Assembly: GCA_020975725.1 (NCBI GenBank) | Contig: QXJR01000023.1 | Span: forward strand, 248,001-312,000 | Origin: Picocystis sp. L7 | Lineage: Eukaryota > Chlorophyta > Picocystophyceae > Picocystales > Picocystaceae | Length of the DNA stretch: 64,000 bases | Direction: 5' to 3' | Part shown: positions 1-64,000 of the stretch, piece after piece | Position numbering within the stretch: position 1 is the stretch's first letter | How the letters are laid out: every line of letters starts with the position of its first letter | Position numbers and translations under genes: made by a program | The notes under the pieces: model-generated | What the model was told of the DNA's origin: nothing | Seen by the model: the letters and a program-made list of their open reading frames with translations, nothing else | Database searches by the model: none

Positions 1-149
1 TGCATGCTGTTAGGGAGAACATGGACCTGATCGGGATTGGTTCACTCATAGTCGCATCCCTCCTGTTCCTGAACATATGTGCCTGCTTTGGTACCATCGC
101 TGAGTTTACAAAAGAGAGACGCCGTACCAAGAAACAAATGGTGGATTGA
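1..149 (+). CDS. C-terminal end of a membrane protein (5' partial)
   Basis: An open frame enters at the left edge (codons from base 3) and stops with TGA at 147-149, giving 48 residues. They hold one hydrophobic segment of about 20 residues (around LIVASLLFLNICACF), then a short basic tail (KERRRTKKQ). This looks like the last transmembrane helix and cytosolic tail of a multi-pass or tail-anchored protein. An in-frame Met at bases 21-23 could also make it a small protein of its own, but the frame is open to the window edge. The family cannot be recognised from this fragment. Confidence 0.5.
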   Translation, partial: HAVRENMDLIGIGSLIVASLLFLNICACFGTIAEFTKERRRTKKQMVD

Positions 150-377
150 TGGAATGAGAGAGTCACAACATATCAGTGCATAAGTTTGAAGTGTGCTTAA
201 AAGAGGCTGGCAGGGGATGGAGCCCTCACCCTCACCATCAAAGTTTAAGGAAATCAATCCTTGGGTTGAAAGCTCCGGTACTCTGCCGCAACCATCCAGT
301 TGTCAAATGCTTCCAGTTCCTCAAAACTCACCGTTGCTGCATGTAAATCCACTGCATTTCTATGACCACAGCCCGAT

Positions 378-1370
378 TCAGGTTCTTCGATTTCGATTCT
401 GCTGGCGCTTGCTTTTGCCCAAGCGGCTGTTCTGTTTCTTCTGGATCCCTCCGCCCATTGTCTTGAGTTTCTTCTTGTCGAATCCAGCCGATTTGTAGCC
501 CGACACATCTGCCGCTGAAGCTGCGTCGTTCTGTTTCATTCGTCTCTTAGGACCCCCAAATCCAAACTTTTCGTCCTTGTACTGCCGTTTCTTGGACTTG
601 TCCCCAGCACCCTTGGGTGTTCCCCGTACAGCACCCTTGGGCGTTCCCCGTGCGGAACCCATGGGTTTTCTGCTTCGTTTGTTGTCCAAACCAGCAGCCT
701 CCGGCAAGTCTGCATCGCCTGCATAACCATTTCTCTTCCTCTGCTGTCTCCATTTGGTCACGTTTTCCACTTCTTTTTTCTTGGTCTGCGCTTTTTCTTT
801 GCGCCTCTCTGCTTCGACCTGTTTGGCATACCTTTTGCTTTCTCTGGCCTTCTTGGCTTGTTCGGCTGCCTCCATCTGGGAGCGTTCCTCAATGAGTTTC
901 TTCCTCACTTTGTCCATGTGAGCATCCGATTTGACCATTTCTGCAAAGTAATCGTCCGGACGTTGCCACTGCACACCTTTACCCTCGAAATTCTTGGCAG
1001 CCGTCTGGGCTGCCACCAGTGCCTGCTTGTAGAAAGCCAGCTCTCGTTGAAGGTCGTCGTCCACATTTTCCACTTGCTCCACGCCTTCACCCAAGGAGAC
1101 AGCCAGCGTGTCTTCCCACACCATTTCATCCTCCTGCCAAGCGAACTGGTTCAGCGAACGTGCCATCCCGCGCGTGTCGTGGGTCGTTTCACGTCGTGGA
1201 CCACTTCGTTCCGCTTCCATTTCGGCCAAGGCGGCGCGTTCCAGCTCCCATTCTTCGTCTTCTTCTTCCTCCGGATCCTCTTCTACGTATTCCTCGTCTT
1301 CTTTCGCGTGAAAACGCGCCTCCATCGCCTCTGCTTCGAGCTGCAAGCGCGCACGAGCGGCCGCCGCCAT
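378..1370 (-). CDS. EBP2: EBP2 / EBNA1BP2-like rRNA-processing protein
   Basis: Predicted 330-residue nucleolar protein for 60S subunit maturation (27S pre-rRNA processing). The conserved EBP2 core is visible: an aromatic-acidic stretch, then RPDDYFAEMVKSDAHMDKVR followed by a long charged helix and a K/R-rich tail with tandem GTPKGA motifs and NRNRR at the end, typical of nucleolar localisation. The N-terminal third is strongly acidic (EEDPEEEEDEEWELE). The frame stays open upstream to 1631, but that extension is Arg/Phe/Ser-rich and unlike the family, so Met at 1370 (MAAAARARL) is preferred. Single exon. It diverges from the TRM61 gene across 1.1 kb. Confidence 0.9.
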   Translation of the reverse strand: MAAAARARLQLEAEAMEARFHAKEDEEYVEEDPEEEEDEEWELERAALAEMEAERSGPRRETTHDTRGMARSLNQFAWQEDEMVWEDTLAVSLGEGVEQVENVDDDLQRELAFYKQALVAAQTAAKNFEGKGVQWQRPDDYFAEMVKSDAHMDKVRKKLIEERSQMEAAEQAKKARESKRYAKQVEAERRKEKAQTKKKEVENVTKWRQQRKRNGYAGDADLPEAAGLDNKRSRKPMGSARGTPKGAVRGTPKGAGDKSKKRQYKDEKFGFGGPKRRMKQNDAASAADVSGYKSAGFDKKKLKTMGGGIQKKQNSRLGKSKRQQNRNRRT

Positions 1371-2501
1371 CGTCGATCTCCGACGGAATCGGTTGGGTTC
1401 GTAAGGGAACCTTCGGGTCTGTCCCCGAATCACAAGGGAAACGCCTTCTTTTCGAAAGGGACGTCGGTCGGGTCTGAACCCGCACGAAAAGGGGAGGAGC
1501 CGAGGTCGCCACGAGTCGGACGAACCTCGAAGGAAACATCGTCTTTGACAGGAAAGAAAGGATCGGACATGAAAGCTTTGGAACGACAAATGCGAAGCAA
1601 TGCATCGAATGCAAGGAAGTGCTGCCTTCAATTAAAGCCCTAGGGAAGCGTAGGAACACGGGGCCGTACTAGGTTGTATCCAAGGTACGATACATGCTGA
1701 GAAGCAAGATTTAGCTCGCACCCGGGACAAACCATCGAATTTGCTTCGGCTTACGAACGAAGACTTGCATCCTTCACGTTCGATCGAGCTGAGAAGAAAC
1801 CGTCGGAATTAAGTTGGCTTCAATGGATCCAACGTGCCTAGACTTTTGAATAGCACCAGGGCAAATGATGGTTGGTTCAATTGAAAGGCCAACCTGTCAA
1901 GCTCAAGCAATCGAATGCGCTCGACCCTTTCGACAAAAGAATGAGTAGAAATCAACCTATCATGATGTTTTCTATTGATGCAATGGACGGGCGATCCATC
2001 GGACTCCCCAATCTTTGCATCACCGGGTGGCCCTTTGCAAACGTGCTTCGGACATGTGTGCATGTCAATGTGGATCGGACGCTATTGCACGGTTCGACGG
2101 AGTGAAATTGTCGTGAATCTCACGTTCGACCGCGACCTCGTTCTTAGCTGGCTTGCCTTTACCCGTAATGGAAAGGCATTCCAAGTTGTTGGTAACGACC
2201 ACGAGCTCTTCGCTCGACTTCGGGACAATGAAAGCTCAAAGAGACCAGTGCTTCGTTCTACTGGGCTCTTGCATTCATATACGATTGCGCGTGGGCTCAG
2301 GAGGTCGTGCGGACGCGCATGGATGCACTTGAGCCTCGGCACGCCTTTCGACCTTCTCATCCCTTCGAATGAAACTTAACCCGACGAAAACTTCCTCTCC
2401 TTGCGAGGAGGCGACTCCGCCGACACCTAGACACCTTCTGTCGGATCCCTTCCGGATTGGTGAGATTCACCTGTGGTCTTCTGAAGGCACCAGACACGAC
2501 C
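1371..2501. other. Divergent intergenic region, EBP2/TRM61
   Basis: 1.1 kb between the two start codons. No open frame looks coding. Bases 1410-1424 (CCTTCGGGTCTGTCC) match 15 consecutive bases of the 24 kb hairpin repeat unit, 40 bp upstream of the EBP2 start; this is a single isolated copy. The rest is mixed-composition sequence without recognisable repeats. Confidence 0.5.
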
Positions 2502-3518
2502 ATGGACGGCGAGCAGAAAGTCTGCTCCTTGCTCCCTGGGAATAGCCGCAGTGCAGTGGTCGATGGCTGCGTGGTGGTGGCCTATGAGGGACGCAACCGG
2601 ATGCGTGCGGTGACGGTTCGAAGTGGCGAGAAGCTGCGTACACAGCATGGAGAGTTCCTTCACGACGACTGGATTGGATCCCACTTCGGTCGGAAAGCCT
2701 TTTCGACGGTTCGTTGTGGATCCAAGCGTCGGAGACAATCCGAGGATGGGAAGGAAGGAGACCGCAACACGGATGCAGCAGGGAACGAGGACCTCAAGAA
2801 GGATGCAGGAAACTCTAGGAGGGCGTGGATCTATCTTCTGGCGCCGACATCAGAGCTGTGGACCAGAACGCTGGCTCATCGCACCCAAGTTCTGTATGTG
2901 GCAGACATCTCGCTGGCCATTGGCAGGATGGGACTCAAACCTGGCATGCACGTCTTGGAGAGTGGCACTGGCAGCGGATCCATGACGCACGCCTTGGCGA
3001 GAGCCATTGCGCCGGACGGACGGGTGGATAGCTTCGAGTTTCACGAGGCCAGGGCTCTGGCAGCCCAGGCAGACATCGAATCTCATGGCTTGGCTGGTTG
3101 CGTGAAGGTTCACGTACGGGATGTGCAACAGGATGGTTTCCCTGTTCAGGAGGAGAGCCGGGCGGATGCGGTCTTTTTGGACGTCCCAGGTCCCTGGGAG
3201 ACCATTCCTTCCTTGGCAAAGGGTTTGAAGGAGGACGCGACCCTGTGTTCCTTCTCTCCTTGCATCGAGCAAGTGCAGAAAACGTGCGCAGCCATGGCTG
3301 CTGTGGATGGTTTTTCGGACTTTCGCACGTTCGAGGTGCTGTTGCGCCAGTACGACGTTTTCACGCATCGCACCAGGCCTATGGATCGCGATTCGAACGC
3401 GGAGGAGGTGGAAGGATCCAAGCCATCCGGCGTGGTGTCCAAGCCACTGATGGATGCCAGGGGCCACACCGGATACTTGTTGTTTGCTCGTCGGGATCTG
3501 GTCCAAGGGGATCCCTAG
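2502..3518 (+). CDS. TRM61: tRNA (adenine58-N1)-methyltransferase catalytic subunit
   Basis: 338 residues. It methylates N1 of A58 in the T-loop of tRNAs using S-adenosylmethionine, acting with the non-catalytic TRM6 subunit in the nucleus. The SAM-binding motif I is clear (LESGTGSGSMTHALARAI, about residues 150-167), preceded by the family's ADISLAIGRMGLKPGMHVLE lead-in, with FEFHEARA as the ribose-binding acidic strand and AVFLDVPGPWE as the catalytic motif. The N-terminal GxxRT..G region (HGEFLHDDWIGSHFGRK) also fits TRMT61A. A basic insert (about residues 75-105) is lineage-specific. The start at 2502 (MDGEQKV) is preferred to the in-frame codon at 2457. No intron needed. Confidence 0.93.
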   Translation: MDGEQKVCSLLPGNSRSAVVDGCVVVAYEGRNRMRAVTVRSGEKLRTQHGEFLHDDWIGSHFGRKAFSTVRCGSKRRRQSEDGKEGDRNTDAAGNEDLKKDAGNSRRAWIYLLAPTSELWTRTLAHRTQVLYVADISLAIGRMGLKPGMHVLESGTGSGSMTHALARAIAPDGRVDSFEFHEARALAAQADIESHGLAGCVKVHVRDVQQDGFPVQEESRADAVFLDVPGPWETIPSLAKGLKEDATLCSFSPCIEQVQKTCAAMAAVDGFSDFRTFEVLLRQYDVFTHRTRPMDRDSNAEEVEGSKPSGVVSKPLMDARGHTGYLLFARRDLVQGDP

Positions 3519-3642
3519 CCAGGGTCTTGTCTCCACCTCTGGACACGTGAGGGGCATCTGCATGCACCAGGAGCGGTGGGCACCTCTTCCTTCCTCGCTC
3601 CCATCACCCACCCCGTGAGCGGTGTGTGGCCATGTGCCCCTC

Positions 3643-3656
3643 CCCCCCCCCCCCCT
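3643..3656 (+). repeat. Poly-C run
   Basis: A homopolymeric cytosine tract in the 272-bp spacer between TRM61 and the WD40 gene. Probably a simple slippage product; its exact length may be a sequencing artefact. Confidence 0.6.
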
Positions 3657-3763
3657 TGGAGAAGAAACTCCCCCACGTGCCCCCCTTCCTGTCTGTGTGT
3701 GTGTGGGAGAGAGGAGCCTCCCTCGGGCGCCCAGGGGGGAAGGGGAGGGGATTTAAGTCGCGG

Positions 3764-3769
3764 GTTAAC
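3764..3769. promoter_or_regulatory. GTTAAC promoter motif (single)
   Basis: GGTTAACCTCG lies 22 bp before the WD40 start codon. The same GTTAAC core, usually flanked by GG/CC or CGA, recurs just upstream of three other genes in this window (6625, 15996, 57736). Confidence 0.4.
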
Positions 3770-3790
3770 CTCGTGCGGCAATGAGGGACG

Positions 3791-5152
3791 ATGGACGTGG
3801 CCATGCCGACGCCTTCGACGCGCGTTTCGGCGTCTCCAGCGCCTTCCTGCGCGCTGCACGCGCGAGAGACCTGCCCGTGGGCCAAGGAAGCGGCCTGGAG
3901 CGCCTGGGCCGCCACCCGTCTGGCGCCGACGCGGCTCCTGGGCGGCGGAGGGAGGTGCGAAGGCGCATCCGTCGCCTTGGCCTTCGCCAAGCAAGGACGC
4001 CTCCTGGCGTCTGCATCTCGATGCGACGGACGCGTGCGCGTCTTCGACGCCTCCTCTGGAACCGTGCTGCTCCACTTCGACGCTGGACACCGCGAGAAGC
4101 TGCTCCACTTGGCCTGGAACCGCGAAGCAGACGCCATCTACACCGTGGGAAGAGACGGATGTGCGCGCGCACACGCGCTCCGAAGGGACGCCGCCACCGT
4201 GCTCGTGCCGCACGAAGCACGCGTCGTGTCCTGCGCCGATCACAGGTGCGTCCTGGTGGGATGTGCGGACGGGAAGCTCAGAGAACGCGACCTGAGGTGT
4301 CGAAACGTGCGCGTGGTCGCCCAAGGTCGTGGCGCGTGCGCGTCCTTGGACGTCCCGGAAGACGCGAACATGGCCGCCGTGGGACTCGAAGAAGGACGTG
4401 CTGGAGTGCTGGATCGGAGGAAGTGCGGCACCTGGCTCGAGACATGGGCAGGAAGAGGTGCGAGGGAAGGTCCGACACACAGCGTGCAGCTCGTGCGCGG
4501 TGGTAGGACGATGCTCGCCGACGTGGCGGGGGTAGGAACCAGGATCTACGACGTGGGCAAGCAAAGCACCAGAGGAGAATGCCTAGGGCACCTCAACGGG
4601 AGGAACGCGGCGGCACAGATGGCGGTCTTCGGGGAGAAAGAAGAGTACCTGGCCGTGGGATCCAGGAACCGGGACATCTTCGTGTATCAACTGGACACTG
4701 GTGTGCTGGTGGATCTCCTGAAGCATCCAGAAGACCCGAACGAAGGTGCCGCCACGGGAAGGACAAACATCCGCAGCTGGGATCCACTGCGTGACGAACA
4801 AGTGGATATGGATCGCCTGCCCCGGCTGCTGAGGCTGAGGAGGATGCATCCGGCCGGACTGGTGGAATGGGAAGCGAAAATGCCAACGATGGGTGGAGAA
4901 CCACAAGTTGCAGCCACGGGATGCAGGGGCATGTTTGCACCTGCCTTTGCTTCCTGCGGAGCCAACCAAACCATTGCGCTGTGGTACCCGGACGCAGACC
5001 TTCCCGCCGCACGAGGGCTCGGACGGGCACACAGGACTGTTCACATTAACGCATGCCTCTCCCGTGCACAGCTAGAAGATTTGGAAGGTTTGGAACATCA
5101 CTTTGACTCTAACACATTCCGTAGGAGATTGGAAAACTGCACGGTATCCTGA
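3791..5152 (+). CDS. WD40-repeat protein, unassigned
   Basis: 453 residues with a beta-propeller pattern: repeated strands ending in RVFD/ARAH/IFVYQLD-type motifs, for example SRCDGRVRVFDASSGTVLLHF (about 76-97) and a final SCGANQTIALWYPD blade (about 406-419). Six or seven degenerate blades can be traced. The N-terminal 45 residues are Ala/Pro/Ser-rich and look disordered. Such proteins are scaffolds for complexes; I cannot assign the subfamily. The very high GC of the first 600 bases contrasts with the more moderate 3' half. Single exon, with a GTTAAC motif 22 bp upstream. Converges on FES1. Confidence 0.75.
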   Translation: MDVAMPTPSTRVSASPAPSCALHARETCPWAKEAAWSAWAATRLAPTRLLGGGGRCEGASVALAFAKQGRLLASASRCDGRVRVFDASSGTVLLHFDAGHREKLLHLAWNREADAIYTVGRDGCARAHALRRDAATVLVPHEARVVSCADHRCVLVGCADGKLRERDLRCRNVRVVAQGRGACASLDVPEDANMAAVGLEEGRAGVLDRRKCGTWLETWAGRGAREGPTHSVQLVRGGRTMLADVAGVGTRIYDVGKQSTRGECLGHLNGRNAAAQMAVFGEKEEYLAVGSRNRDIFVYQLDTGVLVDLLKHPEDPNEGAATGRTNIRSWDPLRDEQVDMDRLPRLLRLRRMHPAGLVEWEAKMPTMGGEPQVAATGCRGMFAPAFASCGANQTIALWYPDADLPAARGLGRAHRTVHINACLSRAQLEDLEGLEHHFDSNTFRRRLENCTVS

Positions 5153-5544
5153 GTTGGAGCAATCCCTACTCGGATGGCCCAAGGACAGGCACGCACGTGT
5201 ACTCCACCATGCCCATTCCTACTCGGCGAGCATCGAAGTACATGCCCAGATCTAGGGCGCACGAGGTTTGCAAATAACGCGGATGCATGACATTCAATAT
5301 CCAGTGGACATCCTTGGTGCAGCCATGGCGAAGCCCCCTCACGACGAACACCACCGCGGTGATCAGCACTCTGCATGCCCACCCTTGCCAAACGAGTGAA
5401 CGTACGTCTGACAAGGACAGACGCCAAACTGTCGAGCCAAGTGCCTCATCGCAGTTTGTTAATTCGACAGAGCTTGAAAGAGCAATGTTCGCCCTTTGCA
5501 TTCATCAGAATGCTCACAAGTAGAGCGTTCGTACGAGCGATGTC
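5153..5544. other. Convergent 3' spacer
   Basis: 392 bp between the WD40 and FES1 stop codons. Nothing recognisable is seen; it should hold both 3' UTRs. Confidence 0.5.
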
Positions 5545-6556
5545 TCAGGGTGCTTCATCCAGAACAAGCTTTTGTAACTGCTTAATCATGGCATGCTCGT
5601 CAAGCACAGTTTCCTCGTCTTCCCTGTCCACAGCCCGCAGCGCTTTGTCGCGGACTTCCAAGGCTGCTGGCAGTGTGCTTTCCCGAGCCTGGTGGAGTGC
5701 TGTCGGATCGGCATTGTATACCACGAGCAGCAAAGAGAGGGCAGCCTCTCTCATTCCGCTGTCTTCGTGATCGATCAATCGCTCGAACTTTTCAGGGAGT
5801 CCGAGGGAGGCGATTATGCGCGCTTCCGAAGGCTCTTCCATTGCGATTGCGGCCAAGAGCTGGGCAATCTTGCGTTGTGTTCTGCTGTCCCCGTCGCTCT
5901 CATCCAGCAGCTTCAAAAGCGCCTCGTATCCTTTGCTTTCGCGAAAGGCTTCCCGTGCCGGTCGGTACCCCCTCACCAAACAAGACACGGCTAGCATACC
6001 TTTCGTCCTGCAGATGGCCACCGGATCTTCCAAGAGCTTGAGCACTTGTTGCAGAGCACCGCCTTCCAGGGCCCATTCCTGCGCGTGTGGATTGTTTTGC
6101 ACGCTTGTGGCGATGACTTCTGCGGCCCTGGACCTGAGTTTCGCTTGGTTGCATTGGGTGAGTTTCATCAGCACGCCGAACCCTCCCACACCTTTGAGAT
6201 CTTTGGCGTTGTCGATGCTTTCCACCAGGTCCTGCATTTCCTCCAGCAGCTCTGCTTTGGCGTCGACGAACTGTTCTTCGGTGTATCCTTCCGGGGGATC
6301 TTCGAGTTCCAGCACGTACGCGATTTCCTGCACCATGTGTCAGCTCTGGTTTCTTTCCACCTCGGCAATTTCGCTCGCATGGTTTCGCGCCACACACCTT
6401 CATCCTTTGCACTTGATCGATCATGTCTTGTTTCATGGCCGTTTCGAGCCATTTCCGTTCGGTTTCGTCCAGTTCTTTCGCGGGTGCGGTTCCGTCCACA
6501 TACTGGGTGCTCCATTTCAGCAGCGCCTGCCAGTTCGGATCGCCTCGCCTGGACAT
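5545..6556 (-). CDS. FES1: Hsp70 nucleotide-exchange factor FES1/HSPBP1
   Basis: Armadillo-repeat nucleotide exchange factor that releases ADP from cytosolic Hsp70. Two exons: 6556-6398 and 6327-5545, joined across a 70-nt intron (6328-6397, GTGTGTGG...GGTGCAG). Splicing restores 313 residues: an N-terminal LLKWS...DETERKWLETAMK..DMIDQVQRMK block, typical of Fes1, joined to EIAYVLELEDPPEG. Repeats follow: GGFGVLMKLTQC, AAEVIATSVQNNP.AQEWALEGGALQQVL, CRTKGMLAVSCLVRGYRPA and REAALSLLLVVYNAD. The start at 6556 (MSRRGDPNW) is preferred, though an in-frame ATG at 6616 would add 20 residues. Divergent from MED6. Confidence 0.93.
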
Positions 6557-6624
6557 CTCGCACGTGAAACGCGCTTGTGTCGCAGCGAATTCCGTGCTGC
6601 ACCGCCTCTTCGCCACGCCTTCGA

Positions 6625-6642
6625 GTTAACCATCCGGTTAAC
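6625..6642. promoter_or_regulatory. Paired GTTAAC dyad
   Basis: Two GTTAAC hexamers, 6625-6630 and 6637-6642, sit as an inverted pair (CGAGTTAACC..CCGGTTAACCTCG) 69 bp upstream of the FES1 start and in the shared FES1/MED6 promoter. A similar pair lies upstream of ORC6. Confidence 0.45.
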
Positions 6643-6726
6643 CTCGTCCCCATCGGTCGAGGCCACGGGAAAAGGGGGGCATTCCCCAACGCTTCCCTCC
6701 CAGGTGCCCCCCTTCCCTTCAAGTGG

Positions 6727-6802
6727 GTGCGACTGGCGGTGGGGTGTGACTGCTCTTGGGGGGGTGCGACTGGCGGTGGGGTGTGACTGCTCTTGGGGGT
6801 GT
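6727..6802 (+). repeat. 38-bp tandem duplication in the FES1/MED6 promoter
   Basis: Two near-identical copies of a unit beginning GTGCGACTGGCGGTGGGG and ending in TGCTCTTGGGG, starting at 6727 and 6765, immediately upstream of the MED6 start. G-rich on this strand. Confidence 0.85.
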
Positions 6803-6833
6803 GGGAAAGGGACGTGCAGTGGTGAGAAGGAGG

Positions 6834-7604
6834 ATGGAGGCGGACAGGAGCACGTGGACGGAGGAAGATCCGAAGCACGTGGTGTTTCGATTCGATCCTT
6901 GGCTGGCGACCTTTCCACTGACCGAGAACTCGGCGATGGAGTACTTCAGCCTCTCCCCCTTCTACGACCACACGTGCACCAACGAAGGGCTGCGTGCCCA
7001 AGGGATGCGGATGGACGATGGAGAAGCGTTGAAGGAAAGGACGGGAATGGAGTACGTCGTCATGGCCGCCAAACCACCCCATCTCTTCGCCATCGCCAAA
7101 AGGAAGAGAACCAGCCCGCACAAAACCAACATCGTCGCCATGTACTACATCCTGGACGGGAACGTGTATCAAGCCCCGACGCTCCGAGACGTCATCAGCA
7201 GCAGGACGGTGCGTCGAAAAACGCGAATGCGACGGGGAAAAGAAGGCGCAGTGCGATGCAAAGGGGTGAAGAAAGAAGGACTGACGATCGAAAGCGTCCG
7301 AATACGGCAGGAGAGAGCCCTGTTCAACCTGCGCGAAGCTTTCGCCTTGCTGCAGGAGGAATTGGACCTGGATGGAAAGGAAGGAGACGGTGAAATGGAA
7401 GAACGCGTCCTTCATGCCATGGAAGAACCTCGCTCGGAACACGACGTCGAAGAACGAGCCCGATTCCAACGCACGATGCTCGCGGTCCTGCGCAAGCATC
7501 CGGTGAGTTGGGAACCGAACGAAGAACAGCTGCAGGTCCAGAAACGCGTGCAAGAACAGACCTTGGACGAAGGAAGGGAAGGGACCGCGAAAGGAATCGA
7601 TTGA
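6834..7604 (+). CDS. MED6: Mediator complex subunit 6
   Basis: Head-module subunit of Mediator, bridging activators and RNA polymerase II in the nucleus. The MED6 signature is clear: FDPWLATFPLTENSAMEYFS, LSPFYDHTCTNEGLRAQG, GMEYVVMAAKPPHLFAIAKR and YYILDGNVYQAPTLRDVISS. An intron is inferred at 7209-7310 (102 nt, GTGCGTCG...TACGGCAG, with CTGAC inside). It has no in-frame stop, but it separates VISSRT from ERALFNLREAFALLQ, which are adjacent in the family, and the intervening 34 residues are unlike MED6. The spliced protein has about 222 residues. Start at 6834 (MEADRST) lies directly before the conserved block. Confidence 0.92.
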   Translation: MEADRSTWTEEDPKHVVFRFDPWLATFPLTENSAMEYFSLSPFYDHTCTNEGLRAQGMRMDDGEALKERTGMEYVVMAAKPPHLFAIAKRKRTSPHKTNIVAMYYILDGNVYQAPTLRDVISSRTVRRKTRMRRGKEGAVRCKGVKKEGLTIESVRIRQERALFNLREAFALLQEELDLDGKEGDGEMEERVLHAMEEPRSEHDVEERARFQRTMLAVLRKHPVSWEPNEEQLQVQKRVQEQTLDEGREGTAKGID

Positions 7605-7731
7605 GCAGGAAAGTAGCACGAAGAAACACAGATAGAACCACGAAAAGCACGCCTGGATTATTGGAGACACGCACACGCGAACGGCACAGGAACAACGTGT
7701 TCTCGACAGCCTACGCACGTCCGCACCGGCT

Positions 7732-8156
7732 TCAAAGGTCGTCGATTTCCATGCCGGCCTCGTTCTGAAGCATCTCCTTGACCTGCTGCTTGGTAGCAGC
7801 ATCCTTTATTTTGATCCCACGGAACACCACGTTTTTCCTGAGCTTGATTCCCTTTCCTTTCTTCTTGGCTTTCTTCGTGCCCCCATCCACCGCCATCTTC
7901 GAATCACGCGCACGTCAGGAGATCGAGACAACGCGAAGGAGTCAGTTCCCGCTCGTCCCAAAGCCGCCTTCGCACGCCATCTTCGAGACCGTCGTTCCGA
8001 GCGCGACAGCTCGTCCATTCCAGCACGCACCTTGTTCTCCGCCGCACTCTGCTTCCGTTCCCGCTTTGCGGCCCGCTTCTGTTCGAGTTCCTTCTCCCTT
8101 TGCAGATGGAACTCGTGGGCGTTCTTCCTCGTCTTGAGGTTGTTCTTCTTCGACAT
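7732..8156 (-). CDS. Small basic nuclear-type protein, unassigned (two exons)
   Basis: Exons 8156-8031 and 7896-7732 join across a 134-nt intron (7897-8030, GTGCGTGC...GATTCGAAG), giving 96 residues. Exon 1 encodes MSKKNNLKTRKNAHEF then an E/K/R-rich coiled helix; exon 2 encodes a lysine cluster (KKAKKKGKGIKLRKNVVFRG) then a short amphipathic helix and an acidic MEIDDL end. The composition suggests a ribosome-biogenesis or nucleolar factor, but I do not recognise the family and infer no function. Both exons are in phase 0 and each is clearly coding in character, so a real gene is likely. It lies tail to tail with MED6. Confidence 0.65.
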
Positions 8157-8650
8157 TGGCGCCGCACACGTTTGGCGCGGCTTCGATTCCTCCACGCCGA
8201 CACTGGTGAAACGGTCACTGAACTCGGTTCGGTTCAGGGTCTCCAAGGGAACGAGAAGCAGCCCAGGGAAGAGGACCTTGAACCACCTGGGGAGGGGAAG
8301 GAGGCGACCTGCACGCTCTTCCAAACGAAGGCTGGTGCCATGCAGAGGGACGTGGGATGCAGTTGGAAGGGTGGGAGCATCACGTCTTGCCAATGTGTGC
8401 CCGTGGGGAGCGAGAAGGACGGCCGGAGGATGGAAGAAACGTGGGCCAGGAGACAGGATACGGGCCGAAGAGGGGAGCGAAAGGTGTGCGGTAGGGAGTG
8501 GTCGAGAAGAAAGAATTAACGGTATCCAGGCCAAGAATGAGGATGCTTCCTTGTGCACCAAGCTTCCGTCCCAGCTGCCTGCTTGAATGCCGCACAGGAA
8601 CATGCAAGGACAGTTATTTCGTGGATGATGGGCCACAACAAGGGCTGGCT
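8157..8650. other. Spacer upstream of the small basic gene
   Basis: 494 bp between the M23 gene stop and the small basic protein start, both on the minus strand. Nothing recognisable beyond short open frames. Confidence 0.45.
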
Positions 8651-9517
8651 TCAGGGATGGAACGGTTCTTCCACAAAGTTCAAGGGATTGTGTGGTTTGT
8701 CTTCGTCATCCCTGATCTCAAAGTGGAGGTGGGGACCAGTACTCCTCCCAGTGCTACCCACAAGCCCAATCACTTCGCCTTGTCGAACAGATTGGCCCCG
8801 AAGGACGCAGCTCTTTTCCAAGTGAGCATACAGAGTGGACCAGCCGTTCGCATGTCGAATTTCGATCAGGTTTCCGAATCCCGGCCCGTCATACCCAGCA
8901 AAGACTATTTCTCCTCCATCCGAGGCAAGGATCGGCGTTCCCGTTTCTGCAGCGAGGTCGACGCCGTTGTGGTGTCTCGCTCCTCGCATTCCATAGCGAG
9001 AACTGATGAAGCAATCGTCCACTGGCCTCACAAACTTCTGCTTGGGTTCTTGGACCTGCATCGGCACCACCGGACGAACGATCACCTTTTCTGCGAACCT
9101 CCTGACGTGCACGGGTGCGACCTTGGACGCGACTTTGTTCTTGGGTGTGGCCGTGATCCTTCTCGTTTGGATGTTGCCGATACCTCCGATGCCTGGTTCT
9201 TCCGTCCTTTTGGGCATGGCTGCATGCAAGCCTTGCACCACATCTCCTCGCAGATCCTCCAACGCCCTCGCGGCCCTTTCCACAGCTTTCCTGGCGCGTC
9301 CGTCGACTTCCACCGCTCCCAGCACGAGCTGCGAGGCCACGTGTTCGGGGGTCCACCGTCCCTCGCTCCCTCGGAAGCGCATGGCGACGTGCAAGTGCGC
9401 CTCGTCCCTTGCTGTGCGATCGAATGGCGTGTCTTTCGAACTGCGACGAGGCGACTCGATCACCACAACGCACGCGGGGTGCAGCAGGGGAGGAACCCGC
9501 GGAGGGGGAGGTCCCAT
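8651..9517 (-). CDS. M23 family (LytM-type) metallopeptidase, possibly plastid
   Basis: Zinc peptidase of the lysostaphin/LytM fold, a family that cleaves peptidoglycan cross-links. The C-terminal catalytic domain is complete: RYGMRG...HHNGVDLAAETGTPI (metal-binding H and D), ASDGGEIVFAGYDGPGFGNLI, WSTLYAHLEK, VRQGEVIGLVGSTGRSTG, then HLHFEIR (second metal-binding His pair). Upstream residues form a helix and a linker. Such genes are bacterial; in a plastid-bearing eukaryote the likely roles are plastid division or murein remnants, or acquisition by transfer. The N-terminus is uncertain: the first ATG is 9517, but a strong donor (GTGAGT at 9842-9837) suggests a 5' exon upstream, whose frame I could not settle. 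No signal peptide is visible. Confidence 0.85.
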   Translation of the reverse strand: MGPPPPRVPPLLHPACVVVIESPRRSSKDTPFDRTARDEAHLHVAMRFRGSEGRWTPEHVASQLVLGAVEVDGRARKAVERAARALEDLRGDVVQGLHAAMPKRTEEPGIGGIGNIQTRRITATPKNKVASKVAPVHVRRFAEKVIVRPVVPMQVQEPKQKFVRPVDDCFISSRYGMRGARHHNGVDLAAETGTPILASDGGEIVFAGYDGPGFGNLIEIRHANGWSTLYAHLEKSCVLRGQSVRQGEVIGLVGSTGRSTGPHLHFEIRDDEDKPHNPLNFVEEPFHP

Positions 9518-10355
9518 CGGCACACGTCAAGAACGAAGGAAGAATGACCGGGAAACGTGGGGCGATTCCGTCCCGGGGTCGGGAGGAGCGACGAGGAGAG
9601 ATGGACGGCCGGGGAGGGACGACCGAATCCTGCGGCACAAGGTCGCTCGAACCGAAAGGTGTCAAAGGGATCATTGGTCCGAAATTTGGCGGGTGACATT
9701 TCCCGTCGAGGAAGCCGCCGGGTGGATCCAACCTTCCGATTTCCTGTGGTGACATCTTGGGGTCGGGTCGTCTCGTGTGTGGAGGAGAGGGGGATCGAAG
9801 GGAGAGAGATCTGGGGTGGACAGGAAGGAACCGTCGACTCACGGAAATCCGGACCGACGAGTGTAGCTGGAGTTCCTGCGATCGTGGCCGTGCAGGCGCC
9901 CTCTTTCGTGTGCACCAGGCGCCGGGACAGGGCTTGCCAACGCCGCAGGGTTCGACGTGCGTCGTGAGGTCGGTGGGATCCCACGGCTGCGCAGGCGTAG
10001 GCCCGTGGTTGGTGATGGCACGAGATCCCGGCATGCCCATGTCTGACCACGAGCCTTTCATCGGCTTCTCCCACACGCGAACCATCCATGCGACTCGGAG
10101 GTCCCATCCGTCTGTTCGTCGCCATCACACACGCGTGGTCTCACCTTCGGTCTCGGACCCTCCCTCTCCCTTCTCCCCTCGTCTGGGAGGACGACCGTCC
10201 ACGTGTCCCACCCCCTTCGATCCGTCCGAGAACCCCGACCCGCGGACCAATCAGCGACGAGGAGCGTGCTGGGCCGTGCTTTGCTACAGCCGTGCTGCGC
10301 GTGCTGCGCTCTCGCATTTGCAGGCGCGCCTGACAGAGGCGCGTGGGAGGGACGC
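9518..10355. other. Intergenic region; possible 5' exon of the M23 gene
   Basis: 838 bp. On the minus strand, three overlapping frames between about 10120 and 9843 end at a good donor (GTGAGT, 9842-9837), and one of them is Ser/Arg/Pro-rich like a plastid transit peptide but lacks an ATG. No frame can be chosen by eye. The CHCH-type gene starts at the right edge. Confidence 0.35.
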
Positions 10356-10538
10356 ATGGTCGAAGCGAACGCGGAGGGAACCTCGGGTGCGAAGCAGCAG
10401 GTGCAGGACGTGGAACCCACGACCAGAACGCCTTGCGCCACGAAGGAGCTGCAACAGTGCTTGGAACGGACCGGCGGCGATCGGACCAAGTGCGCCAAGG
10501 AAGTGGAGGAGTTTCGAAAGAGCTGCGGCAAGTCCTGA
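10356..10538 (+). CDS. Small cysteine-rich protein, CHCH-like
   Basis: 60 residues from Met 10356. The second half has four cysteines in a helical-hairpin arrangement (PCATKELQQCLERTGG.RTKC then EVEEFRKSC) resembling coiled-coil-helix-coiled-coil-helix proteins imported into the mitochondrial intermembrane space by the Mia40 route. The spacings (C-x7-C, x10, x10) depart from the canonical CX9C twin motif, so subfamily assignment (CMC4- or CHCHD7-like) is not safe. It lies 103 bp before the mitochondrial-type ABC1 kinase on the same strand. A longer in-frame start at 10203 is unlikely. Confidence 0.6.
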   Translation: MVEANAEGTSGAKQQVQDVEPTTRTPCATKELQQCLERTGGDRTKCAKEVEEFRKSCGKS

Positions 10539-10641
10539 AGGGACGCGGGGCTGCCGCTCGGGAGAAAAAGGAGTGCTGTGAGACGCAACTGGCGTCGTTC
10601 GGATTCCCTCGACAAGGAACCGACACCGCGAAGCGTCTGCA

Positions 10642-12216
10642 ATGTTGCGTGCGGCGTCGAAAAGCGTGGCCGTGAGCCTGGCGGCTTTGACGGCTGGTGC
10701 TTCGGTTGCGGCGTACCACGACGAAGGGACCAAACGAGCCATGTTTTTCAACTATCACGCCTTGCCAGCCCTGGCCCACTACCGCTGGACTGAATGGCGC
10801 ACCGCCGGACTGCCAGAAGAAGAACAAGACGAAGCCCTCGAGCGACTGCACGAAAAGTACGCTCCCGTAGCAGAAAAGGTAGTGCGAGAACTCAAAGGAT
10901 TCTACATCAAGCTGGGCCAGATGGGATCGACACGTGCAGATTTCATCGCGGAACCATACCTGAAGATCTGCGAACGCCTGCAGGACGATTGCCCAAACAT
11001 CGAATTCCACGAGGTCAAAGCCATTGTAGAAAAAGCGTTGGGCTGTGCGATGGGTGACATATTTTCCACGTTTGAGAAAGAGCCTCTGGGAAGCGCCTCC
11101 ATCGGCCAAACTCATGCAGCAAGATTGGAGGAAAGTGGGGAAGAGGTCGTGGTGAAAGTGCAGTATCCCTGGGTAGAACGGCTCTTTCGCTCTGATGTGG
11201 CAACCATTCGGTTCTTTTGCAAGCTGGCTCAACCAGAACATCTGCCCTTCATCGACGAGATCGAACGTGCTTTTGCAACTGAATTCGATTATGCACGTGA
11301 AGCGAAATCCATGCGAAAAGTCGGTGATAACATGAGGAAATACTTCAGCAAGAAGGTCGTGGTTCCCAAACCGTTGGAACATCTTTGCACCAAAAACATC
11401 ATTGTCATGGAGTATCTCCATGGTATCAAGCTCGTCGATGCCATGCGCGCACAGTGGGAGGCCATAGCTGCAAGACATGGAAAGACGTTGGAGGAACTAA
11501 AGAACAGCTTGCCTGACCGGCAGTCTTACACAGGCGGGACTGGTGGTGCTTCAGTAGCTTTCTGGATTTCTGGCAAGCTATCCTACTTTGCGGATGTAGT
11601 CACTAATATGACGATTTTTCTCATAAACGCAGTCAAATTTGTCCCCAGAATGCTTGGTGTAAACATCCGATACACTCCTCATGTTTGGCAACGAAAGTTG
11701 CTGAACCCTTACCAGCTGATGGACACCTTACTTGAGGTGCATGGGCACCAGGTGCTGTACGATGGTCTCTTCAATGGTGATTGCCACCCAGGTAATATCT
11801 TGATGCTGGATGATGGGAGGGTAGGCTTGATAGACTACGGGCAGATTGCAGAGATTTCATACGAGGATCGAAAGAAGTTGGCAAGGCTGATCCTTTGCCT
11901 CGCGGAGAATGACCGCAGGAATATAATCGAAGCATTTCGAGACATGGGATTCAGGACCAGGAGGAACGATGAAGAGGTGTGTTACAAGTCAGCCGTGGTG
12001 TTCTTTGATAGAGACTCCCGGGATGTGACCGAAGGTATGAACATACAGCGCTACCTGGAAGTCCTTTCGCAGAGAGATCCAGTTGTTTCTTTTCCACAAG
12101 CCTTCATCATGTCTGCTAGAACAGTTGGTTTGCTGAAAGGTTTAGGCACAGTTCTCGGTGTGCCTGTCAGCGTTGCGTCTGCATGGCGGGCCCAAGCAAA
12201 GGAAGTGCACAATTGA
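10642..12216 (+). CDS. ABC1/UbiB-family atypical kinase, mitochondrial type
   Basis: 524 residues of the ADCK/UbiB family, atypical kinases or ATPases involved in isoprenoid-quinone and lipid homeostasis. Motifs in order: an N-terminal presequence with a short hydrophobic stretch (MLRAASKSVAVSLAALTAGA), the family's KxGQ motif (GFYIKLGQMGS, about residue 91), the Ala-rich loop replacing the P-loop (GSASIGQTHAA), VVVKVQYP with the ATP-binding Lys, the EFDYAREA motif, the catalytic GDCHPGNIL and metal-binding LIDYGQ. All key residues are present. A second, plastid-type member lies at 28966. An AATAAA follows the stop by 34 bp. Single exon. Confidence 0.9.
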   Translation: MLRAASKSVAVSLAALTAGASVAAYHDEGTKRAMFFNYHALPALAHYRWTEWRTAGLPEEEQDEALERLHEKYAPVAEKVVRELKGFYIKLGQMGSTRADFIAEPYLKICERLQDDCPNIEFHEVKAIVEKALGCAMGDIFSTFEKEPLGSASIGQTHAARLEESGEEVVVKVQYPWVERLFRSDVATIRFFCKLAQPEHLPFIDEIERAFATEFDYAREAKSMRKVGDNMRKYFSKKVVVPKPLEHLCTKNIIVMEYLHGIKLVDAMRAQWEAIAARHGKTLEELKNSLPDRQSYTGGTGGASVAFWISGKLSYFADVVTNMTIFLINAVKFVPRMLGVNIRYTPHVWQRKLLNPYQLMDTLLEVHGHQVLYDGLFNGDCHPGNILMLDDGRVGLIDYGQIAEISYEDRKKLARLILCLAENDRRNIIEAFRDMGFRTRRNDEEVCYKSAVVFFDRDSRDVTEGMNIQRYLEVLSQRDPVVSFPQAFIMSARTVGLLKGLGTVLGVPVSVASAWRAQAKEVHN

Positions 12217-12249
12217 GCATTCCTCTGTCAATAGCAGCCATGTAGCTGG

Positions 12250-12255
12250 AATAAA
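12250..12255 (+). terminator. Polyadenylation signal AATAAA
   Basis: AATAAA 34 bp after the ABC1 kinase stop, inside a small stem-forming stretch (AGCTGG...CCAGCT). Only 96 bp separate the stop codons of the kinase and convergent CCT3. Confidence 0.5.
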
Positions 12256-12311
12256 ACCCAGCTCAAAAAGCTGAACTTATTGTGCCCTGCAGATAGCATG
12301 CCTAATGGCAA

Positions 12312-14310
12312 TTATTCCGGCAGTGCACGCTCGGAGTCCACCTCCTCTGCTTCCTGTTGCATTCCACCACGTGACGCGCCCTGGGCTTTGTTCTTTGATA
12401 GCCCAGACACAATATCATCGATCCTTAGAAGCATGCAAGCTGATTCCAATGCTGTCTTTAGAGTTTGTGTCTTGACTGCACAGGGTTCCCACACGCCCAA
12501 TTCTTTCATATCTGTAATGATGCCGGTGAGTCCATTGATTCCGAACGTGCAGGCTTCCTCTCCCTCAGCATGCTTCGCACGGAGCTTGGTCAACGTGCGG
12601 ATCACGTTGGCACCACAGTTTTGAATGAGGGTACGTGGAATGACTTCCACGGCGGTGCCCACAGCTTTGTAGGCGAGCTGTTCGGGACCCTCCACATTGT
12701 GAGCATTTCTCTGGATGGCACGAGAGATGGCCATCTCTACAGCTCCACCGCCTGGAACCAATTTGGGGTCCTGAACGACGTTGCGGGCAACGCCGAGGGC
12801 ATCGTGGAGGTTGCGCTCAATTTCATTCAGCACATCCTTGCTTGCACCGCGGAGGATGATGCTGCATGCTTTCGGTTCGGCGCACTTTTCGATGAACGTG
12901 AAGTATTCATCTCCAAGCTTCTTCACTTCGAAGAGCCCAGCCCCGGTCCCGATGTCCGAGTCCCTGATCTCGTCTGTTCGCGATACGATGGTGGCCCCGC
13001 AGGCTCGAGCAATGCGGTTGTTGTCCGTTTTCCTGAGCCTGCGTATGGCTGAGATTCCTCTCTTGTACAAGAAATGAGCCGCAAGATCGGAGAGTCCCTT
13101 CTCCGTGACGACCAAGTCAGGTTTGAAGGAGGCAATTTGATCGCATATCTGCTCGATGTACTCCTCTTCCACCTTGAGCAGGGTTGCAAAGTCGTCTTCA
13201 TTCTCCATCTCCACGTTGGTTTGGCTTTCTCCTTTCTTGAATTCGAGCGGGCAGTCCATCAGCAGGATCCTGGGGTTCTCGATCTTACGTTTCATGCGGC
13301 TGGGAACCACCACGTCTTTGTTGAACATGACCCCGTCCAGAACACGCGAGTCTTCGATCCGTCCACCTGGTATCTTCTCCACCTTGGCATACTGCTTGAC
13401 ATCGATCTCCTTGGTCCCATCTCCTCGGTCCTTGACCACGGCCAAGACCGCGTCCAACGCCAAGTTGGCGATGAGGTTGCCGAACCTGGCGGTATACTTG
13501 GTTCCCACGCAGCTGTTGACGATCTTCTGCATCTCTTCGCGGTTGTCGACGTCCACGGGGAAGCTCACCTCTTCCACCACCTTGAGCGCATCTTCCAAGG
13601 CTTTGACGTATCCTCGCACAATCACCGTCGGATGCATCTTCCCTTCCAGCAGCGGTTCGGCGCTCCGCAGCAATTCGCCGGCCAGGATGATCACCGACGT
13701 GGTACCGTCGCCCACCTCCTCGTCCTGGGTGCGGCTCAAGTCGATCATGGACTTGGCGGCCGGATGCACCACGTCGATCTCGCGCAAGATCGCGTTGCCG
13801 TCGTTGGTGAGGACGATGCCTGCGTCGCGGGATCTCCACGTCAGCCGTCGCTCCTTCCTTTCGCCATGGACCACTCGTCCACTCGACGGTGCGTACCTCC
13901 TTGCGCGTCCAGCAGCATCTTCAGCATCGAACGCGGTCCCAACGTGGTGCGGATGATGTCCGAAACCGCCTGGTTCGAAGTCCGTCGAGTCAGCCTACGG
14001 TCAACGCGACGCGCCGTTGCTTCCCAGGTCCCTGCCAGGATGCAGGAACGCGTTCCTGCGGATCCGAAGGTCGCAAGAACGTCCCACACGGATGCTTTCG
14101 ACGCGCAGGTGCGCTTGTTTCCCGTCCAACGTGCGTGTTCGCCATCAGGTCCACCACCGTTCCGACCTCCTTCGTGCGTGTCCACCTCGTCGATCCTCCT
14201 TCTTCCCATGCTTCCAGGCTCACCTTGGCGGCTGCGATGTTGCTGATCTGCGCCTTCCTTCCCGAATCGCGCTTGGTGTTGGCTTGGAGGACCATCATTG
14301 GAGCCGCCAT
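12312..14310 (-). CDS. CCT3: T-complex chaperonin subunit gamma
   Basis: Subunit 3 of the cytosolic TRiC/CCT ring that folds actin and tubulin. Three exons: 14310-14224, 13969-13897 and 13819-12312, with introns of 254 nt (GTGAGCC...GAACCAG) and 77 nt (GTACGCA...GACGCAG). Splicing restores 555 residues beginning MAAPMMVLQANTKRDSGRKA, then the conserved AVSDIIRTTLGPRSMLKMLL, GGIVLTNDGNAILREIDVVH, and the ATPase motif GDGTTSVIILAGE. The apical and equatorial domains run uninterrupted to VPGGGAVEMAISRAI and the C-terminus. The Met at 14298 is an alternative start. Upstream lies the purine-rich minisatellite shared with the divergent gene at 15034. Confidence 0.96.
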
Positions 14311-14384
14311 GGCGACGATCGTCGGCAAATGGTGATGGCGATGGACCCCCAGGAAGACCCAGGATCCCACCCCTGGGAAGACCC

Positions 14385-14427
14385 CATCGATACCTCGGAT
14401 CGAGATATCGATGGACGCATCGATACC
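14385..14427. promoter_or_regulatory. Two CATCGATACC motifs upstream of CCT3
   Basis: CATCGATACC at 14385-14394 and again at 14418-14427, with the related GATATCGATGG between them, 75-117 bp before the CCT3 start. The same 10-mer occurs 5' of the GIY-YIG gene (20174) and of the ureidoglycolate gene (57760 and inverted at 57800). Confidence 0.45.
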
Positions 14428-14493
14428 TTTCGGGGGGGTCGGAAGGGCGGGTCCATCCCGGGGGAAGAAGGAGACCCACGAACGGACAGAAAG

Positions 14494-15024
14494 GGGTGAA
14501 AGGAAGGGTAGAAAGGAAGGGTAGATGGGGCAGAAAGGAAGCGTAGAAAGGGGAGAAAAGAAGGGTAGATAGGACAGAAGGAAGGGTAGAAAGGGGAGAA
14601 AGGAAGATTAGAAGGAAGGGTAGATAGGAAGGGTAGATAGGACAGAAGGAAGGGTAGAAAGGGGAAAAAGGAAGATTAGAAGGAAGGGTAGATAGGACAG
14701 AAGGAAGGGTAGAAAGGGGAGAAAAGAAGATTAGAAGGAAGGGTAGAAGGAAGGGTAGATCGGACAGAAGGAAGGGTAGATAGGAAGGGTAAATAGGACA
14801 GAAGGAAGGGGAGAAAGGGGAGAAAGGAAGATTAGAAGGAAGGGTAGATAGGAAGGGTAGATAGGACAGAAGGAAGAGTAGAAAGGGGAAAAAGGAAGAT
14901 TAGAAGGAAGGGTAGATAGGAAGGGTAGATAGGACAGAAGGAAGGGTAGAAAGGGGAAAAAAGAAGGACAGAAGGAGGTGTAGAAAGGGAAAAGGGAAGG
15001 GTAGAAGGTTGAAGAGAAGGGAAG
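14494..15024 (+). repeat. Purine-only minisatellite (about 530 bp)
   Basis: Nested repeats of GGAAGGGTAGA, TAGGACAGAA, AAGGGGAGAAA and GGAAGATTAGAA in irregular order, so that this strand is almost entirely A and G with scattered T. Larger units recur at roughly 55-100 bp. It fills the divergent promoter between CCT3 and the gene at 15034, ending 10 bp before that start codon. The pyrimidine strand is open in some frames, which creates spurious Ser/Phe/Pro-rich ORFs. Confidence 0.95.
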
Positions 15025-15033
15025 TGAGCCGCG

Positions 15034-15660
15034 ATGGCGAACGCGATGGCTTGCCACGGCGCACCTGTTGGACGTGCGACGAGAAGGAAGGCTTTCATGG
15101 CGGCCGTGGTGCCGCTGTGGACGGCAGTGCGTCCCAAAAGGACGGAGGCGTCGCAGAACGGATCCACCAAGGACGGTGAGGAAGATCCAGGAGCGTTGGC
15201 GGAAGCCGTGGCGATCGTGTTCGAAGCCAGGAACGTCGCAGGTCGACTCCAGAAGGTAGCAGAAACGCCCCTTGACAGCGAAGAAAGGAGACAACTGCGA
15301 TCCCAGCTTCCCGCATACCTGAGGAGGGTGAGGAAGCTGTCCAAAGCGGTGCCAATCTGCACCCAACTCGCGTATGGAGACGATACCACCCGACCATTGG
15401 CATCAGAGGAGGAAATCAATGGCACCGAAAGCTACCTGAAGCTTGGCGTGCCATCCGTGGAAGTGTTCAACCGCGTGGGTAGGCTGGTCACGTGGGGAGG
15501 ATCCTTGGCACCCGACGTCCTGGACGACCCCAGCTTGGCTTCCAACGCCAAGCTGGCGCTAGAAAAGCTATTGAAGGACCTGCCCCCCGAAGCATTGGAA
15601 GCAGGCGCACAGAAGTTTGCGGAGAGGAATGGATTTCCACCAGGATCCGTAGAAACGTGA
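15034..15660 (+). CDS. Helical hypothetical protein, possibly organellar
   Basis: 208 residues. The first 35 (MANAMACHGAPVGRATRRKA) are basic and hydroxylated, like an organelle presequence, followed by an acidic linker and then a mainly alpha-helical body (ALAEAVAIVFEARNVAGRLQ, QLPAYLRRVRKLSKAV, VEVFNRVGRLVTWGG, KLALEKLLKDLPPEALE). I do not recognise the family. Regular helices and an ordinary amino-acid profile argue that it is real. The start lies only 10 bp after the minisatellite, so its 5' UTR would be repeat-derived. A soluble plastid or mitochondrial protein is possible; no function is inferred. Confidence 0.65.
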   Translation: MANAMACHGAPVGRATRRKAFMAAVVPLWTAVRPKRTEASQNGSTKDGEEDPGALAEAVAIVFEARNVAGRLQKVAETPLDSEERRQLRSQLPAYLRRVRKLSKAVPICTQLAYGDDTTRPLASEEEINGTESYLKLGVPSVEVFNRVGRLVTWGGSLAPDVLDDPSLASNAKLALEKLLKDLPPEALEAGAQKFAERNGFPPGSVET

Positions 15661-16092
15661 AGGGGCAGGATAGGACCAATGTCCAGAAAGGCGGCTTGCC
15701 AGCGTGGAGGTGGGTGGGCGGTCCTCCCATCCATCCATATCTGGAAACGTTCGACGACGATCGACCACAGGTGCTTGGAACGAGCGATTGAAATCCATCG
15801 CACGCACCGGCTTCAGGACGGACGGATCGGCCGCTTTCCACAGGGAAAGGGAACGTGTCCACTACCCTCCCTTATTGCCCATTTTCCATCCATCCAGGCG
15901 ATGTGTCTACACCATTTCATCCGTCCATCTTCATGTCCCAAGGCACCAGCACCACGTGGCTTGCACCTCTTCCCACAGGCCCCTCCCCACCCCGAGTTAA
16001 CCCACGTTGGATGGTTAACTCGACTCGGGACCGTTGGATCGAACCCAAACTCCAACCGACGAGGAGGCTTCCCGCCAAAATTTTGATGCACG
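15661..16092. other. Spacer upstream of ORC6
   Basis: 432 bp. It holds the paired GTTAAC motif at 15996-16019; otherwise nothing recognisable. Confidence 0.5.
15996..16019. promoter_or_regulatory. Inverted GTTAAC pair upstream of ORC6
   Basis: CGAGTTAAC (ending 16001) and GTTAACTCG (from 16014) form an inverted repeat with a 12-bp spacer, 75 bp before the ORC6 start. It matches the dyad in the FES1/MED6 promoter in sequence and in distance to the start codon. Confidence 0.5.
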
Positions 16093-17161
16093 ATGGACGC
16101 GCGTCGCATCGCGCAGCGCCTCGGCGTGGATTCCAAGGCGGTGCGTGAGATTTGGGAACGCGGGAGAAGATCCAAGGCCACGTGGGAGGGAAGCCTCTCG
16201 AGCCTCTGGCAGGTCGAACGCGCCGGACAAAGACCTGCAGCATGAAGCTGGAACGAGTGCAAGGCGATGGCACGAATCGAATCCGACAGACTGACCAGGA
16301 AATGCACGCTTCCTGTCGAACTCGTTCGTGGATAAAACGCGGAATGAACGGGACGAATGCGAACAGACGGTGTCCAAAGCGGAAGAGCTGCTCCGCCTGT
16401 CGAGGTTGCGAGTGAGCAACGGACTAGGACCAGGAGAAATCTGCAGAAGTGCCGTGTGCTTCGAGCTTGCTGCTCGCATCAGTGGAGTGAGGGTGGAAAG
16501 GGCCAAGATTGCAAGGCTGAGTGGCAATGAGCGTGCCTACGGCAATGCATACACCCTCTTGTCCCGTGCCCTACCCAGTAGCAGACCCACCGTGGCACCA
16601 CTGCGGGCCTTGTGTGTGCAGTTCGGGTGCGCAAGGATTGAATATTCGGTGCAGGCCTGGCTGGACACCTACAAACGAAGATTCGTGGCCTCACTGCCCC
16701 AGGAACGACGTGCGAACGTTCATTTTGGTGATCGACCAGTGTTTCAAGCGAGTGCGTTTTACCTCGTGGCGAGAAAACACAAACTCCGAGTGGACAAGGC
16801 TCAGCTGATGGAGACAACCGCTGTCGATCCGGACGAATTCGAACGCACCATTGCATCCATGCAATCTCTCTGTGGGGAACTGGTATTGAAAAGAGCCAAC
16901 TCCGAGAGCAAGCGGAAACAGGTGGCTCAGGAAACTGGCGCAGCGAACGAAGGCAGCGCGAGCGACCAGGATGGCCTGGCTTCCGATGCAGAAGAAGTGC
17001 CAGGCGTCAAGAATGGAAAGGCATGGACCCGCAAACGGAAAGCAGAAGCGTACGAAGAGTGGAAGGATGCAGTGGTAACAAACAAACCGGCCAAGATGAC
17101 CCTCACCAAGCTTCGACAAGCTACACTTGGTTTTGCATCAGCCGGAGACAAGTCGCCCTAA
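16093..17161 (+). CDS. ORC6: Origin recognition complex subunit 6
   Basis: ORC6 is the cyclin-fold (TFIIB-like) subunit of the replication-origin recognition complex. Two exons: 16093-16140 (MDARRIAQRLGVDSKA) and 16367-17161, intron 226 nt (GTGCGTGA...GCGAACAG); the product has 280 residues. Plant-like blocks are visible: EELLRLSRLRVSNGLGPGEI, CRSAVCFELAARISGVRVER, KIARLSGNERAYGNAYTLLS, VAPLRALCVQFGC, RRFVASLPQERRANVHFGDR and PVFQASAFYLVARKHKLRVD. The C-terminal 90 residues are charged and end in a basic region with a conserved-looking KMTLTKLRQATLGFA helix. A start at 16328 within one exon would lose the conserved first helix. Confidence 0.93.
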
Positions 17162-18713
17162 CATGATTGCAGCCCATCGTATATCTTAAACTGGTTGACA
17201 GCGTATTGGACCTTCAAACCTCGGTACTTTCTTTCCGAAAGATAAATGCTCAGAACTTAAGAAATAACAGGCACAAGCTTCGTGGGAGCACCACATCCGT
17301 GCAAGCTTCCCGCTCTCCTACAGCTTCCACCGGACTAAACAATCACACACACACTCCAGAAATAATGCACCACGGTACTTTATTCACATTTGCTTGACCC
17401 TGCTTTGAAAGAACTACCATTGACAAAGCAAAAATTCATTCGTGCAAGGCGAGTGAACCTTCTGAATTCAAGCGCCCGGGGTGTTGGTCATCCATGGAGG
17501 TACCTCACCCCGCTGCTTCTCCTAGGTATGGCACATGCACTTGGGACATTTGTATCTGATTACTGTGCCCAAGTATAACATATTCGCAAACATAAAGCCG
17601 ATATGCTTTGCAAGCGCTGGTCCCATCATCTTGGCGTTGTTGGATGGCAAACAGTCTTTCTACCCCCCTTCATGCCTAAAACTGGAAGCATCCAACGCCA
17701 GGTGTTGGCTTTGAGCAAGCTTTCAACATTGGAAGCAAACACTTGATACGATTGCGAATTCGATGGGGTTAAACTTGCTTCCATCCCTTTGGTTGACCTT
17801 CCTTTGACCTTCATGCTTTTCTTGCAACGGTAAGGATGCTAGACATGGTAGATTAGCCTGTACTTAGCAGGTGGATGACACGACCTGGAGGTAATGTGTA
17901 TGGAGATGGATTGAGAAGTTGCTCCTCCTGACACCATTATGCAAGCATTGCTAAGCTTGCTTGAAGGTATCTGTCGAGGGAAATATGGGATGCACAATGG
18001 TGCCCAGAGAAATAACGTCCTCTATGGTGCTGCGAATCAAGTGAAGCCTGTCAGCATCGAAAGCAAGGGCACTCGTTGTGTCAATACACTGCTGCTAAGC
18101 ACAGACTAGGGAATGTATCACGACAGGAGCTTGCCGCTGACCATGAACTATAGGGTCAATCAAGGCAAATTCGTCTCCTCTTAAACACATTGCTTGCGAC
18201 TGATGAATGGAATGAGAAGTCACTCAAATATTGCCGTTTACTTCCAAATCTTCTCTTGCAGTTTGCATTGAGGTGAAGATCTTGACTATTTTGAAATTGC
18301 ATGCACGTTTAAGAAAGGCAGGAAGCTAGACATTTATTTGCAACGTAAGATCGATAAAGCGGTGCACTCATGCAAATCACTCTAGAATTTGTAACTTTCA
18401 GCCTAAGCACTCGAGGATGCAATTCATCCTCTGCGAAATTTTGCTCGTTCAATCCAAGGGAGTGAACAGAAGGTGCAAATGAAGGGGCGAAGATGGGAAG
18501 TATGTCCACTGTAGTCGGTCTTTACAGAAAAGGTCCATACAACCAGGGTTCCGGCCGCAAAAGGTGCCTTGTCACCAGGGGCGGTGGAACTTTTGCAACT
18601 CGTAGAGGCGAGCAGTCCGACGCTTGCGAAAACAAACACTTTCGGCCGATGGACGACTGTTGGTCTTTTCGGGGAGCACGGGGAGCACAAGACGAAGCAA
18701 GGCCGTGCACCCA
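17162..18713. other. Gene-free convergent region
   Basis: 1.55 kb between the stop codons of ORC6 and the GIY-YIG gene. Visibly more AT-rich than the coding parts. Only short, unlike-coding frames exist on both strands; no tRNA-like T-loop or repeat was found. It could hold long 3' UTRs or a non-coding RNA. Confidence 0.5.
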
Positions 18714-20113
18714 TCACTCAGGCCCCAGCTTTAGATATTTGTCGGACTCAATCTGGCTGCCGTAGCCGTGTACACGGTGGAAACGCCAGAAGTCTCCAGT
18801 CGGCTGCTGCTCAAACACATCCCGGAAGTCAGGAAACCACTGCTCCAGTTCAGAGATTGCAAAGTAATTGATAGGAAACTGCGTGGTTTCCATCAGGCCC
18901 TCTGTTTGGCGCTGCACTTTTTTGTAGAGGAGAAATGCGAAGGCTTTCTTAGCCAGCGCCTCTTCATCCAGCCCTGTGCTCTCACAGTAAGCATTTCCCA
19001 CAATCAGACGATGCTTTGACTCAATTTGTTCCATTGTAACATCTAGATCAATCATATATCCCCCGTTGGTCTTGAACTTGTTGCGAAAGAACATAGTGAA
19101 AGCAATGTCCTTGCCATTGATCGTTTCTTCGACCTTGCAGGTCGAATCCTGAACCTGCTTGGCAAGCATTTCTTGCCTCTGCTTTTCTTCTTCAGTCAGC
19201 GGTACGCTAGGGAGCACATCGCACTGCCCTTCATCCAAAAGCTCCTGGTTTACCTCGAATAACTCTTTGAGCCCCCGGCTTGAAAGAGCGGACAAAATTT
19301 CCTTCGTGCGGTTCTCTGCTGCTCCACGGCGACCGCGATTCGAAATGGCCCCACCTTCCACTGGGATCTGCCACAGCTTCATCTCAGCGCCCAACCCAGG
19401 AGGGCTGGTGCCGACCTCCTGGACCCACTGCTCACGGATAGCAAGCATTTCTTTCTGGTCCAATCGGGGTAGGTTCAACGCCCGGTAGAAGAAAGCCTTT
19501 GAGGGACGTCTAAACAGGATGGTTCTCAACGAGTTACGGAGATCTTTGGAAAACCCAATGTACTGCAAAGTCTTGTCTTGATCGTACACTGCGAAAACGG
19601 TGGCTTCTGTGCCATCCTCTTCCACGGGTTGCACCCACCCTTTCGTATCGATCATGGGAGACATGCTGAGGCTCTCCAGGGAGGGATACTCTGCGGAAGA
19701 TGCCGAGTTTTCAGACGCAGCTCTATGGAGTCGAGAAAGCCTACGTTTGTCCTGGTGGCCAGGTTGCTTGGTGCGTCCCAGTCCAGACCTAATCTCCCGC
19801 GAGCTGACCTGCAAGCTCGTCCAGCTCATTCCTGTTCGGGCCACCACGACCCTTTCCTGTCGACGAAACGACGTGCCTCTGACGTTTACGATGGACGTTT
19901 GATACTGCACGGTTCACGAAGCAGGAAGAAGCGGTCAGCAACGTCCACTTGGACGTGTCGGAGCAACCGGTTTCGACTCGCGTTTCCCCTCTGGAGCGGT
20001 CCCAGCTCCTCCACCTGTGGCTCGCGGGCGTTCTCGTCTTTTCCTTCGATTTTCGTGCTTCGAAGCGCGTCCCTCACCTTGGAAGAGGCGTGCAAGCTGC
20101 GAGTTGCGCGCAT
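18714..20113 (-). CDS. GIY-YIG-like protein, probably plastid
   Basis: Two exons: 20113-20078 (MRATRSLHASSK) and 19904-18714, with a 173-nt intron (GTGAGGGACG...TTGCTGACC...CCGTGCAG); 408 residues. The first 80 residues are Ser/Arg-rich with few acids, like a transit peptide. The middle contains a GIY-YIG-like core: ATVFAVYDQDKTLQYIGFSK (about 115-134), then RTILFRRPSKAFFYRALNLP and the helix MLAIREQWVQEVG. The canonical first GIY is replaced by AVY, so nuclease activity is doubtful. A long C-terminal part (DVTMEQIESKHRLIVGNAYC and GDFWRFHRVHGYGSQIESDK) resembles plastid proteins of plants and cyanobacteria-derived GIY-YIG proteins of unknown role. Confidence 0.8.
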
Positions 20114-20722
20114 CGTGTCGACTCGTCGACGTCCAACTGGCGTCGGTTCCAGGGGAGATCCAAGGACCCCTCCCATCGATACCTTGGGGATAGGTCTCGA
20201 TACAAAACGGGGGATAGATCTCGATTGCAATCGAGATCTTTTCAGGATGGGCGATCCGATGGGGATCGAATCTCCAGGAGACTCGATGGGTTGGGAATGG
20301 GAGTCACCAGCACAAGACACAAGAGTGGCGTGGTGGAAGGAAACAGATGCACTTGTGGATGCACCGACCGTGTCCTAGGGACCACAGAGGCGAACACAGC
20401 AGATCACGTGGGTGACCAGAGGGAGGAAGGTCGTGGACACGGCTCCGAGGACGAGCCAGGTATGCGCCTGGAAGGACCTGTGGGAGGGTCGGGAAGAGAT
20501 CACAAAGCAAGGGTCCCGTGCCGGATTTACAAAGGAGCAGAGGAACGGCTGGTGCATAGTAGGTTGCAAGTGTGCCTAGGAAGTCGTGGTGCCAACAGGG
20601 CCCATGGTGACGACTGGGTCCTTCAACGGAGGGAACTTGTGCCCGTCGGAGTGAATGCAAGCAGGAGGTACCACCTCCAGCGCTGGTTTGGCCATCGTCC
20701 CACCCGTGCTGTTGCGGAAGGC
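20114..20722. other. Upstream region of the GIY-YIG gene
   Basis: 609 bp. It contains CATCGATACC (20174-20183) and a 24-bp perfect palindrome (20216-20239). A plus-strand open frame across it appears non-coding. Confidence 0.5.
20216..20239. promoter_or_regulatory. 24-bp perfect palindrome
   Basis: The half-site AGATCTCGATTG is followed immediately by its reverse complement, with no spacer. It lies 103 bp upstream of the GIY-YIG gene start and next to further CGAT-containing blocks (20174-20300). Possible dimeric factor site or cruciform. Confidence 0.6.
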
Positions 20723-21565
20723 CTAAACGGTCGTTTCGTCTTCTTCCTGCGACAATTTCTTCTTCAAGGCGGCCGGGATGGATTTGCATTTTTTCAGGAC
20801 GTGTTCCGATAGCTCTGTCTCGCTGTCTGTGCAGAGCTTTCCGCAGAACTTGCACTTCATGTAGACCGTTTCCTGGTCGGTCTTCGACGACACAATGAAA
20901 CAATCCGCGATCGAATCGGGCGCTTGGACCGCTTTTCCATTGTTCTGCAGCTTGTCGGATTCTGCCGCAGCAAGAAGGAGCCTGACTTCGGGCGGAACCT
21001 TCTTGCACCCTTGAGGCAGCAGGAGGTGTTTCCGCTGTCGGAAGGCGTTTTTCTGGAAGGCTGCACCGCAGTATTTGCATGCAACGTACATGACTTTGTC
21101 TTCACCTTTGTTGGTCGGTTCGAAATGTTCGAAGATGGGGTCGTTGGGCCGTCCACGCTTCTTCTTCGTCGCTCCATCGCTCTCCGTCGCGTCCGACTTC
21201 TTCCTCTTCAGCACTGGAACGCCTCGGAGTCTCTTCAGCGCCTCACGAAGCTTGGCTGGCACCTTTGGGCACCCTTCGTCTGCGGCCAGGTGTCTCTTTT
21301 GCCTTCCTGCGTTCTTGGAGAACTCTCGGTTGCAGTACATGCAGATCACGTAGGCACATCCGGTTCCTTTCTTCTTTCCCATCTTGTAGAACTCGTAGAT
21401 GGGATCCATGGGACGTCCCATCTTCTGCTCGGAATCCAGCACTGCTTTCTCCAACCGCTCCTCGTCCATCGTGGCGGGTGGCGACGAGGCGTGCACCTTT
21501 TCCTCGTCCACCACGGGTCCTTCCGGAGCTTCCTTGCGTCCACGTCTGCCCGAAGTGCGCTTCAT
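20723..21565 (-). CDS. Triple BED-type zinc-finger protein
   Basis: 280 residues with three BED-like zinc fingers and no transposase domain. Finger 1: GRPMDPIYEFYKMG..., CMYCNREFSKNAGRQKRHLA ending in a cysteine. Finger 2: GRPNDPIFEHFEPT..., CKYCGAAFQKNAFRQRKHLL ending QGCKKVP. Finger 3: a diverged CKFCGKLCTDSETELSEHVL ending KKCKSIP. Each has C-x2-C, then H and a late C. The repeated GRPxDPI lead-in is the typical BED start found in hAT transposases and in host regulators derived from them. K/R-rich linkers suggest nuclear localisation. A DNA-binding regulator is likely. The start at 21565 (MKRTSGRRGRK) is chosen because the upstream frame is Arg-rich non-coding sequence. Confidence 0.82.
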   Translation of the reverse strand: MKRTSGRRGRKEAPEGPVVDEEKVHASSPPATMDEERLEKAVLDSEQKMGRPMDPIYEFYKMGKKKGTGCAYVICMYCNREFSKNAGRQKRHLAADEGCPKVPAKLREALKRLRGVPVLKRKKSDATESDGATKKKRGRPNDPIFEHFEPTNKGEDKVMYVACKYCGAAFQKNAFRQRKHLLLPQGCKKVPPEVRLLLAAAESDKLQNNGKAVQAPDSIADCFIVSSKTDQETVYMKCKFCGKLCTDSETELSEHVLKKCKSIPAALKKKLSQEEDETTV

Positions 21566-21938
21566 GGATCCCTCCGGGAGCGGACAGGCGTGCTGGGAAG
21601 GCGCGTGCGAGCCGAGAAACGTCCGACGCGCGCGTGCGGATGCGCGCTTGTACCATGCGATGGCGAACCCCTTCCTCGTGTTGACCGACCCTCGCCGACG
21701 AGGATCCCTCCCTCGCCATCCCTCCCCGTCCTCGGCGTGCCCCGCCACCCCCGAGGAGAATCTTCTCGAGCATCCCGGACCCGACCCCTGCCTTCGGGTT
21801 CGAAAAGTTAAGCGTAGGGTTTAGCAAAGAGGGAGGGAGGGTCGAACCGCCCCGAGGGAAGGAGAAGGAATGCGAGAAGTTAAGCGTAGGGTTTAGGAAG
21901 GAGGGAGGGAGGAGGGGGTGGTCGGAGGGGATGGGACG
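21566..21938. other. Divergent promoter, BED gene / SEC14 gene
   Basis: 373 bp between the two starts. It is dominated by the duplicated telobox-containing segment listed separately. Confidence 0.5.
21806..21912 (+). promoter_or_regulatory. Duplicated telobox-containing element
   Basis: AGTTAAGCGTAGGGTTTAG occurs at 21806-21824 and again at 21878-21896, each followed by GAGGGAGGGAGG. TAGGGTTTAG is the reverse complement of the plant telobox (AAACCCTA), which lies in promoters of ribosomal and proliferation genes and is bound by MYB-type telomere-repeat factors. The duplication period is 72 bp. Confidence 0.6.
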
Positions 21939-22694
21939 ATGATGGCGTCGGCGCAAGGTGGGATGCGCGTCGCATGGCGAATCTCGAGGCGAACGTCGTC
22001 CGTCAAGGCGCGTGGAAGATCCAACAAGGCAGATTTCCCACCCGCGCCGCCTGGAGTGGATCGAGGCGCCGCCAGGGAGGAGCTGAAGCGCCGCCTGTCG
22101 GGTGCGAAGGACCTGCACGTGGACGAACAAACCATCGAATGGTACCTTAAAGACAGGAGGTACGACGTGGAAGAGGCCGAAGGGAAGATCAGAGACACGT
22201 ACAAGTGGAGGAAAAGCATCGGTGATGTGCAAGAACCGGACGTGGCCGAAGAGATGGCCACGGGAAAGACCCTCGTTCACGAACACAAGGATATCCACGG
22301 GAGGAGCGTGCTGCTGGTGAACGCGAGGAAACACGTCGTGGGCGAGTTCACCTCCAGGCAGAGCCAAAGCTTGCTCAAGTACAGCATCGACAAAGCGATC
22401 GATTCGCTCGACGAAGAAGCGGAAACCCTGCTCGGCGTCTTCGACCTGAACGGGTTTGGACCCAAGAACGCGGACCTCGATTACGTCGTGTTCCTCGTCG
22501 ATGCATTCTTCAAGTATTATCCGCGCAGGATCGGAGAAGTGTTGCTCGTGGACGCACCACTCATATTCAGACCGACCTGGATGATTGCGAAACCCATGCT
22601 CGGAAAGTACGCGAAGTTGGTGAAGTTCGTCTCGCTCCAAGAGGCGAAAACGTACTTTCCCGAAGGAAAGGTACCGCCATCCTTGTCCAGGTGA
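21939..22694 (+). CDS. SEC14-like (CRAL-TRIO) lipid-transfer protein
   Basis: 251 residues. An N-terminal CRAL-TRIO-N helical region (RRLSGAKDLHVDEQTIEWYL, then YDVEEAEGKIRDTYKWRKS) is followed by the lipid-binding domain: GKTLVHEHKDIHGRSVLLVN, LKYSIDKAIDSLDEEAETLL, GVFDLNGFGPKNADLDYVVF, then FKYYPRRIGEVLLVDAPLIF and WMIAKPMLGKYAKLVKFVS. Such proteins bind phosphoinositides, tocopherols or similar lipids; the ligand cannot be predicted. The N-terminal 30 residues are Ser/Arg-rich and could be an organelle signal. A second ATG follows at 21942. Single exon. Confidence 0.9.
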   Translation: MMASAQGGMRVAWRISRRTSSVKARGRSNKADFPPAPPGVDRGAAREELKRRLSGAKDLHVDEQTIEWYLKDRRYDVEEAEGKIRDTYKWRKSIGDVQEPDVAEEMATGKTLVHEHKDIHGRSVLLVNARKHVVGEFTSRQSQSLLKYSIDKAIDSLDEEAETLLGVFDLNGFGPKNADLDYVVFLVDAFFKYYPRRIGEVLLVDAPLIFRPTWMIAKPMLGKYAKLVKFVSLQEAKTYFPEGKVPPSLSR

Positions 22695-22800
22695 ACGGTC
22701 CGATGCAAGGCTATCCATGCATGCAACAACACCTGGGCGTCGTGAGTAGCTTTATTTCTCAAGTTGTCATGCCGTGCAGAGATCTGTACGAACGTCGGAC

Positions 22801-24140
22801 CTAACTGGTAAGCTTCCATTGGTCCACATCGAAGGTATGCCTCCAGAAATAACTGTCCCCTTCCAAGTGCTCCGGTTCCGGAACTTTCTCCCGGCCATCA
22901 AACACCCAACATTCGTATTCGATATCGGTGATACGGCTGTAATGAATGCCATCCTTTTTGAGCAGCTCTTTCTCCCCGTGGTTGTTGGAGAAAAGATGAT
23001 TGTACTTGAGCCCGTGCTTCTTGGCATGCTCCTTGATGTCGTCCGTGTCCCAAAAGTGTCCGTGTTGAACCCATTGTGTGCCGTCCGGGAGCCGATAGAA
23101 GCAGTGTATATCCGAGTACGAGATGAGCGGCGATCCGTCTGCACCTTCGCCTAAATTGAGAGATGCACAATGCCACGGAGTGTTGATGTTGAAGGTGAAG
23201 ACGTGCGTCTTGTCGTCTGGATCTACCACATCTGCCTCTGCAAAGAACTTGACCCCGGACAGACTCTTCAGTTTGTGGAATTCCATGCCGGTGAAGCGCC
23301 GAGGAGGGCGCTTCATTTCCTGCTTGAGCGTCACACGGCTCTCGTCCGCTTCTCTCTTAGGAACCTTGGGCGGGCTGTCTTCTTCTTCCTCTTCATCCTC
23401 GTACTCGGAAGTGTCGTCGGAAGTCTCCTCCCCTTCGGAAGAATCTTCTTCCGCTTCGTCTTCCGCTTGTGGTGCCGGTTCCACCTGGGAGGGTTCGGGT
23501 GTGTCCTCTCGTCCCCTTTTGGGTTTCTTCGTCGATGGTTCTTCTATCACCGGTTCTTGGCGAACAGGTTCCGCAACCTCTGGCGCTCGTGTCGTGTCGG
23601 GTTGCGCTTGGCGGCCCAGGGTTGGAGACGCGTCGGCATGGGGTTGCGCCTCTCGAGGCCTCTTCACGGTGGTTTCGATCCCGTGCTTCGTTTGTTCGGT
23701 TGGTTTTGTCTCTGCCGGCGTTTTCTGGGCCGCTTCCATGGCTTTCTTCAGGAATTCCACGTCCTTTTCACCTCTTGGTGCTCCTGTGTTCCGGTCGGAC
23801 AGGGTCGGGAGCAATCCCAGCAGCCTGGAGCTTTCCACGAAGGTGGCATAGGCTTTCTTACCTTGCAGCACCATTTTGGCCGGGATGCGGCACAGCACTT
23901 GGGCGAGTCGATCCATGGCTTCTACGGCCATTTCTTTTTCCTTTTCGGTGGGTTCCTTCCCGCCACGCAATTTGGCCAGCACTGTGCGTCGCACGTCCAT
24001 CGGTCAGCCTTTCTCCGTCTCCTTTCGCGGTCCACCGATCTCCCACGACCTCACTCACCTGCCAGTTCTTCCACGTCCTTCGCGGACCGATCCAGGAGCG
24101 CCTCCAGCTCCACGTGGCGTCCACCGTCCTCCTCCGCCAT
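22801..24140 (-). CDS. Acidic-linker protein of unknown family
   Basis: Two exons, 24140-24059 and 23981-22801, joined across a 77-nt intron (23982-24058, GTGAGTGA...GACGCACAG); 420 residues. The N-terminal 90 residues are helical (ELEALLDRSAKDVEELAVLA, then MAVEAMDRLAQVLCRIPAK). A long disordered middle follows, Pro/Glu-rich with an almost pure acidic run. The C-terminal 160 residues form a compact, aromatic-rich domain (TPWHCASLNLGEG, SDIHCFYRLPDGTQWVQHGH, DIEYECWVFDGREKVPEPE, SYFWRHTFDVDQWKL). I do not recognise this domain. Its start codon is 77 bp from the edge of the hairpin array. Confidence 0.75.
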
Positions 24141-24216
24141 GCCTGCTTTTTCCCGCGAATCTGACCCCACCCGTTCCACACAGTTGTGATCTCCCCCCTT
24201 CACAAACCTGCCCTTC

Positions 24217-25532
24217 GTTCGAACCCCAAGTGGGGAAAGGGGAAAGGGGCGGTCTGGATCGGACAGACCCGCGTTCCTTCGGGTCTGTCCATCGATCGAA
24301 CCCCAAGAGGGGAAAGGGGAAAGGGGCGGTCTGGATCGGACAGACCCGCGTTCCTTCGGGTCTGTCCATCGATCGAACCCCAAGAGGGGAAAGGGGCGGT
24401 CTGGATCGGACAGACCCGCGTTCCTTCGGGTCTGTCCATCGATCGAACCCCAAGAGGGGAAAGGGGCGGTCTGGATCGGACAGACCCGCGTTCCTTCGGG
24501 TCTGTCCATCGATCGAACCCCAAGTGGGGAAAGGGGAAAGGGGCGGTCTGGATCGGACAGACCCGCGTTCCTTCGGGTCTGTCCATCGATCGAACCCCAA
24601 GAGGGGAAAGGGGCGGTCTGGATCGGACAGACCCGCGTTCCTTCGGGTCTGTCCATCGATCGAACCCCAAGTGGGGAAAGGGGAAAGGGGCGGTCTGGAT
24701 CGGACAGACCCGCGTTCCTTCGGGTCTGTCCATCGATCGAACCCCAAGAGGGGAAAGGGGCGGTCTGGATCGGACAGACCCGCGTTCCTTCGGGTCTGTC
24801 CATCGATCGAACCCCAAGAGGGGAAAGGGGAAAGGGGCGGTCTGGATCGGACAGACCCGCGTTCCTTCGGGTCTGTCCATCGATCGAACCCCAAGAGGGG
24901 AAAGGGGAAAGGGGCGGTCTGGATCGGACAGACCCGCGTTCCTTCGGGTCTGTCCATCGATCGAACCCCAAGAGGGGAAAGGGGAAAGGGGCGGTCTGGA
25001 TCGGACAGACCCGCGTTCCTTCGGGTCTGTCCATCGATCGAACCCCAAGAGGGGAAAGGGGAAAGGGGAAGGGCTGGATCGGACAGACCCGCGTTCCTTC
25101 GGGTCTGTCCATCGATCGAACCCCAAGAGGGGAAAGGGGCGGTCTGGATCGGACAGACCCGCGTTCCTTCGGGTCTGTCCATCGATCGAACCCCAAGAGG
25201 GGAAAGGGGAAAGGGGCGGTCTGGATCGGACAGACCCGCGTTCCTTCGGGTCTGTCCATCGATCGAACCCCAAGAGGGGAAAGGGGAAAGGGGCGGTCTG
25301 GATCGGACAGACCCGCGTTCCTTCGGGTCTGTCCATCGATCGAACCCCAAGAGGGGAAAGGGGCGGTCTGGATCGGACAGACCCGCGTTCCTTCGGGTCT
25401 GTCCATCGATCGAACCCCAAGAGGGGAAAGGGGAAAGGGGCGGTCTGGATCGGACAGACCCGCGTTCCTTCGGGTCTGTCCATCGATCGAACCCCAAGAG
25501 GGGAAAGGGGAAAGGGGAAGGGGTTGGATCGG
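24217..25532 (+). repeat. Tandem array of 17 hairpin-forming repeats
   Basis: A 1.3-kb array. Each unit has a perfect 10-bp inverted repeat (GGACAGACCC, loop GCGTTCCTTC, GGGTCTGTCC), then ATCGATCGAACCCCAAG, a GGGGAAA purine stretch and CGGTCTGGATC. Hairpins begin at 24261, 24338, 24408, 24478, 24555, 24625, 24702, 24772, 24849, 24926, 25003, 25081, 25151, 25228, 25305, 25375 and 25452. Units are 70 or 77 bp (one is 78), differing by one 7-bp purine block. The copies are otherwise nearly identical. The array fills the 1.48 kb between two divergent start codons (24140 minus, 25620 plus) and is open in several frames on both strands, producing spurious ORFs. Confidence 0.98.
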
Positions 25533-25619
25533 TCTCCAGTGCGCCGCCATCGCGATTCCATCGCGTGGATCCAAGTCGGAAACGTCGCATTCGAGGCGCA
25601 CACGCGCAGGCTCCACGTC

Positions 25620-26313
25620 ATGCCGAGGTACCATCAGGTGCGTGGAAGGACGTGGATTCGCACGGGAAGGGTCCGAAACGGATCCGGAAGGAACGCACGG
25701 ACGCTCTGCCGGTCGAAGGAGCGCCAGGCGCGAGGGTTTGGAGGACGGTGCGCTGACGGTTCTTTGCGGGACGATGGAACGCGCCACGAACGTGCAGTAC
25801 CAAGTCGTGGGACGCCACTTGCCCACGGAGAAAGAGCCGGAGCCGAAGATCTATCGCATGAAGCTGTTCGCCACCGACCACGTGCGTGCCAAGAGCAAGT
25901 TCTGGTACTTTTTGAAGAAGCTCGCGCGTGTGAAGAAAGCGAACGGACAGGTCCTGGCGTGCAACGAGATCTTCGAGAAGAAGCCGACCACGGTGAAGAA
26001 CTACGGCATCTGGGTCCGCTACCAGTCGCGAACGGGCTATCACAACGCGTACAAGGAATACCGGGACACGACGCTCAACGGCGCCGTGGATCAGCTCTAC
26101 GACGAGATGGCGTCTCGCCACAGGGTCCGTGCGCCGTGCGTGCAGATCATCAAGACCGGCGTCGTGCCGGCCAAGCTGTGCAAGCGCGCCAACACCCGAC
26201 AGTTCCACGACCTGAACATCAAGTTCCCGCTGGCCCAGAAGATCATGCGTCCTTCTTCCAAGACGTACAAGACCACGTTCAAGGCTGTGCGTCCCAACGT
26301 CGCGGTCTACTGA
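25620..26313 (+). CDS. RPL18A: 60S ribosomal protein eL20 (L18a)
   Basis: Cytosolic large-subunit ribosomal protein. Two exons: 25620-25637 (MPRYHQ) and 25798-26313; intron 160 nt (GTGCGTGG...AACGTGCAG). The joined start [16 protein letters not shown] matches the plant pattern RFHQYQVVGRALPT, which supports this tiny first exon over the in-frame ATG at 25774. The rest is highly conserved: [74 protein letters not shown] and [13 protein letters not shown]. 177 residues. Its whole upstream region back to the divergent gene is the hairpin array, which ends 88 bp before the ATG. Confidence 0.95.
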
Positions 26314-26550
26314 TTCCAGGCGACGTGGAGATTGGAATCAATAACGCGTCCTTGTTCCCCCTTTTCTTTTCTTTTCTTCTCTTTCTTCGCGAACCTCTCC
26401 ACACCAACCGACGCGTTCCGTCCCAGGCGGCGACACACGGCCACGCGCGATTCCCACCGCATCGCGACCTCGGATCCGAGGCGAGGCGTGGTGCTGGGAA
26501 GGAGCGCACGTGCGCCATCGGCGAGGAAAAAGGGGGGTTGCGACGGCGCC

Positions 26551-27008
26551 ATGGAGGCGGTCGAGCGCGCGAAACGAAAGCGAAGGGATGCCATCGAAGA
26601 CATCTTCGGACGAGGGAAGGAACGAAGCCAACAGAAGCAAAAGGAACGAGAGGAGGAGGAAGAAGAAAAGAAAAGCAAGAGAATCGCCGAAGCACGGGCG
26701 AAAGACGAGATGAAGGTCGCCATGGGATGGCAACGCACGTCCAAGTACAAGACCGACGGGATAGGTGCGGGAAGACGAAGACGCGAGAAGGAAAGGACGC
26801 GGCTTGAAAAGAGAACGGAACGCAAGCGAGGGGAGACGCAGGAGCTGACGAATCGCCCGACGCTGCGCCATGCGGGACACCAGACGATCCGCAGGTCGCG
26901 AGGAAACGAACCGTAGAAGGGTTCCGGATCTACAAAGAAGACGAGCTGCACATGAACAAAGGAGGCAGGACGGAGCTGTGTCCCTTCGATTGCGACTGTT
27001 GCTACTGA
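26551..27008 (+). CDS. DUF1764 family protein
   Basis: Two exons, 26551-26764 and 26884-27008, intron 119 nt (GTGCGGGA...GACACCAG, with CTGAC inside); 112 residues. Exon 1 is a charged helix (MEAVERAKRKRRDAIEDIFG..., with E/K runs). Exon 2 gives DDPQVARKRTVEGFRIYKED then ELHMNKGGRTELCPFDCDCC and a final Tyr, the diagnostic C-terminal DUF1764 motif (CPFDC-C-C). Function is unknown; members are conserved, small and nuclear-looking in many eukaryotes. The terminal cysteine cluster could bind metal. It is only 46 bp from the VTE4 stop, tail to tail. Confidence 0.88.
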
Positions 27009-27054
27009 GCCCACCCAAGAGCCATTGCTTCCACATCCGCGGCGCGAAAGGTCG

Positions 27055-27984
27055 CTACTGCGGCTTCCTCGCCGCGATCAGGTTGAACTTGATGAGTCCC
27101 ATACGGAATCCTTGGGCCATCAATGGCATCACCAATGCACCGCGTAGGGTCTCCCAGCCCGAATTCAAGAGGCCGACCATCCCGCGTGGTTGGAGGGCCG
27201 TCCGGATGACCGCGCCCCAGAAAGGTGCCACGAATTCCGACCAATCGTCCACTTGGATGCTCTCCAGACCCTGCTCTTTCATGAGGTCCTCGTAATCCCG
27301 GATGGAACACCACGCAGGAAGGTAATACGCATCGCAGATGCGCTTGAGCAGCGCTTCTTCCTCCGCTCTCAGTGCCTCGCCCTCCTGGAGCACGCGATGA
27401 CACCACGTCACCACGATGATGGTCCCCCCTGGTGCGCACACCCTTGCCAGTTCCTGTACGAATCGCTTCTTGTCCGGCATGTGTTCTCCGCTCTCCAAGG
27501 ACCACACCAGATCGTAGGATCCGTCCTCGAAGGGCTGCTGGAGAGCATCCGCCACCTGAAAATTGGCATCCAGGCCGGCCTCGCGGGTGATCTGATTGGC
27601 CCTCTCCACCTGCTTGGAGCTGAGGCTGATTCCGGTGGCGCTGGAACCGGGATACTTGCGAACCACGTGCCTGCTGCTACCCCCGATGCCACACCCTACG
27701 TCCACCATCCTCTGCACGCTCTGCACGTCGGCCCAGTTCAGCACTCGCTCCACCATGTCCACCTGCGCCTCTCTGTGATCGATCTGGTCCACCTTTCCTT
27801 CCGGATAGTATCCATGGTGCATGTGTTCTCCCCACATGTCTTCCCACAGCGCCGACGATGCGTCGTAGAACCTGGCGATGCCCTCCTGCAGTGGCGTCGT
27901 GGCCTTTGGTGGGACGCATCCAGGGACGTTCCGCCGCGTCCGACGTGCGAAGGGGTTCCTCCTGGAGTGCGCGGTGCGCTGCAT
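27055..27984 (-). CDS. VTE4: Gamma-tocopherol methyltransferase (plastid)
   Basis: 309 residues. It methylates gamma- and delta-tocopherol to alpha- and beta-tocopherol (vitamin E) with SAM at plastid membranes. A basic transit-like N-terminus (MQRTAHSRRNPFARRTRRN) precedes IARFYDASSALWEDMWGEHM and HHGYYPEGK, SAM motif I VDVGCGIGGSSRHVVRKY, then QVADALQQPFEDGSYDLVWS, LESGEHMPDKKRFVQELARV, GGTIIVVTWCHR, AYYLPAWCSIRDYEDLMKEQ and ALVMPLMAQGFRMGLIKF. All are diagnostic of the MPBQ/tocopherol MT class. The frame remains open far upstream, but that part is Arg/Ser-rich and lies in the divergent promoter with the plastid ABC1 kinase. Confidence 0.95.
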   Translation of the reverse strand: MQRTAHSRRNPFARRTRRNVPGCVPPKATTPLQEGIARFYDASSALWEDMWGEHMHHGYYPEGKVDQIDHREAQVDMVERVLNWADVQSVQRMVDVGCGIGGSSRHVVRKYPGSSATGISLSSKQVERANQITREAGLDANFQVADALQQPFEDGSYDLVWSLESGEHMPDKKRFVQELARVCAPGGTIIVVTWCHRVLQEGEALRAEEEALLKRICDAYYLPAWCSIRDYEDLMKEQGLESIQVDDWSEFVAPFWGAVIRTALQPRGMVGLLNSGWETLRGALVMPLMAQGFRMGLIKFNLIAARKPQ

Positions 27985-28965
27985 GGCGTCGAAAAAAAGG
28001 CGCCTTGAAACGCGGCCGAACCGCTTCTGGTGCGACACCGTCGGTCCGATCCCACCAGGGAGTCCCATCCCACCTCCCCTCTGCTTTCCCTTTCGAAAGG
28101 GAATTCGTCTCCGATCGATCGGGAAGCGAGGTCGGGTTCGATCGGAATGGAACCCGAAGCCTTCGCCTTCGTGGTGGCCATGGCCGACGTGGACGAGGTG
28201 GTGGCACGTCTTCTCGGACGCGTTCGCGAGACGGGGAAGATGCACGTGGAGGGATTCGAAGCAGGACGTGGACGGCCGGACTCGACCACGCCTGCCACGA
28301 AGCGTGGGTGGCGAGGCCGCCTGGCTTCTACGAGGTCCGAAAGGAGGAGGGATGGCGGGAGGCGCGTGCCTGGTCCATGAAACGACGTGCACGGCAGGTC
28401 CGTGGATGCCTCGTGGGAGCATGTGCTTCCAGGGATGCTGCACCCGTGCGCCATCCGTCGCACGCCTCGAGGAACCGTTCGTTCGTGCGAGTCTCGTCGT
28501 TCGCGAACGGGTCGGTCTTCGCGTGCGCGTTTCCCCTCCACGTCGGACCGGTGTTTTCGATCCTTTCGTCCGAGTAACGAACGGTCCGACGGACCCACGT
28601 CCTCCACGCAAAAGGGGGAATGCGCCTGTCCGCGAGGAGCGACGGGAGGAAAAGGTTGGCCATCGCGTCCATCCGCACTGTTTCTCTCTCACTTTCACGT
28701 GTCGATTCGGGAGGAGGGTCTCCCACGTCCGCCCTCCACGTCCCTCCACGCGGTCCACGCGGTCCACCCTTTCCCCCCCCGCGGATCGCCTCCGATCGAA
28801 CCCCGAGGCGCTCCCTTTCGAACCCGCGGAGACGCCCCTTTCGATCGGGGGACCGCGAATGGACCGCGTGGACCGTGTGTGGGGTTTGAGGGGGGAAGGG
28901 GGGAACGGTGCTCGGACGCGAGTTTCGTCGACGACACGAAGGAACGTGGACCGCGAATTGGCGCG
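27985..28965. other. Divergent GC-rich promoter, VTE4 / plastid ABC1K
   Basis: 981 bp between two plastid-protein genes. It contains a perfect 14-bp palindrome CCCTTTCGAAAGGG near 28088, tandem CACGCGGTCC copies around 28745-28765 with inverted counterparts near 28860-28875, and GATCGAACCCC (about 28795), which is shared with the 24 kb array. A plus-strand ATG at 28148 opens a 77-codon frame of doubtful coding value. No firm gene. Confidence 0.5.
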
Positions 28966-31266
28966 ATGGCGTCTCACGCGCGCATCACGTGCCTTGGCGG
29001 GCCGAAGAGGCGATGGGAAGGAGGCACGAGATCGAGAAGACGTGCCACGCGAACAGCATCCGCCTCCTCGGACGCCATGCGACGCCAGATGCGAGTGATG
29101 AGGGAGCAGGCGGAAGAGGACGACCAGCTGTCCACGCTCATGCGCGGATTGCGCGGACAGAACATCGACGATCGGGACTTCGCCGATGCCAACGTGCGCA
29201 TGCAGCTGGTGGAAATCGACTCCTCGTACGAAGGAGACGCGCTGCCGCTCGTGTACGATCCCGACCAAATCGCTGCCTACTGGTCCAAGCGACCGGTGGC
29301 CGTGATGACGCGTGTGCTGCAGCTGATGGGCATCGCAGGAGGATTCATCTCCTCCATCGTCGGAGACCTGATCGCCGGAAACATCGAGAGAAACGACGTG
29401 CTGAGAGCGAGGCAGCTTCGAGAAATCGTCACGTCCCTGGGACCTGCGTACATCAAACTGGGACAAGCCCTGTCCATTCGACCCGACATCCTCTCGCCAG
29501 CGGCCATGAACGAGCTGCAACAACTGTGCGACAAGGTGCCAAGCTACGACAGTGAAATCGCCATGGAACTGTTGCGACAGGAACTGGGAAGGGACTGGAA
29601 GGAGATTTACAGCGAGCTCAGTACAGAGCCTGTGGCCGCTGCCTCGCTGGGCCAGGTGTACAAAGGGAAACTGCGCTCGACAGGAGAAGCCGTGGCTGTC
29701 AAGGTGCAGCGCCCATACGTGCTGGAAACGGTGTCGGTGGACCTGTACGTCATGAGAAGGATAGGATTTGCCCTCAGGAAGGTACCGCAAATCACCACCG
29801 ATGTTGTCGGTTTGCTCGACGAATGGGCTACAAGGTTCTTCGAAGAGCTGGATTACGTCAATGAAGGGAAAAACGGCACAAAGTTTGCGGAACAAATGGC
29901 GGAGGATCTCCCTCAGATCGTGGTGCCGAAAACATACTCGGAATACACGTCCAGGAAGGTCCTGACCACGTCGTGGTTAGAGGGGGAGAAGCTCAGCCAG
30001 TCGACTGCTGATGATGTCGGCGACCTAGTCAACATTGGTGTGATCTGCTACTTGAAGCAGCTTCTAGACACAGGGTTCTTCCATGCGGACCCCCATCCTG
30101 GGAACCTGATCCGGACCCCGGATGGTCGTCTAGCTATCCTCGACTTCGGATTGATGACGCAAGTGAACAATGACATAAAATACGGCATGATTGAAGCAAT
30201 CAGCCATCTGATTCACCGGGACTATGAGGCAATCGTCCAGGACTTTGTGACATTGGAGTTCATTCCCGAGGGCGTGGATCTCTCGCCGATCCTTCCTGTC
30301 CTTGCCAAGGTGTTTGACCAAGCGCTTGAAGGCGGTGGTGCCAAAAACATCAACTTCCAGGAGCTTGCTGCTGATTTAGCACAGATCACGTTTGATTATC
30401 CGTTCAGGATACCTCCGTATTTTGCACTAATCATTCGTGCTATTGGTGTATTGGAAGGTATTGCGCTCGTTGGGAATCCTGAATTTGCCCTGGTGGACGA
30501 GGCTTACCCGTACCTAGCAAAGCGACTGTTAACGGACAACTCGCCCAGACTGAGAAAGGCTTTGAGGTATATGGTCTATGGAAGGGGCACAGTGTTCGAT
30601 GCTGAGAGGTTGATCGATCTTCTGGAAGCATTCGAGACGTTCAGCGCAAACACTCAGTCTACAAGAAACGCTGGAAAGCAGCAGGACAAGGTTGAGGCAG
30701 GTAGAACATCTCGGAACAACCCGTTTAGACTGCCACCTCCTCCTTTCGGGTTTCCGACCCCTCCTGCTTTGCCAGCACCTGCACCTGCACGCGCATTCTT
30801 AGGTTCTACGAATCTCGTGTCTCCGGCAGGGACCAACTCCAATGCCGAGTCCAGGGAGGCTTTGAAGTTCATATTCTCGTCTGAGGGGGAGTTCTTTCGA
30901 GAGTTTCTTGTGGACGAGATAGTGAGGGGGATCGATGCTGTGAGTCGCCTACAAGCAAACAGTGCGGCGAAAACATTCGGATTGGAAAAAATGTACATTC
31001 CAGTGCTACTGCCTGGGGCGGTGAAAAGAGCTCTTCCAATCAGCCCGGAGGTGAGCGAGGAAGATAAGCTTGTCGTAGAGAATGTCACCAAAATCTTGGC
31101 TTTCCTTGCCTCTGGGAAGAATGGACAGCTTGATACTGCGTCTGTGATATCAGAACTGATGCCTGTCCTACCTGAACTTGCAACTGAATTGCTGCCTGAG
31201 GTATCTTCACGCCTCGTATCAAGAACGGCTGCACGCACTATTCGGGACATATACGTCAGAGAATAG
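28966..31266 (+). CDS. Plastid ABC1-like atypical kinase (ABC1K1/ABC1K3 group)
   Basis: 766 residues from Met 28966. Plastoglobule-associated members of this family regulate prenyl-quinone and tocopherol metabolism and photosynthetic acclimation. The N-terminus is a Ser/Arg/Thr-rich transit peptide. Kinase motifs: AYIKLGQALSIRPDILSPAA (KxGQ), AAASLGQVYKGKL (Ala loop), AVAVKVQRP, FEELDYVNEG, GFFHADPHPGNLIRTPDGRL and AILDFGLM. The long C-terminal extension (FSSEGEFFREFLVDEIVRGI, VISELMPVLPELATELLPEV) is typical of plant plastid members. It sits head to head with VTE4, whose product chemistry plastoglobule ABC1Ks affect. Single exon. AATAAA follows at 31311. Confidence 0.93.
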   Translation: MASHARITCLGGPKRRWEGGTRSRRRATRTASASSDAMRRQMRVMREQAEEDDQLSTLMRGLRGQNIDDRDFADANVRMQLVEIDSSYEGDALPLVYDPDQIAAYWSKRPVAVMTRVLQLMGIAGGFISSIVGDLIAGNIERNDVLRARQLREIVTSLGPAYIKLGQALSIRPDILSPAAMNELQQLCDKVPSYDSEIAMELLRQELGRDWKEIYSELSTEPVAAASLGQVYKGKLRSTGEAVAVKVQRPYVLETVSVDLYVMRRIGFALRKVPQITTDVVGLLDEWATRFFEELDYVNEGKNGTKFAEQMAEDLPQIVVPKTYSEYTSRKVLTTSWLEGEKLSQSTADDVGDLVNIGVICYLKQLLDTGFFHADPHPGNLIRTPDGRLAILDFGLMTQVNNDIKYGMIEAISHLIHRDYEAIVQDFVTLEFIPEGVDLSPILPVLAKVFDQALEGGGAKNINFQELAADLAQITFDYPFRIPPYFALIIRAIGVLEGIALVGNPEFALVDEAYPYLAKRLLTDNSPRLRKALRYMVYGRGTVFDAERLIDLLEAFETFSANTQSTRNAGKQQDKVEAGRTSRNNPFRLPPPPFGFPTPPALPAPAPARAFLGSTNLVSPAGTNSNAESREALKFIFSSEGEFFREFLVDEIVRGIDAVSRLQANSAAKTFGLEKMYIPVLLPGAVKRALPISPEVSEEDKLVVENVTKILAFLASGKNGQLDTASVISELMPVLPELATELLPEVSSRLVSRTAARTIRDIYVRE

Positions 31267-33517
31267 GTGCCAAAACCTTTGCAGAGACCAACAATTATGT
31301 TTACACTTCTAATAAATTCGAAGATTGATCAAGAACGTCTGGCCGCCATCTGTCCTACTGCCAAGGATCGGCGAGACCTTCTTCGCCTTGGACAAGATTC
31401 AACATTTTACATTTTGACATGATCGAACTCGCGTATGAAAATTTTTCGACAGTGTTGGGGCCGTCGAAGACAGAAGCTGTCTTCGCTCGGAAAGCGAGAC
31501 AAAACGGTTAAACTTCTTCTTGAGGAAAGGTTGGAGGGTTCTCCCAGGTAGCTCGTGGTTGTTAGGGAACCTCTCCGTCTTGTCGAAACATCATACAACC
31601 ATGGTTCCCGAGAAAGAACGAGAACCTTTTGTACGCAATACGTTTGATCTGCTCCTTGCCAGTGATCACAAGGCTTGCTACACAAGCCGTTCGTATTGGT
31701 TTTTCGCCGCGGTAGAGCAAAGATTGGGACAAAGGTGTTTTCACGATGTTGTCCGCAACTTCCACAAATGTGGCTTGAAGGCAGTTTTACATACTGGTGG
31801 GGTTCATGACTTCAAATGCATATGTATAGAAGCCAAGCCGAACTGAATGCAAATGCAATCAAGACGGAATTGTTAGACCCATTCCACAACTTTGGCCATG
31901 GCAAAGAAGCAAGAAAACTTCGTCAAGTTGAATTCTACTTACGATGCAAGCAACCACAAACAAACATTGCACCACAAAGATAAATTTGCACATACTCCCC
32001 CATCCTTTCTAGGTTTGACAATCAACTGCTAGAAAACGTTTGCGAGGCACCATACCGTTGAAGAAACTACCTTCGTTGGAAGGATGATCCAACTTGGAAG
32101 ATAGATATTGTAGAAATTGCTTGCCATTTTTGAAAGCATGCAAACAGTCTAAGCATGCGAAAATGCTTCCACTTACGATTACAAATATCAATATTCAAAT
32201 TACTTCCTGGAAGAACGTTCCCATTCCCCTCTTTACCACGCAAGTAAGCAATCCAAACATCTCGGACGGTATTGGCATGTGATTTGGCCTCAACAGTTGC
32301 ACAACTAAAAAATGTCGACATGGTTGACAAGTAACAAACCTACAGCAGTGATGGAGCGACGCTACATATCACCCAAAGGTTTGAACACGAATCAATCAAG
32401 CATTATCGTGAAAAACTCGTCTCAGATGCCGAGGGCGTGCAAGTCATCACACGAACGCCATTCATCCTTTTTATGTGGGGCTCTTGTCACATCTACCTAT
32501 TCGTTGTCTAGTTTCATCTTGCAATCACGTTATAGTTTCTTCGAAACCGGGATGGAGCAGGTCTTAACATATCATGTTGTTCAAGTGATCGTACTCCGTA
32601 TTCTTTGTGTGCAGAGGTGACACTACCTCTCATGCCCTCAATAGTATCGGATGACGTCTTGAAGAAGGACCATCGAGGAATCATAGCTACAAGAGGGCAA
32701 GGAGGCACGAGCATTCGAACTATCGCGATCCCTAAGATGTTGTAGTGTTGGTTATCCATGGCTCTTTGCTCACCGATCCTCGCATTTGCTAGGTTGCCAA
32801 ACGGCCACGCCAAGACACTTACAAGTATGTTGTACGTGGAAGTCCCAAGCCGCTTCCTCTATCCCGGGATCCCTGATGTTGTACACTTAGTTCTTTGGAA
32901 CACTACCCATTGAGGCATGCCACCACAATGGAAATCCTTCTTTAAGGTGCGCAAGTTGCTTGGTCTCGAAGGAGGAATAACTTGCCGTCAATGCAGAATG
33001 GATGACAAACTTCACTGTACCTCTACGGACCTTCGTGTGGGGACTCAACATCCGCCATACCAATTACAATATTGAATCGAAGGAACTTTATTGAGACTCA
33101 CCCAATCAAACCATGACAACCTTGTGGTCGTTTGGTGCCTGTCACGAGTGATTGAACTTCCTCTCGTTCACACCATCGCCAAACGAGCCGACTTTCTGCC
33201 ATCTCACCCCCATCAACCCCTCCATCAGCACATCGAGTGGAACATTCCACCCATGGAGCAACATCTCATTGCACCCATGGCGCAAGTACCGGGACCAACA
33301 TAGATTTGCACAAGTCCTCATGTCAGAACCAAGGAGTATTTGGGATCTCTGACACGCTGCGACACTTGGAAACGGGAAGATTGAGAAGTAGGTCAGGGCT
33401 GTGTTAAGCCATTCTAATATGTATGAAAATTATTCCTTCAGTGCCGGCTTGCCTCTCGGTGCAAGCCGTTCTCGATTCAGTGTGGCAGGTCTCCTACCAT
33501 GCACACCTTCTCGTGCT
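31267..33517. other. Long gene-free convergent region
   Basis: 2.25 kb between the stop codons of the plastid ABC1K and PSRP-3, visibly lower in GC than its flanks. Many short frames on both strands; none is convincing. No terminal repeats or transposase-like domain could be recognised. An AATAAA at 31311 probably ends the kinase transcript. It may hold a non-coding RNA or decayed sequence. Confidence 0.5.
31311..31316 (+). terminator. Polyadenylation signal AATAAA (ABC1K)
   Basis: AATAAA 45 bp after the plastid ABC1 kinase stop, within ACTTCTAATAAATTCG. Confidence 0.5.
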
Positions 33518-34141
33518 TCATGAACCAATGAATTCACAGTCTGGAAACTTCTCCCTTGCCTCGGAGAGTGTGTGCTTGACTCCTTCTTCCTGCCAGAAGT
33601 TGATAACTTCTGTGGTACGGTTGAGCAGGAGCACTGCATCCCTCTCGGACACCCACGGTTTGGCATCGAGGGCTTCTTTGAGTTCCTCCCACGCATCTTT
33701 GCGCGGCCAGAAGAAGTATTCGGTCATGGGGCTGAAGTTGTCTTTCTTGAGCACTTGATCTACGCAAACTGCGATGTTTTTCTCGAGCCAGAGGAACTTT
33801 AGCTTGTACACGGGCTCTGGAGGTGGTTCCTGGGGCATCACGGCCTCGGCGGGGTCCACGTATTCCACAGACTTTCATTTCGTCGCGCACATTGTTGAGT
33901 CAGCCACGTCGAACTCCAATTTCATCGTTATGCTTGCGTTTTATCGTCGCTCGTGACGCACATCAAAATCCACCGAACGCACGACGTGTTGTTTGCGCGT
34001 CATTCCGACGTGGTTCCTGACCCCGCCTCCCGTTTTCCTTCCGATCGACGCCACGCGCAGGACGCGTTTTTCGACGTTCGCCTTCCTTGCGGTGCGCATG
34101 TTCCCTCGTGCGGTTGCGGCGGACATGGCGGCGGTGGCCAT
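33518..34141 (-). CDS. PSRP3: Plastid-specific ribosomal protein 3 (cS23, Ycf65)
   Basis: Component of the chloroplast 30S subunit. Two exons: 34141-33962 (60 residues, a Thr/Ala/Arg-rich transit peptide starting MATAAMSAATARGNMRTARK) and 33871-33518; intron 90 nt (GTGCGTCACG...AAATGAAAG). The spliced protein has 177 residues. The conserved domain is clear: VYKLKFLWLEKNIAVCVDQV, PMTEYFFWPRKDAWEELKEA and KPWVSERDAVLLLNRTTEVI then NFWQ. In red algae this gene (ycf65) is plastid-encoded; a nuclear copy with a transit peptide is the plant/green condition. The intron falls close to the transit/mature boundary. Confidence 0.95.
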
Positions 34142-34334
34142 CGTCGTGAACGTGGAGGTCAATCCACTGGGCCTGTCCCCCTCTCCCCACCCTCCCGAAT
34201 GGCCCGCCCCTGTAGCATGCGATCGGGGTGGGGGAGGCGGGGACGACCGAGTGGGGGGGAGGGGACAGGGAGGGGAAGAGAAAAAACTGCGCGTTACCAG
34301 GAAATACGAGGGGATCCAATGGGGGACCATCCGC

Positions 34335-36224
<1,890 letters not shown>

Positions 36225-37318
36225 GGCTCTCCAGCTACGATTGAGGCCCGGCACGCGCGCACGTGTGCGAGAAAGGCGCGCAAACAGACACCGCTCGGTG
36301 GTGCGGTCCCAGGAGAAATGGAAGCAATCCTCGGATGGACCAAAGCACGGCCCAGGTCGCCTTCCCGGGGGAGAGGCACACACGGTTGTGACGCGGGCGA
36401 GGGACGTCCGAGGAGGACGGTTGTGAAACCCGGGGGGATCGGCCGGGGAGGCAGGTGGTTGTGACGTCCGATCGAAGCCCCGGGAAGGACGGTTGTGAAC
36501 TTCGTCCGAACCGTTGGGTCCCTCCCCACTGCTCCTGGTGGGGGCACGTCCTCACTCCGCCCTTGCAGGGCTGTGGATTGGATCCTTCGGTGGACTCGAC
36601 AGGACCTGGACGTGCATCCGACAGGGAACCCGGACCACGTGCGCGCCTCCATTCGAAAGCCGGTGTCGGGTAGAGGAACAAGGGATCGGCAGCTAGGGAC
36701 ATGACGGGTGGGAGGACGATTCGCAGACGTCCGGCCGGAGGTCAAGGGAGAAAACCATCGCCCGTTGGAGGGGATTCCCTACGATGGATGGAACGAGGAA
36801 CCCTCTCGTTCCCTCGTCGATGACGCCCTGCCTTGTTCCCATCGGACCACGCGGCACCCAGTGGATCCCACGCGATCCGTTAGGACATGGGAGGCATTGC
36901 GTTCCACCGCCATTCGTGCATTCGTGCACCACCTGCGCCATGCCGTGTGCGTCCCCTGTCCCATGGGATTCTCATCCGTCCAGACGGGTATCGACGAAAC
37001 GGTTGTGACCCCCACAACCGTTCTTTCGTCGTCCACGACCCTAAGGACCGAGGGAGGGAGAAGTCCGCTTCGACCCCGCTTCCCCCGGTTCGTTTTCCCA
37101 TCCATTGGACACGTCCTTCCAATCGATCGAACGACTCGCCCGATCAACCGACCGGATCGTCCCCACCAACGAAACTTCGTTCTCCCGACGAGGAGCGCCA
37201 CTGCGCTCTCTCATCCTCTGCGGTAGATGTCGCATGTCGGCCCGAGTGCTTGGCATCGGGTTCGGCTGCAAGAGGGCAGTCGCACGGTGTCGACGTGAGA
37301 TTGCAGCACGCACACGCG
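36225..37318. other. Divergent region, ATP synthase beta / Q-P-rich gene
   Basis: 1.09 kb without a convincing gene. The left part holds the ACGGTTGTGA cluster listed separately; the rest is mixed GC-rich sequence. Confidence 0.5.
36382..36498 (+). promoter_or_regulatory. Four regularly spaced GGTTGTGA motifs
   Basis: ACGGTTGTGA (or GTGGTTGTGA) at 36382, 36417, 36455 and 36489, spaced 34-38 bp and all in the same orientation, 158-274 bp upstream of the ATP synthase beta start. A fifth copy at 36999-37008 is followed by its partial inverse CACAACCGTT (37013-37022), nearer the divergent gene. Candidate binding sites for one factor. Confidence 0.55.
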
Positions 37319-38317
37319 ATGGAGAAAGAAAGCGCGGACACAGGGACGCAAGAGGCAGGTCCTGCACCCGAGGGAAGCAGGGAAGAACCCGAGGTGAAGG
37401 GAACGGTGGCCCAACAGGAAGAACCGAAGGCGCAAGGACGGAGTTTGATGCAGATCGTGACTTTGCTGGACCAGATGGCCGAAGACGTGTGCAAGCTTGT
37501 CGTGGACAAGGACGCGGACGAAGCGATCGAATCGTTGGAAAGCAAACTAGAAGTGATTGACTTCGCCTGCGAAAAAGCGGAGAAAGAGGCCTTGGACGAC
37601 GAATCCTACCTGCTGCTCAGCCAGCTTGCGAAAATACTCAAATATCTGAACGGACAACTCGTACAGGATCGGGATGAACAAATCTCCCAGTTCGTCCTAG
37701 TGCGAGCAGGTAATGGGTTGGAGGTGCGGGCCCTCGATCCCAATGTGCAGAGGGAAGCCTTCCCACCGAGACAAGAAGTACTTCGCCAGGCCATGCAAGG
37801 TGGAGGTTCGTATGTTTATCCTGCTCACTCTGCAATGGCCTATCAGCCATATGGTGTGCAGCAGCCACATGCACGAGTTTCTGCACAGTACCCAACGTAC
37901 TATCCTGGAACCCACGCTATGCATTATTTGAGCGAGGGGGCCATACATAACCACGAAGCACACGTGCCCACGCCATCGTACACCGCACCGGCCCATATCG
38001 ACATGCACACGCAAATGCTTCTTGGGCAGACAAGGGGTGGAATGCAGTATGGCATGGTGCCACATGCTTCCTACGGCTATCAACCTAACCCACAGCTCCA
38101 ACTTGGGCTTCCTGTGTATCCACAAGGCCAACAGATTCAAAATCCACCCCAGATGCATGGACTTCAGATGGCTGGATTTCCACAGAATGTAGCGCCACAA
38201 TGGAACCAGATGATGCCGTCGTCTATGCAGCACCCTCCTCCTCAAATGTTGCCGCTGACAGATCAGCGGAATGGTCAGAGCCACCAGCCTTACTCAGCAT
38301 TTGCGCGAAACCGGTAG
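37319..38317 (+). CDS. Hypothetical protein with Q/P/H-rich tail
   Basis: 332 residues from Met 37319 (MEKESADTGTQ). Residues 1-45 are acidic and disordered. Residues 45-130 form a helical segment (LMQIVTLLDQMAEDVCKLVV, then DEAIESLESKLEVIDFACEK and LLLSQLAKILKYLNGQLVQD) that may be a coiled coil. The rest is low-complexity, rich in Gln, Pro, His, Tyr and Met. This resembles RNA-binding or transcription-associated scaffolds, but no domain can be named. An upstream extension to 36887 is unlikely. AATAAA at 38433. Confidence 0.75.
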   Translation: MEKESADTGTQEAGPAPEGSREEPEVKGTVAQQEEPKAQGRSLMQIVTLLDQMAEDVCKLVVDKDADEAIESLESKLEVIDFACEKAEKEALDDESYLLLSQLAKILKYLNGQLVQDRDEQISQFVLVRAGNGLEVRALDPNVQREAFPPRQEVLRQAMQGGGSYVYPAHSAMAYQPYGVQQPHARVSAQYPTYYPGTHAMHYLSEGAIHNHEAHVPTPSYTAPAHIDMHTQMLLGQTRGGMQYGMVPHASYGYQPNPQLQLGLPVYPQGQQIQNPPQMHGLQMAGFPQNVAPQWNQMMPSSMQHPPPQMLPLTDQRNGQSHQPYSAFARNR

Positions 38318-38758
38318 TGCTGTTGGACACCTCATCTTGGGAAAAAAGATAAGCCCCTCCAGAAATAAAGTTGCTGGACGAAAGGCCGATCACGAGATCC
38401 TTCAAGAGGCATGCATGGGGAGCATGCAGCTGAATAAATGTATTGGAAACACTTCGTATGCACATTTTTTATTAAGACTGAGCAGTGCCGCACATGGTTG
38501 CGTTATTCAAAGTTGTTTGGTGTATCTATCAGAAGAGTCTGTATTCACAGACAGCTGTTCCAATAAGGAATCACCTTTTGTTGCCTTACATTCGAACTTT
38601 TCAGGATTACTGACCGCAGGGCATCGTTTTCCGCAACTGGAACATCCATGGTCTCCCTGCATGCAAAAGTTTTCCCTCTCAGCAAAGTGACGGTTCGATG
38701 AGGGGCTACGGGGGTCTCATTGTTGCACTTCATTGCATGGAAATCACTGGCGGCAGAG
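38318..38758. other. Convergent 3' spacer
   Basis: 441 bp, AT-rich, holding the two 3' ends, with AATAAA at 38433 on the plus strand. Nothing else recognised. Confidence 0.5.
38433..38438 (+). terminator. Polyadenylation signal AATAAA
   Basis: AATAAA 116 bp after the Q/P-rich gene stop, just after two overlapping GCATGC sites. Confidence 0.4.
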
Positions 38759-39781
38759 CTACTCGTTTCCTCCACCCGTATCTGTAATTATACTTGTTTC
38801 ATCTCGTGTTTTCGAAAGCCGTCGCAATTGCTTTTTCACAGCCTGTGTCCAGCTGTTAGCACGTTCAGAAGCATTGTGACTCCCAGTTGTATACATAGCC
38901 GCCTCGTCTCTTTCTCCACATCTGTGAAGAAATTCTTCATGGTTCACAAGGGTTGCATCAAAACATCGTTCTGAAGCCTGTTCAATTTTTGCTGCCAGCT
39001 CTTCCATCGCAGCAACGTGCTCTCTTCGTTTCAGGCGCAAAAATGGAACGCGCAAGAAAATGTAAATTGCTTCCAGGCCATAGCAATCGATGCAAGAGCA
39101 CGAGGCCACGCGGATCAATCCGCTTCTTTCAGCGGATTCTTCAGCAAGAACTCCTGAAACTTGCTCATCCACGTCTTCTTTCGTAAGCTCCCTGAGTGAC
39201 ATATCAATATCAGCAAAATTGAGGAGAACGAGAACATCTACGTCGGCAGGAACACCCTTTAAGATTTCGATGGCCGTGTCTAAAGTACTTTTCCTCGTTG
39301 GATCCACCAGCAAGAGCACTGCATCAGCGGCAGGGCGCAGCACACTATCTCCATCCATTCTTTGTGTGTCTTGAGCGATCGATTGTAGGTCTCCGGTCGT
39401 GCTGCTATTGTCCGCATGCTCGGTTTCTATGGGCGAACCTCCTGTGGCCAAGACATCATGTGCTGCCGTGGAATTCTCCACGACTTCCCAGACGGTGACT
39501 TCCACGGAGTCCGTGGGATCCTCCAGGTCGGTCCACACCACTTGCGAGTGCTCCGTTTTCTTGGTGGAAGCGTATTCGAGTGGCAACTCCTCTCCTTGCA
39601 GTCGCTTCGACAGCGAAGTCTTGCCTACGGCTGTGCCTCCTCGCACTTGCACTTGCATGGCGTATTGCACGGTTGCACTGGTACCTCCACGTGCAGCGGG
39701 AGAGCAGGGAGGAAGCTCTCCCTCGCGGAATGGATGATCTTCCACCGCATGTTGCACGTGTCGGCTGTGCTTGTGTCCCAT
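38759..39781 (-). CDS. RABL6-like small GTPase
   Basis: 340 residues. The N-terminal half has a Ras/Rab-type GTPase fold as in Rab-like protein 6: VQYAMQVQVRGGTAVGKTSL (P-loop GGTAVGKTS), SQVVWTDLEDPTDSVEVTVW with WEVVE in place of the usual WDTAG, then DAVLLLVDPTRKSTLDTAIE, LKGVPADVDVLVLLNFADID (NKxD replaced by NFAD) and the SCSCIDCYG...PFLRLKRRE end. A 50-residue insert lies between switch II and the fourth strand. The altered G2-G4 motifs suggest weak or unusual nucleotide binding, as in RABL6. The C-terminal 100 residues are charged and disordered. The single ORF starts at 39781. Confidence 0.8.
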   Translation of the reverse strand: MGHKHSRHVQHAVEDHPFREGELPPCSPAARGGTSATVQYAMQVQVRGGTAVGKTSLSKRLQGEELPLEYASTKKTEHSQVVWTDLEDPTDSVEVTVWEVVENSTAAHDVLATGGSPIETEHADNSSTTGDLQSIAQDTQRMDGDSVLRPAADAVLLLVDPTRKSTLDTAIEILKGVPADVDVLVLLNFADIDMSLRELTKEDVDEQVSGVLAEESAERSGLIRVASCSCIDCYGLEAIYIFLRVPFLRLKRREHVAAMEELAAKIEQASERCFDATLVNHEEFLHRCGERDEAAMYTTGSHNASERANSWTQAVKKQLRRLSKTRDETSIITDTGGGNE

Positions 39782-41418
39782 CGTGCACTTGTTTCAATGC
39801 AGTAAAAGCAAGGTTGACGAGAAGCAACGGGAATGGATTCGTGGGTCTCGAACGGTTCCGTCTTAGGGTCGCCCCAGGGTCGGGCAGGCTTGGGGAAATC
39901 GACCCCCCATTTCGATACTTCCCCTGATTGTCTCTCGGGGATTCTCCGGGGGGGTGCGAACGACCCGAAAAAAAGTACCCAAGGGACTCGACCGGTCAAG
40001 GCGGGTGGTGCGAGACGTGATGCCAAACAAGACCGACGACCCTCCTTCCTACCAACTCAAGCGACACGTCGAAACGAGCCAAAGACGCAGTGGAAGACCT
40101 GAATTGCCGAACAATACACGCGACGATCTCGCAGGAACGGCGGTGAGGAATGGACGCCTACAAACACGATTGCAGAATGGAACCATTCCTTGCAGGTTGC
40201 GGAACAACTTACAAACGAAGCAAGCATGGCTCCTCGTTGGTTGGTAACATATGTGATGCGCGATTCGTTGAGAAATTTGTCTCATTGGTGGATATGATAC
40301 GATTCTCCAAACTGTCATCAGACGGAAGAGTGTCAGCACACCCGAAGTAGTTGGATACGTCGATTTACTACTGAGGTGCCCAGTTTTAAGTTCCTCTCCA
40401 CCAACGTCTACGTGCCTCTACTTTGCTTGCCCGCTTCACATCGCCGTCTTCAACCCTTGCTCGATTCGCGCCATGGAGAGTTGAATTAGGCGCCCATGCT
40501 TGATTAGTGATAATGTGTAAATCCCCAGCTCATTGTCCTATATATAGGACACATGGGGATTCGTACAATAAGCCTGAAGATCCCAAATGGAAAGGCATGC
40601 CAATGCAAGTGCTTTATAGATTGGTTGGCATCGATTGCTTCGCACAAACACCGCGGCAACGACCATGCGTCACAAAAAATCGCAATGATAAGTTTGCATG
40701 CCTTGATGAAACGCAGTGGAAGAAAAATTGTAAGAGCACGTTTAACTCTTTGTTCTTGATGTGAGAGAAAGGCTTGCACTTCCAAGAAGCTGATTTCGAG
40801 CAAGGAGAATCGCACATTCTTGAAAAAAGTGTGTGTTGGGGCGTACTTGAACACGGTTTGCACCCGAAAGAGTTCGTAGGGTGTGTATTATGAACCGAGC
40901 AGTCGTGAAGTGTGAATGATGACACACATGATCTGAAGAAGAGTCCATGTTGGTCCCTTGACGTTGGGAACAATCGCTTACACCCCATGCATATTCATTT
41001 CGCGGGCGAGGCTATCGCACGTCACGAATGGATCTCGATTCAGACCGTGGGTGTCGTTAGGTCACTCACTTGCGCATGCCACCTCGACTTCCTTTGAGGC
41101 TTGAGAAAGGAAAGCGTGACGAAGGAACGGGTGTTTGGTCGCGCGATCACGCTTCCCTCCATGTCCCATCCTCTGTATTCCTCTTGCTTGTCTCCACGTG
41201 GTTGGGAAGGGGCGCGTGACTACAGCTTGGGCGTCTTGTGTACATGTGGGTCTGTGTTGCTCCCGTCCCATTGGGACAGAACCATGGATCTGGGGTGGAG
41301 GTGTGTGTGTTTGTGTGGTGTAGCAGAGTGTGGGACAGTGTGGGAGGGTGTGGGAGGGAGTGGAGAGGGACTCTCAGGCCCTCTCAGGTGACGTGCGAGT
41401 GGCCAGTGGGACGTGGCG
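39782..41418. other. Long divergent region without genes
   Basis: 1.64 kb between the RABL6-like and LON-domain starts. GC-rich near both genes, AT-rich in the middle. It contains the palindrome at 40532-40549; no coding frame is convincing. Confidence 0.5.
40532..40549. promoter_or_regulatory. 18-bp palindrome within a larger inverted repeat
   Basis: TGTCCTATATATAGGACA is a perfect palindrome. It is flanked by AATCCCC to the left and GGGGATT to the right, extending the imperfect inverted repeat to about 44 bp (40519-40562). It lies mid-way in a 1.6-kb divergent region; it could be a cruciform or the terminus of a small element. Confidence 0.6.
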
Positions 41419-42261
41419 ATGGCCATGGCGATGGCGAAGGTTTCGGGCCATTGGCGAAGGCAAAGGGCGCAGGAAAGGCGCATGGGAAGCAGATGGAGGC
41501 GCAGGAAGGACGTGGGAGCCGCACGTGCGTCGGAGGGGAACGCAGGGAGCGAAGAGAAGCTCCTGCCGGTGTTCCCCTTGGGCATGGTGGGCATGCCCAA
41601 CTGCAAAGTGTCGCTGCACATCTTCGAGGCGAGGTATCGTGTGCTCTTCAACACGCTTCTGTCAGGTGACGAAGACGTGGAAGAAGGTCTGGTGGACCAA
41701 AAGAGCGCGTTCCTCGGAACACGCAGGTTTGGGCTTGTGTTCGTCACCGACCAAGGGCAACTGGCGGAATATGGGAGCACACTGGAGATCGAGCAGCATC
41801 GGCAAATCGACGGTGGAAGGATGCTGGTAGTCCAGAGAGGCGTGGAGAGGTTCAAAATCACCGAAGTCGTGCAGGAAAAACCGTACCTCATCTGCAAGGT
41901 GGAAACGGTCGACGACGAAGATGAAATAGACGAACAAGTGGTGGAAATAGCCAAGGACACAGCCCAAAAGTTCAGGGACACCATCAAGCTAGGAATGAAA
42001 GAAAAGGGAATGCCGTTGCCCGAAGATCCGACAGAACTCGACGAGCTGGACCCAAAAGAGTTGTCGTTCTGGATCGCAAGTATGTTCGATGCTCCAGTGG
42101 AACAGCAGAACCTGCTGGAGATGAGGTCCACCAAAGAACGCCTGCAGAGGGAAAACGAGGTGCTTAAAAGTACACTTGATTATCTTGTGGCAACTGCGGC
42201 ACTGAAGTCTGCCCTGAACCAATCCTCACCTGGGGATGCTCCGCCAGAGCCCACAGAATGA
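41419..42261 (+). CDS. LON substrate-binding (N-terminal) domain protein
   Basis: 280 residues. It contains the LON N-domain alone, without AAA+ or protease parts: LLPVFPLGMVGMPNCKVSLH, IFEARYRVLFNTLLSG, RRFGLVFV and IDGGRMLVVQRGVERFKITE, then VVQEKPYLICKVETV and a C-terminal helical bundle ending in a heptad-like stretch (MRSTKERLQRENEVLKSTLD). Plant plastid homologues have this architecture. The N-terminal 55 residues are Arg/Ala-rich and could be a transit peptide; the first codons repeat ATGGC(C/G). A later Met (MGSRWRRRK) is an alternative start. Role uncertain: peptide binding or assembly. Confidence 0.87.
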   Translation: MAMAMAKVSGHWRRQRAQERRMGSRWRRRKDVGAARASEGNAGSEEKLLPVFPLGMVGMPNCKVSLHIFEARYRVLFNTLLSGDEDVEEGLVDQKSAFLGTRRFGLVFVTDQGQLAEYGSTLEIEQHRQIDGGRMLVVQRGVERFKITEVVQEKPYLICKVETVDDEDEIDEQVVEIAKDTAQKFRDTIKLGMKEKGMPLPEDPTELDELDPKELSFWIASMFDAPVEQQNLLEMRSTKERLQRENEVLKSTLDYLVATAALKSALNQSSPGDAPPEPTE

Positions 42262-42342
42262 AAGATAGCTTTTTTTACAGATGGAACGATCATGTGTGAA
42301 CGCTTGAAACACAACACATGCTTTGCCTGGGAGGGCCTCTGT

Positions 42343-43680
42343 TCACGACGCACCTACCTTGGTCTTTTTGTTGACGTCCCCTTTCTGAGTGTCGAGCCAC
42401 CTGTGGTACTTGTTTGTCTGAAACACCCGACAGAACCCGCCGCTCCGATTCCGTTCCACTCTTTCCACCCTATCTTCGTCATAAACTTCAAGGGCGATAG
42501 CGGCATACCCACTTTCTTGGGGCAACTCGCGACCGTTCAAGTCTACCCAACGCACCTTTCGACCTCCCAAATCTGTACAAACAATGCCTACTGGCGCCTG
42601 CGTCAACGCATCATATTCTACAATCATGTTATCCTGTATGGATAACAGGCAATTAGAACCTGCATCCAACCAGTGATGTGTGATGGCCACGTCCTCCTCG
42701 ATCAGACATGAAGACTCTGCGCAAAGCCATCCCTTGCTTGGGTCGCATAGAATTTCCTCTTCTGGAAGAAGAACATTCGGGACAGGCAGACCGTCTGCAT
42801 ATTCGTGCCGCATATCCAAACGGACCACTCCGGATCCATGATCCACCGTATAGAGTTCATAACCATCCTCATCTCCCGTGACCATGCGGGACTGGCGGAA
42901 TCCGTCGCGACTGCAGTCTCCCATGACCCCGACTTGCACGAACGCGCAGTTACCATACACCCCGACCGACTCCCGGTAGTTGTGGCTCAGGTGGAAGTGT
43001 CCGGAAAACCACAGCTTGATCTGGGGATGTCGTGCCACGATTTCGATGAATTGTCTTGGGTTTTCTGAATGATTGAGCCATGCACATCGATTTTTCACGT
43101 GCAACTCATCGAGCACCTTGATTCCAGATCCCAGCGGAGGCGCATGGGTGAAGATGAAGACAGGTCTGTCCTTGTACACGTGCAGTTGCTCCAAGAACCA
43201 CTTCCTTTGCGACTCATCCACGTACACCTCGTGGCTACTGTACTGGGCATCACGAAACCTAGTGGTAGACAGTCCAATGCACACGGCTGGTCCAATGTCT
43301 TTCACCCAGTGATGTTCCTGTTCAAACACTTGCTTCCATCCATTCAAGTTGGCCTCGTCGGTGTCGAAGTCTTGAAAGCCTTCGAGATCGTGGTTTCCGG
43401 TCACGAGAGTCCATTCGGTCTCGAATCCTTCCATGAACTGTCGCGCCAGCTGGAAGCACTGCTCGGTGCCTGGTTGCGCGTCTCCTGCGCCAAGGTCGCC
43501 CAACTGAAACACGTGGGTTCGAGCTCCTTCGGCGTGCTTCTCCTGTTCGAGGCAGTCTCGCAGCTGCTTCCTCCCTCGGTGGAAGAGTTCCATCCGCTTG
43601 GGTGATAGGTGCAGGTCCCCCACAACTGCCGCTGCGAACCTTTTCGCAGGCATTTTCATCGCCATGTGCGCCATGACCAT
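42343..43680 (-). CDS. Calcineurin-like metallophosphoesterase
   Basis: 445 residues from Met 43680. The metallophosphoesterase motifs are in order: VGDLHLSPKR (D-x-H), FQLGDLGAGD (GD), TLVTGNHDLEGF (GNHD), IFTHAPP (H) and LWFSGHFHLSH (GHxH). A C-terminal domain of about 170 residues (YADGLPVPNVLLPEEEI, then HHWLDAGSNCLLSIQDNMIV) is beta-rich and resembles the extra domain of plant and cyanobacterial members. The substrate is unknown. The frame extends upstream to 43986 through an ATGGCA-type microsatellite, read as an Ala-Ile run; that part is judged non-coding. Tail to tail with the LON-domain gene, 81 bp apart. Confidence 0.87.
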   Translation of the reverse strand: MVMAHMAMKMPAKRFAAAVVGDLHLSPKRMELFHRGRKQLRDCLEQEKHAEGARTHVFQLGDLGAGDAQPGTEQCFQLARQFMEGFETEWTLVTGNHDLEGFQDFDTDEANLNGWKQVFEQEHHWVKDIGPAVCIGLSTTRFRDAQYSSHEVYVDESQRKWFLEQLHVYKDRPVFIFTHAPPLGSGIKVLDELHVKNRCAWLNHSENPRQFIEIVARHPQIKLWFSGHFHLSHNYRESVGVYGNCAFVQVGVMGDCSRDGFRQSRMVTGDEDGYELYTVDHGSGVVRLDMRHEYADGLPVPNVLLPEEEILCDPSKGWLCAESSCLIEEDVAITHHWLDAGSNCLLSIQDNMIVEYDALTQAPVGIVCTDLGGRKVRWVDLNGRELPQESGYAAIALEVYDEDRVERVERNRSGGFCRVFQTNKYHRWLDTQKGDVNKKTKVGAS

Positions 43681-44796
43681 CGGGACACCACGTCCACACG
43701 TTCGACCCTGTCTCACCCAGTCCAGTCCACTCCCATCCAACCGTGGAAAACACACGAATGAACCGGGGAACCCTAGTGGACGGTTGTCCTTGGACACCCC
43801 AATGGCAATGGCAATGGCAATGGCAGTGGCAATGCATGGATACATGGATGGAGCGAAAGCATCCCTAAGAAGCACAACCATGGGTTTTGGCGGAGGAGTG
43901 CCTCGAGCATGCATCCCACGATAAGAACGTGGGCATGGCAAGGGAGGGAAATCCCTCTTCCTGTGTGGAGGCATACACAATCGCACGTCCAGTCGCCCGT
44001 TGGCCGTGGATGGCTTCGCGAAACTGGGAAAGTTTGGGGGACCTTCCCCTCATGGCTCGCCTTGGAGAAAACAAGGCGCAAGGTTGCGCTTCGTTCACAA
44101 ATTCTCGTGGTTGACGTTGCGTCCATGCAGTATGGATACAACGTACGTAGAAATCGTGGGAGATATGTGTACACCAAGGTGCTTCCATTCATGTCGAGTG
44201 AAGTTGCGTGGACCAGACCACCCACACGCGAGTTCATTGGGAGCGAGTATGCCGGTGTCGAGTTGCTGATTGACCAAGCGTCCCTTTCGTGTACGCTCCA
44301 CTTGATTGCATCCTTTCGATCACCCCTATGCACGCGTGTGCTTGACCTTCGTCTCCCTCGCATCGCGATGGTACCCACAAGGGACGGCCTTCGCTTGCAT
44401 CCTACGCCATGGTCGCACACTCGCATTCCTACGGCTTTCTCTCCCACCATCTCACTATCTTCCTCCGTGTCTTCTCGCCATCCCTTGTCTCCACGTATCT
44501 CCACCCATCTCCCTGCTCCCTCTCCTTCTACCTCCCCCCCTCACTCTCCCTGTCAATCGCTCTCTCTCTCAATCGCTCTCGTTCCGTCTTCCCCGCCATG
44601 GATCCCCCTCGACAGCTGGCGCATGGATCCTCCACGGGTCCGGTCGTCTCCACCTGCAAAGGTCGGGAGCGTTCCCGACGACGAGCGCGACCATTGTCCG
44701 GTTGGCGTCGAGGCACAGGGTCCCAACGCCATCGCCGTCTCGGATCGCGTCCATTTCGTCGCGATGTTTCGCGCTTGGGAAGAAGCGCAGCAGGCG
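43681..44796. other. Divergent region upstream of the STK16 kinase
   Basis: 1.1 kb. It contains the ATGGCA microsatellite, and a pyrimidine-rich tract at about 44505-44590 (repeated CAATCGCTCTC). An ATG at 44598 in another frame and an in-frame ATG at 44764 offer alternative kinase starts. Confidence 0.5.
43797..43838 (+). repeat. (AATGGC)n microsatellite
   Basis: About six copies of a hexamer AATGGC, one with a G substitution, just upstream of the metallophosphoesterase start. Confidence 0.85.
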
Positions 44797-45819
44797 ATGG
44801 CGGGGTGTTTCGCCTCGTGGAGGCACATGTGGACGTCCTCGGAAGACAACATGCATGGAAAGCGCGTGAGGATCGGGGAAAGGGTGCTGGTGCTGGGGGA
44901 ATCGGTGGGCGAAGGCGCCTCGGCGTACGTGCGCATAGCCACAGAAGACGCACCACGTCCCTCCAAGCGGAAGCTGGCGCTGAAACGCGTGCTCCTGCAG
45001 TCCGAAGAGCAGCTGGAAGACGTACAGCTGGAGATCCAGGCCTGGGAAACCTTCGCACGTGCGCCACACGTGCTTCGGCTCATCGACTGGGACATACGAC
45101 CGGTGAAAAGAGGAACGAATGCGACGGCGAAAGAAGCACTGATGCTCTTTCCGCTCTACGAAGATGGATCGTTGCAGGAATTGGGAGGAGGAAGGGAACC
45201 CCTCGAAGCAATGCAAACCTTCTTGCAGGTGGCAAAGGCGCTGGAGAACCTGCACAACCACGAACCGCCACACGCCCATCGAGATGTCAAGCCTGGAAAC
45301 GTGCTGGTGCGACTCTCCAACCAAGAAGAGGGGGATAGGAAGGTCGAAAAAGTCGTGCTCACGGACCTCGGAAGCTGCAGACCTGCACGGATGTACATAC
45401 GCAGTCGAAGAGACGCGCTGTACCTGATGGAAGATGCTGCACAGAGATGTACTGCACCGTACAGAGCGCCGGAGCTTTTCGACGTGTCCAGCCATTGTGA
45501 TGTGGATGAACGCATCGATGTTTGGTCCATAGGATGCCTGCTGTATTTCATGATGCATGGGCGGTCCCCATTCGAACCCAGGGCGGACGAGTTGGGTGCC
45601 AGTGTGGCCATGGCTGTGCTGAGTGCGAAGGTTGAATTTCCCGATGAAAGGGACGCAGGAGCTTGGGTGGGAGCAGGAAGAGCTGCGTACCCACAAGGGA
45701 TGAAGGATCTGGTGCGGTTTTGCTTGAACGTGGACCCAGCAGAGAGGCCACGTATCGACCAAGTCATTCAGCGTGCGGAGCAAGTGCTGGAAAGCCTCCA
45801 GAAGGGGGAAGGGTCCTGA
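44797..45819 (+). CDS. STK16: STK16-type serine/threonine kinase (NAK family)
   Basis: 340 residues from Met 44797. Membrane-associated kinases of this type act at the Golgi. Motifs: RVLVLGESVGEGASAYVRIA (glycine loop), LALKRVLLQ (ATP Lys), HAHRDVKPGNVLV (catalytic loop), VVLTDLGSC (DLG replacing DFG, as in STK16), RDALYLMEDAAQRCTAPYRA then PELFDVSSHCDVDERIDVWS, which is diagnostic of the subfamily. The start is chosen because MAGCFASW aligns with the short N-terminus of plant homologues (MGCSFSG) and supplies a cysteine for acylation; the in-frame ATG at 44764 adds 11 residues. The stop TGA abuts the stop of the opposite-strand gene without a gap. Confidence 0.92.
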   Translation: MAGCFASWRHMWTSSEDNMHGKRVRIGERVLVLGESVGEGASAYVRIATEDAPRPSKRKLALKRVLLQSEEQLEDVQLEIQAWETFARAPHVLRLIDWDIRPVKRGTNATAKEALMLFPLYEDGSLQELGGGREPLEAMQTFLQVAKALENLHNHEPPHAHRDVKPGNVLVRLSNQEEGDRKVEKVVLTDLGSCRPARMYIRSRRDALYLMEDAAQRCTAPYRAPELFDVSSHCDVDERIDVWSIGCLLYFMMHGRSPFEPRADELGASVAMAVLSAKVEFPDERDAGAWVGAGRAAYPQGMKDLVRFCLNVDPAERPRIDQVIQRAEQVLESLQKGEGS

Positions 45820-46262
45820 TCAAGAGGCTTTCAATGCGCCTGTACACTCCTCTCCAAAGGTGGGCCGAACTGTCGTTCGCTTCATCATGAAGTGTGATTT
45901 TTTGGTAGAGTTTCGCAATCTTCGGAGTGCCGAGATGGTGTGAGCGGGATCTGCATTCCTTACCAGATATGGCCCATTGGTTTGATGAACGGCTTGTGGG
46001 CCATCCAAATAAATGCGGTGCCTCTCCAGAGTTTTCGTGGAGCGCTTGTATCCCTTGGCAATGGATGTTGCGTGTTTTTCTTGCCATCGCAGCTGTATGA
46101 ATAACGTCCGCTCATGGGGATGCTTCTTCCTTCCGCTTGGTCCGTTGCCAATGCAGACTAGGCTGCTGTGTTCACCCTGCAAGCTTTGATCCACGATGGG
46201 GTCCGAGGCAAGGGACGGTATGCCTGTGCGGACCGGCTGTTGTATCTACCATCCATCATCAT
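45820..46262 (-). CDS. Small basic protein, two exons, perhaps mitoribosomal
   Basis: Exons 46262-46176 and 46092-45820, intron 83 nt (GTGAACAC...TTCATACAG); 119 residues. The product is strongly basic and evenly mixed: YRPLPRTPSWIKACR, LRWQEKHATSIAKGYKRSTK, RHRIYLDGPQAVHQTNGPYL, VRNADPAHTISALRRLRN and KKSHFMMKRTTVRPTFGEEC. The region VRNADPAHTISALRRL faintly recalls the start of bS21-type ribosomal proteins, but this is not a secure match. Codon use in exon 2 looks genuinely coding. The stop codon is immediately adjacent to the STK16 stop. The donor GTGAAC is weaker than the others, so exon 1 is less certain. Confidence 0.5.
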
Positions 46263-46547
46263 CCCACATGTCTCCAGTTCCCCTTCAGTTCCGTCCGTTT
46301 CACGTCCACAGCTTCGATGTCGGTTGGGACGGGGGAGGACCCGTCGGTTCACCCCCACTTCATCGGTGGGTTCGTTGGGGTCACTTTCCTTCTATCGATG
46401 GGTTCGAACCCGGCAGCGTTCCCCTTGGGTCGGTCTTTTTTTCCGGTGGGACGAGGTCGTCGATGGTTCGGCCAGTCAACACATGCGCATGTGTGCGGAT
46501 GTCACGTGCCAATTGCACACATCGCATCTCTCGTCCGACAAGCAACC

Positions 46548-47358
46548 ATGTATCGAGAGGAGTACCAGAGCGGCTTCTTCTCCGTCCTCTACAGCATTGG
46601 AAGAAACCCGCTGGAATCATGGGCGCAGAAAGGTGCGTGCGTGCGCGTTGCGTCGGTTCGTGGACGAAAGACCGATGACCAGCAGCAGTGGAGCAAAACC
46701 TCCTTCCTTTCATGTCAGAGGGTTCGCGGAATGGTTCTCCACGTTCCAGGAGGATCCGTGTGGGGAGTGCGCGATGCACAAGCAGGAGATGGCCACTGGC
46801 TGACGACAACGCATCCTTGCAGCATCTCACGGACATGTGAAGCGCGTGATGGATGAGGACATCCAGTCCTCCGTCATCGAGATCTCCGGAACCAACGTAA
46901 GCACAGCTTATATTCATTGCCCACCCGATCTAAAGTGTGGAGGTTTAGGCATCCGCTTGCCCTACTTGGTGATGATCGTCAAGAACATGGACATGCTTTT
47001 CTCCTTCGAAGTCCAAGTTCTGGACAGCAAGAACACCAAGAGAAGGTTTCGAGCATCGACCTTTCAGAGCAGCACACGTGTCAAACCCTTTATTTGCACC
47101 CTGCCCATGCAAATGGATAAAGGGTGGAATCAAATACAGTTCAACCTTGCAGACTTTACGAAGCAGGCCTATCAAACGGAGTATGTTGAAACCCTCCACT
47201 TGCAAATACACGCAAACTGTCGCCTGCGTCGAGTCTTCTTCTCTGACAAATTGTACATGGAGGAAGAACTCCCACCTGACTTTAAGCTGCTCTCCCCGAT
47301 GAGGCTCAAACAAAACCAGAAGAAGAAAGATGCTGAGAGGGCTGCAAAACCAGTGTGA
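46548..47358 (+). CDS. CFAP20: CFAP20 (Bug22) cilia/flagella-associated protein
   Basis: A small, highly conserved protein of the axonemal doublet inner junction. Two exons: 46548-46632 and 46823-47358; intron 190 nt (GTGCGTGC...TCCTTGCAG). The spliced protein has 206 residues. [20 protein letters not shown] runs into [20 protein letters not shown], then [86 protein letters not shown] and [18 protein letters not shown]. The phase-1 join gives exactly the family spacing between W and GHxKR. Some non-flagellated plants retain it, so motility is suggested, not proven. Confidence 0.95.
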
Positions 47359-47397
47359 CATATGAGAATCATAGTTGGTCAGCATCCAGCCTTTGCC

Positions 47398-50300
47398 CTA
47401 CTTGTTTTTTTTGAAGTAGTTGCTCTTCCACCAATTGATCATGTGGTCAATATTGCTGAAAGTCCGGTCTCTAAATTTGTATCCATCCGGCAACGGAAAG
47501 ATGTACTCACGCCGTGGATGGTTCCTGCTCACCAGGTAACAAAGGTAGTATGCCCCAGGATGCCTGTAACTCACAGCAAGAAAGTAAGGGATGACATTCG
47601 GTTTTGCTTCCCTGGCGCTTTTGACAACCTTCTCAAGACCTTCCTCGGACCCTTCCCTGAACTTTGGATGCCCTGTAAATGCAAGCATGTTTCTCACAAG
47701 TGGGTCAATGCAGCGTCCACAGATCTCGTCCAAATCTTCATATGTACCAATGGGCGTACCATCGATACCGATGACCGTGAGAGGTTTTCCGAGCTGCAGC
47801 TTTGAAGCCATGGACTGACCTTTGCCAGTTCTTGCAATTTCTTTCTCACCCTCGCGTATCAAGTGGTGACTGATCACAACACTTTCCATGCCTCTGTGGA
47901 AGAAAAGAGTTAACAGTATCCTATCAAACTTACCGGCAACTGGTGTGAACAGAAAATCTCCTTGACTTCCGTCAGCCTGGAACTCCAGGTCCACCTCCTT
48001 CACATCCCTGTTTTGAAACATATTGTGATTGACGAGTCTGGAGAAGGTCTTATCTTTCCGCTTCGCAATTTCTGCTGCTCTCTGCCTTTGAGCTCTCTCT
48101 GCAGCAACTTCTTGATCAGTCTTGGCACTGGAGTAGAACAAATCACGTGCCTCTAGCTCTTGCTCGTATGCTGCGTTATTTTGAAGAACACTACCTCTCG
48201 TACAAAGCTGAATGAACGCCAACCTACTGGGGCCTATGTCATCAAGAGATTTGCCCTGCGGCAGAATATCCACTATACGAGCTGTCAAGGAGGCCCCTGG
48301 TTGTAGAAGGTCCCTCACCTCATTGTAACCAAGATTCTGATCGGAAACATCGAAATGATCGATAAACCCAGGAATACCAGATTCGTCCAGCACAACTACT
48401 ACAAAATCTCTGTAGACAAACTTCACAGTCGCTTGAACAAGACGGCCTCTTCGCAAAAAAGAAGCGCTTTCGCCAGCTAAGTAATTGAAGATCTGGATTG
48501 TTGTTGGCTTCTGCCATTTGCGCCTCATGTCGCGATAGGGTTGCCGGATCTCCAGGATCACATCCACGAAATTGGCATGTTTCTTTACTTGCATCCTGCT
48601 TTCTACCTCCGCTGCCAGTATGTCTGCATCGATGCTGTCAAGTACAGTTGGGTCATCGAACAGTCTGTCAATCATCAGCTCTTCCTCGAGCATCGTCTGA
48701 CCAAAAGCAGACTTGGCTAACTCCCTCACCAGCTCGTAATCCTCTGGGTGGATGCGCGTTCCATCAATTGGCTCAAAATCATTCTCTCCAATCACATTCG
48801 CATGCTCAACTATACGCAGTGAACCTGCACAATTCGAGAAGACCACTTTACCCATGTTTGCTAAATCCATGACCTCTCTTCTTGCTTGAACTGCACCCCC
48901 GGATTTGATGATGGCATTCAACATAGCTTTGGCCTTCCTGGGTCCCAATCCACTGACAAACTGGAGGGTCCAAGACAGCCATTCGTTTTGCACAGTGAGA
49001 TTAATATCCACTCCAATTTGATTTATAGCTGTGATGATGGACTCAGCCATGACGCCCAGCCGTTCTTCTTTGCTCAAATAATCTTGCAAAGGGTGTTGCG
49101 AAAGAGAAAGAACTTCTTTTCCATGACTGCCAGCAAGGGCAGCTATCAGTGCGGCTGGGTCTTTCATGTAACGCGCCAGTGCAACACCCTCACGGACATT
49201 TTGTGGCTGCTCTCCTAGTTCTCTCGTGGACAATGCAGACAATGCCCAAAGCTTTGCTACAGATGGTTCACACCAAACCACTTCAATCATTCCTGTTTCA
49301 ACAGGAAGGCTCCCAGGCATGTCATCAACCACTTGGTTGATAGCTTCTTGTATGAGTTCATCCTTTACGGAAGCATAGTTGAACGAAGACGCACTGAATG
49401 CCAGGACGTGTGGTGAGTGCTTTGCAATAAATTTTGCAAGCCTCTCAATATCTTCTCTCACATTCTTCGGCATTGTTGCATCAGGGCGTTTGAGCGGAGG
49501 CCGTCCAACAAAGGTGCCACACATGAGTATGTCCACCAACTTTCCTGCTGCATCTAACATCACAAACGTGGTTGGAGGCTTTCCGGGGCCGCAAACACAG
49601 CTCATGATTCTGATGTCTGGAATAACTTCCTCGTCAGAATTGGAAGCATGAACGGCCTTGGGCCTGTAGGGGGCACTTGACACCCTCTCCCAAATGCTAT
49701 CACGGCACGTGTGTTTCACACACTCTCGCGCCTCGGCCAAAAGATGCACCCTCAGCTCTTGTTCTAGGGCGGGTAGAATGATCTCATTAAGGGCCACGTA
49801 GATTATACCTCGCCTGACATCATTCCAACTCTGCGCAGCGGCATTCACGCCTTCAGATAAAAAAAGATCTTGGAGCTGTGAGGAGAGCTGGGCCTTCTGG
49901 GCGTCTGGCATCCCCATAGACACTATGATCAGACCATCCTCCTCAGCTGCATTGATGGCGAGGAAGTCGCTTGTGCCATAAAAAAGCGCAAGGGGCTTAC
50001 TCCTTAACCGCTTGATGTGCGCAAACTTTGGATGAAAAGGATCGACCACTCTCGCGCCATCAATGGTGGGTATCGTCGATATGGATGCGCTTGAACGATA
50101 CATTCCTCTCACCATCCTCCGCAGCACAGGCTCTGCAGCAATCTCCTCTGCAGCCAGCCGTATTACCTCCCTCATCACCATGTCTCTGCTTGTCTGTTCT
50201 TCGACGAGGTCAACAAGCATTTCTGAGGCAGGCAAGCGTGGATCTGCTGGAGCATGCTTCTTATAATTGCTTATGATGTTGTCCGATAGCTCCTCCGCAG

Positions 50301-52268
50301 ACATCCCAATACCTTCCATAAGCTTTTCATGATGGCTTTTCTTCCTCCCAAGCCGGCCCATGCCACTGCCTGGTTTCCTGAACCGAGACAAGAGTCTGTT
50401 CCTTTGGTTTGTATCTAACTCCTCCAGTGACAGCGCATCTATTGCCTGTGACATGGCCTCCTGGGGTGGCTGAAGGAGTTGAAACTTCGCATCCAGGTCG
50501 TTCAACTGCTCTGACGTGCTTGATTCTACTATACTTTCAAGGCAGGTCTGGATTCCTTCGGTCATTTTTTCGTCTCCAAGGTTCTGAGCAGCAGAAAGCG
50601 CAACATTATACGCCGTCACCAAACTTTCACACCTGTGTTGCAGAAATCTCCACTTGACGTCCCACATCTCTATCGCCCACAGGATATCCCAGCGCCTCAC
50701 AAATCTCGTGTCCAATTTCACTTCACCCGCCGCCAGGTTACCATCGCTCCTTGCTGCTTCATCATGGGTTACTAGCGAGGGAACATCCTCAGCGCGATAA
50801 TTCAAAAGCTCACCACAGTAATCCTTGCGATACATGGCTATTGCTGGCACTTCTAAATTATCTTCTCTCAAAAAATAGAGGACATCCCTGATTGAGGCCA
50901 ACAATGCAATTTGTTCTTGCTCATTTTCTCTCCACTCTTGGATCATCCTCTGGGTACGAGGCTCAGAGCGCATGAAAAGCCGACCATTCCTAACTTCTTC
51001 TCTCCTTCCTTGTTCAAGAATGGTCTTTGCAAGCCTCTGTGGTGCACTGATGGAAAAAAGCTGTTCATAGATCCACCTAGCCTCCTGGTCATAGTCAACA
51101 TAATGCAGCTGCGGGATTTCTTGCATCTGCATGCGCTCAGGGATGTCTGCACGTCGAATGGTTTCGTCCTTTCTTGTGAGATAGCTTTCTTTCAATATTT
51201 CAGGATCAAAATGTTTCTCGGCAATTTGGATAGCCCTTGTCTGTTCCCTATCCTCTCCAGGCTCGTGCTCCTCTTGTGCAGGTGCTTCTTCCGCAGCTCT
51301 TGCATCCTTCATTTGTTCATATTCCTCCAACAAACCAGTGACATCTCCGAATATTTCCTGTGCCTCTCTGAGTGCATGGCTAGACACAACGCCGGTTGTT
51401 GAGACGACCTTCTTCTTCTTCGTTTTCTTCCTACGCACGGGTTCTCCATCTTCGTCCACCTCATCCACGATGAAATCCGCCATCTCATCTTCCTCTTCGT
51501 CCACGTCGATTCCCTCGTCTGCGTCCTCCTCCTGCGGCTCTTCGGCAATGTCATCCTCGATTCCTGGAGACGGCAAGCATTTGCGGAACCAAAGTTAGCG
51601 TGGGCGATCGGCCGCGTACCGGGACGAGTTCGTCTCTGAATGTGTCGACGTACCTTCGTATCCCCCGAACAGTTTGTGCTTCAGTGCTTCTTCTGCGGTG
51701 AGTCCTTCTGGTGCGCCGTATTGATCCTTCCCTTCGTCTTCTCCAGTTTTTTTCCTGATTCGTTTGAGTTTGCCGGACTTCTGCCTTTGCACCTTCGCCA
51801 CCACGAGAAGGAGTGCACGGTTAGCAAACCCTAAGCAATCGCTTTGTCGTCGCAGCATTCTCGGTCGGCATTCTCGTTCGATGGGATACCATCCTTCGTT
51901 ACGCGACGATCACGTACCACGACGCCTTGTTCTGCGAGCAGGGCGTAGTCGTCTTCGTCCAGTTCGAGCTCTTCTTCGTCTCGTTTCCTCTTTTTCGGTT
52001 CTTCATCTCCATCTTCCTCTTCGCTGTCGCTTTCTTCCTCCTCTTCTTCCTCGTCCAGGTCGTCCACGAACTTCACGCCTTTCTCTGGTGCATCGTTCCC
52101 ATCCCTCCTACCTGCCACATCTACGTCCAGGTCTTCCGCAGCCTCGTCCACGGCCGTGGATGGATCTTCCCGTCCTGCATCGTCTTCCTGTCCCGCATCC
52201 CACCCTTCCTCGTCCTCCGAGGACGCCTCTTCGGCCCCCACGTCCACGAAACGCGACGCATCCGCCAT
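47398..52268 (-). CDS. SPT6: Transcription elongation factor SPT6
   Basis: Histone chaperone and RNA polymerase II elongation factor, 1551 residues. Three exons: 52268-51918, 51792-51654 and 51563-47398; introns of 125 nt (GTACGTGA...GTGGCGAAG) and 90 nt (GTACGTCG...CGTCTCCAG). The N-terminus is highly acidic (several D/E runs), then KLFGGYEGIEDDIAEEPQEE and MADFIVDE. Domains: helix-turn-helix and core regions, a YqgF-like fold near 815-930 (RIMSCVCGPGKPPTTFVMLD), helix-hairpin-helix near 1042 (FVSGLGPRKAKAMLNAIIKS), S1 near 1218 (VQATVKFVYRDFVVVVLDES) and tandem SH2 from about 1345 (the last part GAYYLCYLVSRNHPRREYIF). The largest gene here; 39 bp from the CFAP20 stop. Confidence 0.96.
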
Positions 52269-53791
52269 GATCGAGAGCGCAGCACGCGCAGCACGCGCAG
52301 CACGATGGCTGCGAAATGAAGGCCACCAAGCACCACCCGACCCCACTTAACTCGATCGTAAACCGAAAGCCTTCCCCCTTCGACCCGGGACGGTTTCCCT
52401 CCCCCAACGGGGAAGAGAGAGAGAGAGAGAGGGGAGGAGGGGGGGTGGCGGGTCCGCATCGTCGCGTGGACGTGGTGGTTGGGCGAACGAGATCGATGGT
52501 TGATCCCCCGCCATTCCATTCCCAGCCAGGCATCCGGTACGCACCAGCTGGAAAGTCGCAAACCAGGGTCCACATCGGAATGCTTGTGTTCCAATGCGTC
52601 CAATTGCTGCGCTCGTCAAGTGTCTCGTAGGCTCGCGGGTCCAATGTAGCACCAAGCGTCCACATCGGTCTCTCCCGTTCACATTCGACCCTCCGTTGAA
52701 GTACGCCAGAACGATGCATTGCTACCGTCACATGCATTACGTGCCGCCCTCCCCTCTTGCGTTCGGCGTGGGATGACTTCGCCTCCTACGATCCTTTCAA
52801 GGGTGGAACGCCCCCTCTCGGAGTGAGAGAATGGTCTCCCAACCCAAATGACCACGGTCGACCATCACGATTGCACAATGGGGCGACTCAATCGACCTAC
52901 ACGCGGTCTTGGGAAGGAAAGAAAAAGGCAATCCATGAAAGTGTGGATAGGACCCCATCATTGGCGAAACGGTCGTGATGGAGGAACATCGGAAGGAAGC
53001 CGTGGGAAACATACGTACATGTCTATCCACGGAACGTGCTCGGAACGCGCACGTGCAAGGCATGGACCGGTAGGCCCCAACACGTATGCACGTAGGTGCC
53101 TTTAGATAAGGAAGAGGAGTTTGATGTGCGGAGGATCAAGCATCGAATGCCGTGCGACACGAGCACACTCGGACGTGGCGCGAGAGGATCCGCCGCTTGC
53201 ATCGTTGCCATACACGCGACGAAAGGAATCGTCATCCTTGACCATGAATCATATCCTCAAGACACGAAGGGTCCTGCTATGTACCGCCCCCACTCACCAA
53301 TCAAAAATGAAGCTTAGACATTTGGCCCAACATGTTGGGTTGCCTCCACGTCTCTTGAACAAGCGGGGGCCGTTCGTTCAAGGCACCAAGGTCCTCAAAA
53401 TTCAACGACAACCCTACAAGGTAAACATCGAACCAACATGTTGCCCCATGGACCATGACTGATGAAACGTCTTGTTACGTAAGCATGAAATGATTGCAAC
53501 CATCCGCATGACCAAGCGAAGATCAACCACGCACCGCTTTCCTTGCGCCTCACGTTCCTCCACATAGGGGATGGATCGACGATACGCTAGCTCCTTCGTC
53601 ACGTCCAGCCACGCTGGCTCCTATCTTTGATAGGTTGCATACCCTTAGGCTAGCATGGCCGTACGATCTTCGTCTCTGCCATCCACTGCATGGTGTGCAC
53701 AAACACCACATGGGGAGGAGCTGGAGAGGTGGGAGATGGTCTGGAATCGAGGACCCTGGTGTGACCGAAGAGCAGGAGGAGACGAGACGAG
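52269..53791. other. Divergent region, SPT6 / NMNAT
   Basis: 1.52 kb. The SPT6-proximal part has a GA microsatellite (about 52408-52434) and G-rich sequence; the remainder shows no coding frame, RNA gene or repeat I could support. Confidence 0.5.
52408..52434 (+). repeat. (GA)n microsatellite
   Basis: A run of GA dinucleotides followed by a G-rich tract, about 140 bp upstream of the SPT6 start. Confidence 0.85.
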
Positions 53792-54688
53792 ATGTTGCGA
53801 CGGATCGCACCTGCAGCGATGGCAGCAGCAGCGAAACGCGCCTGTGGGAGCAGAAGAGGGAAGAAGATGGGTCCGTGGATCGCGTGTGGGACCGTGGCGA
53901 CCTTGTGTGCGGCATGGGGAGACGCGCAGGCCAGCGGTGCCACGGAAGCCGAGGTGTCGCACGAGCTTCCCATCGACAAACTCAGGTGGAAACGGAAGAT
54001 CGATGGTGCAACGAGACAGCCCGTGGTCCTCGTGGCCTGTGGAAGCTTCAATCCCCCCACACTGATGCATTTGAGGATGTTCGAAGTGGCGAGGGATGCG
54101 CTCGCCAAACGAGGCTGGGACGTCGTCGGAGGGTACGTCTCGCCAGTCAATGACAGCTACGAGAAGAAGACACTCATCCCGTCCAAGTATCGCATCGAGA
54201 TGTGCAAATTGGCGGCGGAAACATCGGACATGATCATGGTGGACGAATGGGAAGCGAAACAACCAGCCTACGTGACGACGATACGGGTGCTGCGAAGGGT
54301 GGATGAAGCACTCAATCGAGGGAAAGGCGAGCGGGAACCCAAGACACGCGTGCTGTTCCTGTGTGGTGCAGACGTGATCGATACCATGGCCATTCCAGGA
54401 GTCTGGGCGGATCAGGACATTGCAAAGATTTTCTCCAAGGAACACGGTCTAGTGTGCATCACCCGAGAGGAAGCAGACATCCCGAAGATGCTGGAAGCAA
54501 CTCCCCTCTTGAAGCGCGTGGGAAAGAATATCATCGTAGTCGACGAGCCCGTGCCCAACCAGGTCAGTTCCAGTCGTCTTCGTGGAGAGGTTGCCCAGGG
54601 TCACTCTGTGAAGTACTTGACTCCGGACAGTGTGATCCAGTACATTGGACGTCAAGGACTGTATCAACGCGACGTGGATCGGGCATGA
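53792..54688 (+). CDS. NMNAT: Nicotinamide/nicotinate mononucleotide adenylyltransferase
   Basis: 298 residues. It condenses NMN or NaMN with ATP to NAD or NaAD, the central step of NAD synthesis. The nucleotidyl-transferase motif is present: VVLVACGSFNPPTLMHLRMF (G-S-F-N-P-P-T-x-x-H, about residue 82), then VSPVNDSYEKKTLIPSKYRI, the substrate segment EWEAKQPAYVTTIRVLRRVD, LFLCGADVIDTMAIPGVWAD and the second ATP motif VSSSRLRGEVAQG (about 260). The first 65 residues are an extension with Arg/Ala-rich and hydrophobic parts (GPWIACGTVATLCAAW), suggesting mitochondrial or membrane targeting. Single exon. Confidence 0.93.
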   Translation: MLRRIAPAAMAAAAKRACGSRRGKKMGPWIACGTVATLCAAWGDAQASGATEAEVSHELPIDKLRWKRKIDGATRQPVVLVACGSFNPPTLMHLRMFEVARDALAKRGWDVVGGYVSPVNDSYEKKTLIPSKYRIEMCKLAAETSDMIMVDEWEAKQPAYVTTIRVLRRVDEALNRGKGEREPKTRVLFLCGADVIDTMAIPGVWADQDIAKIFSKEHGLVCITREEADIPKMLEATPLLKRVGKNIIVVDEPVPNQVSSSRLRGEVAQGHSVKYLTPDSVIQYIGRQGLYQRDVDRA

Positions 54689-55165
54689 GGCTCCTCGATA
54701 CGGCCAGTCAGTGGATTGCCAAGCGTGGTTTCGTTTCATTGACCCACTCTCACATGGTCAAGGCCGGGGATCGATAGATAGGCGCGTGAGTGTTTCAGTT
54801 GGGTTCGTCGGTTCGACCTTCCGATCGTTCCTGCACACCGACACGTTGTTGCATGCTCCAGGAACGCGTCCCAGCCCCATTCTCGGCGGAATTTTCACCA
54901 TTCAAGAGCCATGGAACCATCCCTTCTTCCATGGATCCATCTTCGTGCAGCTGATCATATTGGCCTCTTGGCCTCCCCTTTCCCCCGGAATTCCCAGCTT
55001 CTCGAGCCCGTCTTCCCTTTCCCCCTTTCGAGAAGAAACTCCCCAAGACGTTGCTACAGGGTCGGTCTCGGCGATGGCCGGCATTCGTGCTTCGACTTTC
55101 GCGGCGCCTCGTGCTTCGCTCGCAAGCGCGCGTCTGGGAGCGCACGAGGCCCAACATCGTGCAGG
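54689..55165. other. Spacer before UBA2
   Basis: 477 bp between NMNAT and UBA2 on the same strand. The UBA2 frame is open back to 54911, but the extension reads as non-coding. Nothing else seen. Confidence 0.5.
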
Positions 55166-57010
55166 ATGGCCTCCGATAGACGACGTTCGAAAGGGTTCCG
55201 ATGGACGGACGCGCTGCGGGAACGCATTCGTTCGGCCAAAGTGCTCATGGTGGGCGCAGGTGGGATCGGTTGCGAACTGCTCAAAACACTTGTGCTGAGC
55301 GGATTCAGAGACGTGGAAATGATCGACATGGACACCATAGAAACGTCCAACCTCAACCGACAGTTCCTCTTCCGAAAGCATCACGTGGGAAAGTCCAAGG
55401 CGCAAGTGGCGAAGGAAGCCGTGTTGAAGTTCTGTCCAGAAGCGAACGTCGTGGCGCATCATGGAAACGTCAAAGAGAGCACGTTTGACGTTGATTTCTT
55501 CCGAAGGTTCGACGTCGTCATGAATGGATTGGACAATCTAGAAGCCAGGAGACACGTCAACAGGCTCTGCCTTGCTGCAGACGTGCCGCTGGTGGAGTCT
55601 GGTACCACAGGATATCTCGGACAAGTGACCGTCCACATCAAAGGGACCACCGAATGCTTCGAATGCCAGCCCAAACCAGCTCCCAAGTCCTATCCGGTGT
55701 GCACCATACGTAATACGCCTGATAAACCTATCCACTGCATCGTGTGGGCGAAGGATCTGCTCTTCAACAGGCTGTTTGGGAAGCAAGACGAAGTCACCGA
55801 CCTCGACGAACAACGCGAGCAAGAAGGCGAAGCCAACGGGGATCGTGCACCCGAGCAGGCCTTCTTCCAGAAAAAGGAAGAAGAAAGCGCCCTAGAATAT
55901 GCAGAGAGGGTGTTCAACCGCGTGTTTTCAACGGATATCGAAAAGGTGAATGGCATGGCGGAACTATGGAAGACCAGAAGCCCCCCCACGGCTCTCTGCC
56001 TATCTGAGCTGATGGGAAAGAATACAACGGCGATCGCTTCTTGCTTGGTGCCAAACACCTTCTCGGCTACCAAACACCTTAACATGAACAATGATCACGG
56101 CCTTTGGAGTCCAGCCGACTGTGCTCGAGTGTTTCTCTGCTGTGTCCGTCTCTTCCTGGAAACTAGGCCTGGAGATCTTGGGCATGCCGTGTTCGACAAA
56201 GACGACCGCCTTGCAGTGGAGTTTGTCACTGCTGCAGCGAACTTGCGTTCGTACAACTACAACATTCCTCCCCAGTCCCTGTTTGATGCGAAAGGCATGG
56301 CAGGAAACATTGTGCATGCGGTGGCCACAACCAATGCTATCGTTGCAGGGCTGATCGCCGTGGAAGGGATCAAAATTCTGGAAAAGCAGCCCTCCAAAGC
56401 ATTGATGACCTACGTATTGCAATTTCCATCGAACGGTAAGTTGCTGCAACCTGTTGAACCCGCCCCACCGAACGAGCGTTGCTATGTATGTAGGAGGTCA
56501 CAGTTGGTGCTATCGATCGACACTTCCAGCGCCACCTTAGGACAGGTGGTTGTCGATGTGATCAAAAAGCGTATGTCTGTGAATTCTCCATCCATCATCC
56601 TTGGTGATAACATACTTTACGAGGAAGGAGATTCGTTGGAACCAGACGAGACAGAGCTGTATTTGAGAAATTCGAGGAAGTCCTTGTGCGATCTTCCAGG
56701 TGGAGGTGTCACCCACAGTTCCATCCTTGCAGTATCAGATTACGAGCAGCACTTTGAGTGTGAGTTGGTCGTCTGCCATGTTGATACGATCGATGAAGAG
56801 GAACACCCGGACGGATTCATCCTCGAAGGAAAGGTTCCCGAGGCAAAGGCCGAGGAGGCAGACGGCGAAAGGAAGCGCAAAGCGGAGGATGAAGACGACG
56901 ATGTTGTTGTCACGACTGGACCACTGGATTCGGAGCGCACGGCGAAGAAGCCTCGTCTCGATGAAGGAACCGGTGCCGACGCGAAGGAAAGGGTCGAGAT
57001 CGTGCTGTAG
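55166..57010 (+). CDS. UBA2: SUMO-activating enzyme E1 subunit 2
   Basis: 614 residues. The catalytic half of the SUMO E1 (with SAE1), which adenylates SUMO and forms a thioester with it. Features: VLMVGAGGIGCELLKTLVLS (ATP motif), DMDTIETSNLNRQFLFRKHH, VMNGLDNLEARRHVNRLCLA and the catalytic cysteine in PVCTIRNTPDKPIHCIVWAK (about Cys179). The second catalytic domain is followed by NIPPQSLFDAKGMAGNIVHA, the CxxC zinc site (CYVCRR near residue 440) and a ubiquitin-fold domain. The C-terminus is acidic, then KKPR-type nuclear localisation sequence. The start at 55166 (MASDRRRSK) sits right before the conserved region. AATAAA at 57032. Confidence 0.96.
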   Translation: MASDRRRSKGFRWTDALRERIRSAKVLMVGAGGIGCELLKTLVLSGFRDVEMIDMDTIETSNLNRQFLFRKHHVGKSKAQVAKEAVLKFCPEANVVAHHGNVKESTFDVDFFRRFDVVMNGLDNLEARRHVNRLCLAADVPLVESGTTGYLGQVTVHIKGTTECFECQPKPAPKSYPVCTIRNTPDKPIHCIVWAKDLLFNRLFGKQDEVTDLDEQREQEGEANGDRAPEQAFFQKKEEESALEYAERVFNRVFSTDIEKVNGMAELWKTRSPPTALCLSELMGKNTTAIASCLVPNTFSATKHLNMNNDHGLWSPADCARVFLCCVRLFLETRPGDLGHAVFDKDDRLAVEFVTAAANLRSYNYNIPPQSLFDAKGMAGNIVHAVATTNAIVAGLIAVEGIKILEKQPSKALMTYVLQFPSNGKLLQPVEPAPPNERCYVCRRSQLVLSIDTSSATLGQVVVDVIKKRMSVNSPSIILGDNILYEEGDSLEPDETELYLRNSRKSLCDLPGGGVTHSSILAVSDYEQHFECELVVCHVDTIDEEEHPDGFILEGKVPEAKAEEADGERKRKAEDEDDDVVVTTGPLDSERTAKKPRLDEGTGADAKERVEIVL

Positions 57011-57031
57011 GCAACTCTTTTTCTGTACAGT

Positions 57032-57037
57032 AATAAA
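57032..57037 (+). terminator. Polyadenylation signal AATAAA (UBA2)
   Basis: AATAAA 22 bp after the UBA2 stop. The convergent gene stops at 57091, so the two transcripts probably overlap at their 3' ends. Confidence 0.5.
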
Positions 57038-57090
57038 TTGTGCGCGTCGGGCTGCGTTTTGTCCTTGCTTTCTTCTTCTCACGGCTCGAT

Positions 57091-57588
57091 TTATTCTTCC
57101 ACGATGGTGTACGAAGTGCCGTGTTCACTGTAGGCGTGCGTGTTGTGGTCGACGACGTTGGTGTCGCTGAGCTCCAAGTTGTAGAAATCCATGTGGTCTG
57201 CGTTGTCGAACAGGGGTCCTGCATGCCAGGTCCCTTCTTCCATCTTCAGGAACACGCCAGGCGGCACGCGGAACGCCACCAAATCCTCCTCTTTGGGATA
57301 ATTTTCGACACTTCCGGTTGGTTTCGCCACTGCCATGTACCAGTCGTTCTCGCCCAGTCCGCCGAGGCATTGCGTCACCTTTTCGTGGTAGGTGATTTTG
57401 TCGAAGGACATCCCGCGCCTAGGCAGGCGCATGATGTAGAACCGCGGCGTCCCTTGGCTCAGGTTCAAGCGCGCATCCTGGGCATCGAACGGCTTCCCGT
57501 CGTGTGTGGGACGGACGAGCTGTCCGAAGGGTCGGAACCGTTCTTCCGTCACCGCAACGGCCTTCAGGCGCACACTGGACATGGCCAT
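57091..57588 (-). CDS. Ureidoglycolate lyase/hydrolase-like cupin
   Basis: 165 residues from Met 57588. It resembles the AllA-type ureidoglycolate lyase (ureidoglycolate hydrolase family), which releases urea and glyoxylate at the end of purine catabolism. The cupin pattern is visible: TEERFRPFGQLVRPTHDGKP, RFYIMRLPRRGMSFDKITYH (HE follows), VTQCLGGLGENDWYMAVAKP, FRVPPGVFLKMEEGTWHAGP and the C-terminal YNLELSDTNVVDHNTHAYSE. The histidines and Glu of the metal site are present. Met at 57582 is an alternative start. No signal peptide is obvious, so cytosolic. Confidence 0.85.
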   Translation of the reverse strand: MAMSSVRLKAVAVTEERFRPFGQLVRPTHDGKPFDAQDARLNLSQGTPRFYIMRLPRRGMSFDKITYHEKVTQCLGGLGENDWYMAVAKPTGSVENYPKEEDLVAFRVPPGVFLKMEEGTWHAGPLFDNADHMDFYNLELSDTNVVDHNTHAYSEHGTSYTIVEE

Positions 57589-58302
57589 GGCTGCATGCAC
57601 CCTTCCACGCGCTCCGGATCGTCTCGAATCGCGATCGACGGTCCGTTTCGCGCGGCGAATGCGCGCTTTCGGACGTGCTTTGCACGCGAGATGGCCAGCA
57701 CGTGGCTGGACCCACATGTAACCAACCTACGTGCGGTTAACTTCCCGTGAGGGGGGGTTCATCGATACCTCGAGGGATCCAGAAGGGATCTGGGGAGAAG
57801 GTATCGATGTCCCATCGATATCTCCGGGTGGTTGGGGTGGAAGGGGGACTCGGCCAATCAGAAGGCCGGGTGTAGATCGCGCCGCTATCCACACCCCAGG
57901 TGTCGAGCGAACCAGGGAGACCCAGACGATGTAAGGAAGATTTGATCGGGGGATCCCGAATCCAAAAGGGTGGGTTCCGGGGGACGGTTTCGGGAGGGTC
58001 CACACGGGCGGACATCGCCCATGACACGACGAGGAGGAACCGGACCGGAGGGAGAACTGACCCCGATCCTCTGCGCCACACAGATTCCACCGCACGTACG
58101 CGCGGATCGGGAACGAAGAACGGGCCGCGTGCCGTCGAGGATTTCTCCGAGATCTGACAGGCTCTCCTCGAAAGCACGCGTGGATCCTTTCCACCATTCG
58201 GATCCGTGGGTTGGCACCTGAACGTGGCCAGAACCTCGTCGAAGCGCACTTTGCCTGAAGCTGTCGCCTACACGAACGCGTCCTCCTTCGCAACACGCAT
58301 CC
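57589..58302. other. Divergent region, ureidoglycolate gene / PsaO
   Basis: 714 bp. The left part holds GTTAAC (57736) and three CGAT motifs; no coding frame is convincing in the rest. Confidence 0.5.
57736..57809. promoter_or_regulatory. GTTAAC plus inverted CATCGATACC pair
   Basis: GTTAAC at 57736-57741, CATCGATACC at 57760-57769 and its inverse GGTATCGATG at 57800-57809, followed by CCATCGATATC. Both motif types seen at other promoters occur together here, 148-222 bp upstream of the ureidoglycolate gene start. Confidence 0.5.
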
Positions 58303-59107
58303 ATGGCTTCTACGACGATGGCCGTTCGCGGGATGTGCAGCTCTGGACTGCAGGCACGCGTCACCGCACCTCGCCGTGCCGCGGCCAAGACTTGTGAGTG
58401 GACGAACGACGGACGAAGGCGACGAACCGCGTGCGCGCTTCCTGGAGACGTGCGAGCGATGCAGGCGGTGCGAGAGACGCGTCGAGGAACGGGAGGAAAC
58501 GACCGCGGTGCCTATCGATCCGAAGCAGCGTGCAATGAGGCGGATGGATTCGCGGACGTGGACGAGGTCCGACGAACGGACGTCGGCCGGCTTCGAGTGG
58601 AAAGCTGACCTTCGCTTGCGTCCTCTTCGCGCCGTCGATCGTGCCAGCCTTCGTGGGATCTCCGATCCGTTCGGCTCGTTTGGTCGCGAAGGCTTCCAAT
58701 GCAAGCCGCAGCGTCACCAGCGCGTACGTCTCGTGGCGTTCGATCGACGCGTGGAGACGACGGTGCATGCTGCGATGGGTGCTGGTTGCTGACGTTGTCC
58801 TCGTTCGTCGTGGGGATCGGACATCAGTGCGTTCGAGCGGGAGTGGTTGAAGAAGGAACCTTTGGTTCTGGTGGTGGGTTTCCTCGGATGGACCATCCCA
58901 TCTGCGATTCCTGTATCCGCATTCGGCGGCCAGTCTCTGTTTGGTGCATTGAACGGCAGGATTGCGGAGCTGTTGGGCCAGTTCCCCACGGGACCCGCCC
59001 TCTCCGACGACTTTTGGCTGCTGATGGTGACCTGGCACGTGGGTCTGTTTGTCACGTTGACCTTGGGACAGATCGGTGTGCAGGGCAAGCGCCAGGGTTA
59101 CTGGTAG
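58303..59107 (+). CDS. PSAO: Photosystem I subunit PsaO
   Basis: Thylakoid membrane subunit of photosystem I, near the LHCII docking side. Three exons: 58303-58393, 58648-58723 and 58828-59107; introns of 254 nt (GTGAGTGG...CGTGCCAG) and 104 nt (GTACGTCT...ACATCAG, with TTGCTGAC). The joined protein has 148 residues: a transit peptide (MASTTMAVRGMCSSGLQARV, then SNASRSVTSA), FEREWLKKEP, a first membrane span (VLVVGFLGWTIPSAIPVSAF), GGQSL, EFPT-like QFPTGPALSDDFWLL and a second span (MVTWHVGLFVTLTLGQIG) ending QGYW. The phases (1, then 2) fit exactly. Both introns lie in the transit peptide. Confidence 0.95.
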
Positions 59108-59736
59108 ATCGCACCCGTGGGTGCTCTCGTTGCGGAATACATCCTCTCACACGGGTCATGTCCGTTCTCATGCATCTGGACCCCATCCCAACGTCTCCCT
59201 TCGTCCTGGGCCTCCTTCCCCTCGGAAGAGCCCCCCTTCCTCCCCTTTCAAGTCTCCTCGATCGACCCCGAGACCGCCCGGTCCGAACCCCCCTTTGGTT
59301 TCGGGTTCCATCGGGAGGGATGCCCCGCCTGGGAGCCCACCCCATCCGATTCGTTTGAAATTGAAACCTGTGTCGGCAAACCACCAGTTTCCTGCTTCGA
59401 CTGGCGCGGCTTGCTGCGCGACGCCGAGCGGAAGGCTCGCACGAAACAAGGCGTGGACGAGGTGGAACGCACTGCACCCGAACGGGAAGGATCGAGGTGC
59501 GTCCAAGGCGAATGGAAAGGATCGACCCTGGACGTGGACGTGGACCTGGACGAAAGGGGTAGACGAGACCACAGGCAAAACGAAGACGAACGCGAATGAT
59601 GGAGGATCCAGGACGCAGGAGAGGTGCGAATGGAACGAAAGGGTGGGTCGGAGAACGAACTGACGCGCAAACGTGGATCGCAAGGTGGCAGTGACCCGAC
59701 AGCTCGTCGTCGCCGACCTCGTAGGTAGGTGGAACC
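59108..59736. other. Spacer between PsaO and the prenyl-motif gene
   Basis: 629 bp, GC-rich, both genes on the plus strand. Only short frames; no motif recognised. Confidence 0.45.
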
Positions 59737-60573
59737 ATGGCAGGACAGAAAACCAAAAGAAGGTCCAAATCGGGAAGGAAAAAGATCAAATCCAAGAGCG
59801 TGGGATCCGAAAGAGCGGATGAAGACCCGAACGCCATCTTCGAAGAACAAGGGTCGGACGGTAGCGGCGTCTCGCCGCCCTCGGAAGAAGAAGCGGCCGC
59901 AGAAGAAGCAAGCGCAGGAATCAAAGAAATGGATGCTGTTCCAACTCCCACCAACAGCCCAGCAAACACACCCATCACAAGCCCAGCCAAAGCGACCGCC
60001 GCCACCGACTCCAAAACCTCGCACAGCCCGGCCAAGACCCCGGAGAAGACGGCAGGGAACACACCGGTGAACAGTCCATCCAAGAGTCCGTTCAGGAACC
60101 TGTTGGAAAATCTAGGGTGGAGCCCAGCCAAAACGCCCAACAGCAACGCTTCTGAGCAGGAAGTTGGAGGCCTTGAACAAACCGAAGGGAAGGAGCTGCC
60201 CATCGATGATGGGGAGGGTGCCAACGCGGACGAAATGCCAGCAGTGGAGAATGCCAAAAGCCCCGCCCCCAAGAGCCCTTTGCGCATTCCAGGTGCCGCT
60301 GAAGACCCAGAGACACCCATGCCCCCGTCCAATGCCGGGCAAACAAACCCATCCAACAGCCAGCAATCGCCATGCAAATCGAGCACGCCAGCCATGGATT
60401 CCGCATCTGAGATCCCAAACCAGGCGTGTGAAGCTGCGCCTGCGCCCGCCGCTATCGCAACCACACCGGGCAAGGCATCAGTGGACGGCGTTCCTGGTTC
60501 AACGGAACCGCGCACAAGGGACACAACCATTAAGTTAGAGGGCAGCAGGAAGTGCGGATGCATTATTTGTTGA
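59737..60573 (+). CDS. Disordered SP/TP-repeat protein with C-terminal CaaX-like box
   Basis: 278 residues. It starts with a lysine-rich segment (MAGQKTKRRSKSGRKKIKSK), then an acidic region, then a long low-complexity part with repeated S/T-P sites (NSPANTPITSPAKA, HSPAKTPEKTAGNTPVNSPS, GWSPAKTP, SPAPKSPLRIP), which are potential proline-directed kinase targets. It ends RKCGCIIC: Cys-Ile-Ile-Cys is a plausible CaaX prenylation motif with an extra upstream cysteine for acylation and a basic neighbour. This points to a membrane-anchored, phosphorylated, intrinsically disordered protein. No domain is recognised. Its stop is 18 bp from the DNAJC17-like stop on the other strand. Confidence 0.75.
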   Translation: MAGQKTKRRSKSGRKKIKSKSVGSERADEDPNAIFEEQGSDGSGVSPPSEEEAAAEEASAGIKEMDAVPTPTNSPANTPITSPAKATAATDSKTSHSPAKTPEKTAGNTPVNSPSKSPFRNLLENLGWSPAKTPNSNASEQEVGGLEQTEGKELPIDDGEGANADEMPAVENAKSPAPKSPLRIPGAAEDPETPMPPSNAGQTNPSNSQQSPCKSSTPAMDSASEIPNQACEAAPAPAAIATTPGKASVDGVPGSTEPRTRDTTIKLEGSRKCGCIIC

Positions 60574-60591
60574 GGGACAATTGTCCGGTAT

Positions 60592-61608
60592 CTACGTACA
60601 ACGTTGTTTAGAGCCGCGTTCCTTGGCATCGCCATCTGCCATGCGTGCGCGAGCTTGGGCCTCCTTCATGCGAGCCAGTACTTTATTTTCGAAATTGGAT
60701 GTAAGCTTTGCGCTTTGAAAGAGACTTTCCGCATCCTTTCCGTCATTCTGGGGGGTTGTCTGAGGCCTTGCTGTGGGCAAGCCTTCTGTATCTCCCAAGG
60801 GTGTGAGTTCGAGCGGGTTATCTGGCCGACCACAGAACCCGTGTCTAGAAGCTTTCCTGATTTCTTCCGCGCTAGACATAAGCACGAGCGCGCTGCCCCT
60901 GTTTTTCTTGGATGTCTTTACCACGACGTCCTCCACCGTCCCATCCTTGGCAAAGATGCCCTTTAGCTCCGATGCAGTGTAATCACCCTTTCCCAGGTTC
61001 CATGCCACCTTGAGCATTCTGTTTGCTTCGGTGGATAATGGTGGCGAGGGTTGACTGCAATCTTTCCTGTCAAACGGGTCGGCATTTTTAGTCGATGTAG
61101 CTTCGCCGCTTGTCCCAGCCATTTTGCGTCGGATGCGTTCCAGCTCGGCCTGCAGGTTCGTCCTCGCCAGGCGACATGGCATGCAGTCAGCGAACCGACT
61201 CGTGCGCGTGTTGTGATCCGTCGTCGATCCCTTCCTTTTCTTGCAACGTACCTGCAACCTCTCTCTGGCCAATTCTTCGGTGCTTCTTTTCCTCCATTCT
61301 TCCTTTTCCTTCGCTTCGAGTTCGTCCCTCATTTTCCTGCGTTTGGCATCCATGGTTTCGTATCGTTGCGTTCGCTGCATCTTCACGCGTATGAGGTGGT
61401 CGTGGGCTGCACGAGCTTCCTTGTCCATGAGGAGCTCGTAGGCTCTTCGGACGCGATCGAATTCATCGGCTGCATTGCTACGACTTCGGTTCTTGTCGGG
61501 GTGTGTCTCGATGGCACGCTTGCGATAGGCTCGTCGCACCTCCGCCTCCGTGCTCTCCACTCCCGTGTCGATCTTCAGCACCTCGTAGGCGTCGAAATCG
61601 ACCGCCAT
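60592..61608 (-). CDS. DNAJC17: DNAJC17-like J-domain plus RRM protein
   Basis: J-protein of the DNAJC17/Cwf23 type, linked to the spliceosome. Exons 61608-61252 and 61149-60592, with an inferred 102-nt intron (61150-61251, GTACGTTG...ACCTGCAG, with a GCTGAC branch site) that has no in-frame stop; 304 residues. The J domain: DAYEVLKIDTGVESTEAEVR, RAYRKRAIETHPDKNRSRSN (the HPD motif) and EFDRVRRAYELLMDKEARAA. A charged coiled coil follows, then an RRM-like segment (LKVAWNLGKGDYTASELKGI, GTVEDVVVKTSKKNRGSALV). Intron removal joins LARERLQ to AELERIRRKM and keeps the helix regular. Start MAVDFDAY at 61608. Confidence 0.87.
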   Translation of the reverse strand: MAVDFDAYEVLKIDTGVESTEAEVRRAYRKRAIETHPDKNRSRSNAADEFDRVRRAYELLMDKEARAAHDHLIRVKMQRTQRYETMDAKRRKMRDELEAKEKEEWRKRSTEELARERLQVRCKKRKGSTTDHNTRTSRFADCMPCRLARTNLQAELERIRRKMAGTSGEATSTKNADPFDRKDCSQPSPPLSTEANRMLKVAWNLGKGDYTASELKGIFAKDGTVEDVVVKTSKKNRGSALVLMSSAEEIRKASRHGFCGRPDNPLELTPLGDTEGLPTARPQTTPQNDGKDAESLFQSAKLTSNFENKVLARMKEAQARARMADGDAKERGSKQRCT

Positions 61609-62013
61609 GGTCCCTTTTCCACGCACGAAGACGTGCGATGCGATGGACGCGCGCCCACGTGTCGAGGTGCCAACGAAGGTGTCGAAGTGGGCAAGACGGA
61701 CCTGTTCCTTTCCCCTTAGTTGGGGAGATGGGACGACCCATCGGACAGGAACCCGAGGGATCCCCGGTTGCGAACCCGAAGGAAAGGAACGGGATCGGAA
61801 GGGAAACCCAGCACGGGGCAGGGAACGGTTCCGTCAGAGGCGATGCGCCCTTTCTCCACGGGAAGGAATTCGGGTTCGATCGGAAGGCGCGAACCGTTGG
61901 CTTCCGGTTCGGTCTATCGTCCCGTACACCGGTCCTTTCGATTGGACGGGTCCCTTCCGATGGATCGGGGACGGAACCGAGGATCGAACACACCTCGACG
62001 GTCGACGAAGGCC
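61609..62013. other. Divergent promoter, DNAJC17-like / TADA
   Basis: 405 bp, rich in GGGTTC/GGAACC and GATCGG blocks similar to those near other starts. No gene seen. Confidence 0.45.
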
Positions 62014-62874
62014 ATGCGATGGACCATGCTGCGCTTCGCAGCACCTTCGCGTGGAATTCTGTCCAAGAGCGCCTCGAGAAGAAGAGGAGGGAGGATCCTG
62101 AACCATCTGGAAGGGGTCCCTCCAACCGCCGCCGCACGTGGTCCGCACCCACGATCCACAGGCGCGTGGTCCTTTGCTCGCACCACTCGTTGGCCGGAAC
62201 CGCCTTGTCCGCCGGCACATCGCTCCAGCCATGGATTTCCTCTCCATGGACAGAACGAAGGAAGACGCACAGAAGCAGGGAAACGCACGCGCATGGACCG
62301 GCAGGAAGAGCGCACCAAGGACGAGGACTACATGCGCCTGGCCTTGGAAGAAGCGAGGCTGGCCTTTCGACGTGGAGAAGTGCCGGTGGGAGCAGTGGCA
62401 GTAGATGCAGAAGGAAACGTCATCGCACGCGCGCACAATCGGGTGGAGTCGGAAAGCGATCCGACCGCCCATGCAGAAATCCTGTGCCTTAGACAAGCGG
62501 CCATGGGAGAAAGGAAGGCATGGAGGCTCCTGGGTGTGACCTTGTACGTTACCTTGGAACCTTGCGTTATGTGTGCAGGAGCTATATTGCAAGCCAGGGT
62601 CGCAACTGTAGTGTATGGAGCAAAGAATTCGTTGCTGGGTGGAGATGGAAGTTGGCTTCAGGTCCTTCCAAGGTGCGATTGCCACGGGAACGGCCCCCGA
62701 GAACCTGAAGCGCCAGCCCATCCCTTCCACACCGATGTGACGGTGAGAAAAGGGGTGCTGGTCGAGGAATGTGCGGACATCATGAGAGAATTTTTCAGGA
62801 TGCGCCGTTCGAGCCAAGATTTTGGCGAGAGAGACAGCGAAATGGCGGAGGTGGCAGATGCTGCCGGGGAATAA
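62014..62874 (+). CDS. TADA: tRNA(Arg) adenosine deaminase, plastid TADA type
   Basis: Converts A34 to inosine in the plastid tRNA-Arg(ACG) anticodon. The deaminase domain is complete: YMRLALEEARLAFRRGEVPV, GAVAVDAEGNVIARAHNRVE, the zinc/catalytic motif TAHAEILCLRQAA (H-A-E) and LEPCVMCAGAILQARV (PC-x2-C). Then VVYGAKNSLLGGDGSWLQVL and HPFHTDVTVRKGVLVEECAD match plant plastid TADA rather than cytosolic ADAT2. From Met 62014 there are 286 residues, the first 90 Arg/Ser/Pro-rich like a transit peptide; 62026 and 62293 are alternative starts. AATAAA (62870-62875) overlaps the stop codon. Confidence 0.9.
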   Translation: MRWTMLRFAAPSRGILSKSASRRRGGRILNHLEGVPPTAAARGPHPRSTGAWSFARTTRWPEPPCPPAHRSSHGFPLHGQNEGRRTEAGKRTRMDRQEERTKDEDYMRLALEEARLAFRRGEVPVGAVAVDAEGNVIARAHNRVESESDPTAHAEILCLRQAAMGERKAWRLLGVTLYVTLEPCVMCAGAILQARVATVVYGAKNSLLGGDGSWLQVLPRCDCHGNGPREPEAPAHPFHTDVTVRKGVLVEECADIMREFFRMRRSSQDFGERDSEMAEVADAAGE

Positions 62875-63656
62875 ATGCCAGCCACGGCCGAACCGGTGCG
62901 ACCTCCAGCGATCAAGGGAAAGGTATCGCGCTCCCTTATTTCCAAACTTGTTCTCAAAACCATCGAATGCGCGTGTTCCGGCAATCCGGCCGAGGCGCAA
63001 GCACAGGAGGATCGATGCCTCATCGTCCCTGGATCGACATTCCCTCGAGGTGGACCCACCTCGCATCGAATACGCTGCTTCTTCGTCCGTGCGGTTGAAA
63101 TCATCATCTACCCACCGGTTCACTCCTCGAATGTTGCCCACCTTTTGGCCGTGTTCCATCTGCATCTTGCCCAGGGAGCAACCTGCAACTTCCATGATGT
63201 TTCCCACCAGCTCCCAGCTGGGTGGACCGGGAAGGAGACAGGCCTCCATCCCACCAGATCTCCGAAGATCCCCCTGTCGGAGAGAGGACAGGAAATAGGA
63301 TCACTTCGGATCACGTCGACCCTCCTGGGCGCTTCGAAGCGCCACGAACCGCAAGCGCGTGCTCGCCTCGCACGACCGCGAAGCGTCTCCTTTCGAAGGA
63401 AGGAGTGGATTCCAGGCGTCGAGAGAGCGGGCTGAAAGGAGAAGGGAAGGGTCCTGGACGAGGTGGTCGGACGTGGCTTGCTTTGGTGGAGACGAGAGTG
63501 TCCTGCCAGGCCGTCCAGCCACTGCGAGCCAGGCCGCAGGAAGCTTCAAATTGGGATCCAACACCTTCGAATGGACGCGTGCTGTCGATCGTTCGAAACG
63601 GAACCCGAAAAAAAGGTTGAGATACAAGCGGACATAGAGGTCGGAACCTGGGAATC
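62875..63656. other. Spacer before the MFS gene; possible minus-strand exon
   Basis: 782 bp. On the minus strand an open frame from about 63260 to 63100 follows a good acceptor (CTCTCTCCGACAG), reads ordinarily (ELVGNIMEVAGCSLGKMQME) and continues into TADA. It could be a last exon of an unrecognised gene, but no first exon or family match was found. Otherwise nothing. Confidence 0.3.
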
Positions 63657-64000
63657 ATGTCGTTGGAAGCTGTAAGTTCAGAAGATTGGGATCCAGAGGT
63701 GGATGGGGACAGTGCCGACCGTGTCCTGCAGAAACCAGCCTCACAAAGGTGGAGAAGAGCGATCTCTGCAACCATTGTCAACGTTGCATCGGTTGCTGAA
63801 CGTGCGGACGAAGCTCTCCTGCCCGCGGTATACAGGGATGTGGGGGAAGCTTTTCGCGCAACCCCCACCCAACTTGGGAACCTGACTTTGTACAGGGCAA
63901 TGGCACAAGCAGCAACCAGCCCACTTGCAGGTGTACTGTCTGACTTGGCGGATAGGCGGAAGGTCATTGCCGGGGCCGCGGCGGCATGGGCCATCGCAAC
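63657..64000 (+). CDS. Major facilitator superfamily transporter (3' partial)
   Basis: A frame from ATG 63657 runs off the right edge (114 codons). After an acidic, cytosolic N-terminus (MSLEAVSSEDWDPEVDGDSA) comes the first predicted membrane segment (AISATIVNVASVAERADEAL), LPAVYRDVGEAFRATPTQLG, a second segment and the MFS loop 2-3 signature (AGVLSDLADRRKVIAGAAAA, G-x-L-x-D-x-x-D-R-R). The E-R-x-D near helix 1 and this pattern resemble Spinster-like or related organic-anion transporters in plants. The substrate cannot be told from the fragment. Confidence 0.75.
   Translation, partial: MSLEAVSSEDWDPEVDGDSADRVLQKPASQRWRRAISATIVNVASVAERADEALLPAVYRDVGEAFRATPTQLGNLTLYRAMAQAATSPLAGVLSDLADRRKVIAGAAAAWAIA

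Follow-up and report, generated by a model that had tools for sequence, protein, structure and literature searches.

A homogenised array of inverted-repeat units between divergent eL20 and DUF7797 genes in Picocystis sp. L7, possibly an expanded promoter motif

The array and the genes beside it

The window (the whole 64-kb stretch of DNA that was analysed, C21:248001-312000, numbered here from its first letter) contains a tandem array in the spacer between two divergent genes, a DUF7797-domain gene on the minus strand and the ribosomal protein gene eL20 on the plus strand. The features of the locus are as follows.

24059-24140, minus strand: predicted first exon of the DUF7797-domain gene (ATG at 24140), with a predicted intron at 23982-24058 and the main exon at 22801-23981
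24217-25532, no strand assigned: tandem array of 17 full units of 70, 77 or 78 bp and a partial eighteenth
24219-24249, plus strand: example of the part between hairpins, TCGAACCCCAAGT followed by the purine tract GGGGAAAGGGGAAAGGGG
24261-24290, no strand assigned: first of 17 identical inverted repeats, GGACAGACCCG-N8-CGGGTCTGTCC, from letters and folds
24338, 24408, 24478, 24555, 24625, 24702, 24772, 24849, 24926, 25003, 25081, 25151, 25228, 25305, 25375 and 25452: starts of the remaining inverted repeats
24276-24290, minus strand: GGACAGACCCGAAGG, first of its 17 copies on this strand, in the sense direction of the DUF7797 gene and 136-150 bp from the predicted ATG of that gene
25038-25115, plus strand: odd unit 12 of 78 bp, containing GGGGAAGGG, which resembles the right-hand edge of the array
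25487-25532, plus strand: partial unit 18, grading into single-copy flank (GGGGAAGGGGTTGGATCGGTCTCC)
25620-25637, plus strand: predicted first exon of eL20 (MPRYHQ), with a predicted intron at 25638-25797 and the second exon at 25798-26313

Both splice models are predictions from sequence. Under its model eL20 begins MPRYHQYQVVGR at 25620, and predicted splicing raised the DUF7797 score from 31.1 to 36.2 bits. With the two models the divergent spacer (24141-25619) measures 1,479 bp, of which the array takes up about 89%, leaving flanks of 76 and 87 bp between the array and the predicted start codons. A sequence-only reading of this DNA had given a 1.48-kb gap between the start codons; this figure requires a small 5' intron in each of the two genes and does not hold for the intron-less ORFs, which start at 24000 (minus strand, DUF7797 gene) and 25774 (plus strand, eL20). 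The array lies upstream of two start codons with the predicted introns and also between the intron-less ORF starts. No reading frame is kept through it: unit lengths of 70, 77 and 78 bp are mixed, so the frame shifts from unit to unit and the array is not a protein-coding repeat.

All 17 hairpins reported in the sequence-only reading were recovered, as inverted repeats of 30 nt each that are identical to the letter, span 24261-25481 and are spaced at 70, 77 or 78 bp. The hairpin is perfect, as had been described, but the stem of 10 bp with a loop of 10 bases has to be redrawn as a stem of 11 bp with a loop of 8 nt, because C-G/G-C pairs close the 10-nt loop, and DNA and RNA folds agree on this. 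Perfect stems of at least 10 bp (loops of 3-20) occurred at 17 sites in the array, compared with four in the rest of the window and eight in 200 kb from 20 other contigs, which argues that the array stems did not arise by chance.

Seven units are of 77 bp, three are of 77 bp with T for A, six are of 70 bp and one is of 78 bp. The A-to-T change falls at unit position 13 of units 1, 5 and 7, and the length differences reflect two versus three copies of GGGGAAA, unit 12 being odd. Most of the variation among units is thus in the number of GGGGAAA steps, and the rest consists of the single A/T site and unit 12. Length-normalised substitution divergence among 16 equal-length units was 0.46% which, together with 17 identical cores, bears out the earlier suggestion of recent expansion or homogenisation. 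The purine richness noticed on one strand between the hairpins was likewise confirmed, with G 323 and A 233 against C 158 and T 92 once the hairpins were removed. Minisatellites are defined by a unit of 10-60 or 10-100 bp in the part of PMC3887541 that gives the definition, and 17 head-to-tail units of 70, 77 or 78 bp fall within a range of about 10-100 bp. The array had the top TRF score (2261, the next being 1499) among 16 non-overlapping tandem arrays scoring at least 100 in 264 kb.

The hairpin form allows two readings based on structure. In one, the stems and purine tracts would extrude as cruciform, triplex or G-quadruplex and so set nucleosome or replication behaviour. The 11-bp stem reached -20.7 kcal/mol as RNA, a two-unit DNA fold gave a z of -3.9 with none of 200 shuffles as good, the purine tract is mirror-symmetric, and canonical G-quadruplex strings are present in two units. 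These strings, however, are confined to units 12 and 18, and paired copies of a promoter motif, considered below, can account for the arms of the dyad; such structures may form but would not be needed, and we regard this explanation as unlikely. In the other, the array would be transcribed into hairpin RNA, serving as a source of small RNAs or as a structured non-coding RNA. Two-unit RNA folds gave a z of -2.5 on the plus strand (2 of 200 shuffles as good) and -3.7 on the minus strand (0 of 200). Against this, the window held no Rfam match at gathering score and no tRNA, and stems that do not vary in sequence offer no covariation to read; a hairpin RNA would be a very improbable account of the array.

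Genomic distribution and edges of the array

The genome searched comprised 20.5 Mb in 30 contigs. Its ATP synthase beta was closest to chain 6rd4, from Polytomella, and its eL20 to chains from plants, which suggests the green lineage, and a test for red-algal descent with the phycobilisome linker family gave no match. A DNA search with 184 array bases returned seven matches, all inside the array, and the 20-mer of the stem with up to three mismatches returned 23, of which 17 were in the array and six elsewhere (control 1). Unit matches in the array DNA and stem searches came from one contig and none from any other, so the array is not a genome-wide or centromeric satellite, and dispersed copies of the whole element were not found in the genome searches. 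The exact purine tract GGGGAAAGGGGAAAGGGG occurred outside the array at one place only (C8), with no other unit sequence in 1.1 kb there. A single locus with near-identical units is in keeping with a recently homogenised minisatellite. A pair of a long unit with the T variant and a short unit is repeated in units 5-6 and 7-8, and such repeated pairs, with the near-identity, would fit unequal exchange.

Homology is graded at both edges of the array, with TTCGTTCGAACCCCAAG on the left and GGGGAAGGGGTTGGATCGG on the right; the latter is like unit 12, with which the right edge has GGGGAAGGG in common. This grading fits a local origin of the array. A transposon, MITE or viral insertion with internal repeats is disfavoured and would be the least probable origin of those weighed here. 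Related dyads do occur elsewhere in the genome, and on either side of the array, at 24070-24081 and 25645-25656, stand the arms of a 12-bp inverted repeat without mismatch, TCCACGTCCTTC/GAAGGACGTGGA. However, one arm of this repeat is in a predicted exon and the other in a predicted intron, and it holds GACGTG, which is itself enriched upstream of genes; it was therefore not read as transposon ends. Further points against insertion are that in the searches made the unit is confined to one locus, with edges grading into the local flank, that the edges carry no direct repeat of at least 12 nt (shorter ones being unscored), and that no exact 30-mer was present in viral_contigs or genome_contigs (viral, bacterial and archaeal collections).

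Other repeats and loci were met in the window and in the sampled contigs. A second purine-rich tandem array, made of AAGGAAGGGTAGAAAGGGGAG-like units and repeatedly GGACAGAAGGAAGG, occupies 14484-14989 of the window, with a minus-strand gene on one side that we take to encode a CCT chaperonin and, on the other, a plus-strand gene whose start is at about 15034. At C18:100001-110000, a 1.9-kb array (4885-6771 of that locus) has a 14-bp unit, CTGCTGGATGGATG, in about 135 copies with 70% matches. Near the start of the contig that holds the window (C21:1-10000, at 7320-7951 of that locus), 75-bp repeats found by TRF read as FDQDIGSWDTSQVTNM-like protein repeats, presumably of BspA type. The locus C30:1-10000, on a contig of 61,624 bases, is AT-rich and organelle-like, with frames that we take to be PsbB, PetB, PetD, Rps14, NdhC, NdhK and NdhB; plastid ndh genes would be uncommon in a green alga whose genome is this small.

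Promoter words in the unit

The 77-bp unit was scored with upstream models of order 2, 3 or 4 set against downstream or coding models, with loci held out. At order 4 against downstream, 4 of 341 upstream windows scored at least as high as the unit, and none of 242 downstream windows or 300 shuffles did; an earlier and smaller order-4 test had given 0 of 204 upstream windows. The unit was less exceptional against downstream at lower order, its score being reached by 25 of 341 upstream and 3 of 242 downstream windows at order 3 and by 21 and 6, respectively, at order 2, with no shuffles in either case. With coding sequence as the reference at order 4, the score was equalled or exceeded in 10 of 341 upstream windows and in none of 2,687 coding windows. 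The unit thus scores as promoter-like. A scan for bacterial-type promoters and terminators, which is not apt for a eukaryote, found nothing.

On the minus strand the array stem contains GACAGACCCGAAGG, whereas the plus-strand arm, toward eL20, carries ACCCGCG only and not the full motif. We counted 6-mers in 284 kb in which 84 ORF genes had been called, partitioned into 75 upstream regions (17,225 bp, the array excluded), 13,025 bp of downstream sequence and 106,392 bp of coding sequence. Gene starts for the 75 upstream regions were taken from ORF calls, which introns can shift, and the sample includes L037, chosen for holding a near match, a small bias. ACCCGA/TCGGGT was seen 34 times in the 17.2 kb upstream, compared with 13.6 expected from an order-2 model, which placed it ninth by excess among 1,905 6-mers. 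Set against 0 in 13.0 kb downstream, the same 34 put it at the top of the 1,905; 41 were found in 106 kb of coding sequence. The word was present in 26 of the 75 sampled upstream regions. Of its 34 upstream occurrences 19 were sense and 15 antisense, and this antisense share counts against reading it as a promoter motif. It had the highest upstream count among its 60 letter permutations, the nearest being CGAACC (32) and GAACCC (31), both of which overlap the surroundings of the motif and also occur downstream (10 and 9).

Further words of the unit were enriched upstream relative to downstream, namely GATCGA (39 to 7), AAAGGGG (13 to 0) and ATCGAT (15 to 2 sites; being a palindrome, 30 to 4 when both strands are counted). 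None of the 8-mers of the unit was threefold over-represented in the whole 263-kb sample, and the enrichment emerged once upstream regions were set apart from the rest. Words other than those of the array were also enriched in the 75 upstream regions, AGTTAA/TTAACT with 17 against 0 downstream and CACGTC/GACGTG with 43 against 3, which makes them candidate promoter elements of other kinds.

The minus-strand reading of the stem, RACAGACCCGAAGG, occurred at 30 sites in the genome, 17 in the array and 13 others, one of them in the window, whereas its reversed control occurred once. The unit therefore holds promoter-enriched sequence by two counts, the ACCCGA excess upstream over downstream and these 13 further sites against one. 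With up to two mismatches the 15-mer gave 69 + 109 matches, the 17 array copies included, against 32 + 40 for the control, an excess of only about twofold. A single copy outside the array lies near another gene of the window:

1410-1424, minus strand: GGACAGACCCGAAGG, sense to the minus-strand gene that begins at 1370 and 54 bp before its ATG

A full copy at C17:495236 (L064) is sense and 72 bp before an ATG that opens MAAFAEMGLMPELVRAVEEMGWR, a start recognised by eye where no ORF had been called; this sequence resembles a DEAD-box Q motif. It is one of an inverted pair, at C17:495184 (minus) and 495236 (plus), whose members face outward, whereas those in the array stand head to head. Pieces of the stem were also found upstream of coding-like frames at L042, L043 and L049. 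The first 11 letters of the motif alone are sense at 57 bp (L043) and 68 bp (L042) upstream of ORF starts, and at L049 they are sense at 80 or 141 bp, depending on the start chosen. At L062 an ATG 75 bp past the motif opens a frame that has no coding score, and L061 and L063 showed no coding-like start close to the motif.

The dyad GACCCG-N8-CGGGTC occurred at six sites outside the array (control 1), and the full arms with up to three mismatches at three (control 0), one of which, C15:407889, has ACCGG/CCGGT in place of ACCCG/CGGGT in both arms. ACCCGAA-N2-8-TTCGGGT was found at 12 sites against 1 for the control, a count weakened to six because L048, L053 and L054 fall within coding-like frames and L044, L051 and L052 have one repeated sequence in common. 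Inverted repeats of 6 bp numbered 1,096 overall with 971 expected, an excess so small that hairpins as such do not form a strong genome-wide class. Two strong palindromes built on the ACCCGAA core were observed, CCAATCGAACCCGAA-GGCG-TTCGGGTTCGATTGG at about 280-325 of L046 (C12:547920-548520) and CGATCGAACCCGAA-TCGT-TTCGGGTTCGATCG at L045.

Searching the genome for the unit and its stem, as the sequence-only reading had proposed, gave two different results: in these searches the full unit is restricted to one locus and the stem word recurs genome-wide. That reading would have taken a single locus with no positional pattern for a plain satellite. The single locus was found, but the lack of pattern was not, as the stem word is enriched upstream and absent from the sampled downstream sequence. 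The array therefore qualifies neither as a satellite with arbitrary letters nor as a dispersed element.

Proposed origin and role

On balance, and by no wide measure, we favour the view that the array is a minisatellite, recently expanded and homogenised, that developed within a short bidirectional promoter of the DUF7797 gene and eL20, amplifying a dyad of a promoter motif, and that its copies probably act. The computed basis is a single locus in the searches made, near-identity of the units, a promoter-like vocabulary and upstream enrichment of the motif core. From these letters we infer protein binding to the motif, an effect on expression and the route of expansion. The ancestral promoter would have been short, with a dyad of the promoter-proximal motif (R)ACAGACCCGAAGG and a purine tract. 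Replication slippage or unequal exchange would then have multiplied it about 17-fold, a process that the hairpin-prone dyad and the GGGGAAA micro-repeat may have helped along. Upstream of both start sites, the copies probably serve as a homotypic site cluster, as a spacer poor in nucleosomes, or as both, and their effect on output may be modest or buffered. The hairpin symmetry would also follow, with no need for extrusion, if the unit held a promoter motif as a double-stranded dyad.

The main rival is a neutral version of the same expansion history, in which the array is a plain minisatellite whose motif content is a by-product of its birthplace, its copies are inert and the 76- and 87-bp flanks hold both promoters. 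We consider this clearly less probable, though a serious contender. It agrees with the single locus, the near-identical units and the scope for slippage in the purine micro-repeat, and other minisatellites are present (the 16 arrays scoring at least 100 in 264 kb), among them the purine array that occupies another divergent spacer (14484-14989). What speaks against neutrality is that the words of the unit are promoter words and that the 17 stems are unchanged while the purine part varies in length, an observation for which recency alone could also account. A stronger functional version, in which (R)ACAGACCCGAAGG would be an undescribed inverted-pair dyad used genome-wide and the number of copies, 17, would set the joint output of eL20 and the DUF7797 gene as a tunable bidirectional promoter, seems to us doubtful.

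No published description of the motif or the array was among the matches listed in a literature search. The statement in the sequence-only reading that no element of this design has been described was nevertheless too strong, since promoter minisatellites with regulatory sites in the unit are already known. The human reduced folate carrier promoter has a 61-bp tandem repeat that binds Sp1/AP2 in vitro, and polymorphism and an effect on expression have been reported for it (PMC3899988, in the passages on that repeat). There, as here, a promoter unit of minisatellite size carries regulatory sites, bound in vitro in that case and putative in ours; unlike that repeat, the array has a dyad/hairpin unit, lies between a divergent gene pair and is known from a single reference. 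Yeast promoters contain tandem repeats with possible exclusion of nucleosomes (Vinces et al. 2009, as related in part of PMC3899988); the array shares with these its place in a promoter region, and differs in having GC-rich units with inverted repeats. Regulatory sites can form by local duplication according to the portion of PMC3188502 concerned with their origin, in which higher eukaryotes are contrasted with unicellular ones, the latter being seen as simpler. The neighbouring sites of the array would likewise have a common origin but, in contrast to that view, there are 17 near-identical copies in what is probably a unicellular alga. In unit length, tandem order and homogenisation the array resembles minisatellites generally, as characterised in the defining text of PMC3887541, and it departs from them in a unit that consists of promoter words and contains a perfect dyad.

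Through the array, a repeat of odd appearance is linked to a promoter motif found repeatedly in a small eukaryotic genome. Functional copies would provide a natural dose series of how many copies of an element a ribosomal-protein promoter can carry; copies without function would give a measure of the amount of neutral repeat that is tolerated in an essential divergent promoter.
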